From contig PCWG01000002.1 in NCBI GenBank assembly GCA_002787235.1, forward strand, positions 59,250 to 123,249: 64,000 nucleotides of DNA, in the 5' to 3' direction. A program made the position numbers and the translations under genes. The notes beneath the pieces were generated by a model, which searched no databases, was not told the DNA's origin, and saw only the letters and a program-made list of their open reading frames with translations. The stretch is from Nitrospinae bacterium CG11_big_fil_rev_8_21_14_0_20_45_15 (lineage in GTDB: Bacteria; Nitrospinota; Nitrospinia; Nitrospinales; VA-1). Below are positions 1 to 64,000 of the stretch, piece by piece (position 1 is the first letter of the stretch; each line of letters starts with the position of its first letter).

Positions 1-1064
1 CATTTTATTTGGAGGAATGGACTGAGGAAGCTCTTGCAAAAGGTTCGAGCTTGTATTTGTGGTACACCGCAGAAGTTCTGCGTGAAATGGATGGATACAA
101 TATTGTAAAGCACGCAAAAAAATTCTATGGACTTCCTTGTACGCTGGGTGCTGTTGATTTGAATAAAGAGGAGGATAAAAAAAATCCTTCGATACTAGTA
201 GGCGAATCCGAAGCAGACATTGTTGCCTTGATTGAAAAAGCGGGACCGAGTTATCAGTCCAAATTTTTGGGAGATTATTGTGGTTATAATCTGATTGAAT
301 ATGGGGATCTCATATACGCAATTCCACATGGTTTGGGTGCTATAGATCTCAATAGCAAAGAGCATCGGGAGCACCCCAATGTTTATTCAGGAAAGACACT
401 GGAAGAAGCCAAGGAGCGAATTGACGTTGTCGGGCCTTTTTCAGCGATTGAGATGATTTGTGAATATGGGAACTATAATATCTTAAAATGGGGTAAATCT
501 TATTATGGAATACCCTTTATCCTCGGATCAGTTGACTTTAATAATAAACAGGAAAGGTCGCATCCTGAAATTATTGAAGCGAATTCTGTGAATACTATCA
601 AGGAAACTATCAGTGCGCTGACAAGAGAAAACAGTATTCCAGAGATGATTGGTTCCTACGGAAATTTTAACATCGTACAATTTGGGGTGGAGTGGTATGG
701 CTTACCGAAATGGTTAGGTGCGTTGGATTTACGTAAAGAACAAGATAGGAGTCTTCCCGGCCTGATGCGTGCGGTGAGTATGGAAGCATTGAAGGAAACC
801 ATAGACGCTAATGGAAAATTTTATGAAGGAAGTATTGTGAGCGTGTACAGAGGCTTCAATCTGATCCCGCTGGATGGAAAGTTATATGGAATCCCTCAGG
901 TTTTAGGTGCTGTTGATTTGAGAGGTTGTGAAAGTAAAACAAATAATAAAATCCTTTGTGTGAACAATAAAAGTGAATTAGAGAATACCATTGATTCTAT
1001 GGGATTTTGGAAACGGAATATGATGGGATATCGAATGAAAAAAAAATTAGGTTTGGGCGTATAA
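1..1064 (+). CDS. C-terminal part (5' truncated by window edge) of a protein with five ~63-aa 'GYNIV-YGIP-LGAVDL' repeats; probably the tail of a glycosyltransferase like the next gene
   Basis: ORF track starts at TTG 9 but the frame is open to the window edge (..FY LEEWTEEALAKGSSLYLWYTAE), matching the GT/repeat junction 'IWREEELSKSSEFYLWYSPE' in the next gene. Conserved Asn of each repeat at ORF residues 31, 94, 157, 221, 284. Confidence 0.8.
   Translation, partial: FYLEEWTEEALAKGSSLYLWYTAEVLREMDGYNIVKHAKKFYGLPCTLGAVDLNKEEDKKNPSILVGESEADIVALIEKAGPSYQSKFLGDYCGYNLIEYGDLIYAIPHGLGAIDLNSKEHREHPNVYSGKTLEEAKERIDVVGPFSAIEMICEYGNYNILKWGKSYYGIPFILGSVDFNNKQERSHPEIIEANSVNTIKETISALTRENSIPEMIGSYGNFNIVQFGVEWYGLPKWLGALDLRKEQDRSLPGLMRAVSMEALKETIDANGKFYEGSIVSVYRGFNLIPLDGKLYGIPQVLGAVDLRGCESKTNNKILCVNNKSELENTIDSMGFWKRNMMGYRMKKKLGLGV
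93..1010 (+). repeat. Five tandem ~63-aa protein repeats
   Basis: GYNIVKHAKKFYGLPCTLGAVDL / GYNLIEYGDLIYAIPHGLGAIDL / NYNILKWGKSYYGIPFILGSVDF / NFNIVQFGVEWYGLPKWLGALDL / GFNLIPLDGKLYGIPQVLGAVDL, spacing 63, 63, 64, 63 residues. Confidence 0.93.
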
Positions 1065-1130
1065 GGATTTTCGTGATGATTTGATTTGTTTGAGTTGTTT
1101 CCTATGGAAATAAATTTTTTATAGATACGG

Positions 1131-4100
1131 GTGCCAAGTGCTTCTTTCTTTGCCGGCGATACTGCGGTTCATTCCCTTCACTTCATTATGAAGTCTCTCT
1201 TCCATCACCAAACTTCTTCCAAGCCCAAGGTAAGCCTGATCCTCCTTGATTGGTCTTGTCGTGAGAGTTTTCATATCTTGCATTATTTGAACCGTCAGAC
1301 CATTCCCCGTGAAAATTTTGAAATAATCTGGATCGAGTATTATTCTCGCCAGGCCAGGGAAATTGAAGCCGTACTCGAATCAGCGAAAGCAGAGGCCTAT
1401 CCTCCACTTGACCGATGGATTTTGATGGAACTGCCTGAACAATTGTATTATCACAAACATTTGATGTACAACGCGGGCATCGCCTTGAGTCGGGGTGAAA
1501 TCGTTGTGATATGCGATTCCGATGCCATCGTAACCCCTGCCTTTATTGAAAACATTCTGGCAGCGTTTGAAAAAAATCCTGACATTGTTTTGCACATGGA
1601 TGAAGTAAGAAATACGAATCGCAAATTTTACCCATTCAATTATCCAGCTATTGAAGAAGTCTTAGGAGACGGTGTTTTTAATTGGAATAATGGCACCACG
1701 ACAGGTTTGCTGGATAAAAAAGATCCCATACACACTTTGAATTATGGAGCATGCATGTGTGCGCGTCGGGAAGACTTGATCGCAATCGGCGGGGCCGATG
1801 AGCATATCGACTACCTTGGGCACGTTTGTGGTCCGTATGAAATGACATTCCGGTTGAAAAATTTCGGGAAACAAGAAATCTGGCATCAGAATGAGTTTCT
1901 TTATCATGTGTGGCATCCTGGGCAGGCAGGGCATGGAAATTATGTGGGGCCGCACGATGGAATGCATGTATCCAGTACCGCATTGAACGCGGTGCAGGAC
2001 AAAAGAGTTTTTCCACTAGTCGAAAATAAAATCATACAGAGGATCAGAGAAAACGGGAGCGATGTAATAGCCGATGACGAAGTTTTCAAAACAATCATTC
2101 GGCCGGAGTATCCCCTGATTTGGAGAGAAGAAGAACTGTCAAAATCTTCCGAATTTTATCTCTGGTACAGTCCAGAGCTATTGAACAATCACAAAGGTTA
2201 CAATCTCGTAAAACATAGCGATAAGATTTATGGTATCCCAGAGTACTTGGGGCCGTGGGATCTCAATAAGAAGGAGCTGCGGGAGCATGCGGCTATTTTG
2301 GTTGGTGACAATGAGAGCGTTGTCACCGCTCTGATTGAAGAAAAGGTCCTATTGGGAGATGGCGGTACCGTTTACAATCATATATTTTATGCCTATCCGC
2401 GCTTGCGGAAGCTGGTCGGCGAATCGGGATACCGGCGGTTAAAGAAATACCGTGACCGTATCAAGAAAGTGTTGTCTCCTTTGAATGGAGAAGGCGAAAA
2501 GCCCGTTCCAGAATTCGATTATAATATTTTGCCCTGGGGAAGCCAGCTTTACGCACTGCCACGAGTTTTGGGACCAGTGGACCTCAATCAGGAAAAGCAA
2601 CGTTATCATCCCGGTATCCTAACCGCAAAAACACAAGCGGAGTTGGACGAAAAGATTCTTGCGGCTGGTCCCACCCCATATATTCCAAAGCTTTTGAGTG
2701 TTTGCAAAGGTTACAATCTCATAAAATATTGTCACATGTTTTACGCGATTCCTCAGTCGCTGGGTGCTGTCAATTTACATAAAGATGTGGAGCGCGAAAA
2801 TGAAGCCATCTTATACGCCGTAACTCAGGATGAATTGAAAGAGCTCATCGATCAAAAAGTTAGATTGCTTCCGGGCCAGGAATTGATTGATACCAAGAAT
2901 TTTTTTCATATCATCCGGTTTGACGGAAAATATTATGCTTTCCCACAATTCTCAGGTCCCATCGATTTATCCAATCCACAAGAAAGAAATTTGCCTTACG
3001 TTTTTTCTGGACTGACAACGCAAGAAATAGAAGGAAAAATTGCTTTGTTGGGATCGTCCGTACACGCTCCAGCTTTGATCGGCATTTATAAAGATCACAG
3101 TTTAGTGGGGTATCGTGGCGTGTTTTATGGTATCCCGCGAGAATTGGGAGCGTGGGATCTGGAGAAAAAGGAAAAAAGAGAAAGCTCGGCAATATTTTCC
3201 AGCAAGTCGTTGTCAAAAGTTAAATCTTCCATAGACAGTGCCATTGGCTTAATCCAAATCGAATACGCCGGTTGGTTGCCGGTGTTTAAAAAGTTTGGAC
3301 GCTGTGGTTCGCATCCTCAATTTTCCCATATTGACAACCCACCCAAAGGATATCGTTTTATCCAGTCTCCGTGGATTTTTCGTAAATGGCTGGGGCCTGT
3401 CAATCGTCTGTTCGAAGCCAGTTTGTTTTTTTGTCGTTCCCTGTATGTCTCGTTTTTTTTAATAAAACTTGCAAGAACCTGTTTGAAAGCAGGTATCACA
3501 TGGGCAGACTTTCTGGAATTTATTAAAACCCGGGACTTTTCGTCGCAAGCACTTTTGCCGATCAGTCAAAAGCCGGTGTTTTTACCCAGCGTCCCCTTTA
3601 CCTTGGGGCAAAGACCCTGGTACATAGAAATTGAAGACGTGACGACCTTGTTTTACCCTTACATACATAATGGGAAAACACAAGATTTGACCCTTCAGAA
3701 TAAATCCTATTTCAAAATCATTCAAATTCTGTTGGAAGAAAAATCCTGTCTGGGCATCATCACCCATATGAAGAGCACTGCCGATTGTTTGCCAAAATTA
3801 TTTGACAGTGAAGTGGTAGGCCAAAAAGTTACTTACGCGCCATTAGGTTTGGACTTCTCTTCTCACTCGCGTGAGCGCCATCAAATTGAAACGGTTCATT
3901 TACTATTTACAAGTTCGTGGAGCCAGGATGCGAACGGATTTTATACACGTGGTGGAGTCGATTTATTAGAAGCTTACCGTACTCTTTTTCATAAATTCCC
4001 AGGGAAACTGCATTTGACATTGCGGGCGCAATTGCCAGAAGATTTGCCGCAAAAATGTGCGAAAATCATACAAGACTGTGATGTCGAAGTACTGAGTGAA

Positions 4101-4535
4101 TTTTTGCCCTCTGCGCAATGGAAACTCTTGTTGGCAGAAACGGATATTTATGTTCTGCCAGCGGCTCGTATTCACGTGGTTTCAATTCTGGAAGCGATGG
4201 CGATGGGAATCCCCATCATCGCATCCGATGGGTGGGGGATGGAAGAGTACTTGGAAGACAATCACAATGCGTTGCTTGTAAAAGGTCGTAACGGCAAAGT
4301 GACCTGGATGGATGATTTGGGTATGTTGCGAGAAAATTATGATTCTATGAATGATGCAGATCCCGAAGTGGTTGCCGATTTAGAAACGGCTTTGACACGT
4401 TTGATCATCGAACCAGATTTGAGAACCCGGCTCATTGAACAGGCGCGCCGCGATGTTGCGGAGAAATTTACCGTGAAAAAATGGAACCAGGGTTTAGAGA
4501 CTGCATTTAATAAAGGCATTGCGGCTAACAAGTGA
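1131..4535 (+). CDS. Bifunctional glycosyltransferase: N-terminal GT2 family domain, five 63-aa-type repeats, C-terminal GT4/GT1-like domain
   Basis: GT2-like 'KVSLILLDWSCRESFHILHYLNRQT...VICDSDAIVTPAFIENILAAF'; C-terminal 'DIYVLPAARIHVVSILEAMAMGIPIIASDGWGMEEYLEDNHNALLV' typical of GT4/GT1. GTG start at 1131 or ATG 1188. Confidence 0.85.
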   Translation: MPSASFFAGDTAVHSLHFIMKSLFHHQTSSKPKVSLILLDWSCRESFHILHYLNRQTIPRENFEIIWIEYYSRQAREIEAVLESAKAEAYPPLDRWILMELPEQLYYHKHLMYNAGIALSRGEIVVICDSDAIVTPAFIENILAAFEKNPDIVLHMDEVRNTNRKFYPFNYPAIEEVLGDGVFNWNNGTTTGLLDKKDPIHTLNYGACMCARREDLIAIGGADEHIDYLGHVCGPYEMTFRLKNFGKQEIWHQNEFLYHVWHPGQAGHGNYVGPHDGMHVSSTALNAVQDKRVFPLVENKIIQRIRENGSDVIADDEVFKTIIRPEYPLIWREEELSKSSEFYLWYSPELLNNHKGYNLVKHSDKIYGIPEYLGPWDLNKKELREHAAILVGDNESVVTALIEEKVLLGDGGTVYNHIFYAYPRLRKLVGESGYRRLKKYRDRIKKVLSPLNGEGEKPVPEFDYNILPWGSQLYALPRVLGPVDLNQEKQRYHPGILTAKTQAELDEKILAAGPTPYIPKLLSVCKGYNLIKYCHMFYAIPQSLGAVNLHKDVERENEAILYAVTQDELKELIDQKVRLLPGQELIDTKNFFHIIRFDGKYYAFPQFSGPIDLSNPQERNLPYVFSGLTTQEIEGKIALLGSSVHAPALIGIYKDHSLVGYRGVFYGIPRELGAWDLEKKEKRESSAIFSSKSLSKVKSSIDSAIGLIQIEYAGWLPVFKKFGRCGSHPQFSHIDNPPKGYRFIQSPWIFRKWLGPVNRLFEASLFFCRSLYVSFFLIKLARTCLKAGITWADFLEFIKTRDFSSQALLPISQKPVFLPSVPFTLGQRPWYIEIEDVTTLFYPYIHNGKTQDLTLQNKSYFKIIQILLEEKSCLGIITHMKSTADCLPKLFDSEVVGQKVTYAPLGLDFSSHSRERHQIETVHLLFTSSWSQDANGFYTRGGVDLLEAYRTLFHKFPGKLHLTLRAQLPEDLPQKCAKIIQDCDVEVLSEFLPSAQWKLLLAETDIYVLPAARIHVVSILEAMAMGIPIIASDGWGMEEYLEDNHNALLVKGRNGKVTWMDDLGMLRENYDSMNDADPEVVADLETALTRLIIEPDLRTRLIEQARRDVAEKFTVKKWNQGLETAFNKGIAANK
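2185..3240 (+). repeat. Five copies of the 63-aa-type repeat within the bifunctional glycosyltransferase
   Basis: KGYNLVKHSDKIYGIPEYLGPWDL; FDYNILPWGSQLYALPRVLGPVDL; KGYNLIKYCHMFYAIPQSLGAVNL; NFFHIIRFDGKYYAFPQFSGPIDL; KDHSLVGYRGVFYGIPRELGAWDL. Confidence 0.92.
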
Positions 4536-5854
4536 AAGTTTTAAATCATGCAGATGTGACACGATCAATGGCCCGCAGGCGAAGATCGCCCCTGCACGAG
4601 AATGTCTTCGAGATAAAAAAACAGAACACAATAAAATCGAGACCCAAAGTTTCTGTGATTTTATTGGATTGGGAATGCCGGGAACGGTTTCATACCCTGG
4701 ATTGGTTGTTGAAGCAAAGCGTAGCTCGAGAACAATACGAACTGATCTGGGTAGAGTTGTACCGTCGTCAGATTCCTGCAGTCATGGAAAAAGCCGATTG
4801 TGTGATTGTGTGCAACCAAAAAGGAATGTATCACAAACATAAAGGATATAACGCGGGTCTTTTGGTTGCTCAAGGCAATATAATAACCGTGTGTGACAGC
4901 GATGCGGTGTATCCTGAAAATTTTATAGAGTCCATTCTCAATTCATTTCAGTTACCAGATTCTGAAAATTTAAAGAGTCAGGTTTTGATGCATCATCAAT
5001 GGCGTACTTCAAGATTATACCCCGATGACTTAAATGACTGCATGACATTGAGAGAGGATCATTGGGAGTGGTGGCCGTTGAACCACAATGCGGGTGCCTG
5101 CATGTCTGTTACAAAGAAAGACGCGATTCGTTTTGGTGGTTTTGATGAACACGCATCTTTTGCGGGATATTTATGCGGACCTTACGATCTTGGCTGGCGA
5201 CTGGTCAATGCTGGCTTTGAAGAGAAATGGCATGACCCCTCTATTGCATCGTGGCACTTTGCACACCCTGATCCGGTTGGAACGAACATGCAAAAGCCTT
5301 CAGTAAAAATGTTGCTAGAGAACACGCGTCCGCATGTCGATTTGCACGCATTGACTGCCGTAGATGCTTTCAGCTCGGGCAGAATGTTGCCTCTGACCGA
5401 AAACGAAGAAATATTTCGCTTGAGAATGGCGAACCGAAAAATAGGGTCAGAGTTTGAAAAAAAGTATTCCGCGATGACAGGCCCTGAAGGTTTTCCCAAA
5501 GGACTAGTGTTCGGAATGGCATTGCAATTCAAACTGGAATTGCTCAGTGAAATCTTAAAAAAACTTATTTATAAACGCTTACAGTCAATATTGCCCCCGA
5601 CAATTCTGGTCAGATTGCGGATTGTGAAGAATTATTTTAATCCGGTATTCATTGAGAAACCAGAAATTCCCCAGTTGTTTTTAGAATATCGTGGTTATAA
5701 TCTGGTTTTTTTTCAAAATCAGGTGTTTGCCATACCTGCAAATTTGGGAGAATGGGATTTGACCCAGAAAGATCAAAACGAAGACCCACGCGTTATAAGA
5801 GTTTCCTCGCCCTGGAAGGCGATCCGTAAAATAGATATGACATTAACCGGATGA
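4532..5854 (+). CDS. GT2-family glycosyltransferase with one C-terminal 63-aa-type repeat
   Basis: N-terminus paralogous to the previous gene (KVSVILLDWECRERFHTLDWLLKQSVAREQYELIWVELYRRQ); C-terminal 'YRGYNLVFFQNQVFAIPANLGEWDL'. GTG start overlaps the upstream TGA (GTGA). Confidence 0.85.
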   Translation: MKVLNHADVTRSMARRRRSPLHENVFEIKKQNTIKSRPKVSVILLDWECRERFHTLDWLLKQSVAREQYELIWVELYRRQIPAVMEKADCVIVCNQKGMYHKHKGYNAGLLVAQGNIITVCDSDAVYPENFIESILNSFQLPDSENLKSQVLMHHQWRTSRLYPDDLNDCMTLREDHWEWWPLNHNAGACMSVTKKDAIRFGGFDEHASFAGYLCGPYDLGWRLVNAGFEEKWHDPSIASWHFAHPDPVGTNMQKPSVKMLLENTRPHVDLHALTAVDAFSSGRMLPLTENEEIFRLRMANRKIGSEFEKKYSAMTGPEGFPKGLVFGMALQFKLELLSEILKKLIYKRLQSILPPTILVRLRIVKNYFNPVFIEKPEIPQLFLEYRGYNLVFFQNQVFAIPANLGEWDLTQKDQNEDPRVIRVSSPWKAIRKIDMTLTG

Positions 5855-5885
5855 TTGCAAAGCGATTTGCAGACAAGGACAACAT

Positions 5886-6323
5886 ATGGGAGTACCTGAA
5901 CTGATAGAAAGCATCGGTTTTTATAACCTGGTCCAATTGGATGAAATTATTTTTGGACTTCCCATGGGACTCGGAGCCGTTGAGTTGAACGTTGAAAAGA
6001 TCAATAAACATCCCTGTGCTTTTGTGGGTAAAACTCTGGAAGAAGTCATAGAAAAGATTCGCCTGAACGATGCGCTGTCCAAAGAAAAGTACGAACCGAT
6101 TTTGAAAGATGTATTTGGTTTTTATAATATTCTGGGTTGGGGTGCCGACTTATACGGCGTTCCCGTTAGTTTGGGCGAGATAAATTTACATACCATCAAA
6201 ATCAGTGATTATCCTGGCATTATTAAATCATTTTACAGGGATGATTTAATAAAAGAAATTGAAGAATTTTGTCGGTCAGAACACAGAAAGATGCGGGATC
6301 TGTCAGCCGGAAGAGAGCAATGA
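5886..6323 (+). CDS. Small stand-alone protein made almost entirely of two 63-aa-type repeats
   Basis: IGFYNLVQLDEIIFGLPMGLGAVEL and FGFYNILGWGADLYGVPVSLGEINL; no additional catalytic domain visible. Confidence 0.8.
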   Translation: MGVPELIESIGFYNLVQLDEIIFGLPMGLGAVELNVEKINKHPCAFVGKTLEEVIEKIRLNDALSKEKYEPILKDVFGFYNILGWGADLYGVPVSLGEINLHTIKISDYPGIIKSFYRDDLIKEIEEFCRSEHRKMRDLSAGREQ

Positions 6324-6324
6324 T

Positions 6325-8322
6325 ATGACAAGTTTGAATACATTGCCATTGGAAGAATTTGGTTTGCCTGAAATAGTGGAGATAGAGCCGATTCATTCGT
6401 GCAATTTTCGTTGCATCCAATGTCATGTCAGTTATGAAACCTTAACGAAAAACAAAATCCGGCCAGATTTTTTTAAAAATCTCAAAGGACTTGAGGGCAA
6501 ATGGGCTTTGCTGGGATCGTTGTATGAACCGACGGTACACCCTCATTTCCGGGAAATCGCTCAAGGTCTGTCTGATGCAGGGATGAAGTTGGAGATGACG
6601 ACCAACGGCTCGTTATTCAATGAGTCGCTGGTTAAAGACGTCGCCCATTGCAATTGGAAGAATGTGATTTTTTCCTTCGATGGAATTACGAAAGAGACTT
6701 TTGAGAAAATTCGCAGAAGGGCCGATTTTAAAAAAACTCTTGAAGGGATCAAAAGATTCAAAGACGGTATTGAAAATAAAGATACTTTTTTTGCTGTGAA
6801 CTTTACTCTTTTGAGAAGCAACTTGCATGAAATCGTCGACAGCGTTGACTTCTGGGAGGATTTCGGCGTGGATCATCTGGGTTTCATTGCCATGGTGTTG
6901 CGCGATGAGAATAAGGAACTTCAAGAAGAATGCTTGAATCATGACTTGGTGGAATTAAAGACAGAGCTAGAGTTGGCGGCTAGAAGAGTGGTTGAGAAAC
7001 AATATAAAATCACACTCTCCAGTGCGGCATACAGTTCTTGGATGGATTTGAAAGATATTTATCCTGCGCATTTCATGGAGAGTCTGGTCAAGTCAAACAA
7101 CCGCAATGCCAGGACTCCATTCAATGCGAGAACCTATTACCAAAATGGGCATTTCCCAGGAATGTCCGTCAATTGCCGATCTCCTTTTAAATTTGCAAGG
7201 ATTGATTACAACGGCAACGTCGAGCTTTGCTATCAATTTACGGTAGGAAATATTTATAAAAATGAGTTTTTAGATATCTGGTACGGTAAAGAAGCTCAGA
7301 AAGTGCGGGATTTGGTGCGCTCGGATCCTAAAGTTTGTTATTCCTGCGACTATTTCAGATTCTGTATAAAAGCCGGAGAAGTCGATTACGACAAAGAAGC
7401 AAATTTCCGCAATGAAACCATAGACAATTATTACAACAAGCCGTTTTTAGTCGAAGATAAGGGGTCTTATCAACTGGTGGGTTATGGCTCAATGATTTAC
7501 GGATTCCCAAAATCTATGGGAGATGTTGATCCCAGGTTTCTTGCTGAATATGAAAATAAACCAGGTGTCTTTGTTTGTGCCACCACTGAGGAAGTCAAAC
7601 AGAAGATTGACGAATATTTTGCTTCGATAGATAAATCCGAATGGATTCCTATAGAGATTGACAACTGGATCGCTCATAAAGTCGTGAGTTATGGCCCTCA
7701 ACTTGTTGCTATCCCCAAGGGCTATGGGAAGATTGTACTGAATGCGGAATTTGATTTTAACGCACCGGGTATTTTCATTGCGGACGATGTGGAAACACTG
7801 CGAAATGCAGTGGATACTTATATCAAGACCGTCAATATTTCAGAATTAATGCCCACAGTAATAGAGCAAATTTCTGGTTACAATATTGTTGAATGGCAGA
7901 ACAATTTTTATGGCATTCCTTTTACAAGTGGGCAGGTTGATTTGGTTGGAGCAACCTCCGATGAGATTTCTAAAATACCTGGTGTGATTAAAAGCGCATC
8001 TCTGAATATGATCAAAGATGAATTACGAAAACTGGATTTCGAACCTGAATTTATAGAGCTCTGTTTGCACCTTGGTTATAATGCGATTTATTTCGAGGGA
8101 GTGTTTTACGCAATTCCTCACTCCATTGGCAAGGTAGACCTCAGCAACCCCGCAGAGAGAAAACATCCCGAAATTATTTCAAGTTCAGACAAAAATAAAT
8201 TTCGCCGTGAGATCATATCAAAAACTTACGCCTATCCTCTTTTGAGGCGATTTCTTGGGGATTTTGGCTACCGTACTTTAAAAGGCTGGAAAATTAAATT
8301 ATTGGGTTCTGGAAAATTATAA
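6325..8322 (+). CDS. Radical SAM protein with SPASM-like C-terminal Cys cluster, followed by four 63-aa-type repeats
   Basis: CxxxCxxC: 'HSCNFRCIQCHVSYE'; later 'CRSPFKFARIDYNGNVELCYQF...CYSCDYFRFC'. Start set at ATG 6325 (ORF track opens at 6259, overlapping the previous gene). Repeats include 'SGYNIVEWQNNFYGIPFTSGQVDL' and 'LGYNAIYFEGVFYAIPHSIGKVDL'. Confidence 0.88.
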   Translation: MTSLNTLPLEEFGLPEIVEIEPIHSCNFRCIQCHVSYETLTKNKIRPDFFKNLKGLEGKWALLGSLYEPTVHPHFREIAQGLSDAGMKLEMTTNGSLFNESLVKDVAHCNWKNVIFSFDGITKETFEKIRRRADFKKTLEGIKRFKDGIENKDTFFAVNFTLLRSNLHEIVDSVDFWEDFGVDHLGFIAMVLRDENKELQEECLNHDLVELKTELELAARRVVEKQYKITLSSAAYSSWMDLKDIYPAHFMESLVKSNNRNARTPFNARTYYQNGHFPGMSVNCRSPFKFARIDYNGNVELCYQFTVGNIYKNEFLDIWYGKEAQKVRDLVRSDPKVCYSCDYFRFCIKAGEVDYDKEANFRNETIDNYYNKPFLVEDKGSYQLVGYGSMIYGFPKSMGDVDPRFLAEYENKPGVFVCATTEEVKQKIDEYFASIDKSEWIPIEIDNWIAHKVVSYGPQLVAIPKGYGKIVLNAEFDFNAPGIFIADDVETLRNAVDTYIKTVNISELMPTVIEQISGYNIVEWQNNFYGIPFTSGQVDLVGATSDEISKIPGVIKSASLNMIKDELRKLDFEPEFIELCLHLGYNAIYFEGVFYAIPHSIGKVDLSNPAERKHPEIISSSDKNKFRREIISKTYAYPLLRRFLGDFGYRTLKGWKIKLLGSGKL

Positions 8323-8401
8323 AGATTAATCAAAAAAATTACCGTACAAGGCGTGATAAAAGTCCTCAGAAAGATCACCCTTTTTTGAAAGCCATCTTCT
8401 T

Positions 8402-9970
8402 ATGAATGCCCTTCCTAACTCAAATTCACATGCAGGGCATCGCGTTTTTCTGATACTCACTCTGTTGGCCCTGTTCATGGGGCTCATGCGCCTGCACACC
8501 TATGATGAGCCCTTTGAGAGAGACATCACCACGCATGCGGTAGTGGCTCACGAACTTCTGAACGGGAAAATTCTATATCAGGATATTTTTTCCGATCGGA
8601 CGCCTCTGATTCAATGGACTTACGCACTCGGCGAAGTTGTCATGGGCTTTGGGTTGAATTCCATTTATTTTTTGTGGTATCTGTCCGCCTTGATAACACT
8701 GGGTGGCGTGTATGCCTGCGCCACCGCAGGTGGCGGACGACCCAGCGTGGGATTATGGGCGGTTGGATTTTGGGTGCTGGTCTCTTGTGCCCCCATGGTA
8801 CAGGCCAATCAACCGAATTCAGAGGTGTTTATAAATAACTGCATGATCTGGGTGTTTGCACTTATTTTGCGGGATGATGGGAAAGGAAGCGGGCTGAGAC
8901 GGGCTATGGGAATGGGTGTTTTGTTAGCCGTTGCTTCGCTTTATAAATCCCATGTGCTTGTATTGGCTCTCGCACTTGGTATAGCGCACATTGTCAAACC
9001 ACCCGGAGGCGTTGAAAACCGCAAACGATCCATCTTTCAGGCCGGCATCACAGCTGGAGTTGGTGTTTTCATTTGGTCTGGATTGTTTGCATATATCTAT
9101 GCGACAGGTCGTTTTGAAGATTTTTGGAACGATATTTACACGTTCATGCAGCATTATACTGGTGATATTGGTGAAAATCTTCGCAGAGGAATCCACCCTC
9201 AAAACCTGCTCCCTCATTTTTTGTTTGGTATTTTCCCCTTGATCGTTTTGTCGGTTCTAGGGGCCGGGCTGAATTTTAAAAAAAATTCTACCAGAACAGG
9301 CACGCTGTATGCCTGCTATGGATTTTCCATTGCACTGATGATTGCGCTTCCTGGAAAATTTTTCCCGCATTATTATCAATTCTGGCTCCCTTTTCTCGCC
9401 CTCTCCTCGGCGAAAATTTTAGAAACCCTTGCCTTTGAAAACGGACAGGAAAATACATCGGGATTGAAATCTATGGGAACGGCGATCGCCATTTTGTTGG
9501 TCGCACTGCAAATTCGCTATTATTCCCTCGATAGTAGAGAATGGGCATTGATAAAATACGGCAACTTATTTGTTGATACTCAACGTGTCGGCAGGATGAT
9601 CAATGATGTTTTAAAAGAAGACGAAACATTTTATAACTGGGGTCTGGATTCAGGGCTTCACTTTTATAGCGAGAAACCGATTCCCAGTGGGGCAGGGATG
9701 TGGCCTTTGGTTGTCATGGGTGGCCCCTTGGCCAAAGAATACATGCCGCGCATACAGGCCGATCTCATCAGAAATAATCCAGAGTTGTTGATTGTTGCGG
9801 ATTATCTGCCAAAGCAACATCCCTTATTTCATTGGTTATTGACACGCTATGAAATCTTTCCAGACAATGCGCCCTATCGTCCGTTTGAATTTTATTTCAG
9901 GAAAGGCGGAAAATTAGAAAAACGTTTGGAATCTGGGAAAAAGAGTCTTGAAGAAAATCAACAGTCCTGA
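8402..9970 (+). CDS. Polytopic membrane protein, GT-C/GT39 (PMT/ArnT-like) glycosyltransferase candidate
   Basis: Many hydrophobic segments; N-terminal acidic luminal-loop pattern 'YDEPFERDITTHAVVAHELLNGKILYQDIFSDRTPLIQW'. Confidence 0.65.
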   Translation: MNALPNSNSHAGHRVFLILTLLALFMGLMRLHTYDEPFERDITTHAVVAHELLNGKILYQDIFSDRTPLIQWTYALGEVVMGFGLNSIYFLWYLSALITLGGVYACATAGGGRPSVGLWAVGFWVLVSCAPMVQANQPNSEVFINNCMIWVFALILRDDGKGSGLRRAMGMGVLLAVASLYKSHVLVLALALGIAHIVKPPGGVENRKRSIFQAGITAGVGVFIWSGLFAYIYATGRFEDFWNDIYTFMQHYTGDIGENLRRGIHPQNLLPHFLFGIFPLIVLSVLGAGLNFKKNSTRTGTLYACYGFSIALMIALPGKFFPHYYQFWLPFLALSSAKILETLAFENGQENTSGLKSMGTAIAILLVALQIRYYSLDSREWALIKYGNLFVDTQRVGRMINDVLKEDETFYNWGLDSGLHFYSEKPIPSGAGMWPLVVMGGPLAKEYMPRIQADLIRNNPELLIVADYLPKQHPLFHWLLTRYEIFPDNAPYRPFEFYFRKGGKLEKRLESGKKSLEENQQS

Positions 9971-10114
9971 TTTTTTAAGACATCCATCAACTTTCCAGTG
10001 CACTGTCTGAGCGCAGAGCAGAGCAGAGAATTAAACTTTGGGATATGATACAATTCAGAACCAATTGCGGGAACTCAAAAGAATCAAAAGAAACGGTTTG
10101 AACACATAGAAATT

Positions 10115-10555
10115 ATGAATTTAAAACAGGCACGGCCCCATTCTTCAAAGCTGAAAAATAGTAAACTCAAGCGATCCCTTTTCCTTTGTTGGTCCGTCGC
10201 GATTACTTTGGCATTGACAGCTTGCACCACCCGAGTAGAGACTTACCAGCAATTTTCAAATTTACCGGAGCCCCTTCCAGCTTCCGAAGGCCAATTGATA
10301 TATGAAGAATCAAAATGTGTTTATTGTCATGGCATTCAAGGCGATGGTAACGGTTTCATTGCAGAAGGACTCAATCCCCGACCCTCAGATTTTACGTCGG
10401 TAGCATCAAACAATTCCGAACGGAAAGAACGGTGGAAAAAAGCAGTTGAGAAAGGCATTCCCGGAACCTCGATGCCTGCTTTTCAGGAATTCAGCCCCAA
10501 TCAAATTCGTGACTTGATAGATTATTTGCAGTCGTTTTCAAAGATTGAAAACTAG
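10115..10555 (+). CDS. Class I-like cytochrome c lipoprotein
   Basis: Lipobox-like 'ALTACTT', haem motif CVYCH, distal 'PGTSMPAF' Met region. Confidence 0.82.
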   Translation: MNLKQARPHSSKLKNSKLKRSLFLCWSVAITLALTACTTRVETYQQFSNLPEPLPASEGQLIYEESKCVYCHGIQGDGNGFIAEGLNPRPSDFTSVASNNSERKERWKKAVEKGIPGTSMPAFQEFSPNQIRDLIDYLQSFSKIEN

Positions 10556-10571
10556 ACTTGTGTAGAAAATC

Positions 10572-13500
10572 TTACCGGTAATCACCCGTGAGATTGAACG
10601 CCGCCCAGTACGCAGGGTGTGGGTAGAGCGTTTTCACCAATGCCTGCGCCTTGCGTAGACTTTCGGCCTTGTTTTCTGTGACATAATTCCTATAAAAATG
10701 TTTGGTGAGAATCGCCGTGGAAATGTCACTGACTCTCCAGAGAGATGATAGCAAGGCATGCGTACCTGCGTAAATGAAAGCACGGTTCAAGCCCACCACA
10801 TCGTCGCCGCCGCTCAATTCGCCAAGCCCCGTTTGACAACCGCTCAAGGTTACCAGATCCGCATTGATCTTCATCGAGAAGACCTCATTCACTTCCAGAC
10901 TGCCATCCTGAGCCAAATCGCGTGTCAGCTTCAAGGAAGAGAACAGGGGATTGATGGGGTCAAATTCTCCATGGGAAGCAATGTGAATGATTTGATAGTC
11001 CCCTATATGTTCGCGTATCCAGCTTTCTTTCGCCCGGTCCCGAGTTAAAATATCGATTTTTGGAAAGTCCCATTTGATGGCATTGGCTTCCATTTCGGCG
11101 AGAGGTAAATCGTAATTAAAATCTCCAAGGTCAGGATTTCCTATAGCAAGCACACGAATGTCTCCGTCCTTTTTGAGATTTTTTCGCGCGAAGGTGTATT
11201 GCAAAACCGAAGCACTTGGAGAATAGAAGAGCGGCCATTTTTCGAATAAATAAGCGTTCCCATCGTTCAAGGATGCAAAAGAAATATAATGCAAGTGAGA
11301 GTGAGGGATGATTCCCAAGACCTTTTTTTGCAAAATCAAAGATTCAATCGGGCGGATTAACAAGTCGTAGAGTTTGAGTGTGACTTCCTCCACCGGAGCC
11401 AGTTTTTGTATCCGGGTTCGATAGTCATGAATCAGCGCATTCAAATCCTTTTCATTGTAAGGCACGCGAACAACGTCGATTTTTTCTTTGGTGACTACCC
11501 ATACAACCAATTCATTTGGGGTTTCCAAATATTCAATGAGCGCGACAGAATCATCCAATAGAACTTTTAGATTTTCAAAGCCAATGGATTCAACGGTGAC
11601 AAAACTAGATATCTGTGGACTGGAAGCCTTGGCTTCGATCAGCAAATCCTGATAGGAATTGCGGGCGGAAACCAATTGGGTAGAGAAACTCTTGATTTTT
11701 GCTTCGTCTGCCTGCTCGCGGGCCTGCGTCATATCGTCTTCAATGGTGCGGATCAATTGTTTTTGACTTTGCAATTGATCGTAGAGTTTTTGGCCCACGT
11801 CGTTTTTTAAATTGATCTTTTGATTGCCCAATAAATCGATAAAACTTCTGGATTTAGAACGCTCTGCGTAGTCGAAAGATTCGGCGACTTTTCCAAGATC
11901 CAGAAGTAGAAGTACGAGTTCCTGATAAACTTCCTGCTTGTCCGTTAAAAATCCATTTTGAAATTCCTCGACTTTGATTTCAGCGCGCATCTGGTCAACC
12001 GTGGCGACTGCCTTTTTATAAATTTCAACTGCCTGCATGCTTTTCTTCATTTGGACCAGACAAAACGCTTCGCCTCTCAAAGCCCGCCACAACACTTCAG
12101 GAATATTCAAGCGCTGCGCAAGTTCGGCTGTTTTTTGAAATTGCATGACAGCGGTTTCCCACTCAGCATGTTGCAGAGATAGATTACTACGTTCAAGCAG
12201 GGCTTTGACGAGATTGGTTTGGTTGCCAATCGACTCGCTCAATTGAATGGCAAGCTCGATGTGCTTGCTGGCCAAATCCAACTTGCCCAGGCGCAGATAA
12301 CTCATTCCCATATTGCGATGTGTGTAACCCTGGCCCCATTTGGATTTCGACTTGAGGTCGTATTCCAGGGCTTTTTCAAAAAAGGTGAGAGATTCTTCGT
12401 AGCGTTTGTCTTTTCGGTAAACAAGCCCAATGTTATTGTAAGCAGAGGCGACTTCAGTCAATGAAGGAACCTTTTGAGCCAACTCAAGACTTTTATTTAA
12501 ATTGTTGAGAGCCCTTTGCGAGTCATTCAGCGTCCAGTGAATCAAGCCTAAAGTATTGTAGATCAGAGTTTGTTGATGCAGGTCATTTACTTCCTTGGCG
12601 ATGTCCAGAGCCTGCTTCTGGAATTGAAATGCTTTTTGATAATCGGCTTGATACCAGTGCGAATTGGCTTGATAAAGCAGTGCCCGTGACAAAGTTTTTT
12701 TCAAATTGTTGGTTTTGGCAAGAGTCTCTCCTTGTTTGTAAAACTCAAGCGCGTGTGCAAAATCGCCACGCTTTTCATGGATCAGTCCCAGCTCCAACAA
12801 TGTTTCGGCTGTTTTTTCGGGCTCGTTTTGAAGTGAAAATATGGCATGAGCCTGATTGAAATAATCTTCCGCTTCGCTGTATTGATTGAGTCGCAAATAA
12901 TAAATCCTGCCGATTCTGCGTAACTCCGTTGCGCGGTCGACTTCGGAATTTAATTGTGAATGCAGACTTTCCGATTTCTGAAAAGCAGTCAACGCTTCCT
13001 GATAGTTCAGTGCGTTTTCTTCCACGAGCCCCAATTGGCTGTAACTCTCTGCCATTTCCTGCAATGCCTTTTCTCCCCCAAACAACTCAAGAGCTCGTTT
13101 TAAATGTCCGATTGCGGTTGGGTAGTTTTCAATGAAGGAATTGGAAATTCCGAGAAAACGCTCAATGCGGGCTAGCTCGTCCATATCTTTATTGGCGGTG
13201 GCAATGGGAATCAAACGTTGCTCGTACTCAATCGCCCGCTGGAAATCTTTCATGTTAAAGGCAGATTCAGCGAGTTTTTGATACAGAGCGGGAACCAGTT
13301 TATTTTCGGGAATATACTCTGCTAGAAGAAGTGCTTTTTCAAAATAATTGATTGCTGATGCCCAATCGCTATTTTTAAAATCGCCCACACCCAGCCCGGC
13401 ATTTTTTTTGAAATGATCGCGTGCAAAATTTAGTTTCGCTTCTTCCGACATTTCTGGAAATCCGTAATAGCGATAATGGGCCCATTCCAGCGATTGGGTT

Positions 13501-16500
13501 GTATTTTTTGCGAATTCCAATTGGGTTTTACGTAAAGCCTCGGCAGGGCCGACCTGTCGCAATTTCAGATAAAATGATTTCATGAAAGCCGAATCCGTTG
13601 GTCCATCCTCTGCATCGGTACGTAGCAAAACACCGGGATAACCCTTGAAAGTGAGCGCGTGCAGGAGCGGGGCAGATGGTGACAGTCCCAGATTGGTATC
13701 GATTTCATAACGTATATTGGGAAGCACTAACAAGCGCGAGCTTACCGAGGGTGTGTACAATTGTTGGGTCGGGATGCTTTGCAGATCATTGGGATTGGAA
13801 GACACTCGGATTCTTCCCGCAGACGTGCCATTCAAAAAAGAGGTTCCTCCAATTTGAATACTGCCATAGCGACTCCAATCTTTCATGAACTGATTGTGGG
13901 CCTGATCGTTTTGCGGGATTCTTTTCACCGCACTGAAGTTCCCTTCATTATTTAAAGCGCAATAGGAGGGAATGCCTTTCGCATTATCAGTTTGAATGGA
14001 CTGCGAGTCACTGGTTTCGTCGCAAGTGTTATTGGCAGGGACTAATAACAAGCGTGAATCGTATAAATTATTTTTTGCCTCGGCAAAGCGGAGATGAGAC
14101 AAGGAAGAGAAGTAAACCAAACGCATCTTTTCAATCAAAATATGATCGTCAAGGCGCATTGCAGACCAGGGCAAAAATTCCAAAACACCATCGGCGGAAA
14201 GTAGGAGTGTCTCCGTTGTCTTCATCGTTTCGCTGATGGGTGTCAAGAGTTCTCGTGAAAGCAAGGCGATGTCTTCTTGACTGGGCGATAGTCCGTGCCG
14301 ACCAACGCGGTCAATGGCATCAAACAAGGCCCTGTTCATCGGGATGCGTTTTCCTTGCACATCCTCATCGTGTAATTCAAAGACCAGAATGCTGTTGCCT
14401 GTTGATTGGAATTTTATCAGCGTTTGTCCAGGTTCCAGCAATCCCCGAATCAAATCAAGATCCGGCACTTGTGCGGAATACATTGCGGACAGTTCAGGAA
14501 CATCCTCCTTCACCATTGCCATGAAATCGGAATACTCTGCGAATATCGCATCAAGCGGCTCATTCGCATCGGAGATTCTTTTTGCTTCTGCTGAAATGCG
14601 ATTGATTTCTTCTGCATATTCGGCACGCGTTGCATCTTCAAAATCGAGAGCCGGTCGCAAAGCAATCAATTGCAACTGTCGTCCTTTTTCCGAGAAAATC
14701 AGAGACTGTTCCATCTTTCCTGCTGAAAAATATGCTTCTGTTAAAGAACGATACAAATCACTCATAAGAGCAAGTGATGGCTCATCTTTTGGAATCAGGG
14801 AATACGGCAATTGACTCAGCAAATGGTCTGCTGTTTCCAGAGCCTGAAGATTTTCCTCACCTTCTTTGAATAAAGATTGGACAAAATGATATTGCCATCG
14901 CAAGGGAACAGGGGGTTGGATGACTTCTGTCTGTGATTTTGTGCCAATCAGGTTGTGTATCAAATTCAGATTCTGGCGGATCATGACAGACAGCTCAGCT
15001 GTCTGTGGATCGCGCTCTGAAAGCACAGCAAGGGCCTGCTCAAAGTATTGGATGCAACGCTGTGCATTGCGAAAAACACGATCCCCTTTTTCTAGAGCTA
15101 GAGAAAGGCTTTTAGCGGGATCTTGCTCTGCGTTCGATGGCAGGGTGTTCTGCTCAGCAAAGGCCTCGTAATAATAAATGATACCCAACAGATTTTTTAA
15201 GATCGCGATGTGTTTGCGTTGAGCTTGAGTGGGTACGGCATCAAAGGCTTGATCGGTTGTTTCCATCAATAAACGAACTGAATCGAGTTGCCCTGAGATT
15301 TCCTTGTAAGGAGTGTTGCGTGCTGAAGCCAATACCACCTGGCCCATATTGGCGGCGTTGACCCAGGAGCCCCAGTGATTGTTCAAGGCCATTGACAAGG
15401 TGTGAGACTGGCGAAAATAGTCAAGCGATTGTTCGGGTTTGCCCCAGAGCCAGTAGTAATTGCCGATTTGATTGAGTAAGAGGGCTTTTTCTAAAATAAC
15501 CGGAACATTTTTTTCTATATCGAGATCTTTTGGGATAAGACTCAACTTATTCTCGAAATTCTTTATGGCAAGATCGTAGCGTCCAAAATCTCCGTAAATT
15601 TTACCTACGTAATGAAAAATGAGCTTTCTTTCACCGGTCTCATCGAAGCCCATAGCGGCTGTGGAACTGTTTGCACCCAGTCCGGTTTCCAGAGAGACAC
15701 CGATCAAGCCCTTACTTTCTTTGGTTTTTTTGATCGTTCCATATTTCCCGAGAAGATCCACTGCCTCGAAATAATGACTCAAAGCCTGGTGCAGAGTTTG
15801 TGGATCTTTATCACCAGATTCTTCACTGAGGGCATAAATATTATTTGCGATATTACGCAATGCACGTGAAATAGACTGCGTGTTGTTGGCATCACGATTG
15901 AGGTTCAGAGTACGTGTGAAATAATTTATCGCATTGGCATAGTCCCCTGCATCTTGATAGGCAAGGGCGATTCGATCGTTGAGTTCGGCAATGCGAGTCT
16001 CATCCTTTTTTTCCTCGTAAATCTTGAGGGCTTTGCGGAATTCGACGATAGCGGTGTCCTGCAAGCCTACCTTGAAAGAACTTTCACCAAATCGCTGATG
16101 ATAAATCGCTTCCCGGTCGGCAATGTAAAAGGGTTGATCCGATCGCTTGCGATAATAATACAAGGCCGTCTGATGATTGTTCAGGAGGTAATGCGCATTG
16201 CCCAGATTCAAGTGCAGGTCTGCGGTGTTTTGAACATTCCCTGTTTCCTCACTCAGCATAAGGGCGATTTCGTATTCATGAATGGCCCGCTCCAGATAAC
16301 CTTTATTTTTGATGTCGCGCTCTTTTTGCTCATAGAGCCAGCCCAGAGTTTGATGAAAAAATAACTGCACGGCATCTTTGGAGAGTGCCGTACCGATTTC
16401 TTTTTCAGCCTGATTCAGATCAGGAGGCGTCAAATAGGTGAGAGAAAGGCCCAGTGCGTAATGATCGACCGCCGAATCGGGATTTGCTTTCAGACGGTCC

Positions 16501-18614
16501 CGATAAAAATTGATATTATCCGAAACTTTATTGAGTGCCGCTCCGGCTTGAATATAACCCCGATGCGCTTCTACGACTTCGGGTGCATAAGCGATCAAGC
16601 CAGCGAAAGTTTTACGTGCGAGTTTGATTTCATTGACACGAATCTCCCAGGTTCCCTTTTCGATCCATTTTGTGATTTTCCCTTTACGAGCGGCATTGAT
16701 GCGCTCTTTCAGGTTCGCTGAACCGTCAAATATTTTTTCGTAAGCTTGCAGGCTTTGGTCGAAATTTTCTTCATTGGCGTAGATCTCTGCCAGTGCCATT
16801 TGAGCTGAAAATACTTCTTCGCCGATTTCGGGGTATTTTACAATGGTGGTTTTGTAGGCTTCTTTTGCCAGTAACGATTCATTATTTTTTGCGTACAAGT
16901 AACCGATTCGATTTTGTACTGCCGCGACCAGCGTGGGAAGTGTTTTGTATTCAAGAGTCAATTGTTGCAGGTTTACGATTTTTTCTGCAAACGTTTGCGG
17001 CGTCTCAAAAAGATCCAGTATCTCTTGAGTGGCTTGTTGACGCCATTTTTTAACATCATAATAATCCCGGATGACTGCAACGAAGGATGCGATCAGACTT
17101 TTACGATCGCCTACCAGCTTGTAGATATTGCTTTTGTAAAAAGCGGCCTGGGCAGAATAGATTTTTTGATCGGGAAACTGCTTGATCACTCGATCGAAAA
17201 AATCCAATGCACGGACCGGGTCCTTCAATTCACCATACAAACGTCCCATCTCGACATAAGCTTTGGCCACGACGGCATGTTCCGATTGTTTGGCGATTTC
17301 GCTCAAGGTCATGAGGGCCGCGTGGATCGCTTTTTCGTGCGCTTGCGGTCCAGCATTTAGGGAAGCTTTTAATGACAAGGTAGCCAGTTCTATGCGCGAC
17401 AAGCCGGTAACAGCGGGTTGATCGTTGTAGAGAGTGACAATTTTATTCAAGATAGAAAGAGCCGAGCTGTCTTGTCCCAGTTCACGATAGGCCTGTGCCA
17501 GCGCAAGGCGTATGGCGTTGAGCTTGTTCTCTCCTTTAAAATCCTGAATCGTATTTTTGTAGATCAGGACACATCGGGCCGATGCCAGATTTTCAGGTGG
17601 GCACAATTCATTGATCGAATTCATGGCTTCCGAAAAATTCGCCGCTTTGGGGAAAATGCCTTCCAACGGGAGCGATTTGATGGCTCCACCATTTTGGGTT
17701 TGCTCAGTGTAGAAAATCCGATCCCCTGCAAAAGCGGGAAGCAGGTCGTAACTGTCTGAGGCGGTTAATTGTCTTTCGCGTCCAGCCTGACCGTTTGACA
17801 ACTCAACGCTGAAAATATTGGGGTTGTCGTCAATGGTCAACTCCCCGTCGCCGTTCGTATCATCCTCATAGCGAGTGAAAACGATGAGCTTCTCATCCTG
17901 CGACCATTGTGGCGATAAGTTGATTGACGTGCCAGAGGTGATGGCTGTCAGGGCCTGAGTTTTTAAATCCATTAACCATATATTTTTATCATGAGCGAAG
18001 GCCAGGCGCGAGCCACTGGGTGATAGCGCGGGATCAAGCCCTGCTTCTTTCATGACCTGGGTCCGTTTTCCCGTGGCCAGTTCTATTTTGTAAATAGATT
18101 TTTCCAGACCGTTGGGCTCGGTGGACGCAAAATAAATGAATTTTTGATCGGGTGACCAGGCCGGATGTGAATCGGGCAAATCTTCTTGTGTCAATCGAAC
18201 GGGTACCGGCAAAGAAGAGGAATCGGCAATATCCATAATATACACATCGCCACGAGGGTCGTTCCTATTGGAAATAAAAGCCACCTTCTTGCCATCGGGG
18301 CTCACCGCGGGGGAATTGTCTTCGGTGCCATGAAAAGTCAGACGTCGGTCGAGGCTAGGCAGTCCGGGACTCAATTCTTTCAACCACAAATCCAGATTGC
18401 CCGAACGGTCGGATACATAGACCATTCTACGAGCATCTGCTGAAACAGAAGATGCAAAATTCTGTCCCGGATTTGCAGTGACAAGGATGGGCGTGTGAAA
18501 GGGTTCCCTTTCCTCTGCAAGCACCAGAGAGTTTCCCAAAGTCATAAGAAGAGGGAAAGGAAGGATGAGTCGAAGGAGACAAATAGGATATTTCATATTA
18601 TTCGTATTTGGCAC
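10572..18614 (-). CDS. 2680-aa exported protein: signal peptide, TolB/WD40-like propeller, TPR array, degenerate CHAT domain, second TPR array, canonical CHAT domain
   Basis: N-terminal hydrophobic signal; 'ADARRMVYVSDRSGNLDLW...NSPAVSPDGKKVAFISNRNDPRGDVYIMDI'; numerous TPR units; C-terminal 'IIHIASHGEFDP...LVTLSGCQTGLGELSGGDDVVGLNRAFIYAGTHALLSSLWRVSD'. Confidence 0.9.
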   Translation of the reverse strand: MPNTNNMKYPICLLRLILPFPLLMTLGNSLVLAEEREPFHTPILVTANPGQNFASSVSADARRMVYVSDRSGNLDLWLKELSPGLPSLDRRLTFHGTEDNSPAVSPDGKKVAFISNRNDPRGDVYIMDIADSSSLPVPVRLTQEDLPDSHPAWSPDQKFIYFASTEPNGLEKSIYKIELATGKRTQVMKEAGLDPALSPSGSRLAFAHDKNIWLMDLKTQALTAITSGTSINLSPQWSQDEKLIVFTRYEDDTNGDGELTIDDNPNIFSVELSNGQAGRERQLTASDSYDLLPAFAGDRIFYTEQTQNGGAIKSLPLEGIFPKAANFSEAMNSINELCPPENLASARCVLIYKNTIQDFKGENKLNAIRLALAQAYRELGQDSSALSILNKIVTLYNDQPAVTGLSRIELATLSLKASLNAGPQAHEKAIHAALMTLSEIAKQSEHAVVAKAYVEMGRLYGELKDPVRALDFFDRVIKQFPDQKIYSAQAAFYKSNIYKLVGDRKSLIASFVAVIRDYYDVKKWRQQATQEILDLFETPQTFAEKIVNLQQLTLEYKTLPTLVAAVQNRIGYLYAKNNESLLAKEAYKTTIVKYPEIGEEVFSAQMALAEIYANEENFDQSLQAYEKIFDGSANLKERINAARKGKITKWIEKGTWEIRVNEIKLARKTFAGLIAYAPEVVEAHRGYIQAGAALNKVSDNINFYRDRLKANPDSAVDHYALGLSLTYLTPPDLNQAEKEIGTALSKDAVQLFFHQTLGWLYEQKERDIKNKGYLERAIHEYEIALMLSEETGNVQNTADLHLNLGNAHYLLNNHQTALYYYRKRSDQPFYIADREAIYHQRFGESSFKVGLQDTAIVEFRKALKIYEEKKDETRIAELNDRIALAYQDAGDYANAINYFTRTLNLNRDANNTQSISRALRNIANNIYALSEESGDKDPQTLHQALSHYFEAVDLLGKYGTIKKTKESKGLIGVSLETGLGANSSTAAMGFDETGERKLIFHYVGKIYGDFGRYDLAIKNFENKLSLIPKDLDIEKNVPVILEKALLLNQIGNYYWLWGKPEQSLDYFRQSHTLSMALNNHWGSWVNAANMGQVVLASARNTPYKEISGQLDSVRLLMETTDQAFDAVPTQAQRKHIAILKNLLGIIYYYEAFAEQNTLPSNAEQDPAKSLSLALEKGDRVFRNAQRCIQYFEQALAVLSERDPQTAELSVMIRQNLNLIHNLIGTKSQTEVIQPPVPLRWQYHFVQSLFKEGEENLQALETADHLLSQLPYSLIPKDEPSLALMSDLYRSLTEAYFSAGKMEQSLIFSEKGRQLQLIALRPALDFEDATRAEYAEEINRISAEAKRISDANEPLDAIFAEYSDFMAMVKEDVPELSAMYSAQVPDLDLIRGLLEPGQTLIKFQSTGNSILVFELHDEDVQGKRIPMNRALFDAIDRVGRHGLSPSQEDIALLSRELLTPISETMKTTETLLLSADGVLEFLPWSAMRLDDHILIEKMRLVYFSSLSHLRFAEAKNNLYDSRLLLVPANNTCDETSDSQSIQTDNAKGIPSYCALNNEGNFSAVKRIPQNDQAHNQFMKDWSRYGSIQIGGTSFLNGTSAGRIRVSSNPNDLQSIPTQQLYTPSVSSRLLVLPNIRYEIDTNLGLSPSAPLLHALTFKGYPGVLLRTDAEDGPTDSAFMKSFYLKLRQVGPAEALRKTQLEFAKNTTQSLEWAHYRYYGFPEMSEEAKLNFARDHFKKNAGLGVGDFKNSDWASAINYFEKALLLAEYIPENKLVPALYQKLAESAFNMKDFQRAIEYEQRLIPIATANKDMDELARIERFLGISNSFIENYPTAIGHLKRALELFGGEKALQEMAESYSQLGLVEENALNYQEALTAFQKSESLHSQLNSEVDRATELRRIGRIYYLRLNQYSEAEDYFNQAHAIFSLQNEPEKTAETLLELGLIHEKRGDFAHALEFYKQGETLAKTNNLKKTLSRALLYQANSHWYQADYQKAFQFQKQALDIAKEVNDLHQQTLIYNTLGLIHWTLNDSQRALNNLNKSLELAQKVPSLTEVASAYNNIGLVYRKDKRYEESLTFFEKALEYDLKSKSKWGQGYTHRNMGMSYLRLGKLDLASKHIELAIQLSESIGNQTNLVKALLERSNLSLQHAEWETAVMQFQKTAELAQRLNIPEVLWRALRGEAFCLVQMKKSMQAVEIYKKAVATVDQMRAEIKVEEFQNGFLTDKQEVYQELVLLLLDLGKVAESFDYAERSKSRSFIDLLGNQKINLKNDVGQKLYDQLQSQKQLIRTIEDDMTQAREQADEAKIKSFSTQLVSARNSYQDLLIEAKASSPQISSFVTVESIGFENLKVLLDDSVALIEYLETPNELVVWVVTKEKIDVVRVPYNEKDLNALIHDYRTRIQKLAPVEEVTLKLYDLLIRPIESLILQKKVLGIIPHSHLHYISFASLNDGNAYLFEKWPLFYSPSASVLQYTFARKNLKKDGDIRVLAIGNPDLGDFNYDLPLAEMEANAIKWDFPKIDILTRDRAKESWIREHIGDYQIIHIASHGEFDPINPLFSSLKLTRDLAQDGSLEVNEVFSMKINADLVTLSGCQTGLGELSGGDDVVGLNRAFIYAGTHALLSSLWRVSDISTAILTKHFYRNYVTENKAESLRKAQALVKTLYPHPAYWAAFNLTGDYR

Positions 18615-18859
18615 AATGGCCTGATGAGCAGGTATTTCATAAATTGCAGACCTGCATGAATGTGATCACTTAATTTTGAGTACGCCTGACCCTGTAATAT
18701 TGAAGATAACTAAAGCGAGATAGTAAATCAACGCAGTCATGAATTTCCCTTTGCAAAGCGAAATACAAACATTCCCTTGAAAAAAGATGTGAAATACTAT
18801 AGAAATTTACTACATATAGAGCTTTTGAACACGAACTTTCCTAATTTAGCGATGGTTGC

Positions 18860-20404
18860 ATGAATTTTAATATCGATTTTTCCGACATGTATTGGATTGC
18901 CCTGGGCCCGGAATTAACTATTTTATTCACGGCTTTTTTTCTATTGTTGATTGGATTGAAACAATCATTTGATACGAACGAATACCTGTCCAGAGCGGCT
19001 ATGGGGGGGATTTGCGTCGCGTTATTTTTCTCGATATCCCTTTGGATTTCGGCACCCGGTGCGGAAAGTGCTGTGAATCCGGAAATGTTCAGTGCTTCGT
19101 TGATTCATGACCGATTCTCGCAGATTTTTAACATTATATTTTTGATCATGGCCATGTTTGCCATGGCGGGTTCGGTTCGTTACCCGCAAGCCGATCATAA
19201 AAATAAGGCAGAATATTTCTGTCTGGTATTGACTGCTGTCGCGGGCATGATGTTCATGGCCAAGTCGGGGACATTGATCACCGCGTTTGTTGCCCTCGAA
19301 GTGTTTTCAGTTTCATTATACATCTTGTGTGGATTTTCTGCCAAACATGGTACTGGCACCGAAAGTCCATCCACCGCTCCTCCATTGAGCTGGGCCACCG
19401 CGGCGTCACAAGAATCTGCCGTTAAATATCTGCTCACAGGAGCTTTCGCATCTGCCATCCTGGTTTACGGTATGGCTCTCGTCTATGCCGGCACTGGAAC
19501 GACAGAGATTCGCCTCATAGGGCGATTGTTGCATTGTGAAGGCATCGATTGCGGCAATCCCTACAGTCACAATCTTCTTGTGTATATGGGGATGGCTCTG
19601 ATGTTTGTGGGCCTGGGCTTCAAAGTATCGTTGGTTCCTTTTCACTCATGGACGCCGGATGTGTATCAAGGCGCACCGACACCGATCACCGGATTTATGT
19701 CTGTGGCTACGAAAGCGGCGGCATTCGCATTGGTAGCACGTGTTTTCTTCTCAGCATTTCAGGATATCCAGGAAGTGTGGATGCCTATCCTGTTCGGTAT
19801 TTCAGTGATCACCATGTTTGTGGGTAATATTGCAGCGATTTTTCAAAATGATCTCAAACGATTGTTGGCATACTCCGGTGTTGCCCATGCGGGTTATCTG
19901 CTGATTGGTATTGTTGCCAACAGTAATGACGGTATCGCTGGATTGATCTTCTATCTTGCCATTTATTTGTTCATGAATGTGGGAGCTTTCGCCATTGTGT
20001 TCACTATGGAAGGCGAGGGGAAAGAAGGAAATTCCATCTACCGTTTTAAAGGTTTGGCCAAAAAGAACCCTCTGCTGGCTGGAGCGATGAGCCTTTTTAT
20101 GTTGTCTCTTGCAGGATTCCCGCCCACAGCCGGATTTTTCGGGAAGCTTTTTCTGTTCACAGCGGCTATCGATCAGGGCTATGTGCTTTTGACCATATTG
20201 GCGGCGATTGCAACAGTCATTTCCGTCTATTTTTACCTGCGTATCATCGTTCTGATGTATTTTCATGAAGATGAAAGTGTGCAAATTGTCGAAGTTTCCA
20301 GAGGCATGGCGGCCCTCATCACAGCAAGCACGACGGCCATTATTTTCTTTGGATTTTTCCCGTCCGTTTTAATGAGCTGGGCGAGTGCCTCAATTCCATT
20401 TTAG
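18860..20404 (+). CDS. nuoN: NADH-quinone oxidoreductase subunit N
   Basis: 'KVSLVPFHSWTPDVYQGAPTPITGFMSVATKAAAFALVARVF' and 'FQNDLKRLLAYSGVAHAGYLL' typical of NuoN. Confidence 0.92.
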   Translation: MNFNIDFSDMYWIALGPELTILFTAFFLLLIGLKQSFDTNEYLSRAAMGGICVALFFSISLWISAPGAESAVNPEMFSASLIHDRFSQIFNIIFLIMAMFAMAGSVRYPQADHKNKAEYFCLVLTAVAGMMFMAKSGTLITAFVALEVFSVSLYILCGFSAKHGTGTESPSTAPPLSWATAASQESAVKYLLTGAFASAILVYGMALVYAGTGTTEIRLIGRLLHCEGIDCGNPYSHNLLVYMGMALMFVGLGFKVSLVPFHSWTPDVYQGAPTPITGFMSVATKAAAFALVARVFFSAFQDIQEVWMPILFGISVITMFVGNIAAIFQNDLKRLLAYSGVAHAGYLLIGIVANSNDGIAGLIFYLAIYLFMNVGAFAIVFTMEGEGKEGNSIYRFKGLAKKNPLLAGAMSLFMLSLAGFPPTAGFFGKLFLFTAAIDQGYVLLTILAAIATVISVYFYLRIIVLMYFHEDESVQIVEVSRGMAALITASTTAIIFFGFFPSVLMSWASASIPF

Positions 20405-20446
20405 TTCCGAATCTGCATTAACCCACCCTTGAATGGGGGAGACGGC

Positions 20447-21613
20447 ATGTCTCATTTCAGAACCATTCTATCTTTCCTGATTTTCTTTGTTTCCATGGCA
20501 GGATGTGCGCCGGAGACACCTCAAGAGATCATTGCGGATTTGATCCGTACGATGAACAAAAATCCTCAAGATCCAGAATTGCGTTATGCGTTGGGCAAAG
20601 CTTATCTGGATTTAAAGGAATACGACAAAGCCCAGGAAGAATTCACTCAGGTTTTGAAAATGAACGCGGACCATATGCTCTCTCATCAGGGTATGGGCCT
20701 GATTTATTACAATCAAAGATTGTTGGGTGACGCTGAAAAGGAATTCAAGACGGCCTTCATACTCGACAATAAAGATAGCATCAGTTTGATCAATCTGGGT
20801 ACGGTCAATCTTGAATTGAACCGAATCACCACTGCGATCAGCTACTTGGAAATTGCCAAAAAGCGTGGTACCGACAAAGCCAGCACTCTCAATAATCTGG
20901 GAATTGCTCATTATAAGAAGAAAGAAATTCCTGAGGCTGTATCGGAATGGGAGGCCGCGCTAAAAATCAAACCAGATTTTTCAGAAGCACATAGCAATCT
21001 TGGTGTTGCTTATCAGGAACAGGGGAAACGCAATCTGGCACTCAAGGAATACAAAGCAGCGTTGAAGTGGAACCCTGAAAATGTCAAGGCCTATTACAAT
21101 TTGGGTAGCCTCCTGGCGATATCGGGGAAGCTGGAGCCGGCCTTGCAACAATGGAACAATGGGAAAAAGATCGATCCAGAAGATCCTGAGATACGGGAAA
21201 AGCTGGGCTGGGTTTATGAACAGCTTGGGGATAATGAATCTGCGGTCAGGGAATACGAATCAGCGTCCAAGTACAATCCGCACGATCCAGAAATTCACTT
21301 CAATCTGGGTCGGCTTCATTCTTTTTTTAAGGAACACGATCAAGCCGTAAAGTCTTTCAAAAAAACGATCAATCTGAATCCTGACCATGCAGAAGCGTAT
21401 TATTGGCTCAGTATCCTTTACGACGATTTTGATTCTGGAAAAAATGCGATTTCCAATATGATCATCGCTGACCTGCTCTTCCAAAAACAGCGAAAAAAGG
21501 AAATGGCGAAGAAAGCCCAGGACAATCTTCAGCTGTTTTACAAGCATTACGGGATGACGCGGAAAGCTTTTGAAGACCTTCCTCTGCCCGATTCCGTCAG
21601 AAACTTTGGTTAG
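20447..21613 (+). CDS. TPR-repeat lipoprotein
   Basis: Lipobox-like 'FVSMAGCAPE'; repeated TPR units. ORF open from 20429; ATG 20447 preferred. Confidence 0.8.
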   Translation: MSHFRTILSFLIFFVSMAGCAPETPQEIIADLIRTMNKNPQDPELRYALGKAYLDLKEYDKAQEEFTQVLKMNADHMLSHQGMGLIYYNQRLLGDAEKEFKTAFILDNKDSISLINLGTVNLELNRITTAISYLEIAKKRGTDKASTLNNLGIAHYKKKEIPEAVSEWEAALKIKPDFSEAHSNLGVAYQEQGKRNLALKEYKAALKWNPENVKAYYNLGSLLAISGKLEPALQQWNNGKKIDPEDPEIREKLGWVYEQLGDNESAVREYESASKYNPHDPEIHFNLGRLHSFFKEHDQAVKSFKKTINLNPDHAEAYYWLSILYDDFDSGKNAISNMIIADLLFQKQRKKEMAKKAQDNLQLFYKHYGMTRKAFEDLPLPDSVRNFG

Positions 21614-21645
21614 GGAAATGAGAACGTTGAAAAGTACTTCCTTTT

Positions 21646-24573
21646 TTACTGAATCAGTTTTTCAAGCCTGCCAAATAGAGATTCAGATTTCTTAATTTTA
21701 TCCTCACCGCCGATCACGCAGATTTTCCCCTTGTCACGGATTTGTTCGAAGAGAGGTGCAAATCGACGCAAGTCTTCAAGTGTGGTCGATAGCAGTTCTT
21801 CGCGACGCTGTTGCTTTAATTCGTATGTTTTTCCGGTCAACTGCTCAACCATTGCAATGCTTCCCTTACGATCGGCACTCAAAGGTGGGTCCAGGCGTCC
21901 GACACAGCCAATGATCGTTTTGGTCAGTTCTTCTTTCGATAAATCGAGCTTAGAGAGAAATTGTGCGGTCTCGTCATAGGCTTTCAATGTTTCTTCCAGA
22001 TTGGGATCTCGATAGGAAACGAAGCTGTAGTCCCCTGTCAAAGCATCGAAAGAGCTCATGCACCCGTACGCTCCACCTTGTACTCGGACGCGATCCCATA
22101 AATAGGATGCACTGAGCAGAGATTTTAATACGGACCATTTCCCAGAGTATTCATAACCCAGATCGTAAAGATTAGCTCCTTTACCGACGTACTGAATCGT
22201 GCTTGCGGACATGAATCCTTCGTTGACGGCAGGATCGGGGAAAATCAATTCGCTGACGAGAGGCGCAGATTTTGGGAAGATACTGGCCAGAGCGAGTGTC
22301 TTCCCTTCGAAACGAGCATAGTCTTTTTCTTCTCCGGTCAGGTTGACCAGCATATTGTCCTGACAAAATATCATTTTAGCGATTTTTCGGAATTCTTCGG
22401 CAACCGACTCAGGATCTTGTTCGGCACGCTCGAGAAGTTTTTCCAGAAAATGGTAACTGCTGATGCCGTCGGTCAATTCATTGTAACGTCCCAATTGTGA
22501 ATGATACGATTGCAGTCGGGACAGCACATATTGATTGCCGTGGGGAATGAGAGAATCTTCCATGTCCGACTTGGCACTGCGGATCAATTCTACCAACCGT
22601 TTGGAATTGTCAAAATTGTACTCGCCCAATAATTCAGTGATAACGTCGTACAGGTCGTCGAGTTTTCCCATCAATCCACGCCCGCCAAAAAACAAATACG
22701 AAGTGATATTGTGACGGTCGGATGTTGTGGCACTGGTAAAGTGCCAGGGGCGAATCCCTCCGGTATGAATTCCCATGCGCTGAGACATGGCGACGTAGTC
22801 GCGTTTGTTGGTGCCCATTCCCATAATCATTGTGCCAAGCAGGGACAGGTAGGGAAGTTTTTCCATGGGAACGCATTCGGTGTTGAATCCTATTTGCGTG
22901 TAGGCGATTTGGTTGGCAAACAAGTCGTGAAATAAAATTCTGGGTCCCGATTCCTTTTTTTGCTCATTGGGGAATCGCTCGCTTTCATGCGGGATGTCTT
23001 CTAGCCCTAATTGCGGAAGGGTCGCAAGGGATTCCGGTGAATCGGGTGTCGCTTGCAATTCTTGCAAGCGTTGAGTTTCCTTAATCAAGCGGTCGATCTC
23101 TTTTGTACCCAGAGTTGATTTGATATCCTGTAATTTTTTTTCTATTTCTTTCGCTTGTTTTGCAGAGAGACCAGGCTCTGGAATCATCACGATTTGACTT
23201 TGGTCATTATTAGTCAGGAAACCTTTTCTTATCAAATTCTCAAAATATCCGTTTTTAGACTCTTGCTTGATTTTTTCCATCAAGTCGTTGTAACGCAAGT
23301 GCATCAGCGGGTCTGCGTCGTACAACCAGGACGACATGGATTGCATGTTGTAGACCACGCCTTTTGAAAATCCACCAAAATTGGCTTCGCGGAGTTTGAA
23401 GTCGTAAGAATTGACAGCAGAAAGAATCATATCCTCATCAATGCCTTCTTCTGCCAGCTTTTTGAGTGTGGATTGGATGATGTCTAATATTTTACTTTCA
23501 TGCTCGGGAGCAGTTCCTTTCATTCCCACTGCGAAAATAGTTTCGAGACGATTGTCATCGAATCCACCACCAATGACTTCGCTTCCCAGCTCGGAATCCA
23601 TCAGTGCTTTTCTCAAAGGGGAGGCTGATGAGCCCATGAGCAAGTGACTCAATATGCTGAAACCGAGACAATGCTCCTGGTCGGATGCCAGACCGAGTCG
23701 ATAACCGACAATAAAAAAAGTTTTTTTCTCGGTAGATTCTTCAAGCGCGACGGGGTAGTTGAATTGAATGCGACGCGGTTCTGCGAAGGGTGCTTGTTGG
23801 GAAATGGCAGAGTTTACATCCATTTTTTTGAAGTCTTTTAAATAATCATTTTGCAGGTATTGCAGGTATTCCGAGGTGTCGCCGTTGCCGTACAGGAATA
23901 AATAGCTGTTTGAGGGATGATAATATTTCCGATGAAATTCTTTGAACTCTTCATAAGTCAAGTCGGGAATAGCGTCGGGGTCTCCACCGGATTCAAAACC
24001 ATATATCGTGTCTGGAAACAGGGAATGCGCGAGGCTACGGTCGAGGATGCTCTCAGGACTTGAGAATACGCCCTTCATTTCGTTGAAGACAACACCCTTG
24101 TATTCCAGAGCCTTGTCGGCACCCGCTAATTCATAGTGCCAGCCTTCCTGCTTGAAAGTATTTTCGGAGATTTCAGGGTAAAAAACGGCGTCGAGATAAA
24201 CTCCCATCAAATTGAAGAAATCTTTTTTATTCCGGCTGGCTACGGGATAGAGTGTCTTGTCCGGGAAGGTCATGGCATTGAGGAATGTTTGCAAGCTTCC
24301 TTTCATCAATTCCATGAAGGGTTCCTTGACCGGGTATTTGCGTGATCCGCAGAGGACGCTGTGTTCCAGTATGTGCGCGACGCCGCGATCATTTGCCGGC
24401 GGTGTGCGAAAACCCGCGCTGAACACTTTGTTGTCGTCGTCATTTTCTAAAACCAGAACGCGGGCACCGGTGACTTCGTGTTCAAACCGAAGGGCCAGAG
24501 AGTTCAGTTCGTCGATGGTTTCTTTTTGCAGAAGTTTGAATCCGAAATAGGTTTGATTGAGTTCGAAGCTCAT
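21646..24573 (-). CDS. M16C-family zinc metallopeptidase (presequence protease-like)
   Basis: Inverted zinc motif HILEH in 'DRGVAHILEHSVLCGSRKYPVKEPFMELMKGSLQTFLNAMTFPDKTLYPVAS'. Confidence 0.93.
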   Translation of the reverse strand: MSFELNQTYFGFKLLQKETIDELNSLALRFEHEVTGARVLVLENDDDNKVFSAGFRTPPANDRGVAHILEHSVLCGSRKYPVKEPFMELMKGSLQTFLNAMTFPDKTLYPVASRNKKDFFNLMGVYLDAVFYPEISENTFKQEGWHYELAGADKALEYKGVVFNEMKGVFSSPESILDRSLAHSLFPDTIYGFESGGDPDAIPDLTYEEFKEFHRKYYHPSNSYLFLYGNGDTSEYLQYLQNDYLKDFKKMDVNSAISQQAPFAEPRRIQFNYPVALEESTEKKTFFIVGYRLGLASDQEHCLGFSILSHLLMGSSASPLRKALMDSELGSEVIGGGFDDNRLETIFAVGMKGTAPEHESKILDIIQSTLKKLAEEGIDEDMILSAVNSYDFKLREANFGGFSKGVVYNMQSMSSWLYDADPLMHLRYNDLMEKIKQESKNGYFENLIRKGFLTNNDQSQIVMIPEPGLSAKQAKEIEKKLQDIKSTLGTKEIDRLIKETQRLQELQATPDSPESLATLPQLGLEDIPHESERFPNEQKKESGPRILFHDLFANQIAYTQIGFNTECVPMEKLPYLSLLGTMIMGMGTNKRDYVAMSQRMGIHTGGIRPWHFTSATTSDRHNITSYLFFGGRGLMGKLDDLYDVITELLGEYNFDNSKRLVELIRSAKSDMEDSLIPHGNQYVLSRLQSYHSQLGRYNELTDGISSYHFLEKLLERAEQDPESVAEEFRKIAKMIFCQDNMLVNLTGEEKDYARFEGKTLALASIFPKSAPLVSELIFPDPAVNEGFMSASTIQYVGKGANLYDLGYEYSGKWSVLKSLLSASYLWDRVRVQGGAYGCMSSFDALTGDYSFVSYRDPNLEETLKAYDETAQFLSKLDLSKEELTKTIIGCVGRLDPPLSADRKGSIAMVEQLTGKTYELKQQRREELLSTTLEDLRRFAPLFEQIRDKGKICVIGGEDKIKKSESLFGRLEKLIQ

Positions 24574-24632
24574 GATTATCCTTTGTTAAGCACTCGATAA
24601 AGAGTGCAGAAAATTGAGTGTATTAAAATGTT

Positions 24633-25403
24633 TTATTTAGCATTCAACGAAAGACCAATGGGACAATGATCCGAACCATAGACGAAGGGTTCGATGAAAG
24701 AATTGTCCACTTTTTCTTTGAGGTCTTCAGTGACAAAAAAATAGTCGATGCGCCAACCGATATTTTTGGCGCGCACATTGGCACGGTAACTCCACCAGGT
24801 GTAATGATCGGGTTCGTCTGGATGGAACATGCGAAAAGTGTCCACGTAGCCGTGAGAGATGAATTTGTCCATCCAGGCCCGTTCTTCCGGCAGGAAACCC
24901 GAATTTTTTGAATTGGCTTTGGGATTCCTCAGATCAATGGCCTGATGCGCGGTGTTGACATCGCCGGTGATGACCAGTTTTTTACCCTTGGCACGCAGAG
25001 ATTGACAGTGGTCCAGAAAGGCATCATAAAACTCCATCTTGTATTGCAAACGCTCTTCCCCACTGGTGCCATTCGGAAAGTAGACATTGAAGAGATCGAA
25101 ATCCTTGAACTCGTGTCGAATGATTCGTCCTTCAATATCGAAACGTTCGATACCCATTCCCAGATGAGTTGCGAGGGGCTTTGTTTTACAGAAGGTGGCG
25201 ACTCCGCTGTAGCCCTTGCGTTTGGCAGGGTTCCATACTAAATGATAGTCACCCAACTCTTCTATCAAGCCTCCCAATTGCTCGGGCATGGCTTTGACTT
25301 CCTGGAGACAGAGCACATCGGGGGATAGCAGGCGAAACCAATCGAGAAAACCTTTTTTGTAAACGGCGCGAATGCCGTTTACGTTCCAACTGTATAATTT
25401 CAT
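24633..25403 (-). CDS. xth: Exodeoxyribonuclease III
   Basis: 'MKLYSWNVNGIRAVYKKGFLDWF', 'DVLCLQEVKA', 'ITGDVNTAHQAIDL', 'IDYFFVT', 'GSDHCPIGL'. Confidence 0.93.
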   Translation of the reverse strand: MKLYSWNVNGIRAVYKKGFLDWFRLLSPDVLCLQEVKAMPEQLGGLIEELGDYHLVWNPAKRKGYSGVATFCKTKPLATHLGMGIERFDIEGRIIRHEFKDFDLFNVYFPNGTSGEERLQYKMEFYDAFLDHCQSLRAKGKKLVITGDVNTAHQAIDLRNPKANSKNSGFLPEERAWMDKFISHGYVDTFRMFHPDEPDHYTWWSYRANVRAKNIGWRIDYFFVTEDLKEKVDNSFIEPFVYGSDHCPIGLSLNAK

Positions 25404-25557
25404 TGAGATATAAATTTAAAGAATGAATAAAGTGCAAGGGTATTGTAAATGGTTTCTCCAATCAAACAGAGCAAATTCGGTGAGGGCAGGACTGTATTGT
25501 AACTTGCCTCACTGTATAAAGATGATTATTAATGTAAAAAGATCCATATCGGTTGAT

Positions 25558-26478
25558 TCAGGGGATTTTTTTTGCGAGGGAACCTTGATTTTCAATTTTT
25601 TCAAGTTTGTATTTTTCTTCGTTGGCCAGTTTCAGGTAGATATCCAGGAGATTTCGGTGCACAGAAGGATCGTCGTCGCGAATCATGAGCCCGCTCCAGT
25701 ATCGGTTGAGAGCCTGGGGATATAATCTCTCTTGCTGGTACAAGTATCCCAGCTTGAAATAGAAATCGGCCCGGTCAGGAGATTGGACGGAAGCCTGCTC
25801 CAAAAGATTGGCGGATTCCATGAAAGCTCCTCTGCGCTCATATTCTCCCGCCAGAGATTCAAGGTATGCGGGTTCTGCTGGATCGAGAATGACGGCTTTG
25901 GAATAGGCCTCAAATGCGGAGTCGTATTCCTTTTTCAGTGTGTATACGGTACCCATTCTATTCCAGGTTGGAGCGTGCTTGGGATCGATCTTTACAGCCG
26001 CGCTATATTTTCCCAATGCTTGATCCAGTTGGTTTTCCTGTTGCAGGTAGTTGCCCCAGACGCTGAGTGGGTTGGGATTGTCGGGATTGTGACTCGCGGC
26101 TTGCTCCAGCTCTTTGAACGCTCCTGCCTTATCTCCCATTTTGTAAAGGATGCTGGAGATGTTGATGCGCGAATGGGTGTCTTCGGTCTTTGCCAGAATT
26201 TCCCGATAAAGACGCAGAGCGGAGTCATCTTCCTTTAAGTCCTGATAGACCACCGCAAGATTGAACCTGGCGAACAGATTGTCGGGATTTTCTCTCAAAG
26301 CCAACTTGTATTCCTCGATGGCGTCTGCATACTTTTTCTGGTCGTAAAGATCGACACCGCGATTGTAATGACTTTCGATGGGTGCGGGAACAGTGACACA
26401 GGCGGAAGCGAAACTGGCAAACGCCAACAGTGCGATCATTCCTCGTGCTTTATTTTTGAGATGTATTTTAAAAAACAT
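25558..26478 (-). CDS. TPR-repeat lipoprotein
   Basis: 'ASFASACVTVPAP' lipobox-like; consecutive TPR units. Confidence 0.8.
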   Translation of the reverse strand: MFFKIHLKNKARGMIALLAFASFASACVTVPAPIESHYNRGVDLYDQKKYADAIEEYKLALRENPDNLFARFNLAVVYQDLKEDDSALRLYREILAKTEDTHSRINISSILYKMGDKAGAFKELEQAASHNPDNPNPLSVWGNYLQQENQLDQALGKYSAAVKIDPKHAPTWNRMGTVYTLKKEYDSAFEAYSKAVILDPAEPAYLESLAGEYERRGAFMESANLLEQASVQSPDRADFYFKLGYLYQQERLYPQALNRYWSGLMIRDDDPSVHRNLLDIYLKLANEEKYKLEKIENQGSLAKKIP

Positions 26479-26505
26479 AAAATCAGTTCAGTGAGTTTGC
26501 ATCTT

Positions 26506-27711
26506 TCAGTTGTCCGAGCTCAGTTTGTCCAGCCGTTGCATACGCAGTTCTTTTTGTCCGCTGATGGGGGGCAGGTACGGTGTTTTGATGGGTTCGGGTT
26601 CATCGCCTTTTCGCACCAGTTTCCAGGGATTTCTTTGCAATTCTGCAACCAGAGATTTCATGTCCTCTGAAGTCGTACGCAGATTGCTGATCAACTCTTT
26701 TATATCCCGGCGATTTTCTGCAAGCATATTAGAGCCTTGCACCAGAGTTTTCTCCAGATTACCCGTGGCGGAATCGATGTTGGTGCTGATTTTGTGCGTA
26801 TCGGTTTCCATAGTGCTGATCAGCTTAGTGAGTCCGGGCCGATTGTCTGCCAACAGGTTTTCCATCTCGTGGGTAAGGTTAAGCGTTTGCGCGATGATGG
26901 TTTCAATATTTTTCCCATTGGCGGTCACGATATGGTCGAGTCCTTCGGCTCCCGAAGCGGCATGGCTGAGGGTCTTGCGCAAGTCGTCTTTTTGGGTCGT
27001 GAGTATGTCGTCAATTTCGCCCGTGCTGGACGCAACATGATGGATGGTTTTACGCAGGGCGTCACCATTTTCATTTAAAATGGACGCCAGTTCGGTGGAA
27101 ACTTTTGCGAAATTTTCAATGCTGTTTTGGATGCTGGGCTGATTTTTCTTTAGGGTTGAATTGAAATTTCCAATGGAGCCTTGAACCAGTTTCAGTGTTT
27201 CGCGTGAGTCGGCAACGAGGTGGTCGGTGATGTCTATGAAACGTGATGTTTGCAAGACGATTTCGCTCATCATGTCGCCAATTTTGGCAAATTCGAAAGA
27301 CTCTTGTCCTACGAGAGCTTCGCCATTGGGCAGAGGTTCTGCATTGCGAGTTCCCGAACGGATGTCGATGTACATTCCGCCCATGAGGCCGGAGGTTTTG
27401 ATGGATGCCCCGGAATTTTTTTTGACGATGATGCTTGGATCGATTTCGGTCAGCACCGCGACGCGGTCGAGTCCGTCGTCGGTTTTGGCGTCTTCCAGTT
27501 CGATGCCAACGACTTTACCCACGTCGAGACCGGAGTAGCGCACCGGTGCGCCGATGTCCAGCCCGCCAGTGAATTTGAAAAGAATGCGGAGCTTTTTCTT
27601 TTCATGAAACATATCTTTCAAATTACCGAGTGTGAAGATCATCGCAACCAGCACCAACAGGCTGAAGAAGATGAACATTCCCGCTTTCACTTCGGAAGAT
27701 TTGTATTCCAT
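26506..27711 (-). CDS. mlaD: MlaD/MCE-domain lipid transport protein
   Basis: 'MEYKSSEVKAGMFIFFSLLVLVAMIFTLG...FKFTGGLDIGAPVRYSGLDVGKVVGIEL', followed by long helical region. Confidence 0.88.
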   Translation of the reverse strand: MEYKSSEVKAGMFIFFSLLVLVAMIFTLGNLKDMFHEKKKLRILFKFTGGLDIGAPVRYSGLDVGKVVGIELEDAKTDDGLDRVAVLTEIDPSIIVKKNSGASIKTSGLMGGMYIDIRSGTRNAEPLPNGEALVGQESFEFAKIGDMMSEIVLQTSRFIDITDHLVADSRETLKLVQGSIGNFNSTLKKNQPSIQNSIENFAKVSTELASILNENGDALRKTIHHVASSTGEIDDILTTQKDDLRKTLSHAASGAEGLDHIVTANGKNIETIIAQTLNLTHEMENLLADNRPGLTKLISTMETDTHKISTNIDSATGNLEKTLVQGSNMLAENRRDIKELISNLRTTSEDMKSLVAELQRNPWKLVRKGDEPEPIKTPYLPPISGQKELRMQRLDKLSSDN

Positions 27712-27807
27712 ATCAGGTGGTTCCTTTTAATGAGTCCTGCCAAAATTCATGCCTGCTTGTGATTCTTTACAAACCAATGGTTCTTCACCGGATTGGGCCG
27801 ACAGCCT

Positions 27808-28614
27808 TCATGAAAACCGCATTTCCTTCAATTCTTCACCGTAGTCCTTTTGTGATTTACTGAAGGGAATGGGGCCGTCGGGGCTTCCATTGATGAACTG
27901 CTGGATGCGGGGATCTTCACTATTGCGAATTTCTTCCGGTGATCCGGCGGCTATAATTTTTCCTTTATAGAGCATGATGATTTTATCAGAAATTCTCATG
28001 GCACTGGGAATTTCATGCGTGACGACGACCGAGGTGATGCGCATCTTTTTGCTGAGATCGACGATCAGCTTGTCGATCACCCCTATGGAAATAGGGTCGA
28101 GTCCGGCAGACGGTTCATCGTAAAAAACAATTTTTGGATCGAGTGCAATGGCGCGGGCCAGAGCGATGCGTTTGATCATACCCCCGGAAAGTTGTGCGGG
28201 TTTGAGATGTTCGGCTCCTCTCAGTCCCACCATTTCCAGTTTCATTTTCACCATGATTTTGATCGTATTTTCGTTCAACTCCGTGTGTTCGCGAAGTGGC
28301 AATGCGACATTGTCTTCAACCGTCAGCGAGTTGAACAGGGCACCGCTTTGGAACATGATGCCAAATTTTTTGCGGATACGAACCAGAGTCTCGCGATTAG
28401 AATTCACCAATGGGTCACCATCAATGATGATATCTCCCGAGTCGGGTTTGTAAACGCCAATGAGATGTTTCAGGACGGTGCTTTTTCCGCTCCCGCTTCC
28501 GCCAATGATGGAGGTGATCTGCCCGCTTTCAAAATGGGCGTTGAAGTCGTCGAGAACGATCAGCTTCTTATCACCTTCTCCAAAAGTTTTGCGTAGATGG
28601 TTTACCTTTATCAT
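27808..28614 (-). CDS. mlaF: MlaF-type ABC transporter ATP-binding protein
   Basis: Walker A 'GGSGSGKST', signature 'LSGGMIKRIALARAI', Walker B 'IVFYDEPSAGLDP'. Confidence 0.92.
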   Translation of the reverse strand: MIKVNHLRKTFGEGDKKLIVLDDFNAHFESGQITSIIGGSGSGKSTVLKHLIGVYKPDSGDIIIDGDPLVNSNRETLVRIRKKFGIMFQSGALFNSLTVEDNVALPLREHTELNENTIKIMVKMKLEMVGLRGAEHLKPAQLSGGMIKRIALARAIALDPKIVFYDEPSAGLDPISIGVIDKLIVDLSKKMRITSVVVTHEIPSAMRISDKIIMLYKGKIIAAGSPEEIRNSEDPRIQQFINGSPDGPIPFSKSQKDYGEELKEMRFS

Positions 28615-28623
28615 TTTATTTAT

Positions 28624-29439
28624 TCAGGTGACAAAGAAAAATAATGAGGTGAATATCAGGTCTGCAATGATGATCAGAATCATCGAAACGACGACGGAAG
28701 TTCTGGTGTTTTCACCGACTTTCTCAGCCCCGCCCTCGATAATAAAGGCCATGTAACTCCCGACCATCACTATGATAACGGCAAAGACTCCGCTTTTGAT
28801 GAGTCCTGTGACGACATCTTTAATGACCATTGCCTCTATGGATCGGTCGTAATAGGCGATGGGGTCGATGCCCAGGGTTGTGATGCCAATGAGAAACCCA
28901 CCCAGGATTCCCATCAAATCCGCCATAATGGTCAGACAGGGCAACATAACGAGAATGGCAATGAAGCGCGGGGTGATGAGGAACTTGACCGGATTGAGTG
29001 CCATCGTCTCCAGTGCCAGAATTTCGTCAGAGACTTTCATCGTGCCCATTTCTGCGGTGAAGGCGGCACCCACTCGACCCGCCATGACCAGGGCTGTCAT
29101 GAGGGGTCCCAACTCTCTTGTAATGGAAACACCCACCAAAGCACCGACAAAGTCCAAAGCTCCCAGTCGGGCCAATTGCGATGCGGTCTGGAAAGCGAGA
29201 ATGACGCCGATGAGAAAGGATACGAGAAAAACGATGGTGGTCGATTTGACACCGACTTCCTCCATCTGCGTCCAGATGGGTTTCCACTTGTTGGGTTTGC
29301 CGCGGAATGGCTCGATGAAAGTACAATAGAAAGTCGCCCGGGTGAGGTAATACATGCCGCTGATTTCTTTAAAGAAATTCTCAGCGACCGCCCAGGCTTG
29401 AAAAGCATTGTGTCCTATGAAGCCAAAAAAAAATCTCAC
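28624..29439 (-). CDS. mlaE: MlaE-type permease
   Basis: 'ALVGVSITRELGPLMTALVMAGRVGAAFTAEMGTMKVSDEILALETMALNPVKFLITPR' hallmark of MlaE. GTG start. Confidence 0.92.
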   Translation of the reverse strand: MRFFFGFIGHNAFQAWAVAENFFKEISGMYYLTRATFYCTFIEPFRGKPNKWKPIWTQMEEVGVKSTTIVFLVSFLIGVILAFQTASQLARLGALDFVGALVGVSITRELGPLMTALVMAGRVGAAFTAEMGTMKVSDEILALETMALNPVKFLITPRFIAILVMLPCLTIMADLMGILGGFLIGITTLGIDPIAYYDRSIEAMVIKDVVTGLIKSGVFAVIIVMVGSYMAFIIEGGAEKVGENTRTSVVVSMILIIIADLIFTSLFFFVT

Positions 29440-29457
29440 GAATTGGTTTTCCTCAAA

Positions 29458-29526
29458 CCCTTTGCAAAGCCTTCGAGCGTATCGAAAATCTCAAAGACTG
29501 TCTCAGCAACCAGGCGATTTTTAAAA
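29458..29526 (-). pseudogene. Degenerate, frameshifted duplicate of the STAS gene 3' end
   Basis: 'ccctttgcaaagccttcgagcgtatcgaaaatctcaaagactgtctcagcaaccaggcgatttttaaaac' aligns to 29538-29606 'cccttgcagggcgtcttcgatggtgtcgaaaacctcaaagacggtcagcaaccgggcaatttcgaaaac'; one frame gives TVFEIFDTLEGFAKG versus TVFEVFDTIEDALQG. Confidence 0.75.
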
Positions 29527-29532
29527 CAACTT

Positions 29533-29871
29533 TTAAACCCCTTGCAGGGCGTCTTCGATGGTGTCGAAAACCTCAAAGACGGTCAGCAACCGGGCAATTT
29601 CGAAAACGTCTTTCACCGTAGGGCTCAATTGAGTCAGGCGAAACTTTTTACCTTTGGAATGGCTCCATTGCAAACCTTCCACGAGCGTGGCGATTCCTGA
29701 GCTGTCTATGTAAGGAACTTTGGAAAGATCGACGATAATAGAGCGACTGTTTTCATGAAACAGAGGTGCCAGAAAGTTACGGATTTTAGGTGAAGCGGCC
29801 ATGTCAAATTCGCCGTCTATAAAAACGGTGACCACCCCTTCTTTTTCCTCTGAATGCAAATTGACCTTCAT
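29533..29871 (-). CDS. STAS-domain anti-sigma factor antagonist-like protein
   Basis: 'VVTVFIDGEFDMAASPKIRNFLAPL...IIVDLSKVPYIDSSGIATLVEGL' with the DSSG phosphoacceptor motif. Confidence 0.9.
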   Translation of the reverse strand: MKVNLHSEEKEGVVTVFIDGEFDMAASPKIRNFLAPLFHENSRSIIVDLSKVPYIDSSGIATLVEGLQWSHSKGKKFRLTQLSPTVKDVFEIARLLTVFEVFDTIEDALQGV

Positions 29872-30311
29872 GCATCATCCTTTTCTTTATGATCGACCAT
29901 GTGCGGTTTTAAATTTTTAGTCATTGTGAGCAGAGTCCCCTTTTCACGCTGAGTGCAATAACTGACAGAATCCATGATTTTGTTGATGAAAAATGTCCCC
30001 AACCCACCCGGCTTGACGTCATCAAGGCAACGCGGCTGAAATGTGGAGGTGTCGCATTGCTTGCCATAATCTCGAATATTCACTTCAAAGACATCATTGT
30101 CTATTGTGTAGGAAATTTCTATCGTATGGTGGGTTTCGCCTTCGTATCCGTATTTGATTACATTTGAGCAGGCTTCGTCCACGCATAAGGCGAGTTGACC
30201 CGTCAACTCTTCCGGCAATTCAAAGAGAGTCAGTATTTGCTGGAGTGTCTTGCGATTGACGCATAAATAGCGTGGATCGCTGGGAATGGTAATTTTAATG
30301 GATTGAGCCAT
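29868..30311 (-). CDS. RsbW-like anti-sigma/serine kinase (HATPase_c)
   Basis: N-box 'LCVDEACSNVIKYGY', G-box 'KPGGLGTFFINKIMD'; start set at ATG 30311 (MAQSIKITIPSD), ORF open from 30380; ATGA overlap with STAS gene. Confidence 0.85.
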   Translation of the reverse strand: MAQSIKITIPSDPRYLCVNRKTLQQILTLFELPEELTGQLALCVDEACSNVIKYGYEGETHHTIEISYTIDNDVFEVNIRDYGKQCDTSTFQPRCLDDVKPGGLGTFFINKIMDSVSYCTQREKGTLLTMTKNLKPHMVDHKEKDDA

Positions 30312-30553
30312 GCGGCCTCCTGATAACTGCAAAACGCAGAAAATTCTCACCGAACAAACAGTGTACTCCGGTTTGGCCAATTCAATGCTGAGGGAGGATG
30401 GTAATGTAATGACGAATCAGTGGATTTCCGATCAGCATACGGGCCGATTGTTGTGTGCAAAATAAAAGTTTCCCTATTGTACCTCATTGAGATGGGAATT
30501 TTCTAGTTTCAATGAGCTTCTCAATTTTATTCATCGTCCAAAAAAACAGTTTT

Positions 30554-31255
30554 CTATAGGTTTTTTCGTTTTTCGTCAGGAATCAGTTCTCCGTTTTCGA
30601 GAATCAGGGTTCTTGTCCCAAATTCTTCAGCGAGAGCGGGTTGATGCAGGTTGCATATCAGGGTAGTTCCTTTTTTTTGATTGATATCACGTAAAATTTC
30701 CATGATGGATCGGGCCGTTTCGGGGTCGAGACTGGCAACGGGTTCGTCGGCGAGAATGATTTCCGGTTCTTGCATGAGTGCTCTGGCAATTCCGACGCGC
30801 TGGCTTTGGCCACCGCTCAGAGTTCCGGCAGGGCTGTGACTTTTTTCAGCAAGGCCAAGATCGCTGAGATGACCTAAGGCCGACTGGATGTCATTTTCGC
30901 TCCAGCGTCCGAGCAAACTGGCTCCGCTGGAAAGATAGCCCAGCCTTCCAGCAAGGACATTGGTCAAGACTGAGCTTTCTTTGACCAGATTGTAGTTCTG
31001 AAAAATCATCCCCATTTTTCTGCGCATCTTTTTTAATTGTTTGGGATTGTTGCCTAAAACTTCCTCGCCGGAAATATATACTTTCCCTGATGAAGGCTGA
31101 ACCAGCCGATTGATGCATCGCAATAAAGTTGATTTCCCTGCACCGCTTTTCCCTAAAACCGTGATGAATTCGCCTCGGGCAATTTGAAATGAAATATTTT
31201 TTAAGGCCACCGTCCCGTCGGAATAAATTTTGGATAAATTCTCAATACGTATCAT
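30554..31255 (-). CDS. phnC: Phosphonate/phosphite-type ABC transporter ATP-binding protein
   Basis: 'GKSGAGKSTLLRCINRL', 'LSGGQSQRVGIARALMQEPEIILADEPVASLDP'. Confidence 0.85.
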   Translation of the reverse strand: MIRIENLSKIYSDGTVALKNISFQIARGEFITVLGKSGAGKSTLLRCINRLVQPSSGKVYISGEEVLGNNPKQLKKMRRKMGMIFQNYNLVKESSVLTNVLAGRLGYLSSGASLLGRWSENDIQSALGHLSDLGLAEKSHSPAGTLSGGQSQRVGIARALMQEPEIILADEPVASLDPETARSIMEILRDINQKKGTTLICNLHQPALAEEFGTRTLILENGELIPDEKRKNL

Positions 31256-31319
31256 TTTAGTTCAGAGAGACAGGGCAATGGCTGATGTTGGGATGGATGG
31301 GACCACAGAAAAATACATA

Positions 31320-32249
31320 TCATTGCATTTCCTTCGGTTGCAGAAATTGTCGGGCCTTGCGGACGGGGTCAAAGAGTGCATCGAGGTCCGCAAGTCCGCT
31401 GATGCCGTAAACCTGTTTCAACACTTTACTGCCGACAGGAGTGCGAGCCAAACGTTTCAGTCCTTCTTTTATTTTGATTTTCAACTCCGGGTCCAGATCA
31501 TTTCGTACAGAAACCGTGTCATTGGGGATTTCACTGGTGTAGGCGATGACGCGAATTTTATCAAAAACATCCGGATAACTGTCTGCGACAGCCGCCCGTG
31601 CGTCGTCATAAGCGGCCCCTGCAGAGACACGGCCTTTTAAGAGACTGAGCACGACTGCATTGTGCGAACCTGCAAAAATGCTGTTCTTGAATAAAATATC
31701 GGGGTCCAGTCCTTTGGATCGAAGGAGAGCTTTGGGGTAGAGATGACCGGATGCGGATGCGGGATCGCCGTAGGCGAAAGTCTCACCTTTCAGATCGGCA
31801 AGAGTTTTGATGTTGCTATCGGCACGCACCATGATCTGGCCTCTGTAAAAGGGACTGCCAAATCGCATGACAATCAGCAACAGATCAACGTTGAATTTTT
31901 CCTTGGCCATGACATAGCTGAAAGTCGCAAGCCAGCCGACATCGACTTGCCCGGCACCCATGGCTTCGACAACGGCGGCGTAACTGGTTGCGACAGAGGT
32001 TTTGAAATGCAGTCCCGTTTCGGCTTGTAACAATGAGGCAATTTCCTGACCGCCTTTTAAAATGACCTGACTGTCCCCAGAGGGTACAAACATCATGCGG
32101 ATAGGTCGATCGGGTCCTCCCAAAGGAGACAGAGCCATCGAAACGCTGTCTGGAAAAAAGCTGAGCGAGAGAAACGTGCTGAAGAAGCAGATTTTAAGAA
32201 AAAATCGGGTTGTGGCGTCTATGGATGATTTTTTTTGTATGAAGGACAT
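31320..32249 (-). CDS. phnD: PhnD-type phosphate/phosphite/phosphonate substrate-binding protein
   Basis: 'GAGQVDVGWLATFSYVMA', 'TLADLKGETFAYGDPASASGHLYPKALL', 'AGSHNAVVLSLLKGRVSAGAAYDD'. Confidence 0.87.
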   Translation of the reverse strand: MSFIQKKSSIDATTRFFLKICFFSTFLSLSFFPDSVSMALSPLGGPDRPIRMMFVPSGDSQVILKGGQEIASLLQAETGLHFKTSVATSYAAVVEAMGAGQVDVGWLATFSYVMAKEKFNVDLLLIVMRFGSPFYRGQIMVRADSNIKTLADLKGETFAYGDPASASGHLYPKALLRSKGLDPDILFKNSIFAGSHNAVVLSLLKGRVSAGAAYDDARAAVADSYPDVFDKIRVIAYTSEIPNDTVSVRNDLDPELKIKIKEGLKRLARTPVGSKVLKQVYGISGLADLDALFDPVRKARQFLQPKEMQ

Positions 32250-32430
32250 AAGCTACGCTACCTAAAGATCATCTATTTTTCAAGAATCTTTAATCATCAG
32301 GAAGACTATATAAGGTAATGCCTGGTAGAAAAGCAGGGCTTGGTTTTTTAACAGTTGCTTTACTCATGCCTATCTATGAAAATGGGGTTTTGAAACCAAA
32401 GCTTGTTCGATATAAAATCAGACATCGTAT

Positions 32431-32456
32431 TTCACCGAGCCAATCGATTCGGTGAA
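32431..32456. repeat. Perfect 8-bp inverted repeat TTCACCGA-N10-TCGGTGAA
   Basis: Arms 32431-32438 and 32449-32456, about 85 bp upstream of the HD-GYP ORF. Confidence 0.75.
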
Positions 32457-32519
32457 TGACTGAAAAATATTTTAACAAGCACCTCCTGTCTTCATGCGCA
32501 GTTTTCAAGAAATGAACCC

Positions 32520-33578
32520 TTGAGAACAGTTTTTAATACCATGCTATCTAACGAAGAAATTTTATCCGCTCGCTTAATGGTTGTGGACGACGAACCCAAC
32601 AATGTTGTCTTACTGGAAGAGGGTTTGAAAAGAGAAGGCTTTACTCGTATAAAATCGCTCACTGATCCGCGAGAGGTTCTTGAATTGTACAAGGATTTTC
32701 GACCTCACTTGATTCTTTTGGACATAAATATGCCGCATCTGGATGGCTTTCAGGTGATGGAACAACTCAATGTAGTGGAGCAGGGGGGCTACATACCGGT
32801 TTTAGTGTTGACAGCTTCCAGCGACAGGCAGGTTCGGCTGAAGGCATTGAAATTTGGGGCCAGAGACTTTTTAACCAAACCGATAGATTTGCTGGAAACC
32901 ATTTGCCGGGTACGTAATCTTGTGGAAACCCGGATGCTGAATGAAGATTTAGAAGAAAAGGTAAGGCAACGGACTGCAGAATTGAATGAGACCCGCCTGG
33001 AAGTCATTCGAAAATTGGGGAGGGCGGCAGAATATCGGGACAATCAGACGGGGATGCATGTTTTGCGCATGAGTCATTTCTCGGCGGCTCTGGCACGCGA
33101 AGTGGGATTCAGTTCCGAGGAGTGTGAACTTCTGCTCAACGCCAGTCCTATGCATGATATTGGAAAAATTGGCATTCCTGACGGCATACTTCTCAAACCC
33201 GGTAGCTTGGACGATGAGCAATGGACGAAAATGCGAACGCATACCGAGATCGGCGGTCTGATTCTCGATGGTAAAGGCAATATGCTCATGAAATTGGCAC
33301 AATCCATTGCCCTGCATCATCATGAAAAATGGGATGGTTCTGGATACCCGGATAAACTTAAGGGCGAAGAAATTCCGATTGAAGTGCGCATAGTCACTAT
33401 TTGTGATGTGTTTGATGCGTTGACTTCTGCGCGTCCCTATAAAAAAGCATGGCCGGTTGAAGAGGCTTTGGATTTTCTCCAACGCTATAAAGGGAAAAAT
33501 TTTGATCCCGATCTGGTTGACAAGTTTGTAGAAATACTGCCAGAGATTCTCCGCATTAGAGATACGTTTGTTGATTAA
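32520..33578 (+). CDS. Response regulator with REC and HD-GYP domains
   Basis: REC 'RLMVVDDEPNNVVLLEEGL...LILLDINMPHLDGFQVMEQL', HD-GYP 'HDIGKIGIPDGILLKPGSL...HHEKWDGSGYPDKLKGEEIPIEVRI'. ATG at 32541 is an alternative start. Confidence 0.93.
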   Translation: MRTVFNTMLSNEEILSARLMVVDDEPNNVVLLEEGLKREGFTRIKSLTDPREVLELYKDFRPHLILLDINMPHLDGFQVMEQLNVVEQGGYIPVLVLTASSDRQVRLKALKFGARDFLTKPIDLLETICRVRNLVETRMLNEDLEEKVRQRTAELNETRLEVIRKLGRAAEYRDNQTGMHVLRMSHFSAALAREVGFSSEECELLLNASPMHDIGKIGIPDGILLKPGSLDDEQWTKMRTHTEIGGLILDGKGNMLMKLAQSIALHHHEKWDGSGYPDKLKGEEIPIEVRIVTICDVFDALTSARPYKKAWPVEEALDFLQRYKGKNFDPDLVDKFVEILPEILRIRDTFVD

Positions 33579-33597
33579 TGTATGGTAATTTTTTTAA

Positions 33598-36500
33598 TTG
33601 ACGATGAATGACCTCCTGAACAATCCGAAAAAATCATTCGACAATTTTCCGACTTCCAAGTCGATATCGCAGTGGCTACTCATCCCAATCTTTATTTTGG
33701 TTTTTTTGGGGGCAGGGTGGAAAACCTTGACCACCGTTGAAACGGAAATCAAAACCAACCTCCAGCAACAACTCAATAGTTCACTCGATCTATTGACCGA
33801 AAATCTTAAAATCTGGAAAATCAAAGAAATCGCAGACGTGGAATTCTGGGCTCAGGAACCCGAGGTTAGAAAAAAAGTTCAGGCCATATTCTCCCATTTC
33901 AACAGCGGAGCCCAATCCAGGACTCAATTGTTGGCGTCGCCCAATCTTGCACAGTTGCGTCTTCAAATGAAGTCGCTGATTGAAAGAAGGAAGGACATCG
34001 GTTTTGTCATCATCCTCCCTTCAGGGCTTCAAATTGGAGCGTATCAAGACGCGTTGGTAGGCAAGGACGATCTCATCAAACGTGACGGCGGATTCATTGC
34101 CAGTGCATTGCAAGGAAAGTCCGACGTTTCCTTGCCCTTTTGGTTGACAGAGGATCGATACGAACAAGGAGTTCTGCAAAGCGGAGAATACGTTCAGTTG
34201 AGCGTCGCCCCAGTCAAGGACGACAATGGAATGGTTGTTGCTGTTCTTGGGCTTCTTCGGCACCCTGATGCCAACTTCACACCCATTTTAAAAGTCGGGC
34301 ATCCCGGGCAAATGGGCGAGGCGTATGCCTTCAATTCTCAAGGTCTTTTGATCTCTGAAAGTCGTTTTCTTGATGACTTAAAGGCAAAAGGTTTTGTCCC
34401 GGATCAACCCGGTGTCAAGGCCATGTTGCGATTGGAGATTCGCGATCCGGGTTCAAGTGTTTCTAAAGGCAACGAGAAGGAAAGTCATAAATTCCCCTTC
34501 ACTCAGATGGCTGTTTCTGCTCTTGCAGGAGAAAGAGGAGTCGATGTGAACGGTTATCGCGATTACCGTGGCGTCCCGGTTGTGGGGGCCTGGGCCTGGT
34601 TGAACGATATGCATTTTGGAATTGCGGTGGAAATCGATACCAGCGAAGCTTTTGTGCTTCTGTCTCATCTGGAGGGTATTTTCATAACCATTCTTTTATT
34701 GTTATTTGTATTGGGGCTGGGATTTTTGATTCTGCAATTGCAGGAAAGATCGACACAACGTAAATATCTGGAATTGCAGAAAGGTGCTAAAAAACAAAGC
34801 GAGCATTTTGATGTTATTTTCAACAATATTGTTGATGGTGCGATCACTATTTCCAGCGCGGGAATCATCGAATCCATCAATCCAAGTGGTTTGCAAATTT
34901 TTGGTTACAAAAATGAGAAGGAACTGGTTGGAGAAAATGTTTCCATGCTCATGCCTCCAGAAGAGGGTGAAAAACACGATGGTTATCTCGAAAGATATCT
35001 TAAAACGGGTGTTCCTCATATCATTGGCATAGGGCGAGAGGTCGAGGGAAAACGTAGGGATGGATCTTTTTTCCCGATGGATCTGGCTGTGAGTGAGGTG
35101 ACACTGTCTGAAGAACGTTTTTTCATCGGCATCGTGCGCGACATCAGCGAACGCAAGAGAATTGAAAGTGCTCTGAAGACCGAAACGCAATATTTAAAAT
35201 TTCTCACAGCTTCTGCTCTGGCGGCGAATGATTACGCCGATTTTGAAAGAGCCATGCAAAGTTGTATGGAGCAGGTTTGCGACCTGATAAAATGGCCTGC
35301 GGGGCATCTTTTCCTCTGTGATAATGAGAATAGTCAATTACTCTCGACAAGCATCTGGCACATGGAATTGAATGAAGAGTTCATTCCTTTCAAGAGGGTT
35401 ACGGAGGAAACGGTTTTTACTCCGGGGAAGGGCTTGCCCGGTCGGGTCATGGCATCCGGTGAGTCAGAATGGATTGAAGATATATTTAATGACACAGCTC
35501 TTCCTCGCGCACAAAAGCTGAGCCCATGCCCTTTCCGCGGGTCCTTCGGATTTCCTGTATTGGTCAAGGGGCAAGTGGTGGCTGTTCTGGAATTTTTTTC
35601 AAAAAAGGTGGAGCCCAGAAACGAACGTATTCTGGAAGTCACGCGAGATATCGGGGTGCAGATCAGTCGCGTTATGGAGCGCATAGAGTACGAAAACAAT
35701 TTGGTTGCCGCCAAGGAAGAAGCCGAACGTGCGAGTCGTGTGAAGTCTGAATTTTTGTCACGGATGAGCCATGAATTAAGAACCCCGCTCAATGCCATCC
35801 TGGGTTTTTCACAGTTACTGGAAATTGATGATGGTATTTCCGATAGTAACAAAAACTTTGTTGGACGAATTTCTGGCGCAGGAAAACATTTGCTGGATTT
35901 GATCAACGAAGTGTTGGATTTGGCGCGACTCGATGCGGGGAAAATCGCAATCACTCTCGAGCCTTGTCATTTGAAAAGGGTGGCAGAAGATGCCGTTTCC
36001 CTGATTCGGCCACTGGCCGAAGAAAAAAGAATTCGCCTGGAAAATAAAATTCAGGATGATTGTTTTTTTGTAATGGCGGACAATATTCGACTGCGGCAGG
36101 TATTGCTCAATCTATTGTCTAATGCGATCAAATACAACAACGAGAATGGTTCTGTAATGCTTGATTGTTTGCCAGACGAAGGTTACATTTGTATCAATGT
36201 TACCGATACGGGAAAGGGGATTGATCTTGCACGTAAAGACGATTTGTTCGAGCCTTTCAATCGCATGGGTGAAACCGATGCTCACACTGAAGGTGCTGGA
36301 ATTGGGTTGGCGATCACAAAGAAGTTAGCCGAATTGATGAAGGGGTGCATTGATGTTGAGAGTGAATTTGAGAAAGGCAGTTGTTTTACAGTCAAGATTC
36401 CGGGTGGAAAAGTAGATAAGCCTCTGCCCGTGGTGAAAACTTCTGCAGGGCTTCCCTCAGTGCCTTCTACGGGAGTTAAAACTGTGCGAAAAGTGCTTTA

Positions 36501-36861
36501 CATAGAAGACAATCCCGACAATTTAGAATTGGTCAAATCAATTTTTAGACGCCATTCAAATATGAAACTCCTGTCTGCTGTCAGTGCGGAATTGGGGGTA
36601 GAGATGGCTGAAGTCCATCAACCCGATCTGATTCTAATGGACATCAATCTTCCGGGGATGCTGGGCGACGAAGCTTTTCTAAAACTGCAAAAGATAGAAG
36701 CAACAAAAGATATTCCCGTCATCGCACTCAGCGCAAATGCCATGAAAAGAGATATCAGAAGTGCACTTGAAAAAGGTTTCATTGATTACATCACCAAACC
36801 CATTGAAGTCTCCAGTTTTATGAAAAGCATTCAGAGGGTCTTTGATAAACCGAAAACTTGA
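33598..36861 (+). CDS. Hybrid sensor histidine kinase: membrane-anchored sensor, PAS, GAF, HisKA/HATPase, REC
   Basis: 'FLSRMSHELRTPLNAILGFSQLLE' H-box; 'LLNLLSNAIKYN'; 'DTGKGI'; REC 'LYIEDNPDNLELVKSIFRR...LILMDINLPGM'. Confidence 0.92.
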   Translation: MTMNDLLNNPKKSFDNFPTSKSISQWLLIPIFILVFLGAGWKTLTTVETEIKTNLQQQLNSSLDLLTENLKIWKIKEIADVEFWAQEPEVRKKVQAIFSHFNSGAQSRTQLLASPNLAQLRLQMKSLIERRKDIGFVIILPSGLQIGAYQDALVGKDDLIKRDGGFIASALQGKSDVSLPFWLTEDRYEQGVLQSGEYVQLSVAPVKDDNGMVVAVLGLLRHPDANFTPILKVGHPGQMGEAYAFNSQGLLISESRFLDDLKAKGFVPDQPGVKAMLRLEIRDPGSSVSKGNEKESHKFPFTQMAVSALAGERGVDVNGYRDYRGVPVVGAWAWLNDMHFGIAVEIDTSEAFVLLSHLEGIFITILLLLFVLGLGFLILQLQERSTQRKYLELQKGAKKQSEHFDVIFNNIVDGAITISSAGIIESINPSGLQIFGYKNEKELVGENVSMLMPPEEGEKHDGYLERYLKTGVPHIIGIGREVEGKRRDGSFFPMDLAVSEVTLSEERFFIGIVRDISERKRIESALKTETQYLKFLTASALAANDYADFERAMQSCMEQVCDLIKWPAGHLFLCDNENSQLLSTSIWHMELNEEFIPFKRVTEETVFTPGKGLPGRVMASGESEWIEDIFNDTALPRAQKLSPCPFRGSFGFPVLVKGQVVAVLEFFSKKVEPRNERILEVTRDIGVQISRVMERIEYENNLVAAKEEAERASRVKSEFLSRMSHELRTPLNAILGFSQLLEIDDGISDSNKNFVGRISGAGKHLLDLINEVLDLARLDAGKIAITLEPCHLKRVAEDAVSLIRPLAEEKRIRLENKIQDDCFFVMADNIRLRQVLLNLLSNAIKYNNENGSVMLDCLPDEGYICINVTDTGKGIDLARKDDLFEPFNRMGETDAHTEGAGIGLAITKKLAELMKGCIDVESEFEKGSCFTVKIPGGKVDKPLPVVKTSAGLPSVPSTGVKTVRKVLYIEDNPDNLELVKSIFRRHSNMKLLSAVSAELGVEMAEVHQPDLILMDINLPGMLGDEAFLKLQKIEATKDIPVIALSANAMKRDIRSALEKGFIDYITKPIEVSSFMKSIQRVFDKPKT

Positions 36862-36993
36862 TTCAGGGTGCTTAAAATCTACTTTAAAAAGTGCTCCAAA
36901 TTTTCTTTTATAGAAGTACAGGGAATATGCTAAAGTTGCGCTTTCATCGCTATCATTTTCTATCCTAAGGGATTTTATCTCCAGCAATCTGCT

Positions 36994-38232
36994 ATGACAA
37001 TTGACAACTTGAGTCGTATCGTTATTACCGGAATAGGCTTGACCGCTCCTAATGGAAATAATCTGAAGGAGTTCAGGGAAAGTCTTTTGAACGGAGTATC
37101 CGGCGTTCGAGCCTTCAACACAAGGTATCTGGGTGATACCTTGGCCGGCGTCTGTGATTTTGACGAGCTCAAGTACCAGAAGAAAAAGGAAGTGCGAAGA
37201 GGGACCCGGGCGGGTTCTGTTGCCATTTACTGCGCAAGAGAAGCTGTTATAGATTCCGCCATTCAATGGGAGTCCATAGATCCCGCTCGTATTGGTGTGT
37301 ATTTAGGTGTGACCGAACACGGCAATGTAGAGACTGAAAACGAAGTTTTTAATATCAGTCAATTCAATTATGACGTTAAATACTGGTCGCATCACCACAA
37401 CCCAAGAACCGTTGCTAACAATCCTGCGGGTGAAGTGACTTTGAATATGGGCATCACGGGTCCGCATTACACCATCGGCGCGGCTTGTGCGGCCGGAAAT
37501 ATGGGGATCATACAGGGGGCGCAGATGTTGCGCCTTGGAGAGGTCGATCAAGCTCTGGCGGGGGGTGTTTCAGAAAGTATTCGTACGTTTGGAATATTTG
37601 CCAGTTTCAAAAGTGAAGGTGCGCTTGCCGTTCATGAAGATCCAGAAAAAGCTTGTCGCCCCTTTGATAAAAAACGCAATGGTATTGTTTGCGCCGAAGG
37701 CGGTTGTATTTACGTTCTCGAACGATTGGATGATGCTCTCAAACGTGGCGCGAAAATTTATGGTGAGATCGCAGGCTATGCGATCAACTCCGATGCCACC
37801 GATTTCATCTTGCCCGAACCCGCAAGGCAAGCGCAATGCATCCGCTTATCTTTGAAAAAAGCTGGGCTGACACCCGACGATATCGATATTCTGAATGCGC
37901 ACGCCACGGCAACACAATTGGGTGATATTCAGGAAAGCAAGGCATTGCGCGAAGTATTCAGCCACTCCCATCGTCTGGCAATCAACAATACCAAGAGCTT
38001 CATTGGTCACACCATGGGTGCCGCGGGTGCGTTGGAGTTAACAGGAAATTTGCCGGCATTTGACGATTATTACGCCCACCCAACCATCAATCTTGATGAT
38101 CCCGATCCCGAATGCGCACTGCCGCAGATTGTAATCAACCATCCAAAGAAGCTCAAAAAGGTGGATTACATCATGAACAATTCTTTTGGTATGTTTGGTA
38201 TCAACTCCGTACTCATAATCAAACGTTACTAA
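36994..38232 (+). CDS. Beta-ketoacyl-ACP synthase (FabF-like ketosynthase)
   Basis: Active-site region 'TIGAACAAGNMGIIQGAQML', His motifs 'NAHATATQLGDIQES' and 'SFIGHTMGAAGALE'. Confidence 0.88.
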   Translation: MTIDNLSRIVITGIGLTAPNGNNLKEFRESLLNGVSGVRAFNTRYLGDTLAGVCDFDELKYQKKKEVRRGTRAGSVAIYCAREAVIDSAIQWESIDPARIGVYLGVTEHGNVETENEVFNISQFNYDVKYWSHHHNPRTVANNPAGEVTLNMGITGPHYTIGAACAAGNMGIIQGAQMLRLGEVDQALAGGVSESIRTFGIFASFKSEGALAVHEDPEKACRPFDKKRNGIVCAEGGCIYVLERLDDALKRGAKIYGEIAGYAINSDATDFILPEPARQAQCIRLSLKKAGLTPDDIDILNAHATATQLGDIQESKALREVFSHSHRLAINNTKSFIGHTMGAAGALELTGNLPAFDDYYAHPTINLDDPDPECALPQIVINHPKKLKKVDYIMNNSFGMFGINSVLIIKRY

Positions 38233-38353
38233 GGTTTAATTTTTATAAGAATAAAGACTGAATTTTTTTCTGTAAAGCTGTAGGAAATTTGGTCTTGAGA
38301 AATAGTCGCCGAAGTTTTACACTAGGTAGGGTTCGGTAGTCTATTTTTTAGTC

Positions 38354-39127
38354 ATGTACGGTGTTCTTTCCCAAATGGGTGGAGGCGATATGAAACGACG
38401 GTTTGCGGGTCTCATCGCAATTATTCTAACTTTATTTGTTTTTCCTTACGCCTATGCAAATCTGGGTTCAAGGCAAACAATGGCAGTTGATGATCCGAAC
38501 TCTCCAGCCTACTCGATTCATTTAAAGAAAGCCCCAACAGGTTCCAGCGAAAAGCCAGAGCTCATTCAGATTCGTTACAATAATATGCACTTGAAGTCTG
38601 TTTTGCAGAATATTGCTGACGAAACAGGAGTTGTCTTTAATGTTTCAAATGCGTTACTGGAAAAAGAAGTGAATGCGGACATCACCTCCAAAAACTGGAA
38701 AAGTGCTGTTAGTACATTACTTGCGAAGTACAGTCGTGTAGAGGTGTGGAATGCGAACACGGACACCAGCCGCGTCTGGTTGCTGGAAAGTGGAAATGTT
38801 AAATCTGAAAAACTGAAAGAAAAACCGAATCTGCGGACTGCGGAAAATCAGCCTGTGGTGGACAAAAATTCTCCAGTGCCGGCACCCGCTCCAGTCGCCA
38901 ATGCTTTCGGCGGTGGTGTTGAAAACCTTCCACCGCATATTCTGATGGAGCCCTCCGTCATTGCTTATTTCGAAAAAGCAGGGGTTGAAATTCCTGCATC
39001 GGTACGAAAGATGTCACCGCCCTTTCCAAAGGGTTCCGAGGCAGGTAAAATACCCGCCTATATTCTCAATGATCCCACGTTCATGGGCTTTCTTGGCGCG
39101 AAAGGTCTTCCTCGTCCTATAGGATGA
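38354..39127 (+). CDS. Exported protein with secretin/TonB short N-terminal (STN)-like domain
   Basis: 'IQIRYNNMHLKSVLQNIADETGVVFNVSNALLEKEVNADITSKNWKSAVSTLLAKYSRVEVW' resembles STN; N-terminal signal-like sequence. Confidence 0.6.
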   Translation: MYGVLSQMGGGDMKRRFAGLIAIILTLFVFPYAYANLGSRQTMAVDDPNSPAYSIHLKKAPTGSSEKPELIQIRYNNMHLKSVLQNIADETGVVFNVSNALLEKEVNADITSKNWKSAVSTLLAKYSRVEVWNANTDTSRVWLLESGNVKSEKLKEKPNLRTAENQPVVDKNSPVPAPAPVANAFGGGVENLPPHILMEPSVIAYFEKAGVEIPASVRKMSPPFPKGSEAGKIPAYILNDPTFMGFLGAKGLPRPIG

Positions 39128-39330
39128 AGTCTTCTTTCCCCAATCAGGCACTCTGTATGATAAGGTCCCGCCCTTGAGTTTTTGACCCGGAATATTGCAA
39201 GCACTTAGAGCTGGTCGAGATTGAATGAGGCGGCCGGGGGGGCAAAATATTTGAAAATATATGGTGAAAAGTGCAATTTGTGGATACCATAGATCATGCT
39301 CCTTATCCTACTGAATAAAGTAATTGAAGA

Positions 39331-39768
39331 ATGATTGAATTAAAGAAAAATTATCACAGATCCAAGTCCAGCGAACAGCAAGTCACTTTTATTTTAGGTC
39401 AGTTCATTGCGGTCCTGTTTTTTTGGAGCAGTGTGTCATTGGCATCTGCAGATGAAAAAGAAACGACCGATCCCAGTCCCTGGATTGTGGCCTATTTTTC
39501 CAGAATCCAACTGGAAGTAGAGAAAGGTTGGCTTTATCCTGTTAGTGCAATCGAAAGGAAAGAAGCCGGGCAAGTGACCGTGCGTATGGTTATTTCCAAA
39601 GCAGGAGGACTGCTGGATGTGAGCGTCGACCGCTCATCTTCCATTGAGGAATTAGACGAAGCCGCCAAGGAGGCCGTTAAGAAAGCGGCCCCTTTTGATC
39701 CTTTTCCACCTTCCCTGCAACAAGACAGTGTTGCTATTAAACTGAATTTTTCTTACCTGCCTCAATAA
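39331..39768 (+). CDS. Short TonB C-terminal-domain protein
   Basis: 'EVEKGWLYPVSAIERKEAGQVTVRMVISKAGGLLDVSVDRSSSIEELDEAAKEAVKKAAPFDPFP' typical of TonB_C. Confidence 0.75.
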   Translation: MIELKKNYHRSKSSEQQVTFILGQFIAVLFFWSSVSLASADEKETTDPSPWIVAYFSRIQLEVEKGWLYPVSAIERKEAGQVTVRMVISKAGGLLDVSVDRSSSIEELDEAAKEAVKKAAPFDPFPPSLQQDSVAIKLNFSYLPQ

Positions 39769-39823
39769 AAGTCATCACAAACTGATTTGATAAAATCCTC
39801 CTCACATTTACCTAATAACATTC

Positions 39824-42331
39824 ATGCGCGAATACGATTTTAAAGATATAGAATCCAGATGGCAGGCTCAGTGGGAGGAGAAACAATCCTTCAAAGTTGA
39901 ACGAGATGATTCGAAAAAAAAATATTATCTGCTCGAAATGTTTCCTTATCCCTCTGGCCGCATCCACATGGGCCATGTTCGGAATTACGCGATTGGCGAT
40001 GCTCTGGCACGATTCAAGCGATTGCAGGGATACAACGTTCTCCATCCCATTGGATGGGATGCTTTTGGTTTGCCTGCAGAAAACGCGGCGATTAAAAACA
40101 ATGATCATCCTGCCGAGTGGACTTACGAGAATATCAAAACCATGCGGCGTCAAATCAAGCGTTTGGGGCTGAGTTATGATTGGGATCGGGAGATTGCTAC
40201 CTGCCATCCGGGTTATTACAAATGGAACCAATGGCATTTCCTCAAGTTTTTTGAACGTGGGCTGGTTTATCGTAAAAACTCCAGAGTCAACTGGTGTGTT
40301 TCCTGTCACACCGTGCTTGCCAATGAACAGGTGAAGGATGGACTTTGCTGGCGTTGCGATTCCGCGGTTGAAGAGAAAGAGCAGGAAGGATGGTTCCTCA
40401 AAATCACCGATTACGCTGACCGTCTGCTGGATGGATTTGAAGTATTGAAAGAAGGCTGGCCCGAACAGGTGTTGGCGATGCAAAATAATTGGATCGGTAA
40501 AAGCTACGGAGCCGAAGTAGACTTTCCCGTGCAGGAGAGCGGCATCGTACTCAAAGTGTTCACCACCCGTCCCGATACTTTGTACGGAGCGACATTTATG
40601 GCATTGGCTCCCGAACACCCGCTGGCCATCAAGCTGGCAGAGGGAACAGAACAAGAATCGGCCGTGAAACAATTCATCCAGCAAGTTCGCGTGCAAGACA
40701 AAACAGCGCGTCTGAGTGAGGGTACCCAGAAAGAAGGTGTTTTTACCGGAGCCTACGCGATCAATCCACTCACAGGCGAGCCCACGCCGATCTGGATTGC
40801 CAATTTTGTTTTGATGGATTACGGGACAGGTGCCATCATGTCGGTTCCCGCCCACGATCAACGTGATTTCGATTTTGCCAAACGTTATGATATTCCCATC
40901 CGCACCGTCATTCAGCCCAGAGATGAGGTCGCAGACAGTAACAAAGCTTATACCGGTGAAGGCACGTTGTGCAATTCAGGCCCGTTCGACGGTTTGTTTG
41001 GTGAAGAAGGAATTCGTAAAATTGGTGAATATCTCGAAGAAAAAGGAGTGGGGAAACGAACGATCAATTACCGCTTGCGCGATTGGGGTGTTTCACGTCA
41101 GCGCTATTGGGGAACCCCGATACCCATCGTGCATTGCGCCGATTGTGGAATGGTGCCCGTACCCGAAGACCAATTGCCCGTCGTGCTTCCACTGAATGCG
41201 CGACTTGGAGAGCGGGGACAATCGCCCCTTCCTCAACTGGCCGAATTTTACGAGACGGAATGTCCCAAGTGCAAAAAACCGGCACGCCGCGAGACAGATA
41301 CCCTCGATACCTTTGTTTGCTCCTCCTGGTATTTTAATCGTTACACCTCGCCCCGCGACGAGTCTCACGCATTTGATAAAGAAAACGTCAACTATTGGAT
41401 GCCGGTCGATCAATACGTAGGGGGTATCGAGCATGCCATCCTGCACCTTCTTTACTCACGTTTTTTCAATCTGGTGTTCAACGATTTGGGTTTGACTCAG
41501 TTTCCGGAACCTTTTGCGCGTCTTCTCACTCAAGGCATGGTGATAAAAGATGGCGCGAAGATGTCCAAATCCAAAGGCAACGTGGTTGATCCCGATGGGA
41601 TCATCGACTCATTGGGGGCAGATACCGCTCGTTTGTTCATCCTGTTTGCGGCACCCCCCTCTAAAGATCTGGAATGGAACAGCCATGGCGTAGAAGGTTG
41701 CTCGCGTTTTTTGAAGCGTGCGTGGAAGATATTTTTCGAATTCAATGACATTGCCAAAAATGCCATTTCTCCGTCGGATTTTGCGTCGGAAGACGGCGAG
41801 TCCGTCATAATCAAAGACCTGCGTCGGATGAGTCACACGACGATCCGTCGAGTGACAGAAGACATCGACAAACGAATTCAGTTCAATACCGCCGTCGCGG
41901 CGATTATGGAGTTTGTCAATCACCTGTATGTCTTTCGGGAATCCTGGAACAGTCTCTCGGATGAGGAAAAAAATGCTCCCGCCCTGCAGATGGCGATACG
42001 AGAAGCAATGGAGACCTTGCCGCTCATGTTGACGCCTTTTGCGCCACACATTGCAGAAGAGATGTGGCAGGCACTGGATAAAAAAACGAGTGTCGGGCAA
42101 ACAACATGGCCGGAGTACATTGAGGCGTTGACGCAAACCGATGAAATTACCATTGTGATTCAGGTCAACGGCAAACTGAGGCATAAATTATCGGTCCCTG
42201 CAGAAATCGATTCTGAAGAACTGAAAGCGCAGTGTCTGGCCGATCCCAGAGTCCGCGAATGGACCGACGGTAAGGAAATCAAAAAAACGATCGTTGTTCC
42301 CAAAAAACTTGTCAATATTGTGGTCCAATGA
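39824..42331 (+). CDS. leuS: Leucyl-tRNA synthetase
   Basis: 'MFPYPSGRIHMGHVRNY', 'GWDAFGLPAENAA', 'KMSKSKGNVVDPD' motifs. Confidence 0.97.
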   Translation: MREYDFKDIESRWQAQWEEKQSFKVERDDSKKKYYLLEMFPYPSGRIHMGHVRNYAIGDALARFKRLQGYNVLHPIGWDAFGLPAENAAIKNNDHPAEWTYENIKTMRRQIKRLGLSYDWDREIATCHPGYYKWNQWHFLKFFERGLVYRKNSRVNWCVSCHTVLANEQVKDGLCWRCDSAVEEKEQEGWFLKITDYADRLLDGFEVLKEGWPEQVLAMQNNWIGKSYGAEVDFPVQESGIVLKVFTTRPDTLYGATFMALAPEHPLAIKLAEGTEQESAVKQFIQQVRVQDKTARLSEGTQKEGVFTGAYAINPLTGEPTPIWIANFVLMDYGTGAIMSVPAHDQRDFDFAKRYDIPIRTVIQPRDEVADSNKAYTGEGTLCNSGPFDGLFGEEGIRKIGEYLEEKGVGKRTINYRLRDWGVSRQRYWGTPIPIVHCADCGMVPVPEDQLPVVLPLNARLGERGQSPLPQLAEFYETECPKCKKPARRETDTLDTFVCSSWYFNRYTSPRDESHAFDKENVNYWMPVDQYVGGIEHAILHLLYSRFFNLVFNDLGLTQFPEPFARLLTQGMVIKDGAKMSKSKGNVVDPDGIIDSLGADTARLFILFAAPPSKDLEWNSHGVEGCSRFLKRAWKIFFEFNDIAKNAISPSDFASEDGESVIIKDLRRMSHTTIRRVTEDIDKRIQFNTAVAAIMEFVNHLYVFRESWNSLSDEEKNAPALQMAIREAMETLPLMLTPFAPHIAEEMWQALDKKTSVGQTTWPEYIEALTQTDEITIVIQVNGKLRHKLSVPAEIDSEELKAQCLADPRVREWTDGKEIKKTIVVPKKLVNIVVQ

Positions 42332-42855
42332 ACTATCGAAAACAATGGATGGGCGGAGTCAAATTTTTTGTCCTTCTGATAACATTATCAGGCTGTGGTT
42401 ATTCACTTTCCGGAGCGGGGAAATCGCAATTGCCCTCGTATGTCCATAGCCTTTCCATTCCTGTGTTCATCAATGGTTCGGGCCAGCCTGAAATTCACCG
42501 TGATTTGACCGACGAAGTACGAAGAGCTTTTATCAGCGACGGAAGAATTCGAGTCGTTGATAAGGAAAATGGGGATTTGCTCCTTAAAGGAACATTGAAT
42601 TACTATGCAGTGCGTGCGATTTCCTTCAATGCCAATGATCTGGTTTCAGAGTACTGGGTGGAAATCGGTGTGGCGGTGGTTGTCACCGATACTGTGAAAG
42701 GCAAGAAGTTTTTGAGTCAAAATATGAAAAGCAAGTGGAACTACCGTGTTACAGATAACGTCGTTACAACCGAGCAAGCCCGTAAAGACGCCTTGAGTCA
42801 GTCTTATAACGATCTGTCCGCCCGCATGGTCAGCTTGTTGATCGACAGGTTTTAA
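42328..42855 (+). CDS. lptE: LPS assembly lipoprotein LptE
   Basis: 'LSGCGYSLSGAGKSQLPSYVHSLSIPVFINGSGQPEIHRDLTDEVRRAFISDGRIRVVD'; overlaps leuS stop. Confidence 0.82.
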   Translation: MNYRKQWMGGVKFFVLLITLSGCGYSLSGAGKSQLPSYVHSLSIPVFINGSGQPEIHRDLTDEVRRAFISDGRIRVVDKENGDLLLKGTLNYYAVRAISFNANDLVSEYWVEIGVAVVVTDTVKGKKFLSQNMKSKWNYRVTDNVVTTEQARKDALSQSYNDLSARMVSLLIDRF

Positions 42856-42861
42856 ATTTTC

Positions 42862-43908
42862 ATGCCGATGACCGCAGGAGACTGCCTCGAATCCATCGAA
42901 GCTGGAAAATGGGAATCGTTTTTGTTTCTCTTCGGAGAGGAACGTTTTTTCCAAACCGAGATCATCGGACGATTGACTGAAAAACTGTTGACTCCAGACA
43001 ATCGTGATTTCAATTATGAGTGCTTTGATGCAAGCGAAAGCCGTCCCGAGGCCTGGATTGAGTCCGCAAGAACACTCTCCTTTTTTGGCGGACAAAAGTT
43101 AATCGTCGTCCGCAATCTCCACAACGCATCACTCAGCTCGGAGAAAGCAAACCGAAATGCATCAATCAGCCCCGATGAAGTGGACCGATTGATGGCGTAC
43201 TTATCCAAACCCCTGCCAGAAGCCTGTCTGGTGATCACCGCAGATAAGATCGATCGAAAGAAGAAGTTGCACAAATTTCTGGAAAAGTGCCCCGGTGCCG
43301 TCGATTGCTCCCCGCCTAGTGAAGGATTCCTGGTTTCCTGGTTGAAAAAACGTGCGCAAGAAAAGGGTTACACGCTATCTCCATCTGCCGCAAATTTGAT
43401 CGTCGAGCGCGTGGGGAATCGCCCTGGGATACTGGCTCAAGAGCTGGAAAAAACTCTCATTTATGCGGGGGAAAAGAAAACAGTGAGCGAAGAGGACGTG
43501 TCGCAGTTGGTAGGGGAATTGAAAATGGAAAGTGCCTTTATGCTGATAGACGCATTGAAGGGAAAAAAACTTGAAACGGCACTTCGTATTTTAAAAAGTA
43601 ATATCAAACATGGCGAAGAGCCGATCAAGACTTTGGGCTTGATTTCCTGGCAATTCCGCATGATATGGGAAGTCAAATGTGGCCTCTCCAGACGCTGGTC
43701 GATTGCAGAAACAGCAAAAAAAATGGGTGCGAATTCTTTTATGGTAGAGAAGGCGGCGGCATCTGCCCGGCAGTATTCAGACAAGGAATTGCAGAATAGC
43801 TTTCGGTTTTTGCGACAGGCAGATAGAGAACTGAAGTCAACAGGGAAAAATCCAGAAGGCATCATGAAAAATCTGCTCTGGAACCTTTGTTCAGTGAAAA
43901 AGGACTGA
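42862..43908 (+). CDS. holA: DNA polymerase III subunit delta
   Basis: 'LFLFGEERFFQTEIIGRLTEKLL...NYECFDA', 'ARTLSFFGGQKLIVVRN', position after lptE. Confidence 0.9.
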   Translation: MPMTAGDCLESIEAGKWESFLFLFGEERFFQTEIIGRLTEKLLTPDNRDFNYECFDASESRPEAWIESARTLSFFGGQKLIVVRNLHNASLSSEKANRNASISPDEVDRLMAYLSKPLPEACLVITADKIDRKKKLHKFLEKCPGAVDCSPPSEGFLVSWLKKRAQEKGYTLSPSAANLIVERVGNRPGILAQELEKTLIYAGEKKTVSEEDVSQLVGELKMESAFMLIDALKGKKLETALRILKSNIKHGEEPIKTLGLISWQFRMIWEVKCGLSRRWSIAETAKKMGANSFMVEKAAASARQYSDKELQNSFRFLRQADRELKSTGKNPEGIMKNLLWNLCSVKKD

Positions 43909-43913
43909 CACAG

Positions 43914-43932
43914 GCCCCCTGTAGAAGGGGGC
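43914..43932. terminator. GC-rich hairpin GCCCCCT-GTAGA-AGGGGGC between convergent holA and rpsT; possible terminator
   Basis: Perfect 7-bp stem, 5-nt loop, 5 bp after the holA stop; no clear T-tract on either strand. Confidence 0.4.
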
Positions 43933-43961
43933 AAGTCGAAACCTTTTAGGGGTGAAGGAGT

Positions 43962-44234
43962 TCAGCCCGCAGAAACCAGTTGGTGAACTTTCTTGGCCAA
44001 GCCGGAAATTTTACGTGATGCCGCTACTTTGTGCAGGACACCCTTGCTGGCTACCCTGGAAATAGCTTTCTCTGCTTGTTTCATCGCCAGAGTTGCACCG
44101 TCTTTATTTGCCGCTTCAATTTCTGTAGTTACATTTTTAATCGCGTTTTTAACGATCGTTCGATACGCTTTATTGCGCTCATACTTCTTTTCGTTTTGAC
44201 GGTTTCGCTTGATTGCCGACTTATGATTTGCCAA
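43962..44234 (-). CDS. rpsT: 30S ribosomal protein S20
   Basis: 'MANHKSAIKRNRQNEKKYERNKAYRTIVKNAIKNV'. Confidence 0.97.
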   Translation of the reverse strand: MANHKSAIKRNRQNEKKYERNKAYRTIVKNAIKNVTTEIEAANKDGATLAMKQAEKAISRVASKGVLHKVAASRKISGLAKKVHQLVSAG

Positions 44235-44271
44235 TGCTCGCTCCCTGATAGTAAATTATGGTAAACTTGAT

Positions 44272-44300
44272 TTTATAACTAAAATATCCTGATTTGTCAA
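44272..44300 (-). promoter_or_regulatory. Sigma70-type promoter upstream of rpsT
   Basis: Minus strand TTGACA (44300-44295), 17-bp spacer, TATAAA (44277-44272). Confidence 0.75.
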
Positions 44301-44356
44301 GCTTACCTTGTTGATAAGTTCAAAAAAACCATAAAACAGGTCTCAATAGTCTCATT

Positions 44357-45937
44357 TTAAGGTTCGAGACCTTTTTTGAAGCCATTGAGTTTGTATTCGA
44401 TACTGTCTCTGAGTGCTTGCCAACTGGCTTCAATGATATTTTCTGATACGCCCACAGTTCCCCATTTATGATGGAGATCTCCAGACTCGACCAAGACGCG
44501 AATCCGCGATTGCGTGCCTTTGTCTTCATCGAGAATTCTCACTTTATAGTCAAAGAGGTGGAGTTCTTCCAGTTCTGGATAAAAACGTATCAGTGCTTTT
44601 TTGATGGCCTTGTCCAAAGCGTTGACAGGCCCGATGCCTTCAGCGGCAGTCACTTCGATATCATCACCTACTTTTATTTTTACAGTCGCCTCGGTGATCG
44701 GTGATTCGTCTTCGCGCCGTTTTTCAACGATGACGCGAAATCCGATGAATTCAAAGAATAATTTTTTCTGGCCGAGCGCATCGCGCATGAGCAGTTCGAA
44801 AGAGCCTTCGGCCCCTTCGTATTGATAGCCCAGATTTTCAGAGGATTTTAACAATTCCAGCGTTTTTTGTATCTTGGGATCGTTGGCATCAACATCGATG
44901 CCGTATTCCTTGGCTTTGAAAAGAATATTGCTCTTCCCGGACAGGTCCGACACGAGGATGCGCTGGATATTGCCCACCGCTTCCGGTTCGATGTGCTCGT
45001 AAGTCGCACTGTTTTTACGGATCGCACTCACATGGATACCACCTTTGTGGGCGAATGCGCTTTTTCCTACATAAGGTTGTCGATTCCAGTGCGACTTGTT
45101 GGCCAACTCATCCACAAATGCGGAAACTTCCTTGAGTCGTTTGAGATTTGCATCACTCACACAATCGTAACCCATCTTGAGCTTCAAGTTGGCGATGATG
45201 GAAATGAGGTTTGCATTGCCGCAACGTTCCCCGAAGCCATTGATGGTCCCCTGAGCTTGTCCTGCTCCCGCAGAAATCGCTGAAAGCGCATTGGCCACTG
45301 CCAACTCGGAATCATTGTGACTGTGAATGCCGATTGGGGTTTTGATATGTTTTTTGACTTCTTTTACAGCCGAGGCCACTTCGTTGGGAAGAGAGCCGCC
45401 GTTGGTGTCGCACAATACAATCCAGTCAGCACCTGCAGATTCGGCCGAATGCAAGGCTTTCAGTGCGTATTCGGGATTCTTTTTGTAACCATCAAAGAAA
45501 TGTTCCGCATCAAAAATCACTTTGGGGCAATTTTTTTTGAGGAATGTCAGGCTGTCGAAAATCATTTCGAGATTTTCTTCCAGAGTGGTGGACAAAGCTT
45601 CCCTCACATGCATGTCCCAGGATTTTCCGAAGATGGTGATCGCGGATGTTTCTGAGTCGAGCAATTGTACCAAATTTGGATCGTTCTCCGCTTTAATGCC
45701 AGGACGTCGCGTCGAGCCAAAGGCAGTTATGACCGCATGGTTGAACCTTAGATTGCGGACTTTCTTGAAAAAATCAATATCGCGTGGATTGGACCCGGGC
45801 CAGCCACCTTCAATATAGTGAACTCCCAAGTCATCCAGTTTGTGTGCAATGCGTATCTTGTCTTCAACGGTAAAGGAAATGTCCTCGGACTGAGATCCAT
45901 CTCTTAGCGTTGTGTCGTATATTTCGATTGATTTCAT
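44357..45937 (-). CDS. cimA: (R)-citramalate synthase
   Basis: '[57 protein letters not shown]' typical of CimA; C-terminal LeuA allosteric domain. Confidence 0.92.
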
Positions 45938-45955
45938 TTTGCCAAAATTTTTGGG

Positions 45956-47203
45956 TTACTGCTTTTTTGTGATTCGACGCGGTTTCTTTTCCAGATTGAA
46001 TGCAGAATGCAGTTGTTGCACCGCAAGTTTACTATGTTTCTGTTCTATGATGCAGGAAACCTTGATTTCGGAGGTACTGATCATAAGAATATTGATTTTT
46101 TCTGCAGATAAGGTTTGAAACATCTTGGCCGCCACGCCAGAATGACTTCGCATTCCCGCACCTACAATGGAAATTTTTGAAATCTTCCTGTCTACAAGGA
46201 TTTCCTTAAGGCCAATCTTGTCAGTAATGGCTTCCATTATGGCGATGGCTTCGTCACAATCTACAGAGGCGAGGGTGAATGAAATATCCGTGTGTCCTTC
46301 TGCACTGATATTTTGAATGATCATATCCACCGACAGCCCGGCATTTCCGAGTGCTGTGAAAATCTCAGAGGCAATCCCCGGTTTATCGACAACACCTTTG
46401 ACGGTGATTTTTGCTTGTTTGTCATCGCGCATTACGCCCGAAACAATGGGTTGTTCCATATCCTTATTCTCCTTGCAAATAAGCGTTCCCTTGCTTTGGT
46501 CTTCAAAAGAAGATCTAACCAGCAGGGGCATATTGTATTTTTTGGCGAATTCCACGCATCGGATTTGTAAAACCTTGGCACCCAGACTGGCCATCTCCAG
46601 CATTTCATCAAAAGAAACCATGTCGAGTTTGCGCGCATTGGGAACGATATTCGGATCGGCGGTAAAAACCCCGTCCACATCGGTGAGAATTTCGCATTGT
46701 TCGGCTTTGAGTGCCACTGCGAGAGCCACGGCTGAAGTGTCTGACCCTCCACGCCCGAGAGTGGTTACATCCCCATCTTCATTGATGCCCTGGAATCCTG
46801 CGACGACGAGAATCTTGTTTTCCTTGAGCTTTTTCAGAGTTTTGGTTGTGTCGATGTGGATAATGCGGGCGCGGGTATGCGCGTCGTCAGTGTGCATTCC
46901 AATTTGTCGACCTGTCATGGCTTCAGCTGGACAGCCCAGGGCCTGGAGTGCTATGGACAACAGTGCGCAAGAAATACGTTCCCCCGACGATAACAAGAGG
47001 TCGATTTCTCGACGCGCGGGTTTATCAATCAGCTTTTCTGCCATGCCAAGGAGTTTATCTGTTTCCCCCGCCATTGCGGAAACCACGACGACGATGTTTT
47101 TCCCGGAACGATGGAGTTTGGCAACTTTTTCTGCAACATTTTTGATGCGGTCCAGCGTGCCGACTGAAGTTCCGCCGTATTTTAAAACGATTAGATTTTC
47201 CAT
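45956..47203 (-). CDS. lysC: Aspartate kinase
   Basis: '[23 protein letters not shown]', '[38 protein letters not shown]'; ACT region. Confidence 0.95.
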
Positions 47204-47209
47204 GCGCTC

Positions 47210-48400
47210 TTAATTTAAAAAAGATTTGATCCAGTTTTCTGCAGACTCGTAATATTCCGATTTTAGCAATTTAAAATTTTCATCAAAAGCTTCTGCAGAA
47301 GTCTTTTCCTTAACCGGTGGATAAATGACGAACGGCACGGGCTCTTTATCGTATTTCATTTGCACGACCGAAGCGCATTGATTGACAATGATGCCCAAAC
47401 GCACACCACCGTTCAACTCCACTGCTTGTGCCAGAGGGCCGATCAGGTCGCGATCCATATCTTCAATGGCAAAAATTTTGTCATCGATCATGCCCTTCAA
47501 TGAAGGTGCCTCGGCGAAATGGGTGTGGACATAGACCACGTCGGCATCGGCTAAAGCTTTGAGGGCGGCATCTGCCAAATTTTTGTTTGCAGACACATCG
47601 TCCTGAAATTCTTGCAGGGGAGCAATCTTCATTCCTGCTGTTTTTGCGACTCCCTGAAAGATCAAATCATAGGAAATGGCAACCGCTTTCTTCCCACCAT
47701 GCATGTCTGCAAACTGGGCTAGCTTGGGAGCCGGTCCTGCACCCCAGAACCAGATGCTGTTAATAAGATCCTTTTTTTCCTTCTGCCGTTGCCTGTTCAT
47801 CGGATGGTTGTGAAGAATGATTTGCGCCTGATTCATGAGAAAAGGCAAATTCTTGCTATTTTCGTCACTGGGCAGAAATTTTCGTATTCCTTCGCCAATG
47901 ATTTCAAAAGGGGAGATCAATTTTTCTGGAACAGTTCCCGCATCCAACAGCACCAGATTATGTGGACCTCGACCGTGATGAAATTCTGCAGAAACGTCAT
48001 ACACATTTTTTTGCAAAGAATCCAGAAGAGTTTTTGAATCGCCACTGTCCAAGTTACCGGCACTGAAATCCTTCATGACCATGTCGTTGTGACTCGACTG
48101 GAGAATGACGAAGTTACAGCACAAAGGAACCTGATTTTCTTTCAAAGATAAACCCAGTGCCTGCGCGCTGAAATGGCCCGCACCTCCGGTTTCTCCAACA
48201 TAGCCCATGAGAGAGAGGTATGCGACCAGGTTCTCCGGCGATGCTTCATGCGGGATGGTGCGGACGGTTCCACATGATCCATTTTGGGACAGCCGATCCA
48301 GGTTGGGAGTTTCGGCCAATTGCAGAGGTGTTTTATTGTCTCTTTCGGCGACCGGGTGATCGGTCAAGCCGTTGGCAATGATCAGTATATGTTTCATCAA
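47210..48400 (-). CDS. apgM: Cofactor-independent phosphoglycerate mutase (archaeal-type ApgM family)
   Basis: 'IANGLTDHPVAERDNKTPLQLAETPNLDRLSQNGSCGTVRTIP', 'MNRQRQKEKKDLINSIWFWGAGPAPKL'. Confidence 0.85.
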   Translation of the reverse strand: MMKHILIIANGLTDHPVAERDNKTPLQLAETPNLDRLSQNGSCGTVRTIPHEASPENLVAYLSLMGYVGETGGAGHFSAQALGLSLKENQVPLCCNFVILQSSHNDMVMKDFSAGNLDSGDSKTLLDSLQKNVYDVSAEFHHGRGPHNLVLLDAGTVPEKLISPFEIIGEGIRKFLPSDENSKNLPFLMNQAQIILHNHPMNRQRQKEKKDLINSIWFWGAGPAPKLAQFADMHGGKKAVAISYDLIFQGVAKTAGMKIAPLQEFQDDVSANKNLADAALKALADADVVYVHTHFAEAPSLKGMIDDKIFAIEDMDRDLIGPLAQAVELNGGVRLGIIVNQCASVVQMKYDKEPVPFVIYPPVKEKTSAEAFDENFKLLKSEYYESAENWIKSFLN

Positions 48401-48497
48401 TTAGAATATTGTCCATTGTTGGGAGAAATACAAACTCTCCATTATATAGAATCGAGATAGAAATATCAATTTGACCTTTTCTTTTTCTGTCGCTTGA

Positions 48498-48515
48498 ACT
48501 AGATTTAAGTCTAGT
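48498..48515. repeat. Palindrome ACTAGA-TTTAAG-TCTAGT; possible operator
   Basis: 6-bp perfect arms (48498-48503, 48510-48515) with nearly self-complementary centre, 37 bp upstream of the methyltransferase ORF. Confidence 0.65.
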
Positions 48516-48552
48516 GTGTTTGGATGCAAAAAAGTCATAAGAGGAGCCTCTG

Positions 48553-49401
48553 ATGGTGAATTATTTTCTTATGGGTTCCTATGCAAAAATTCTATCATTT
48601 CTCCCTGAGTCAAATACCATGAATGTTGAATGGCCTTTACCTGAGAATGACCCTTGGTCAACGCCTTTCGCACAGGCGTTATTGTACAAGCTGGAGCTTT
48701 TTCCCGGCGCGACAGTTTTAGATGTCGCCGCAGGCGGTGGCATTCCTTCCTTTCATCTGGCGGAAAAGGTCGGGCCTTCTGGCAAGGTGTTGGCCGTCGA
48801 TATCAACCAGTATCAAGTCATGAGGGCTCGTTCTGTGCAAGGCGCGCATTTGCCCTGGCTCCAATTTGAAGTGTGCGATATGCGTCATTTACCGCCTGAT
48901 CTGCCAAAATTCGATCGCATCACGGGCAACCTTTCGTTCATGTTTTTTCGTCCCGACCGTCCCACCGTTTTGAAAAATCTTTTGCATTTTCTCAAGCCTG
49001 GTGGACAAATTGTGCTGACCTTTCCTTCACTTGGAACTTTCGATACTCTTTGGCATAAAGTTGATATGGAAATGCAGCAAAGAGGATTTGAGCAGGAAAG
49101 AAAGGGCTTGAACGAATACCTCACGGAACGACCGTCTGCGGAACATGCTGAAAACTGGTTGCGGGAATTGGGGCTGGAGAAGACCGAAGCTGTCGAAATG
49201 CCGCTGGAAGTGAAAACGGGTCCGGGGCGAGAATTTTTGGAGCATCCTCTGCTGAGAGGTGGTTTCCTTGATGATATCTATGAATGTTTTTCCGATCCCG
49301 TACTGGCGGAGGAGTTCATGACAGACATTGCGAGTGACATCGAAAGTTTCACGCCCTTGCACGCGATACGTTGCGCGATGTCGGGATGGAAACCAGAATA
49401 A
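48553..49401 (+). CDS. SAM-dependent methyltransferase
   Basis: 'ATVLDVAAGGGIPSFHLAEKVGPSGKVLAVDINQYQVMRAR', 'LKPGGQIVLTFPS'. Confidence 0.85.
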   Translation: MVNYFLMGSYAKILSFLPESNTMNVEWPLPENDPWSTPFAQALLYKLELFPGATVLDVAAGGGIPSFHLAEKVGPSGKVLAVDINQYQVMRARSVQGAHLPWLQFEVCDMRHLPPDLPKFDRITGNLSFMFFRPDRPTVLKNLLHFLKPGGQIVLTFPSLGTFDTLWHKVDMEMQQRGFEQERKGLNEYLTERPSAEHAENWLRELGLEKTEAVEMPLEVKTGPGREFLEHPLLRGGFLDDIYECFSDPVLAEEFMTDIASDIESFTPLHAIRCAMSGWKPE

Positions 49402-49433
49402 ACCGTTTTGCAGTACTCAATAGCGCAAAACTT

Positions 49434-50153
49434 TCACTTCTTTTTATTTTTCTTGTCGCGCCAGAGGATGAGCCAATGCTGGATGAGACGAAGCGGGGCG
49501 GTTCCGGTAAATTTTCGACGTTTGAATTTTGGAGTTTGATCGTTTTGAAGTTTTGCGATCACCGTTGATCCCACCGCTTCATCAATCACAGATCCCCTTT
49601 GCGCATGTTCCAGTTTTTTGGACCCGCAGGTGTCACGAAATGCGACGACCAGACGGCAATCAAGGGGGCGTGCGGAGTACACCGCGCAGGAATGATCTTC
49701 TTCCAGAAAAGGGCAGGGCTGGTTGACCAATAAATTGTGCCAGTCGAGTTGTTCAAGATCTTTTCCGGAATCGAGAACTTTTTGCACTCGATTGATGCTT
49801 TTCTCCGAGCGTTCGATGAAGCGATTCAGGTCAATTTTTTCTTCGCTGGCCAGTTTGAGAATGCCATCCCATTCCACTTGTGTGAGACCGACCGCCTGAT
49901 AGCAACAATAGCCGCAACCTTTTTCACAGGTTCTGGGTGGCAGGGTTTTTTCGTAAGTTCTTTCCAGCAAAATCCAAAAAGCACTCAGCGGCGTGATTTT
50001 CTTTTCTCGCGCCAACTCTTTGGCTTCCTGAACCCGGCTTTCGTAAGCCGTCTGGATTTGTTCTTCACTGAACTTGGATTGCAGGTGTTGCTGAAGAGCT
50101 TGGGGATCAGTCATTCCCTGAATGAAAACGCCCAACGAATCGGAGTAGGTCAT
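49434..50153 (-). CDS. YkgJ-family cysteine cluster protein
   Basis: 'TCEKGCGYCCYQAVGLTQVEWDGI', 'QPCPFLEEDHSCAVYSARPLDCRLVVAFRDTC'. Confidence 0.8.
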   Translation of the reverse strand: MTYSDSLGVFIQGMTDPQALQQHLQSKFSEEQIQTAYESRVQEAKELAREKKITPLSAFWILLERTYEKTLPPRTCEKGCGYCCYQAVGLTQVEWDGILKLASEEKIDLNRFIERSEKSINRVQKVLDSGKDLEQLDWHNLLVNQPCPFLEEDHSCAVYSARPLDCRLVVAFRDTCGSKKLEHAQRGSVIDEAVGSTVIAKLQNDQTPKFKRRKFTGTAPLRLIQHWLILWRDKKNKKK

Positions 50154-50156
50154 ACA

Positions 50157-50585
50157 TTAAACGGCATGGGAGCCAGTGGTTTTTTTGGTTTTTTCAACGT
50201 ACTTCATTTGTAACTGATAAATCAGGTTCTCTAATTGCGTTTGTTCGTCTTTTGTCAGATTTCCCTGAGTTTTTTTGCTCAGCATCTTCAGCATATCGAT
50301 GGTTTGCTCGACCGCAGGGAGGTTGAGAGTTTTCTGTCCGGTTGCAGGATCAGGAGTGTCTCCCAAGTGGTAGAAACCCGTCGAAGCGAGCGACAGAATA
50401 AAAGTGGAAAAATCGATTTGAAAATGTTCTGCATGGGACGAATGACCGGCAGAGCCTTCTTTCTTTTTGCTTTCCTGAGAGGTTTCTTTTTTGGGAGAAT
50501 CCTTTTTCTGAATTTCGTCCTCCGATAACTGGGAGGAACGATTGTCTTGAATAATGAAACCTTCGCCTTCGGCATCAGCGTTCAT
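50157..50585 (-). CDS. DUF1844-type protein
   Basis: 'IDFSTFILSLASTGFYHLGDTPDPATGQKTLNLPAVEQTIDMLKMLSKKTQGNLTKDEQTQLENLIYQLQMKYVE'. Confidence 0.8.
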   Translation of the reverse strand: MNADAEGEGFIIQDNRSSQLSEDEIQKKDSPKKETSQESKKKEGSAGHSSHAEHFQIDFSTFILSLASTGFYHLGDTPDPATGQKTLNLPAVEQTIDMLKMLSKKTQGNLTKDEQTQLENLIYQLQMKYVEKTKKTTGSHAV

Positions 50586-50854
50586 CAGCGTGTCCTTTCC
50601 TTTGACCTGTTTGTATGTGCTCCCTCGTTTTCAAGACCCATTAGCAATCGGACGGAGAATCCCAGAACGATCATAACCAATCCCATGATAAAGCCAAGGT
50701 AGCCATCGCCTTCAATGAATTCCATATAGGATTTCCCGATGATTGGCCATTGCCGGATCAACCCCACAAAAGCGAACAAAAGACCGGCTCCGATCAAAAC
50801 TTTTTTCATCTTGGCGGCACTTTTTTCGTCATTATTTTCGATGTTCTGCTTCAT
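50585..50854 (-). CDS. Small two-TM membrane protein, unknown function
   Basis: Start set at ATG 50854 (MKQNIENNDEKSAAKMKKVLIGAGLLFAFVGLI...); overlaps next gene start. Confidence 0.6.
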   Translation of the reverse strand: MKQNIENNDEKSAAKMKKVLIGAGLLFAFVGLIRQWPIIGKSYMEFIEGDGYLGFIMGLVMIVLGFSVRLLMGLENEGAHTNRSKERTR

Positions 50855-51020
50855 AATCGATAGACAAGGCTGGAAGCTTTGTTTGTTCAATATTAGCCTG
50901 AAATTCAGCGTGGCAAAGGGAAAGATCAACGCATTTGATGCTAGCAAATTGGGCGGCCCATGTCAAAGTTTAAGCCTTCTACTTGGCCTCTTGTTCAGGT
51001 TTTGGTACAGTGACTCTATT

Positions 51021-51872
51021 ATGATAAAGAATTTCTTATTTTTAGTTGGGATTGCATGCATGTCAGTGGGATGCTCGACCCGACAAATTGCAGTGCAATG
51101 GTCATTGCCACTGGTTGCCGACCAGGTTCTGGCCTTGCAGGAAGAATCCGATCTGGATTTGGCCCGCGAAGCGATTCCCGGAAATTTGAAAATACTGGAA
51201 GGTTTGTTGAAAGGTGATGCATCGAATCCCGAATTACTGAAATACCTTGCCGAGGGATTTTGTTCCTACTCCTACACTTTTGTAAAAGACGAAGACCCCG
51301 AACGCGCACGCGAGCTTTATCTACGTGGAAGAAATTATGCTTTGCAGGCTCTTCCCGTAACGGAATTGGAAAAACTCTCCCCAGCGGAAATAAAAGAGGC
51401 AATGTCTTCCATGACGCGTGATGATTTGCCCGCTTTGTTTTGGGCCGGACAATGTTGGGGAGAATGGTTGACCTTGAGCCTGAGTGAACCGCGTGCTTTT
51501 GCCGATATCTCAAAATTGGAAGTCATTTTGCAACGCAATCTGGAGCTGGATGAATCCTATCATTTTGCGGGCCCGCATCTGGCTCTGGGTGTTTTTTATG
51601 GATCGCGATCACGAATGTTGGGTGGCAATCCCGAAAAGGCAAAATTCCATTTTGAACGCAGTCTTGAGTTGGCTGAAAATAAGTACTTGCTGGCATATTA
51701 TTTTTACGCAAAAACCTACGCGGTCCAAATGCAGGATCGGGACTTGTTTGAAACATTGCTGAACACAATACAGGATTCACCCAGGGACATTTTGCCCGAA
51801 CAACGACTGGCAAATGAAACAGCTCGCAAACAAGCAGGTATCTTACTCAAGATGGCGGATGAACTTTTTTAA
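51021..51872 (+). CDS. TRAP transporter-associated TPR lipoprotein, TatT family
   Basis: 'VGIACMSVGCSTRQIA' lipobox; 'AREAIPGNLKILEGLLKGDASNPELLKYLAEGFCSYSYTFVKDEDPERARELYLRGRNYALQAL' as in Treponema Tp0956-like proteins; adjacent to a DctP gene. ORF open from 50739. Confidence 0.82.
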   Translation: MIKNFLFLVGIACMSVGCSTRQIAVQWSLPLVADQVLALQEESDLDLAREAIPGNLKILEGLLKGDASNPELLKYLAEGFCSYSYTFVKDEDPERARELYLRGRNYALQALPVTELEKLSPAEIKEAMSSMTRDDLPALFWAGQCWGEWLTLSLSEPRAFADISKLEVILQRNLELDESYHFAGPHLALGVFYGSRSRMLGGNPEKAKFHFERSLELAENKYLLAYYFYAKTYAVQMQDRDLFETLLNTIQDSPRDILPEQRLANETARKQAGILLKMADELF

Positions 51873-51956
51873 AGAAAAGGGTTTTTCCTGTTTACTGAGA
51901 AGATGCACGCTAGAAAGCCTGCTCAAATTTAATTCTGATTTTCAGGGGAAATCTTA

Positions 51957-52982
51957 ATGGTAAAAACCAGAAGTATTATCAGAACATTGTGTTTGAGCCT
52001 TGCGCTGTTATTGGCTGGAGGGGCGGTTGGACTTGTTGAAGCCGGGGAAAAACAGCACGTCATCAAATTTGCGACGCTGGCACCCGAAGGCTCCTCCTGG
52101 ATGAAACAGATGCGCGAGTTGGCTCGTGAAGTAAGCGAAAAGACTCAAGGGCAGGTAGAGTTCAAATTTTATCCGGGTGGTGTTTCAGGCGACGAAAAGG
52201 ATGTGATCCGAAAAATACGGATCGGCCAGTTGCATTCCGCAGGATTTACAGGCGTAGGACTCGGCGACATTCTCCCGGAAGTGCGTGTTCTTGACCTGCC
52301 GTTTTTGTTTGAGACGGATGAAGAGGTGGCTTATGTTTACGATGCGATGGACGAGTATTTCATGCGAGCATTCGAAGACAAAGGCTACGTACTTTTAGGC
52401 TGGGTGCCTGTGGGCTGGGTGCATTTCTTTTCCGTTCCCAAAATTGAGAGCATTGAGGATCTTCAACGTTCACGTCCCTGGTTATGGGCGGGGGACCCAC
52501 TGGTAGAATCGGCCTATCAGGCAATGGATGTCAATCCTGTTCCCCTTGCTCTGCCAGATGTTTTGATGTCCCTGCAAACGGGAATGGTCGATGTCGTCTA
52601 CGGTTCGCCACAAGGAACACTCGCCTTGCAATGGTTCTCCCGTGTCAAACACATGACTTCATTTCGGATGGGTTACGCAACAGGTGGCGTTTTGATTTCA
52701 AAAAGAAAATTCAATCAACTGCCAGAAGATGTTCAGTCGGTATTTAAATCGACAGCAAAAAACCATTTGAATAAATTGATGAAAATTATTCAGAGTGAGA
52801 ATATGGAATCCATTCAAATCATGAAAGAAAATGGCGTGACTCTCACACCGGAACTTTCAAAGAATGCAAAATCTGGTTTCCTGCAAGCCGGAGTTAAGGC
52901 TCGCGATCAATTGACCGGAAAATTATTTTCTATTGAGTTATTAAAAAAAGTAGAATCTTTCATTGCCGAAGTTCGAAAATAA
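51957..52982 (+). CDS. TRAP-type solute-binding protein (DctP family)
   Basis: 'HVIKFATLAPEGSSWMKQMRELAREVSEKTQGQVEFKFYPGGVSGDEKDVIRKIRIGQLHSAGFTGVGL'. Confidence 0.9.
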   Translation: MVKTRSIIRTLCLSLALLLAGGAVGLVEAGEKQHVIKFATLAPEGSSWMKQMRELAREVSEKTQGQVEFKFYPGGVSGDEKDVIRKIRIGQLHSAGFTGVGLGDILPEVRVLDLPFLFETDEEVAYVYDAMDEYFMRAFEDKGYVLLGWVPVGWVHFFSVPKIESIEDLQRSRPWLWAGDPLVESAYQAMDVNPVPLALPDVLMSLQTGMVDVVYGSPQGTLALQWFSRVKHMTSFRMGYATGGVLISKRKFNQLPEDVQSVFKSTAKNHLNKLMKIIQSENMESIQIMKENGVTLTPELSKNAKSGFLQAGVKARDQLTGKLFSIELLKKVESFIAEVRK

Positions 52983-53029
52983 CAAACAAGTTATTTGTAA
53001 ATAATTTTTAAAATAGGGGTTGTTGAATC

Positions 53030-53593
53030 TTGAGCAAACACTATGAAAAGCTGAATGAAAAATTAAAAAAGTTTATTGAAGATCAAAAAATATTCTTTGT
53101 GGGGACTGCGGCGTCTGAAGGACGCGTCAACGTGTCGCCCAAAGGTATGGACAGTCTTCATGTTTTGAATGACCGACAGTTGATCTGGCTCAATCTCACC
53201 GGAAGCGGAAACGAGACCGCCGCACACATCCAGGAGCTGGCGCGCATGACCATCCTTTTTTGTGCATTTGCAGGTGATCCGCTGATACTGAGGGTTTACG
53301 GCAATGCCCGGGCGGTTCATCCAAGGGATAATGAATGGAACGAATGGATTTCCATGTTTCCAGAATATCCCGGGTCCCGGCAGATTTTTTTACTCGATAT
53401 CGATCTCGTGCAAACTTCGTGCGGATTTGCGGTTCCTAACTTTGAGTATCAGGAAGATAGAGGAGACCTGATCTATTGGACTCAAAAGATAGGCGACGAA
53501 GGAGTGAAGAAATACTGGGCCGATAAAAATCAGGTCAGCATCGACGGCAAACCGACGGGAATTTTTAAGGATTCAGAAGGTTCACAAAAATAG
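53030..53593 (+). CDS. Pyridoxamine 5'-phosphate oxidase family flavoprotein
   Basis: 'FIEDQKIFFVGTAASEGRVNVSPKGMDSLHVLNDRQLIWLNLTGSGNETAAHIQE'; TTG start. Confidence 0.82.
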   Translation: MSKHYEKLNEKLKKFIEDQKIFFVGTAASEGRVNVSPKGMDSLHVLNDRQLIWLNLTGSGNETAAHIQELARMTILFCAFAGDPLILRVYGNARAVHPRDNEWNEWISMFPEYPGSRQIFLLDIDLVQTSCGFAVPNFEYQEDRGDLIYWTQKIGDEGVKKYWADKNQVSIDGKPTGIFKDSEGSQK

Positions 53594-53611
53594 TCAACAT
53601 CCTTCATGGTC

Positions 53612-55012
53612 TCACCTTAGTTTAGACAAAATGTGTTTCAGCCACTTGGAATCCGCTCCCCAGTAGATATGGGTGTAACTGGCGATGCTGTTTTTGAAAA
53701 CATAGCCATCTGCAACAGCAGGGTTACTGGCTTTTGTATCAGAGGTCATTTGAGGTTTCTCTGGATTGTTGCTGAAGTGGGAGAAGTGAAACTCGTGGCC
53801 TTTGAGGCGGATGGTTTCTTTTGTTCCCGAATCAAACTTTAAATCACGGTAGCCCAGTGTCATTCGTTTGGGATTCAGAGTGGTTTCGAACTGGAAGAGT
53901 CCCGCCATTTTGAATTTCGTGCCTTCCTCAGTGGTGAGCGATTTCCCCAAATACATCATCCCTCCGCATTCCGCAACGACGGGTTTCCCGGATTGCCCCC
54001 AAAGCCGTATGGATTTTCTCATCGTTGTATTCTCAGAGAGTTGCTTTGCGAACAATTCAGGGTAGCCTCCGGGAAGGTATAACCAGTCCGCCCCATTCGG
54101 GATGGTCTTGTCTGCAATGGGCGAGAAAAACTGGATGCTTCCCCCGTAAAAACGAAATTGATCCAAAGTGTCCTGATAGATGAATTGAAAGGCAGAATCC
54201 CTTGCAACCGCAACCGTAAAGGGTTTGATTGTGGTGGAATGGTTCCAGCGCGATCTTGGGGGCTTTCTGTTTTCTAGCAACGGGATTTCTGCCAGCCGAA
54301 GGATTTTTTTGATGTCTAGATGATTCTCCACATGATCGGCCCAACGTTCGTAAAGATCATCCGTTTGCTCTGCTCCGAGTTGCAGTCCCAGATGACGGCT
54401 GGAAATTTCAAGTTTGGGATCAAAAGGCAAGTGTCCGAGAAACGGTAGCCCCGTATGACTTTCAACGGCCCGACGAATCATCTCTGCGTGGCGCGCACCA
54501 TTTACTTTGTTGGCGACGACACCGAGAAAACGCAGGTCGGGATCAAATTCTTTAAAACCTTTTACCAGCGCGGCTGAGGATCGGGCCATGGCAGAACCGT
54601 TGAACACGAACAAGACCGGAAGGCCGATCAATTTGGCAATTTGTGCGGTGGATCCGGTTTCATTGGTGGCACTGGCCCCGTCAAACAAGCCCATGACCCC
54701 TTCGGCTATGACCATATTGGCAGAGTGGGAGGTTTCCTCAAACAGTTTGCGTACATAAGATTTGGAACACATTTTTGTGTCGAGGTTGTAACTGGGACGA
54801 GAACAGGCGCGTTCGTGATGACTGGGATCGATGTAGTCTGGCCCGGACTTGAAAGGGGCGACCTGATATCCTTTACGGCTAAACAGGCGCATGAGTCCTG
54901 CCGTTAACGAAGATTTCCCCGCACCGGAATGTGTTGCGGATACAATGAACCCATATTTTTTAGAATCCTTAATCTTTGATACAGATAAGTTAGGGTCAAA
55001 TCTTGTTTTCAT
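53612..55012 (-). CDS. cobB: Cobyrinate a,c-diamide synthase
   Basis: 'FIVSATHSGAGKSSLTAGLMRLFSRKGYQVAPFKSGPDYIDPSHH', 'YLPGGYPELFAKQLSEN', 'AECGGMMYLGKSL'. Confidence 0.94.
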   Translation of the reverse strand: MKTRFDPNLSVSKIKDSKKYGFIVSATHSGAGKSSLTAGLMRLFSRKGYQVAPFKSGPDYIDPSHHERACSRPSYNLDTKMCSKSYVRKLFEETSHSANMVIAEGVMGLFDGASATNETGSTAQIAKLIGLPVLFVFNGSAMARSSAALVKGFKEFDPDLRFLGVVANKVNGARHAEMIRRAVESHTGLPFLGHLPFDPKLEISSRHLGLQLGAEQTDDLYERWADHVENHLDIKKILRLAEIPLLENRKPPRSRWNHSTTIKPFTVAVARDSAFQFIYQDTLDQFRFYGGSIQFFSPIADKTIPNGADWLYLPGGYPELFAKQLSENTTMRKSIRLWGQSGKPVVAECGGMMYLGKSLTTEEGTKFKMAGLFQFETTLNPKRMTLGYRDLKFDSGTKETIRLKGHEFHFSHFSNNPEKPQMTSDTKASNPAVADGYVFKNSIASYTHIYWGADSKWLKHILSKLR

Positions 55013-55025
55013 ATAACTTTAAGAC

Positions 55026-55979
55026 TCAAAAGGAGGAACTGAAAAATTTTCGCGCAAAATAGAACAGGGCCAAGGCCATTGTCCCTGCGAGAAACATTAT
55101 TTTGTGGGTATCGCCGATGGTTCTGGCCGTTACGGGGTGAATGCTTTCACCTATGAATGGTTTATCGACCCATTCGCCATGGTAGCGATTGGGCCCACCC
55201 ATGCGGATGCCCAGTCCACCGGCAACCGTCGCCTCGGGCAATCCCGCATTGGGACTGGAGTGGTTTTGCCCATCCCGCAGGGCTGTGGTAATGGCACGGC
55301 ATCCATTGAATCCGCAAATTGAAATCGCCAGTGTCATTAAGGGAACGGAAAGACGTGCCGGTATCCAGTTGGCGACATCATCGAGACGCGCTGGAATTTC
55401 CCCAAATGCTAGATACTTTTCATTTTTATAACCGAACATGGAGTCCATTGTGTTGATCGCCTTGTAAATTAATGCAAGGGGGGCACCGCCGATGAAGGCA
55501 TAAAACAAAGGCGCGATGACCCCATCGACTGTATTTTCTGCAACGGTTTCGGTTGCGCCGCAGGCAATTGCCTGAGCATCAAGCTCTTGTGTTTCACGAC
55601 CAACGATCTGCGACAAACTGTTTCGTGCCGACGGCAAATTATTTTTTTGCAGGTGCTGTTGAACGGGGAGGCTTTCGTCGTAAAGACAGCGGGTGGAAAG
55701 GGTGGTGTAGATGAGGTAGATGGAGCCGATTTCAAAAGCGATGGGTGAAATTTTTGCCAGCAGACATAGGATCGCACTGCACATCACTCCTGTTATTGCA
55801 ACAACCGTCAGGGTTGTGATGGCTCCGGCGAGCGTTGGGTGTGTGATCCTTTTCCGAGTTTGATTTTCCATGAAGCTGGCAAACCGGCCTATGTATCGGA
55901 CGGGATGAGGAAACCATCTCGGATCTCCAAGGATGAGATCGAAATAAAAGGCGATAAAAATACGATCCGCTAGATCCAT
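55026..55979 (-). CDS. cbiB: Adenosylcobinamide-phosphate synthase
   Basis: 'DLILGDPRWFPHPVRYIGRFASFMEN', 'VAENTVDGVIAPLFYAFIGGAPLALIYKAINTMDSMFGYKNEKY', 'SPNAGLPEATVAGGLGIRMGGPN'. Confidence 0.94.
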   Translation of the reverse strand: MDLADRIFIAFYFDLILGDPRWFPHPVRYIGRFASFMENQTRKRITHPTLAGAITTLTVVAITGVMCSAILCLLAKISPIAFEIGSIYLIYTTLSTRCLYDESLPVQQHLQKNNLPSARNSLSQIVGRETQELDAQAIACGATETVAENTVDGVIAPLFYAFIGGAPLALIYKAINTMDSMFGYKNEKYLAFGEIPARLDDVANWIPARLSVPLMTLAISICGFNGCRAITTALRDGQNHSSPNAGLPEATVAGGLGIRMGGPNRYHGEWVDKPFIGESIHPVTARTIGDTHKIMFLAGTMALALFYFARKFFSSSF

Positions 55980-55982
55980 GGC

Positions 55983-57152
55983 TCAAAGCAGACTGAGTTT
56001 CAGCAACCCTTTTTCAACACTCGCAATCAGGCGTTGGTTTTCTTCTTCATTACGGACGGCTGTTCTGAAGTAGGATGCATTGAGGCCGATAAAATTCTCA
56101 CAATTTCTTATCAGAATGCTATCTTTAAGAAGAGACTCAAAAAACAGACGTGGGGCCTTGGGATCGCTGGCAATGAGTTGAAATAGAATGAAATTTGCCG
56201 CTGAGGGAAAAGGCCGCAGAGAGGAAATGTTGTCCAGTTTGTAGAACAGCCTTTCACGTTGATCTGTATTCCAGATGCGGGCTGTTTCGGTGTATTTCTT
56301 ATCGCGCAAGGCAACGGTGCCGAGCTTTTGCGCAAGGGCATTCACTGACCAGGGCGGGCGTTGTGACTCGATAGATTGAATGTGATGAGATGCCATGATG
56401 CCATACCCAAGGCGGAGGCCGGGCAGGGCATGAAACTTGGTCATGCTCCGAATCTGAATAAGAAATGAGTGCCGATGGGCTTGTTCCGGTGCACAGAAAA
56501 AAGCGTTTGAAAATTCAGTGAAGGTTTCATCTATGATGAGAAAAATTCTGTTTTTTTCACAAAAATCCAGCAGGACTTTTAATTCGTCCAAGTTCCATAG
56601 CTGTCCTGCGGGACTGCTGGGATGACCCAAAATGATCGCCCCGGTATTTGCATCGCTGAGAGCAGAAAAAATTATTTTCTCAACGGGTAATTGAAATCCA
56701 TTTTCGGCCGTGCCGCAAAGAGACAGAATGTGATGCCCGGACAGCTCGAACGCTCGGCGATATTCTGAAAAACACGGATCAAGAATGATGACCGTCTGGG
56801 ATTCAGGGATCAGTGCGGGAAGTGCATAGATCAGCTCGGTTGATCCGTTGGTGACGATAAAATTTTCTTCAGGAAAGTTCCATGTTTCTTCAAGAGCCGA
56901 TTTGAATTCTCTGCAATCAGGATCGGGGTAGGATTGAATCCATTCTCCTGCCTGGGGGAGAAGATCGAGAACTGCTTGAGGGGGTCCCATTCGGTTGATG
57001 CTGGCACTGAAATCTAAAATGGAAGCAGGTGAAAGACCACTGATTTGAGCCGCAGAAATCAGGTCACCACCATGTGTTGGCCACTGCGGGGTTAAAATCG
57101 CATCTTCAATAGAGTTTTGAAAATCTTTTAGTTTTTCGCCGGGGAGATTCAT
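55983..57152 (-). CDS. cobD: Threonine-phosphate decarboxylase-like PLP aminotransferase (cobalamin pathway)
   Basis: 'PTHGGDLISAAQISGLSPASILDFSASINRMGPP', PLP lysine region 'QIRSMTKFHALPGLRLGYGI'; upstream of cbiB-cobB. Confidence 0.87.
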   Translation of the reverse strand: MNLPGEKLKDFQNSIEDAILTPQWPTHGGDLISAAQISGLSPASILDFSASINRMGPPQAVLDLLPQAGEWIQSYPDPDCREFKSALEETWNFPEENFIVTNGSTELIYALPALIPESQTVIILDPCFSEYRRAFELSGHHILSLCGTAENGFQLPVEKIIFSALSDANTGAIILGHPSSPAGQLWNLDELKVLLDFCEKNRIFLIIDETFTEFSNAFFCAPEQAHRHSFLIQIRSMTKFHALPGLRLGYGIMASHHIQSIESQRPPWSVNALAQKLGTVALRDKKYTETARIWNTDQRERLFYKLDNISSLRPFPSAANFILFQLIASDPKAPRLFFESLLKDSILIRNCENFIGLNASYFRTAVRNEEENQRLIASVEKGLLKLSLL

Positions 57153-57382
57153 GCTTTGATCTTATATGAGATAATTCGCTGTATTCCGAACTGACATTTC
57201 TAAAGGGTGTTGTGATAAAAAGGTTTTGATCATTTGAGAAACGAAGCCTTAGAAGGATAGCATTTTGATAGTAAAATAACAGTCGTATATTCCATCAGAC
57301 CTTACTTCTTTTGATGTGGATGATGGTGTTGATAGATCGAACTTAGCGTTGCAATAAAAATTCCTTCAAACAAAACAGTTGA

Positions 57383-58366
57383 ATGCACTCGGACGAATTG
57401 CAGGTTAAAAATTTGAAAGTTGCCTTTTCTTCTCCTCAGGGTGATTTGATCGCGGTGAATGGAATCAGCTTTCAAATTGAAAAAGGAGAAACGCTTGCGC
57501 TTGTTGGCGAGTCCGGTTGCGGAAAAACGGTGAGCGCGCTGTCTATTTTACGCCTGATTCCAGAGCCGCCGGGAAAGGTGCTGGGGGGTGAAATCTTTTT
57601 GAGCGACCGCGATCTTTTGCGTTTGTCACCCAAGGAGATGAGGGATTTGCGCGGTAATGATATTGCGATGATTTTTCAAGATCCGCTGGCTTCTCTCAAT
57701 CCCGTGTTGACTATTGGGGAGCAGATCATCGAAACCCTGTTACGACATACTAAAATCTCGCGCTCAGAAGCGACAAAACGGACGGAAGAATTATTGCGTC
57801 GCGTCGAAATACCTTCGCCATCTCAAAAAATGAAGAATTACCCTCACCAACTGTCTGGCGGGATGCGGCAACGAGTGATGATCGCGATGGCCTTGTCCTG
57901 CTCCCCAAAAATATTGATTGCGGACGAGCCGACCACCGCACTGGATGTTTTGATCCAATTGCAGATTCTGGACTTGCTAAAGCAATTGAAGGAAGAAACC
58001 GGGATGTCGATTCTGCTCATCACCCACGATCTGGGTGTGGTGCGGGCCGTCGCCCAACGCGTTCTTGTCATGTACGCCGGAGACATCGTCGAAGTTTCGC
58101 CGATGCATGCTCTGATGAAAACACCTTTGCATCCCTACACACAAGGTTTGATTGAATCACTGCCGTCACAGTCGGCAAGTAAAAACAGAGCACGTTTGCC
58201 TGCAATACCCGGCGTTGTGCCATCGCTTGGGCAACGTCCGGGGGGATGCCCCTTTCATCCGCGTTGCGCGAAAGTGGAGTCCCGTTGTCGCGAAAAATTT
58301 CCGGAATTGAAGGAATTGGAGCCGGGGCGTTGGGCGCGCTGTTTCGTGGCGGAAAGGGGTCGATGA
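57383..58366 (+). CDS. Peptide/nickel-type ABC transporter ATP-binding protein (DppD/OppD family)
   Basis: '[25 protein letters not shown]', '[33 protein letters not shown]', C-terminal Cys motif '[16 protein letters not shown]'. Confidence 0.92.
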
Positions 58367-59343
58367 AAAATTCTATTTCCGAAACACCCTTGTTGGAAGT
58401 GAAGCGTTTGCAAAAATACTTTCATGCGAAGCAAAACAATGGCGCAAGGGGTGGCGAAATTTTAAAGGCCGTGGATGATATTTCATTCACACTCCGGGCA
58501 GGGGAGGCACTGGGATTGGTCGGAGAGAGCGGTTGCGGCAAATCAACCACGGCACGTGCTGTTTTGAGACTCGTCGAACCAGACGCAGGTGATGTTTTTT
58601 ATAAGGGTATCGACATGCTAAAACTTTGCCCCGAAGAAATGCGATTTCTGCGGAAGGAAATGCAGATCATCTTTCAAGATCCGCTTGCCGCGTTGAATCC
58701 CAAACGCCGCATACGCGATATCCTTTCCGAGCCCTTTATCATTCACGGCGTGACAGATATGGATTTCAGACAAAAAAGTATCGCCGGATTGTTACAAAAA
58801 ACAGGGCTTTCGGAAGATCAGTTAGCGCGTTTTCCACATGAGTTCAGCGGAGGCCAATTGCAACGCATCGGCATTGCACGCGCCTTGGCCCTCAATCCGC
58901 GTCTGATCGTTGCAGACGAGCCGGTATCCGCGCTGGATGTGTCCATACAGGCGCAGATTGTGAATTTGTTGTCCGACTTGAAAGAAAATGAGGGTATTGC
59001 GTTTTTATTCATCTCACACGATATGGGAGTGGTCGAACATTTCTGCGATCGCGTGGCGGTGATGTACTTGGGGAAAATTGTCGAGATGGCGACCGCCCAG
59101 TCTCTTTATGCCAAACCCCGTCATCCTTACACCTTGGCCCTGATGGCGGCTGTTCCGAGTTTGAGGGATGAAGTGCAAGTTCAGAAAGTTATCACTGGAG
59201 AAGCTATGGACACGACAGTTTTCGCGAAAGGCTGTGCCTTTCAGGCGCGATGCCCGATCAAGGAAAAACAGTGCGAAGATATTTCACCCACCTTAAAGGA
59301 AATTGCCCCTGGTCACAGCGTTGCCTGCCATTTGAGCGAATGA
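58363..59343 (+). CDS. Peptide/nickel-type ABC transporter ATP-binding protein (DppF/OppF family)
   Basis: '[19 protein letters not shown]', 'FSGGQLQRIGIARALALNPRLIVADEPVSALDVSIQAQ'. Start set at ATG 58363 (ATGA overlap); ORF open from 58246. Confidence 0.92.
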   Translation: MKNSISETPLLEVKRLQKYFHAKQNNGARGGEILKAVDDISFTLRAGEALGLVGESGCGKSTTARAVLRLVEPDAGDVFYKGIDMLKLCPEEMRFLRKEMQIIFQDPLAALNPKRRIRDILSEPFIIHGVTDMDFRQKSIAGLLQKTGLSEDQLARFPHEFSGGQLQRIGIARALALNPRLIVADEPVSALDVSIQAQIVNLLSDLKENEGIAFLFISHDMGVVEHFCDRVAVMYLGKIVEMATAQSLYAKPRHPYTLALMAAVPSLRDEVQVQKVITGEAMDTTVFAKGCAFQARCPIKEKQCEDISPTLKEIAPGHSVACHLSE

Positions 59344-59503
59344 ATCTAATGAGTGCTCAAGATACCCAAAGCCTGGTTTCCTGATTTTTTAAAAAAATTG
59401 AAACTCCTGAAATTTATGCTATTGTTTCGGCTCTATTTGATATAGGCATGCAGATAGGCTATTTAGGAGTGCTCAACTAACTACAGATTTCCGGGGTATA
59501 CTT

Positions 59504-60172
59504 ATGAGGTTCTTACAATTTGCAAAGTATGCAGTAGTAGGAATATTTCTAGCGATGGATCTTGGCGGTTGTGCGGGTGGAATGGTCGGGACAGTGCTCA
59601 ATAACGCACCCTACAATCATGCGGAAACACTGTCTCATATTACTTCACTTGGGGCAGGGCGTAGTGCGTTTAAAGACCCCAAATATGGGATTTCGTTCAG
59701 CTTCTCATCCGATTGGAAAGTCGTTGAGCCTACAGAAAAGTTGAAGATTAGTGAAGAGAGCGATCTGCGAATTTTTTTGCAAGGCCCGAACGGATTTGTG
59801 ATGGCTCGGGTGGATCAGTGGAACATGTCACTTTCCAAGGTTGATTATGAGGAAGGCTTCGATGAATTTTTTGGTGAGGTTCTCGCTTCCAGAATCAGGA
59901 AATACGATCATCTTAATATGAAGGGATCCACTGTTATAAAAAATAAGGTCACTCCATCGGAAATAGGGCTCACCTTTGAAATTGCAACTACCTATACAAA
60001 AAGTAAAAAAGGTCCTCTTTTGACCATTGGGAAGCACTTTCTGCCGTTTGAAAATGATTTTGTTGTCAATCTGGTTGCTGTTGGAAGCCCTAGTTATAAA
60101 AATATCAAGGAAGACGCCCTTTGGAAGATATCTGAAACATTTCAGATCAGCGAATTGTCTGTAATACAATAG
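59504..60172 (+). CDS. Lipoprotein of unknown function
   Basis: 'MDLGGCAGG' lipobox-like; 'PKYGISFSFSSDWKVVEPTEK' PsbP/DUF-like fold pattern. Confidence 0.6.
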   Translation: MRFLQFAKYAVVGIFLAMDLGGCAGGMVGTVLNNAPYNHAETLSHITSLGAGRSAFKDPKYGISFSFSSDWKVVEPTEKLKISEESDLRIFLQGPNGFVMARVDQWNMSLSKVDYEEGFDEFFGEVLASRIRKYDHLNMKGSTVIKNKVTPSEIGLTFEIATTYTKSKKGPLLTIGKHFLPFENDFVVNLVAVGSPSYKNIKEDALWKISETFQISELSVIQ

Positions 60173-60273
60173 AGATGATCTGCCTGTAATTGAGAGTTTT
60201 TCTGAAAATTTGCCTGCCATTTGGCGGAATTACGAATTTTTAAAATAAATTATTACCTGAATGAGGCATTTCC

Positions 60274-60301
60274 TTGACAAGAGATGGATAAATGCTATAG
60301 G
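60274..60301 (+). promoter_or_regulatory. Sigma70-type promoter upstream of rplU-rpmA
   Basis: TTGACA 60274-60279, 16-bp spacer, TATAGG 60296-60301; about 110 nt leader before rplU containing hairpin CCCTA-TTGGA-TAGGG (60366-60380). Confidence 0.6.
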
Positions 60302-60414
60302 ATGCCTAATTCTTGCTTTGTGAAATGTAACGATTGTTTATATTATTTCAAACGGCTGTTCTGTTCCCTATTGGATAGGGGAAGACGGGGTCGTATGGTC
60401 AGGAGCGTTTAGAG

Positions 60415-60726
60415 ATGTTTGCAGTTCTAGCGACAGGTGGAAGACAGTATAAGGTTTGTGAAGGCGATTATATTCAGGTTGAAAAGCTTGAAAATCCGGT
60501 AGGTGAGTCCATTTCCATCGATAAGGTTTTGATGTTGGGCGATGGCGACTCGATTCAAGTAGGTGCCCCTTATCTTGACGGCGTTACGGTTAAGGGTGAG
60601 ATCACGGAGCAATTGAAAGGTGAGAAAATCATCATTTTCAAAATGAAACGTCGGAAAAAGTATCGTCGGAAGAATGGTCACCGACAGTTGTATACCCGAC
60701 TCAAAATAACCGAAATTTCCAAGTAA
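60415..60726 (+). CDS. rplU: 50S ribosomal protein L21
   Basis: '[25 protein letters not shown]', '[21 protein letters not shown]'. Confidence 0.97.
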
Positions 60727-60742
60727 TTTAAGGGAAGATACA

Positions 60743-61003
60743 ATGGCTCATAAAAAAGGACAAGGCAGTACAACCAACGGCAGAGACAGTATTGGAAAAC
60801 GTCTGGGCGTAAAACGCTATGGCGGTCAGGTTGTTAAGGCAGGCGAGATATTGGCACGACAACGAGGTACGTCGTTTCATCCCGGCGCAAATGTTGGCTT
60901 GGGAAGTGACTACACTCTTTTTTCAAAGATTCCAGGCGTTGTGAAGTTTGAAAATATGCGCCAACGACGACAAAAAATCAGTGTTTATCCCGTCGCTGAA
61001 TAG
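60743..61003 (+). CDS. rpmA: 50S ribosomal protein L27
   Basis: '[48 protein letters not shown]'. Confidence 0.97.
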
Positions 61004-61033
61004 TAGGGCGACGTTTTAACGATTCATTAAAGG

Positions 61034-61052
61034 ACGCAGGTCCCCCCTGCGT
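61034..61052. other. Hairpin ACGCAGG-TCCCC-CCTGCGT between rpmA and obgE
   Basis: Perfect 7-bp stem, 5-nt loop; no T-tract, so processing/attenuation element or terminator not distinguishable. Confidence 0.45.
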
Positions 61053-61090
61053 TGCAGGCAACCCGGCGTATTCAGCTTTTGGGTGCTTGA

Positions 61091-62143
<1,053 letters not shown>

Positions 62144-62161
62144 AGTGGATTGTCCCAGTAG

Positions 62162-64000
62162 TTACTGAATTAGAAAATCATCGAATTTGATTTTCTTCAC
62201 CCTTCCTCCACCGGAAATTTTCTTATTGAATGCAGTTATCAGGCGTTTCGTAAGTTTTTCCTTCACATAAAGAATGTCATTGTAGAAACGTCGAGACAGG
62301 AACTGTTCGATCGTTGTCACCATTATTTTTTCATAAACGGGAAGTGCATCGCGCATCAATTGAGCGGTGTCTTCGTCGCTACATTGAACCTCCATCTTGA
62401 AACTTAGAACACGAATATCTGTTACGTTATAGGCAACAGGCATGATGGTGCCCAATGTGACAGATGAATTGCGAACAGTGAGTGCCGCCGCCAATCCTTC
62501 GCTGGTCTTTTCTTCTCCTGATGCGTCTCCGGTTTGAACGGCACCTTCGAGTGTGGATGATGCCTCCAATTCCTTTGCAATGTCGGACTTGTTATCGGTT
62601 TCGGCTCCAAGAACCGCTACCGGTTTTTTCTGCTCTTTAGCGGAAGCTTCGCCTGATTTTTTATTTTTAGACTCAGTTTTTGTCGCTTCGGCAGAAGGTT
62701 CTGCTTTTGTCGCATTTTCAGAAGACTCACCTTCTTTGGGTTGAGGTGTCAGCTCTGCTGGAGCGGGCCCTTCAGGTTGAATCAACTTAGCCAATTCGGG
62801 GGGCATGATTGTTTCCAGTCCAAAATACACACCTGCCCCTACCAATGCTAACGCTAGAACACTTCCTCCAGCTACCAATTTTCCTAATAGCGTACTGGGA
62901 ATTGGAATGGGCCCTATCTTTCTCCGGGGTTCTTCTTCCTCATCCTCATCCTCATCCTCATCTTCTTCATCTTCTTCGTATTCGCCGTACTCGTCACCCA
63001 TACCAGGTTCAGCTTCTTCTTCATCCTCACCCTCATCATCATCTTCCTCCTCATCCTCATCGATGGCTCCGCCTTCACCGAAATCATCTACATTTTTGTC
63101 ATCCTTTGTCTCTGTATCGGTTTCCTGAGGATCCGTTTCGGTAGCAACCCCTGCACCTTCTTCGTTGAGCTCGTCTTGTTCAGCAAAAGCGGCGGCCCAC
63201 ATGTCTTCTTCCGGGGCTTCTTCCTCGCCCTCGCCTTCAGTTTCAGAAGCGTCGCCCTTGGTTTTATCGTTGAGCTCGTCTTGTTCAGCGAAAGCGGCGG
63301 CCCACATGTCTTCTTCCGGGATTTCTTCCTCGTCTTCGCCCTCGGCTTCGGCTTCGGTTTCAGAATCATCGCCCTTGGTTTTATCGTTGAGCTCGTCTTG
63401 TTCAGCGAAAGCGGCGGCCCACATGTCTTCTTCCGGGATTTCTTCCTCGTCTTCAGCTTCCTTTTCGTCTGTGTCTTCTACTAGCGGGGAAGGCTCGTCG
63501 TCTGATGTCTCGCCATCTTCATCCATGATGTCGTCTAAAAGATTGTTCAATTCTTCGTTATCGTCCTCGGCCTTAGCTGATTTGGATGGGCTTGCTTTTG
63601 TTTTTTGAGTCGAAGGTTTTTGTTCAACTTCCTCTTCTTCCATTATTCCATCCAGAATGTTATCAAGATCATCGTCGGTTTCAGAGTCTGCAACGGCTGT
63701 GGGAGGTGTTCCAGAGTCCTCGCTTTGCATTTGAGCTGAGTTCCCCGCAATATCCCGAACGGTTGATGAGGTCTTTAGATTTCTTTCAGCAGAACCTTCT
63801 TCTGATTCTTCGGACATGATGTCGTCCATGAGACCATCGAGGTCCATGTCTTCCGAGCTGGCGGATTCGCTGACAGGTGTTTCTTCTTCAGGCTCAGAAG
63901 TTTCTTCGATGTCATTCGCCATGATGTCGTCCATGAGACCGTCGAGGTCCATGTCTTCCGAGCTGGCGGATTCGCTGACAGGTGTTTCTTCTTCAGGCTC
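62162..64000 (-). CDS. FliL-like single-pass membrane protein with long acidic, repeat-rich N-terminal region (5' end beyond window)
   Basis: TM 'LLGKLVAGGSVLALALVGAGVYFGL'; C-terminal 'VLSFKMEVQCSDEDTAQLMRDALPVYEKIMVTTIEQFLSRRFYNDILYVKEKLTKRLITAFNKKISGGGRVKKIKFDDFLIQ' resembles FliL periplasmic domain. Frame remains open from ATG 63952 to the window edge. Confidence 0.7.
   Translation of the reverse strand, partial: EPEEETPVSESASSEDMDLDGLMDDIMANDIEETSEPEEETPVSESASSEDMDLDGLMDDIMSEESEEGSAERNLKTSSTVRDIAGNSAQMQSEDSGTPPTAVADSETDDDLDNILDGIMEEEEVEQKPSTQKTKASPSKSAKAEDDNEELNNLLDDIMDEDGETSDDEPSPLVEDTDEKEAEDEEEIPEEDMWAAAFAEQDELNDKTKGDDSETEAEAEGEDEEEIPEEDMWAAAFAEQDELNDKTKGDASETEGEGEEEAPEEDMWAAAFAEQDELNEEGAGVATETDPQETDTETKDDKNVDDFGEGGAIDEDEEEDDDEGEDEEEAEPGMGDEYGEYEEDEEDEDEDEDEEEEPRRKIGPIPIPSTLLGKLVAGGSVLALALVGAGVYFGLETIMPPELAKLIQPEGPAPAELTPQPKEGESSENATKAEPSAEATKTESKNKKSGEASAKEQKKPVAVLGAETDNKSDIAKELEASSTLEGAVQTGDASGEEKTSEGLAAALTVRNSSVTLGTIMPVAYNVTDIRVLSFKMEVQCSDEDTAQLMRDALPVYEKIMVTTIEQFLSRRFYNDILYVKEKLTKRLITAFNKKISGGGRVKKIKFDDFLIQ
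63164..63436 (-). repeat. Three near-identical tandem units encoding EE(I/A)PEEDMWAAAFAEQDELN
   Basis: 'gttgagctcgtcttgttcagc(a/g)aaagcggcggcccacatgtcttcttccggg' begins at 63164, 63269 and 63386 (105 and 117 bp apart). Confidence 0.93.
63815..64000 (-). repeat. 105-bp tandem repeat encoding EPEEETPVSESASSEDMDLDGLMDDIM, running off the window
   Basis: 'catgatgtcgtccatgagacc(a/g)tcgaggtccatgtcttccgagctggcggattcgctgacaggtgtttcttcttcaggctc' starts at 63815 and again at 63920. Confidence 0.93.

Follow-up and report, generated by a model that had tools for sequence, protein, structure and literature searches.

A conserved CHAT unit without a catalytic dyad accompanies a dyad-bearing CHAT in a giant, predicted exported protein of Nitrospinota and other bacterial phyla

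The window analysed here is the whole stretch of 64,000 nucleotides taken from a metagenome-assembled genome of Nitrospinota, a group which includes marine nitrite oxidisers. On its minus strand lies an open reading frame at 10572-18614(-), which is open for 2680 codons from a GTG at 18614. Translation probably starts at the ATG at 18594-18596 (residue 7) rather than at this GTG, because with the ATG the signal peptide lines up with those of the orthologues. The hydrophobic core and the small-residue cleavage site are kept in nearly all orthologues in which the N-terminus is covered, and export of the protein, which had been claimed in an earlier note made from the sequence of the window, is thereby supported; the open reading frame and the two catalytic codon positions given in that note proved exact on re-reading. 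The giant protein is thus predicted to be Sec-exported and to be located in the envelope, either in the periplasm or facing outward.

The protein consists of a signal peptide, a TolB-like β-propeller, a first array of TPRs, an internal CHAT domain, a second array of TPRs, and a C-terminal CHAT domain, in this order. The propeller at residues 41-330 was absent from the earlier note. It is matched by the TolB model TIGR02800 with an E-value of 5e-35 and, by its sequence, it is TolB-like and not TolB, since the score of 121 bits falls below the equivalog cut-off of 343 bits. Both TPR arrays are colinear in the relatives, and the profile matches of the first array extend to other phyla. The two CHAT domains are separated by about 600-700 residues, mostly TPR, and their spacing is nearly constant in 30 orthologues and across phyla. 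The coordinates of all features are collected in the table.

Table. Features of the giant gene and of its neighbours in the window.
Feature	Coordinates	Strand	Basis or remark
Giant coding sequence, likely ATG start	10572..18596	-	about 2674 aa; orthologue signal-peptide register
Predicted Sec signal peptide, residues 7-33	18516..18596	-	conserved hydrophobic core and small-residue cleavage site
TolB-like β-propeller (PD40 repeats), residues about 41-330	17625..18494	-	PF07676 in 4 stretches
First TPR array, residues about 360-1340	14595..17537	-	PF13424 and other TPR families
Internal pseudo-CHAT (PF12770), residues 1450-1717	13464..14267	-	Pfam, hhalign, AlphaFold, Foldseek
T1591 at the catalytic His position	13842..13844	-	hhalign register and alignments
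I1634 at the catalytic Cys position	13713..13715	-	hhalign register and alignments
Second TPR array, residues about 1760-2290	11745..13337	-	PF13424 and other TPR families
C-terminal CHAT (PF12770), residues 2414-2678	10581..11375	-	Pfam; Foldseek
His2548 (IIHIASHGEF), codon CAT	10971..10973	-	present in 30/30 Nitrospinota orthologues
Cys2593 (TLSGCQTG), codon TGT	10836..10838	-	present in 30/30 Nitrospinota orthologues
nuoN-like gene, divergent neighbour	18860..20404	+	context only; conserved in Nitrospinota
PreP-like M16C metallopeptidase	21646-24573	-	beyond nuoN and a TPR gene

The giant gene is preceded by a divergent nuoN-like gene in all 24 Nitrospinota loci with enough upstream sequence. 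In the window the gap between the two genes (18614-18860) measures about 250 bp, and no promoter-like site was found when it was examined; some relatives have an extra open reading frame of about 310-390 aa inside the nuoN gap. The other neighbours encode a cytochrome c, glycosyltransferases, a TPR protein, and the PreP-like M16C peptidase. Several stand-alone CHAT proteins of Nitrospinota (L095, L096, L097, L100, and L101) have signal-peptide or lipoprotein-like N-termini, and exported CHATs therefore seem to be usual in this group.

Few regions of the protein are as well conserved as the C-terminal CHAT. The His/Cys dyad formerly assigned to it, H2548 and C2593, was recovered at the same codons, and the domain is likely to be an active protease in this organism. 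In Csx29, the CHAT unit is composed of a pseudo-caspase, CHAT1, placed before an active caspase, CHAT2 (PMC10028731). If each CHAT unit is built in this way, the giant protein would hold four caspase-like subdomains and a single dyad, that of the C-terminal CHAT.

The internal region, which had been described as CHAT-like, is a true CHAT domain according to both profile comparison and structure prediction. Indeed, the Pfam model PF12770 scores above its cut-off in both domains; the internal match alone reaches 44.9 bits (E 1.3e-11; cut-off 24), and the model detects 28 of the 30 orthologous internal domains. When the leading strands are included, the internal CHAT begins near residue 1396. The hhalign comparison of the internal and C-terminal CHAT families gives an E-value of 8.7e-21 over 337 columns, and it aligns T1591 and I1634 with the catalytic His and Cys, in the same register that had been proposed by eye. 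Structures were predicted domain by domain. The AlphaFold model of residues 1330-1770 has a mean pLDDT of 77.6, with an unreliable insert at model residues 191-236, and its best Foldseek matches are Csx29/TPR-CHAT (E 7e-11), separase, and DdvA; SAVED-CHAT filaments are matched weakly. The model of the C-terminal CHAT, used as a control prediction, has the same neighbours (Csx29/TPR-CHAT, separase, and DdvA). The fold prediction, which the earlier note had chosen as a check of its reading, is therefore CHAT-like. Sequence searches of the PDB with the two domain profiles returned TPR or chance matches only, and the CHAT relatives emerged by structure search. Both CHAT models also match chains of the ciliary C1 central apparatus (7n6g, 7sqc, and 9ijj), which are possibly noncatalytic eukaryotic relatives of TPR-CHAT and separase.

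With T1591 and I1634 at the catalytic positions, the internal domain lacks the dyad by which a CHAT protease is recognized. The same absence is found throughout the family. The Nitrospinota alignment comprises 30 complete or almost complete orthologues, the copy of the window among them, and in these the internal dyad is present in 0/30 and the C-terminal dyad in 30/30. The more distant G003, from another family of the same class, has the same pattern. Over six phyla, none of 61 homologous internal domains (30 + 1 + 9 + 21) has the dyad, so that no orthologue restores it; a restored dyad was what the earlier note had named as refuting its reading. The C-terminal dyad is present in 57 of 63 domains, being missing from L125, L193, and L196-L199, and it is found in 23/23 of the stand-alone CHATs used as a comparison set. 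A His at the internal catalytic column of L191 was taken as chance, as there is no Cys and the close relative L192 is without the His. The internal region is eroded in L126/L167 and L128/L178, where it is missed by Pfam and recognized only weakly by hhalign (E 2e-11 and 3e-8); among these four, L126 alone enters the count of 61.

The internal CHAT evolves faster than the C-terminal one, with a mean column identity of 52% versus 79%. In close pairs, its dN/dS is 0.07-0.15 compared with 0.06-0.10 for the C-terminal CHAT; its motifs LE.LPW and G.PG are invariant within Nitrospinota, and the frames remain open across nearly all Nitrospinota copies. The domain fits the definition of a pseudoenzyme, that is, a fold which is kept under selection and from which the catalytic residues are consistently absent. 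The claim that a dyad-less CHAT stands in cis with a dyad-bearing one is thus borne out by fold and alignments, and the presence of a conserved noncatalytic CHAT in this arrangement is almost certain.

A first scan of genomes gave 31 loci, nearly all from Nitrospinota and one labelled Nitrospirae, and suggested that the family was restricted to Nitrospinota. This restriction was overturned by profile searches of other phyla. A profile of the internal domain, applied to 387 genomes, found giant frames with the parts in the same order elsewhere, and the colinear giant is now recognized in Nitrospinota and five other GTDB phyla. It occurs in 7/14 genomes of one phylum, in four genomes that were read in a large phylum, in one of the two genomes of a third, and also in a phylum of five genomes. 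In a phylum of 82 genomes, at least 37 have a frame that reaches or exceeds 2600 aa, and the full layout was found in all 20 giants that were read. In most relatives outside Nitrospinota, the profiles of propeller, TPR, pseudo-CHAT, TPR, and C-terminal CHAT match colinearly.

In three trees built with the dyad columns removed, the internal CHATs group together as one clade (SH-aLRT 98, 97, and 99). The AU test rejects a local duplication in the 82-genome phylum (p 0.0027), whereas for the f129 lineage it does not (p 0.155). The CHAT tree alone is no proof, because the pseudo-domains are long branches and may be joined falsely; full-length colinearity of the sequences speaks more strongly for one old family. 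The earlier term "duplicated" for the TPR-CHAT architecture is not borne out in the sense of a local duplication, as the internal CHATs have a clade of their own. Subject to the caveat of long branches, the trees and alignments show a loss of the internal dyad that would have preceded the divergence of the six phyla or the exchange of the gene among them. The absence of the dyad from 61 domains, the single clade, and the low dN/dS together identify the internal CHAT, as far as sequence can tell, as an ancient and conserved pseudo-CHAT under purifying selection and not as a product of recent decay.

Some relatives depart from the common pattern. The six in which the C-terminal dyad is missing, among them L125 with its giant at L125:4045-12363, are dyad-less in both CHATs and have no predicted active site left, from which it appears that proteolysis is dispensable in some lineages. 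In L130 (genome G120), the frame at L130:1861-7308 contains propeller, TPR, and pseudo-CHAT and ends right there, and the internal dyad is again absent; the following gene resembles ADP-glucose pyrophosphorylase in a reading of its sequence. This form with the N-terminal half only is known from a single assembly, and phylum mates of G120 carry the full-length protein; either this half protein is natural, or it reflects an artefact of assembly or mutation in one genome. Since the pseudo-CHAT persists in these cases without a live CHAT in cis, it probably acts as a binding module or a scaffold. It may control the live CHAT in addition, but such control cannot be its sole purpose, given the six doubly dyad-less relatives and the ending of L130 at the pseudo-CHAT.

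Taken as a whole, the protein is best explained, with somewhat better than even confidence, as an exported scaffold-sensor protease of the TPR-CHAT/separase type which includes a conserved pseudoprotease unit. In such a protein, the giant would be exported by Sec to the periplasmic or outward side of the envelope, where the propeller and the TPR arrays may bind an envelope partner or a damage signal. The pseudo-CHAT would most likely dock a substrate or partner, or brace the neighbouring TPR superhelix, and it would thereby set when the C-terminal CHAT becomes competent. The C-terminal CHAT, as sole bearer of the dyad, would be the likely proteolytic output. That the pseudo-CHAT works by binding a ligand or partner is reasonably probable, whereas switching of the cis protease is doubtful as its main job.

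A cis allosteric switch is the alternative that fares best, although it is held to be the less probable account. The pseudo-CHAT and the live CHAT would pair, either in the same chain or from one chain to another, and the former would toggle the activity of the latter as FLIP(L) does with caspase-8. Both CHATs are indeed found in one chain at near-constant spacing, in the 30 orthologues as well as across phyla, FLIP(L), whose inactivating changes are conserved, offers a precedent (PMC7586951), and oligomeric CHATs are known, such as the SAVED-CHAT filaments matched weakly in the fold search. However, the intervening 600-700 residues, the six relatives with a dyad-less C-terminal CHAT, and L130, where no CHAT follows the pseudo-CHAT, argue against a switch in cis.

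The same six members without any dyad could instead indicate that the giant as a whole acts in the envelope as a structural component or an adaptor, with proteolysis secondary or lost. Structural proteins, namely the chains of the ciliary central apparatus, are among the Foldseek matches and point in this direction, and propeller-TPR proteins such as PG1058 serve envelope machines (PMC5053529). This explanation is considered unlikely, as the C-terminal dyad is kept in 57/63 domains and its CHAT is among the best conserved regions.

An anti-phage suicide protease, of the CRISPR Craspase or the gasdermin-activating type, is suggested by the nearest solved folds, which are those of Csx29/TPR-CHAT from type III-E CRISPR, but it is very improbable. 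The protein has a signal peptide, unlike the type III-E TPR-CHAT proteins, and none of the ten neighbouring proteins checked with Pfam and PADLOC is a Cas protein. The neighbours are housekeeping genes (nuoN, the PreP-like peptidase, and glycosyltransferases), and the conserved position beside nuoN is unlike that of defence islands. At the locus, PADLOC identified no defence system and gave nothing beyond TPR models of a generic kind and one weak match to radical SAM, so that a defence locus is unsupported; in the loci that were read, outside of any systematic search, no linkage to Cas7-11 or gasdermin genes was seen. The radical SAM/SPASM protein concerned, at 6259-8322 (+) in the window, matches viperin weakly (E 2.6e-12), which is probably generic radical SAM similarity.

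Recent decay of the internal CHAT as a relic being lost, which its faster evolution and its bad erosion in a few lineages might suggest, is extremely improbable, and recent pseudogenisation was ruled out, as the loss is the same in 61/61 domains of six phyla with no intact internal dyad, the motifs are invariant, the frames open, and no dN/dS is near 1.

TPR-CHAT proteins are known chiefly as intracellular death or defence proteases. The scaffold-sensor reading of the giant points to proteolysis of the separase kind in the bacterial envelope, a field in which little is known. More tentatively, the family may represent hitherto undescribed, exported "envelope separases" of several phyla, in which an ancient dead CHAT is dedicated to docking a substrate or signal for a live CHAT in cis; if this is true, it would be a protease switch outside the cytoplasm, in which one of four caspase-like subdomains holds the only active site. 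The family in any case offers a natural and well-sampled test of pseudoprotease units fused to live relatives, including natural doubly dyad-less cases and one case of the dead unit alone. The open-access literature yielded no account of a tandem CHAT protein whose first unit is dead, nor of exported propeller-TPR-CHAT proteins, which is weak evidence of novelty.

Among the known systems, Csx29/Craspase is the best Foldseek match for both units and shares with the giant a CHAT unit that comes after a TPR superhelix, but it has one CHAT unit and about 700 aa, is bound to Cas7-11, is intracellular, and is without a propeller. Separase, which also matches both units, is large and built of helical repeats, with a CHAT-like protease at its C-terminus; unlike the giant, it is eukaryotic and intracellular, contains one protease unit and no propeller, and is regulated by securin. 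DdvA of Myxococcus xanthus (8rot and 8rw5) is a bacterial, membrane-associated CHAT protein matching both units, and its alignment retains the dyad positions (ATHG and ACEG). It differs from the giant in being a transmembrane anti-sigma factor of 991 aa with one CHAT unit and without the propeller-tandem architecture. TolB and proteins of the PG1058 type, the latter a propeller and TPR protein of an envelope machine (PMC5053529), resemble the giant in their PD40/TolB-like propeller, their export, and their richness in TPRs, and they are without CHAT domains. Dead relatives of live proteases are known from FLIP(L), in which a dead caspase fold is conserved alongside caspase-8 (PMC7586951), and from CspBA, in which a live and a dead protease are joined in one chain (PMC12880746); FLIP(L) acts in trans, whereas CspBA belongs to the subtilases and is cleaved to give separate proteins. 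A dead and a live caspase fold in cis are already known, since every CHAT unit has CHAT1 and CHAT2; what is new here is a whole second CHAT unit which is dead and kept across phyla.
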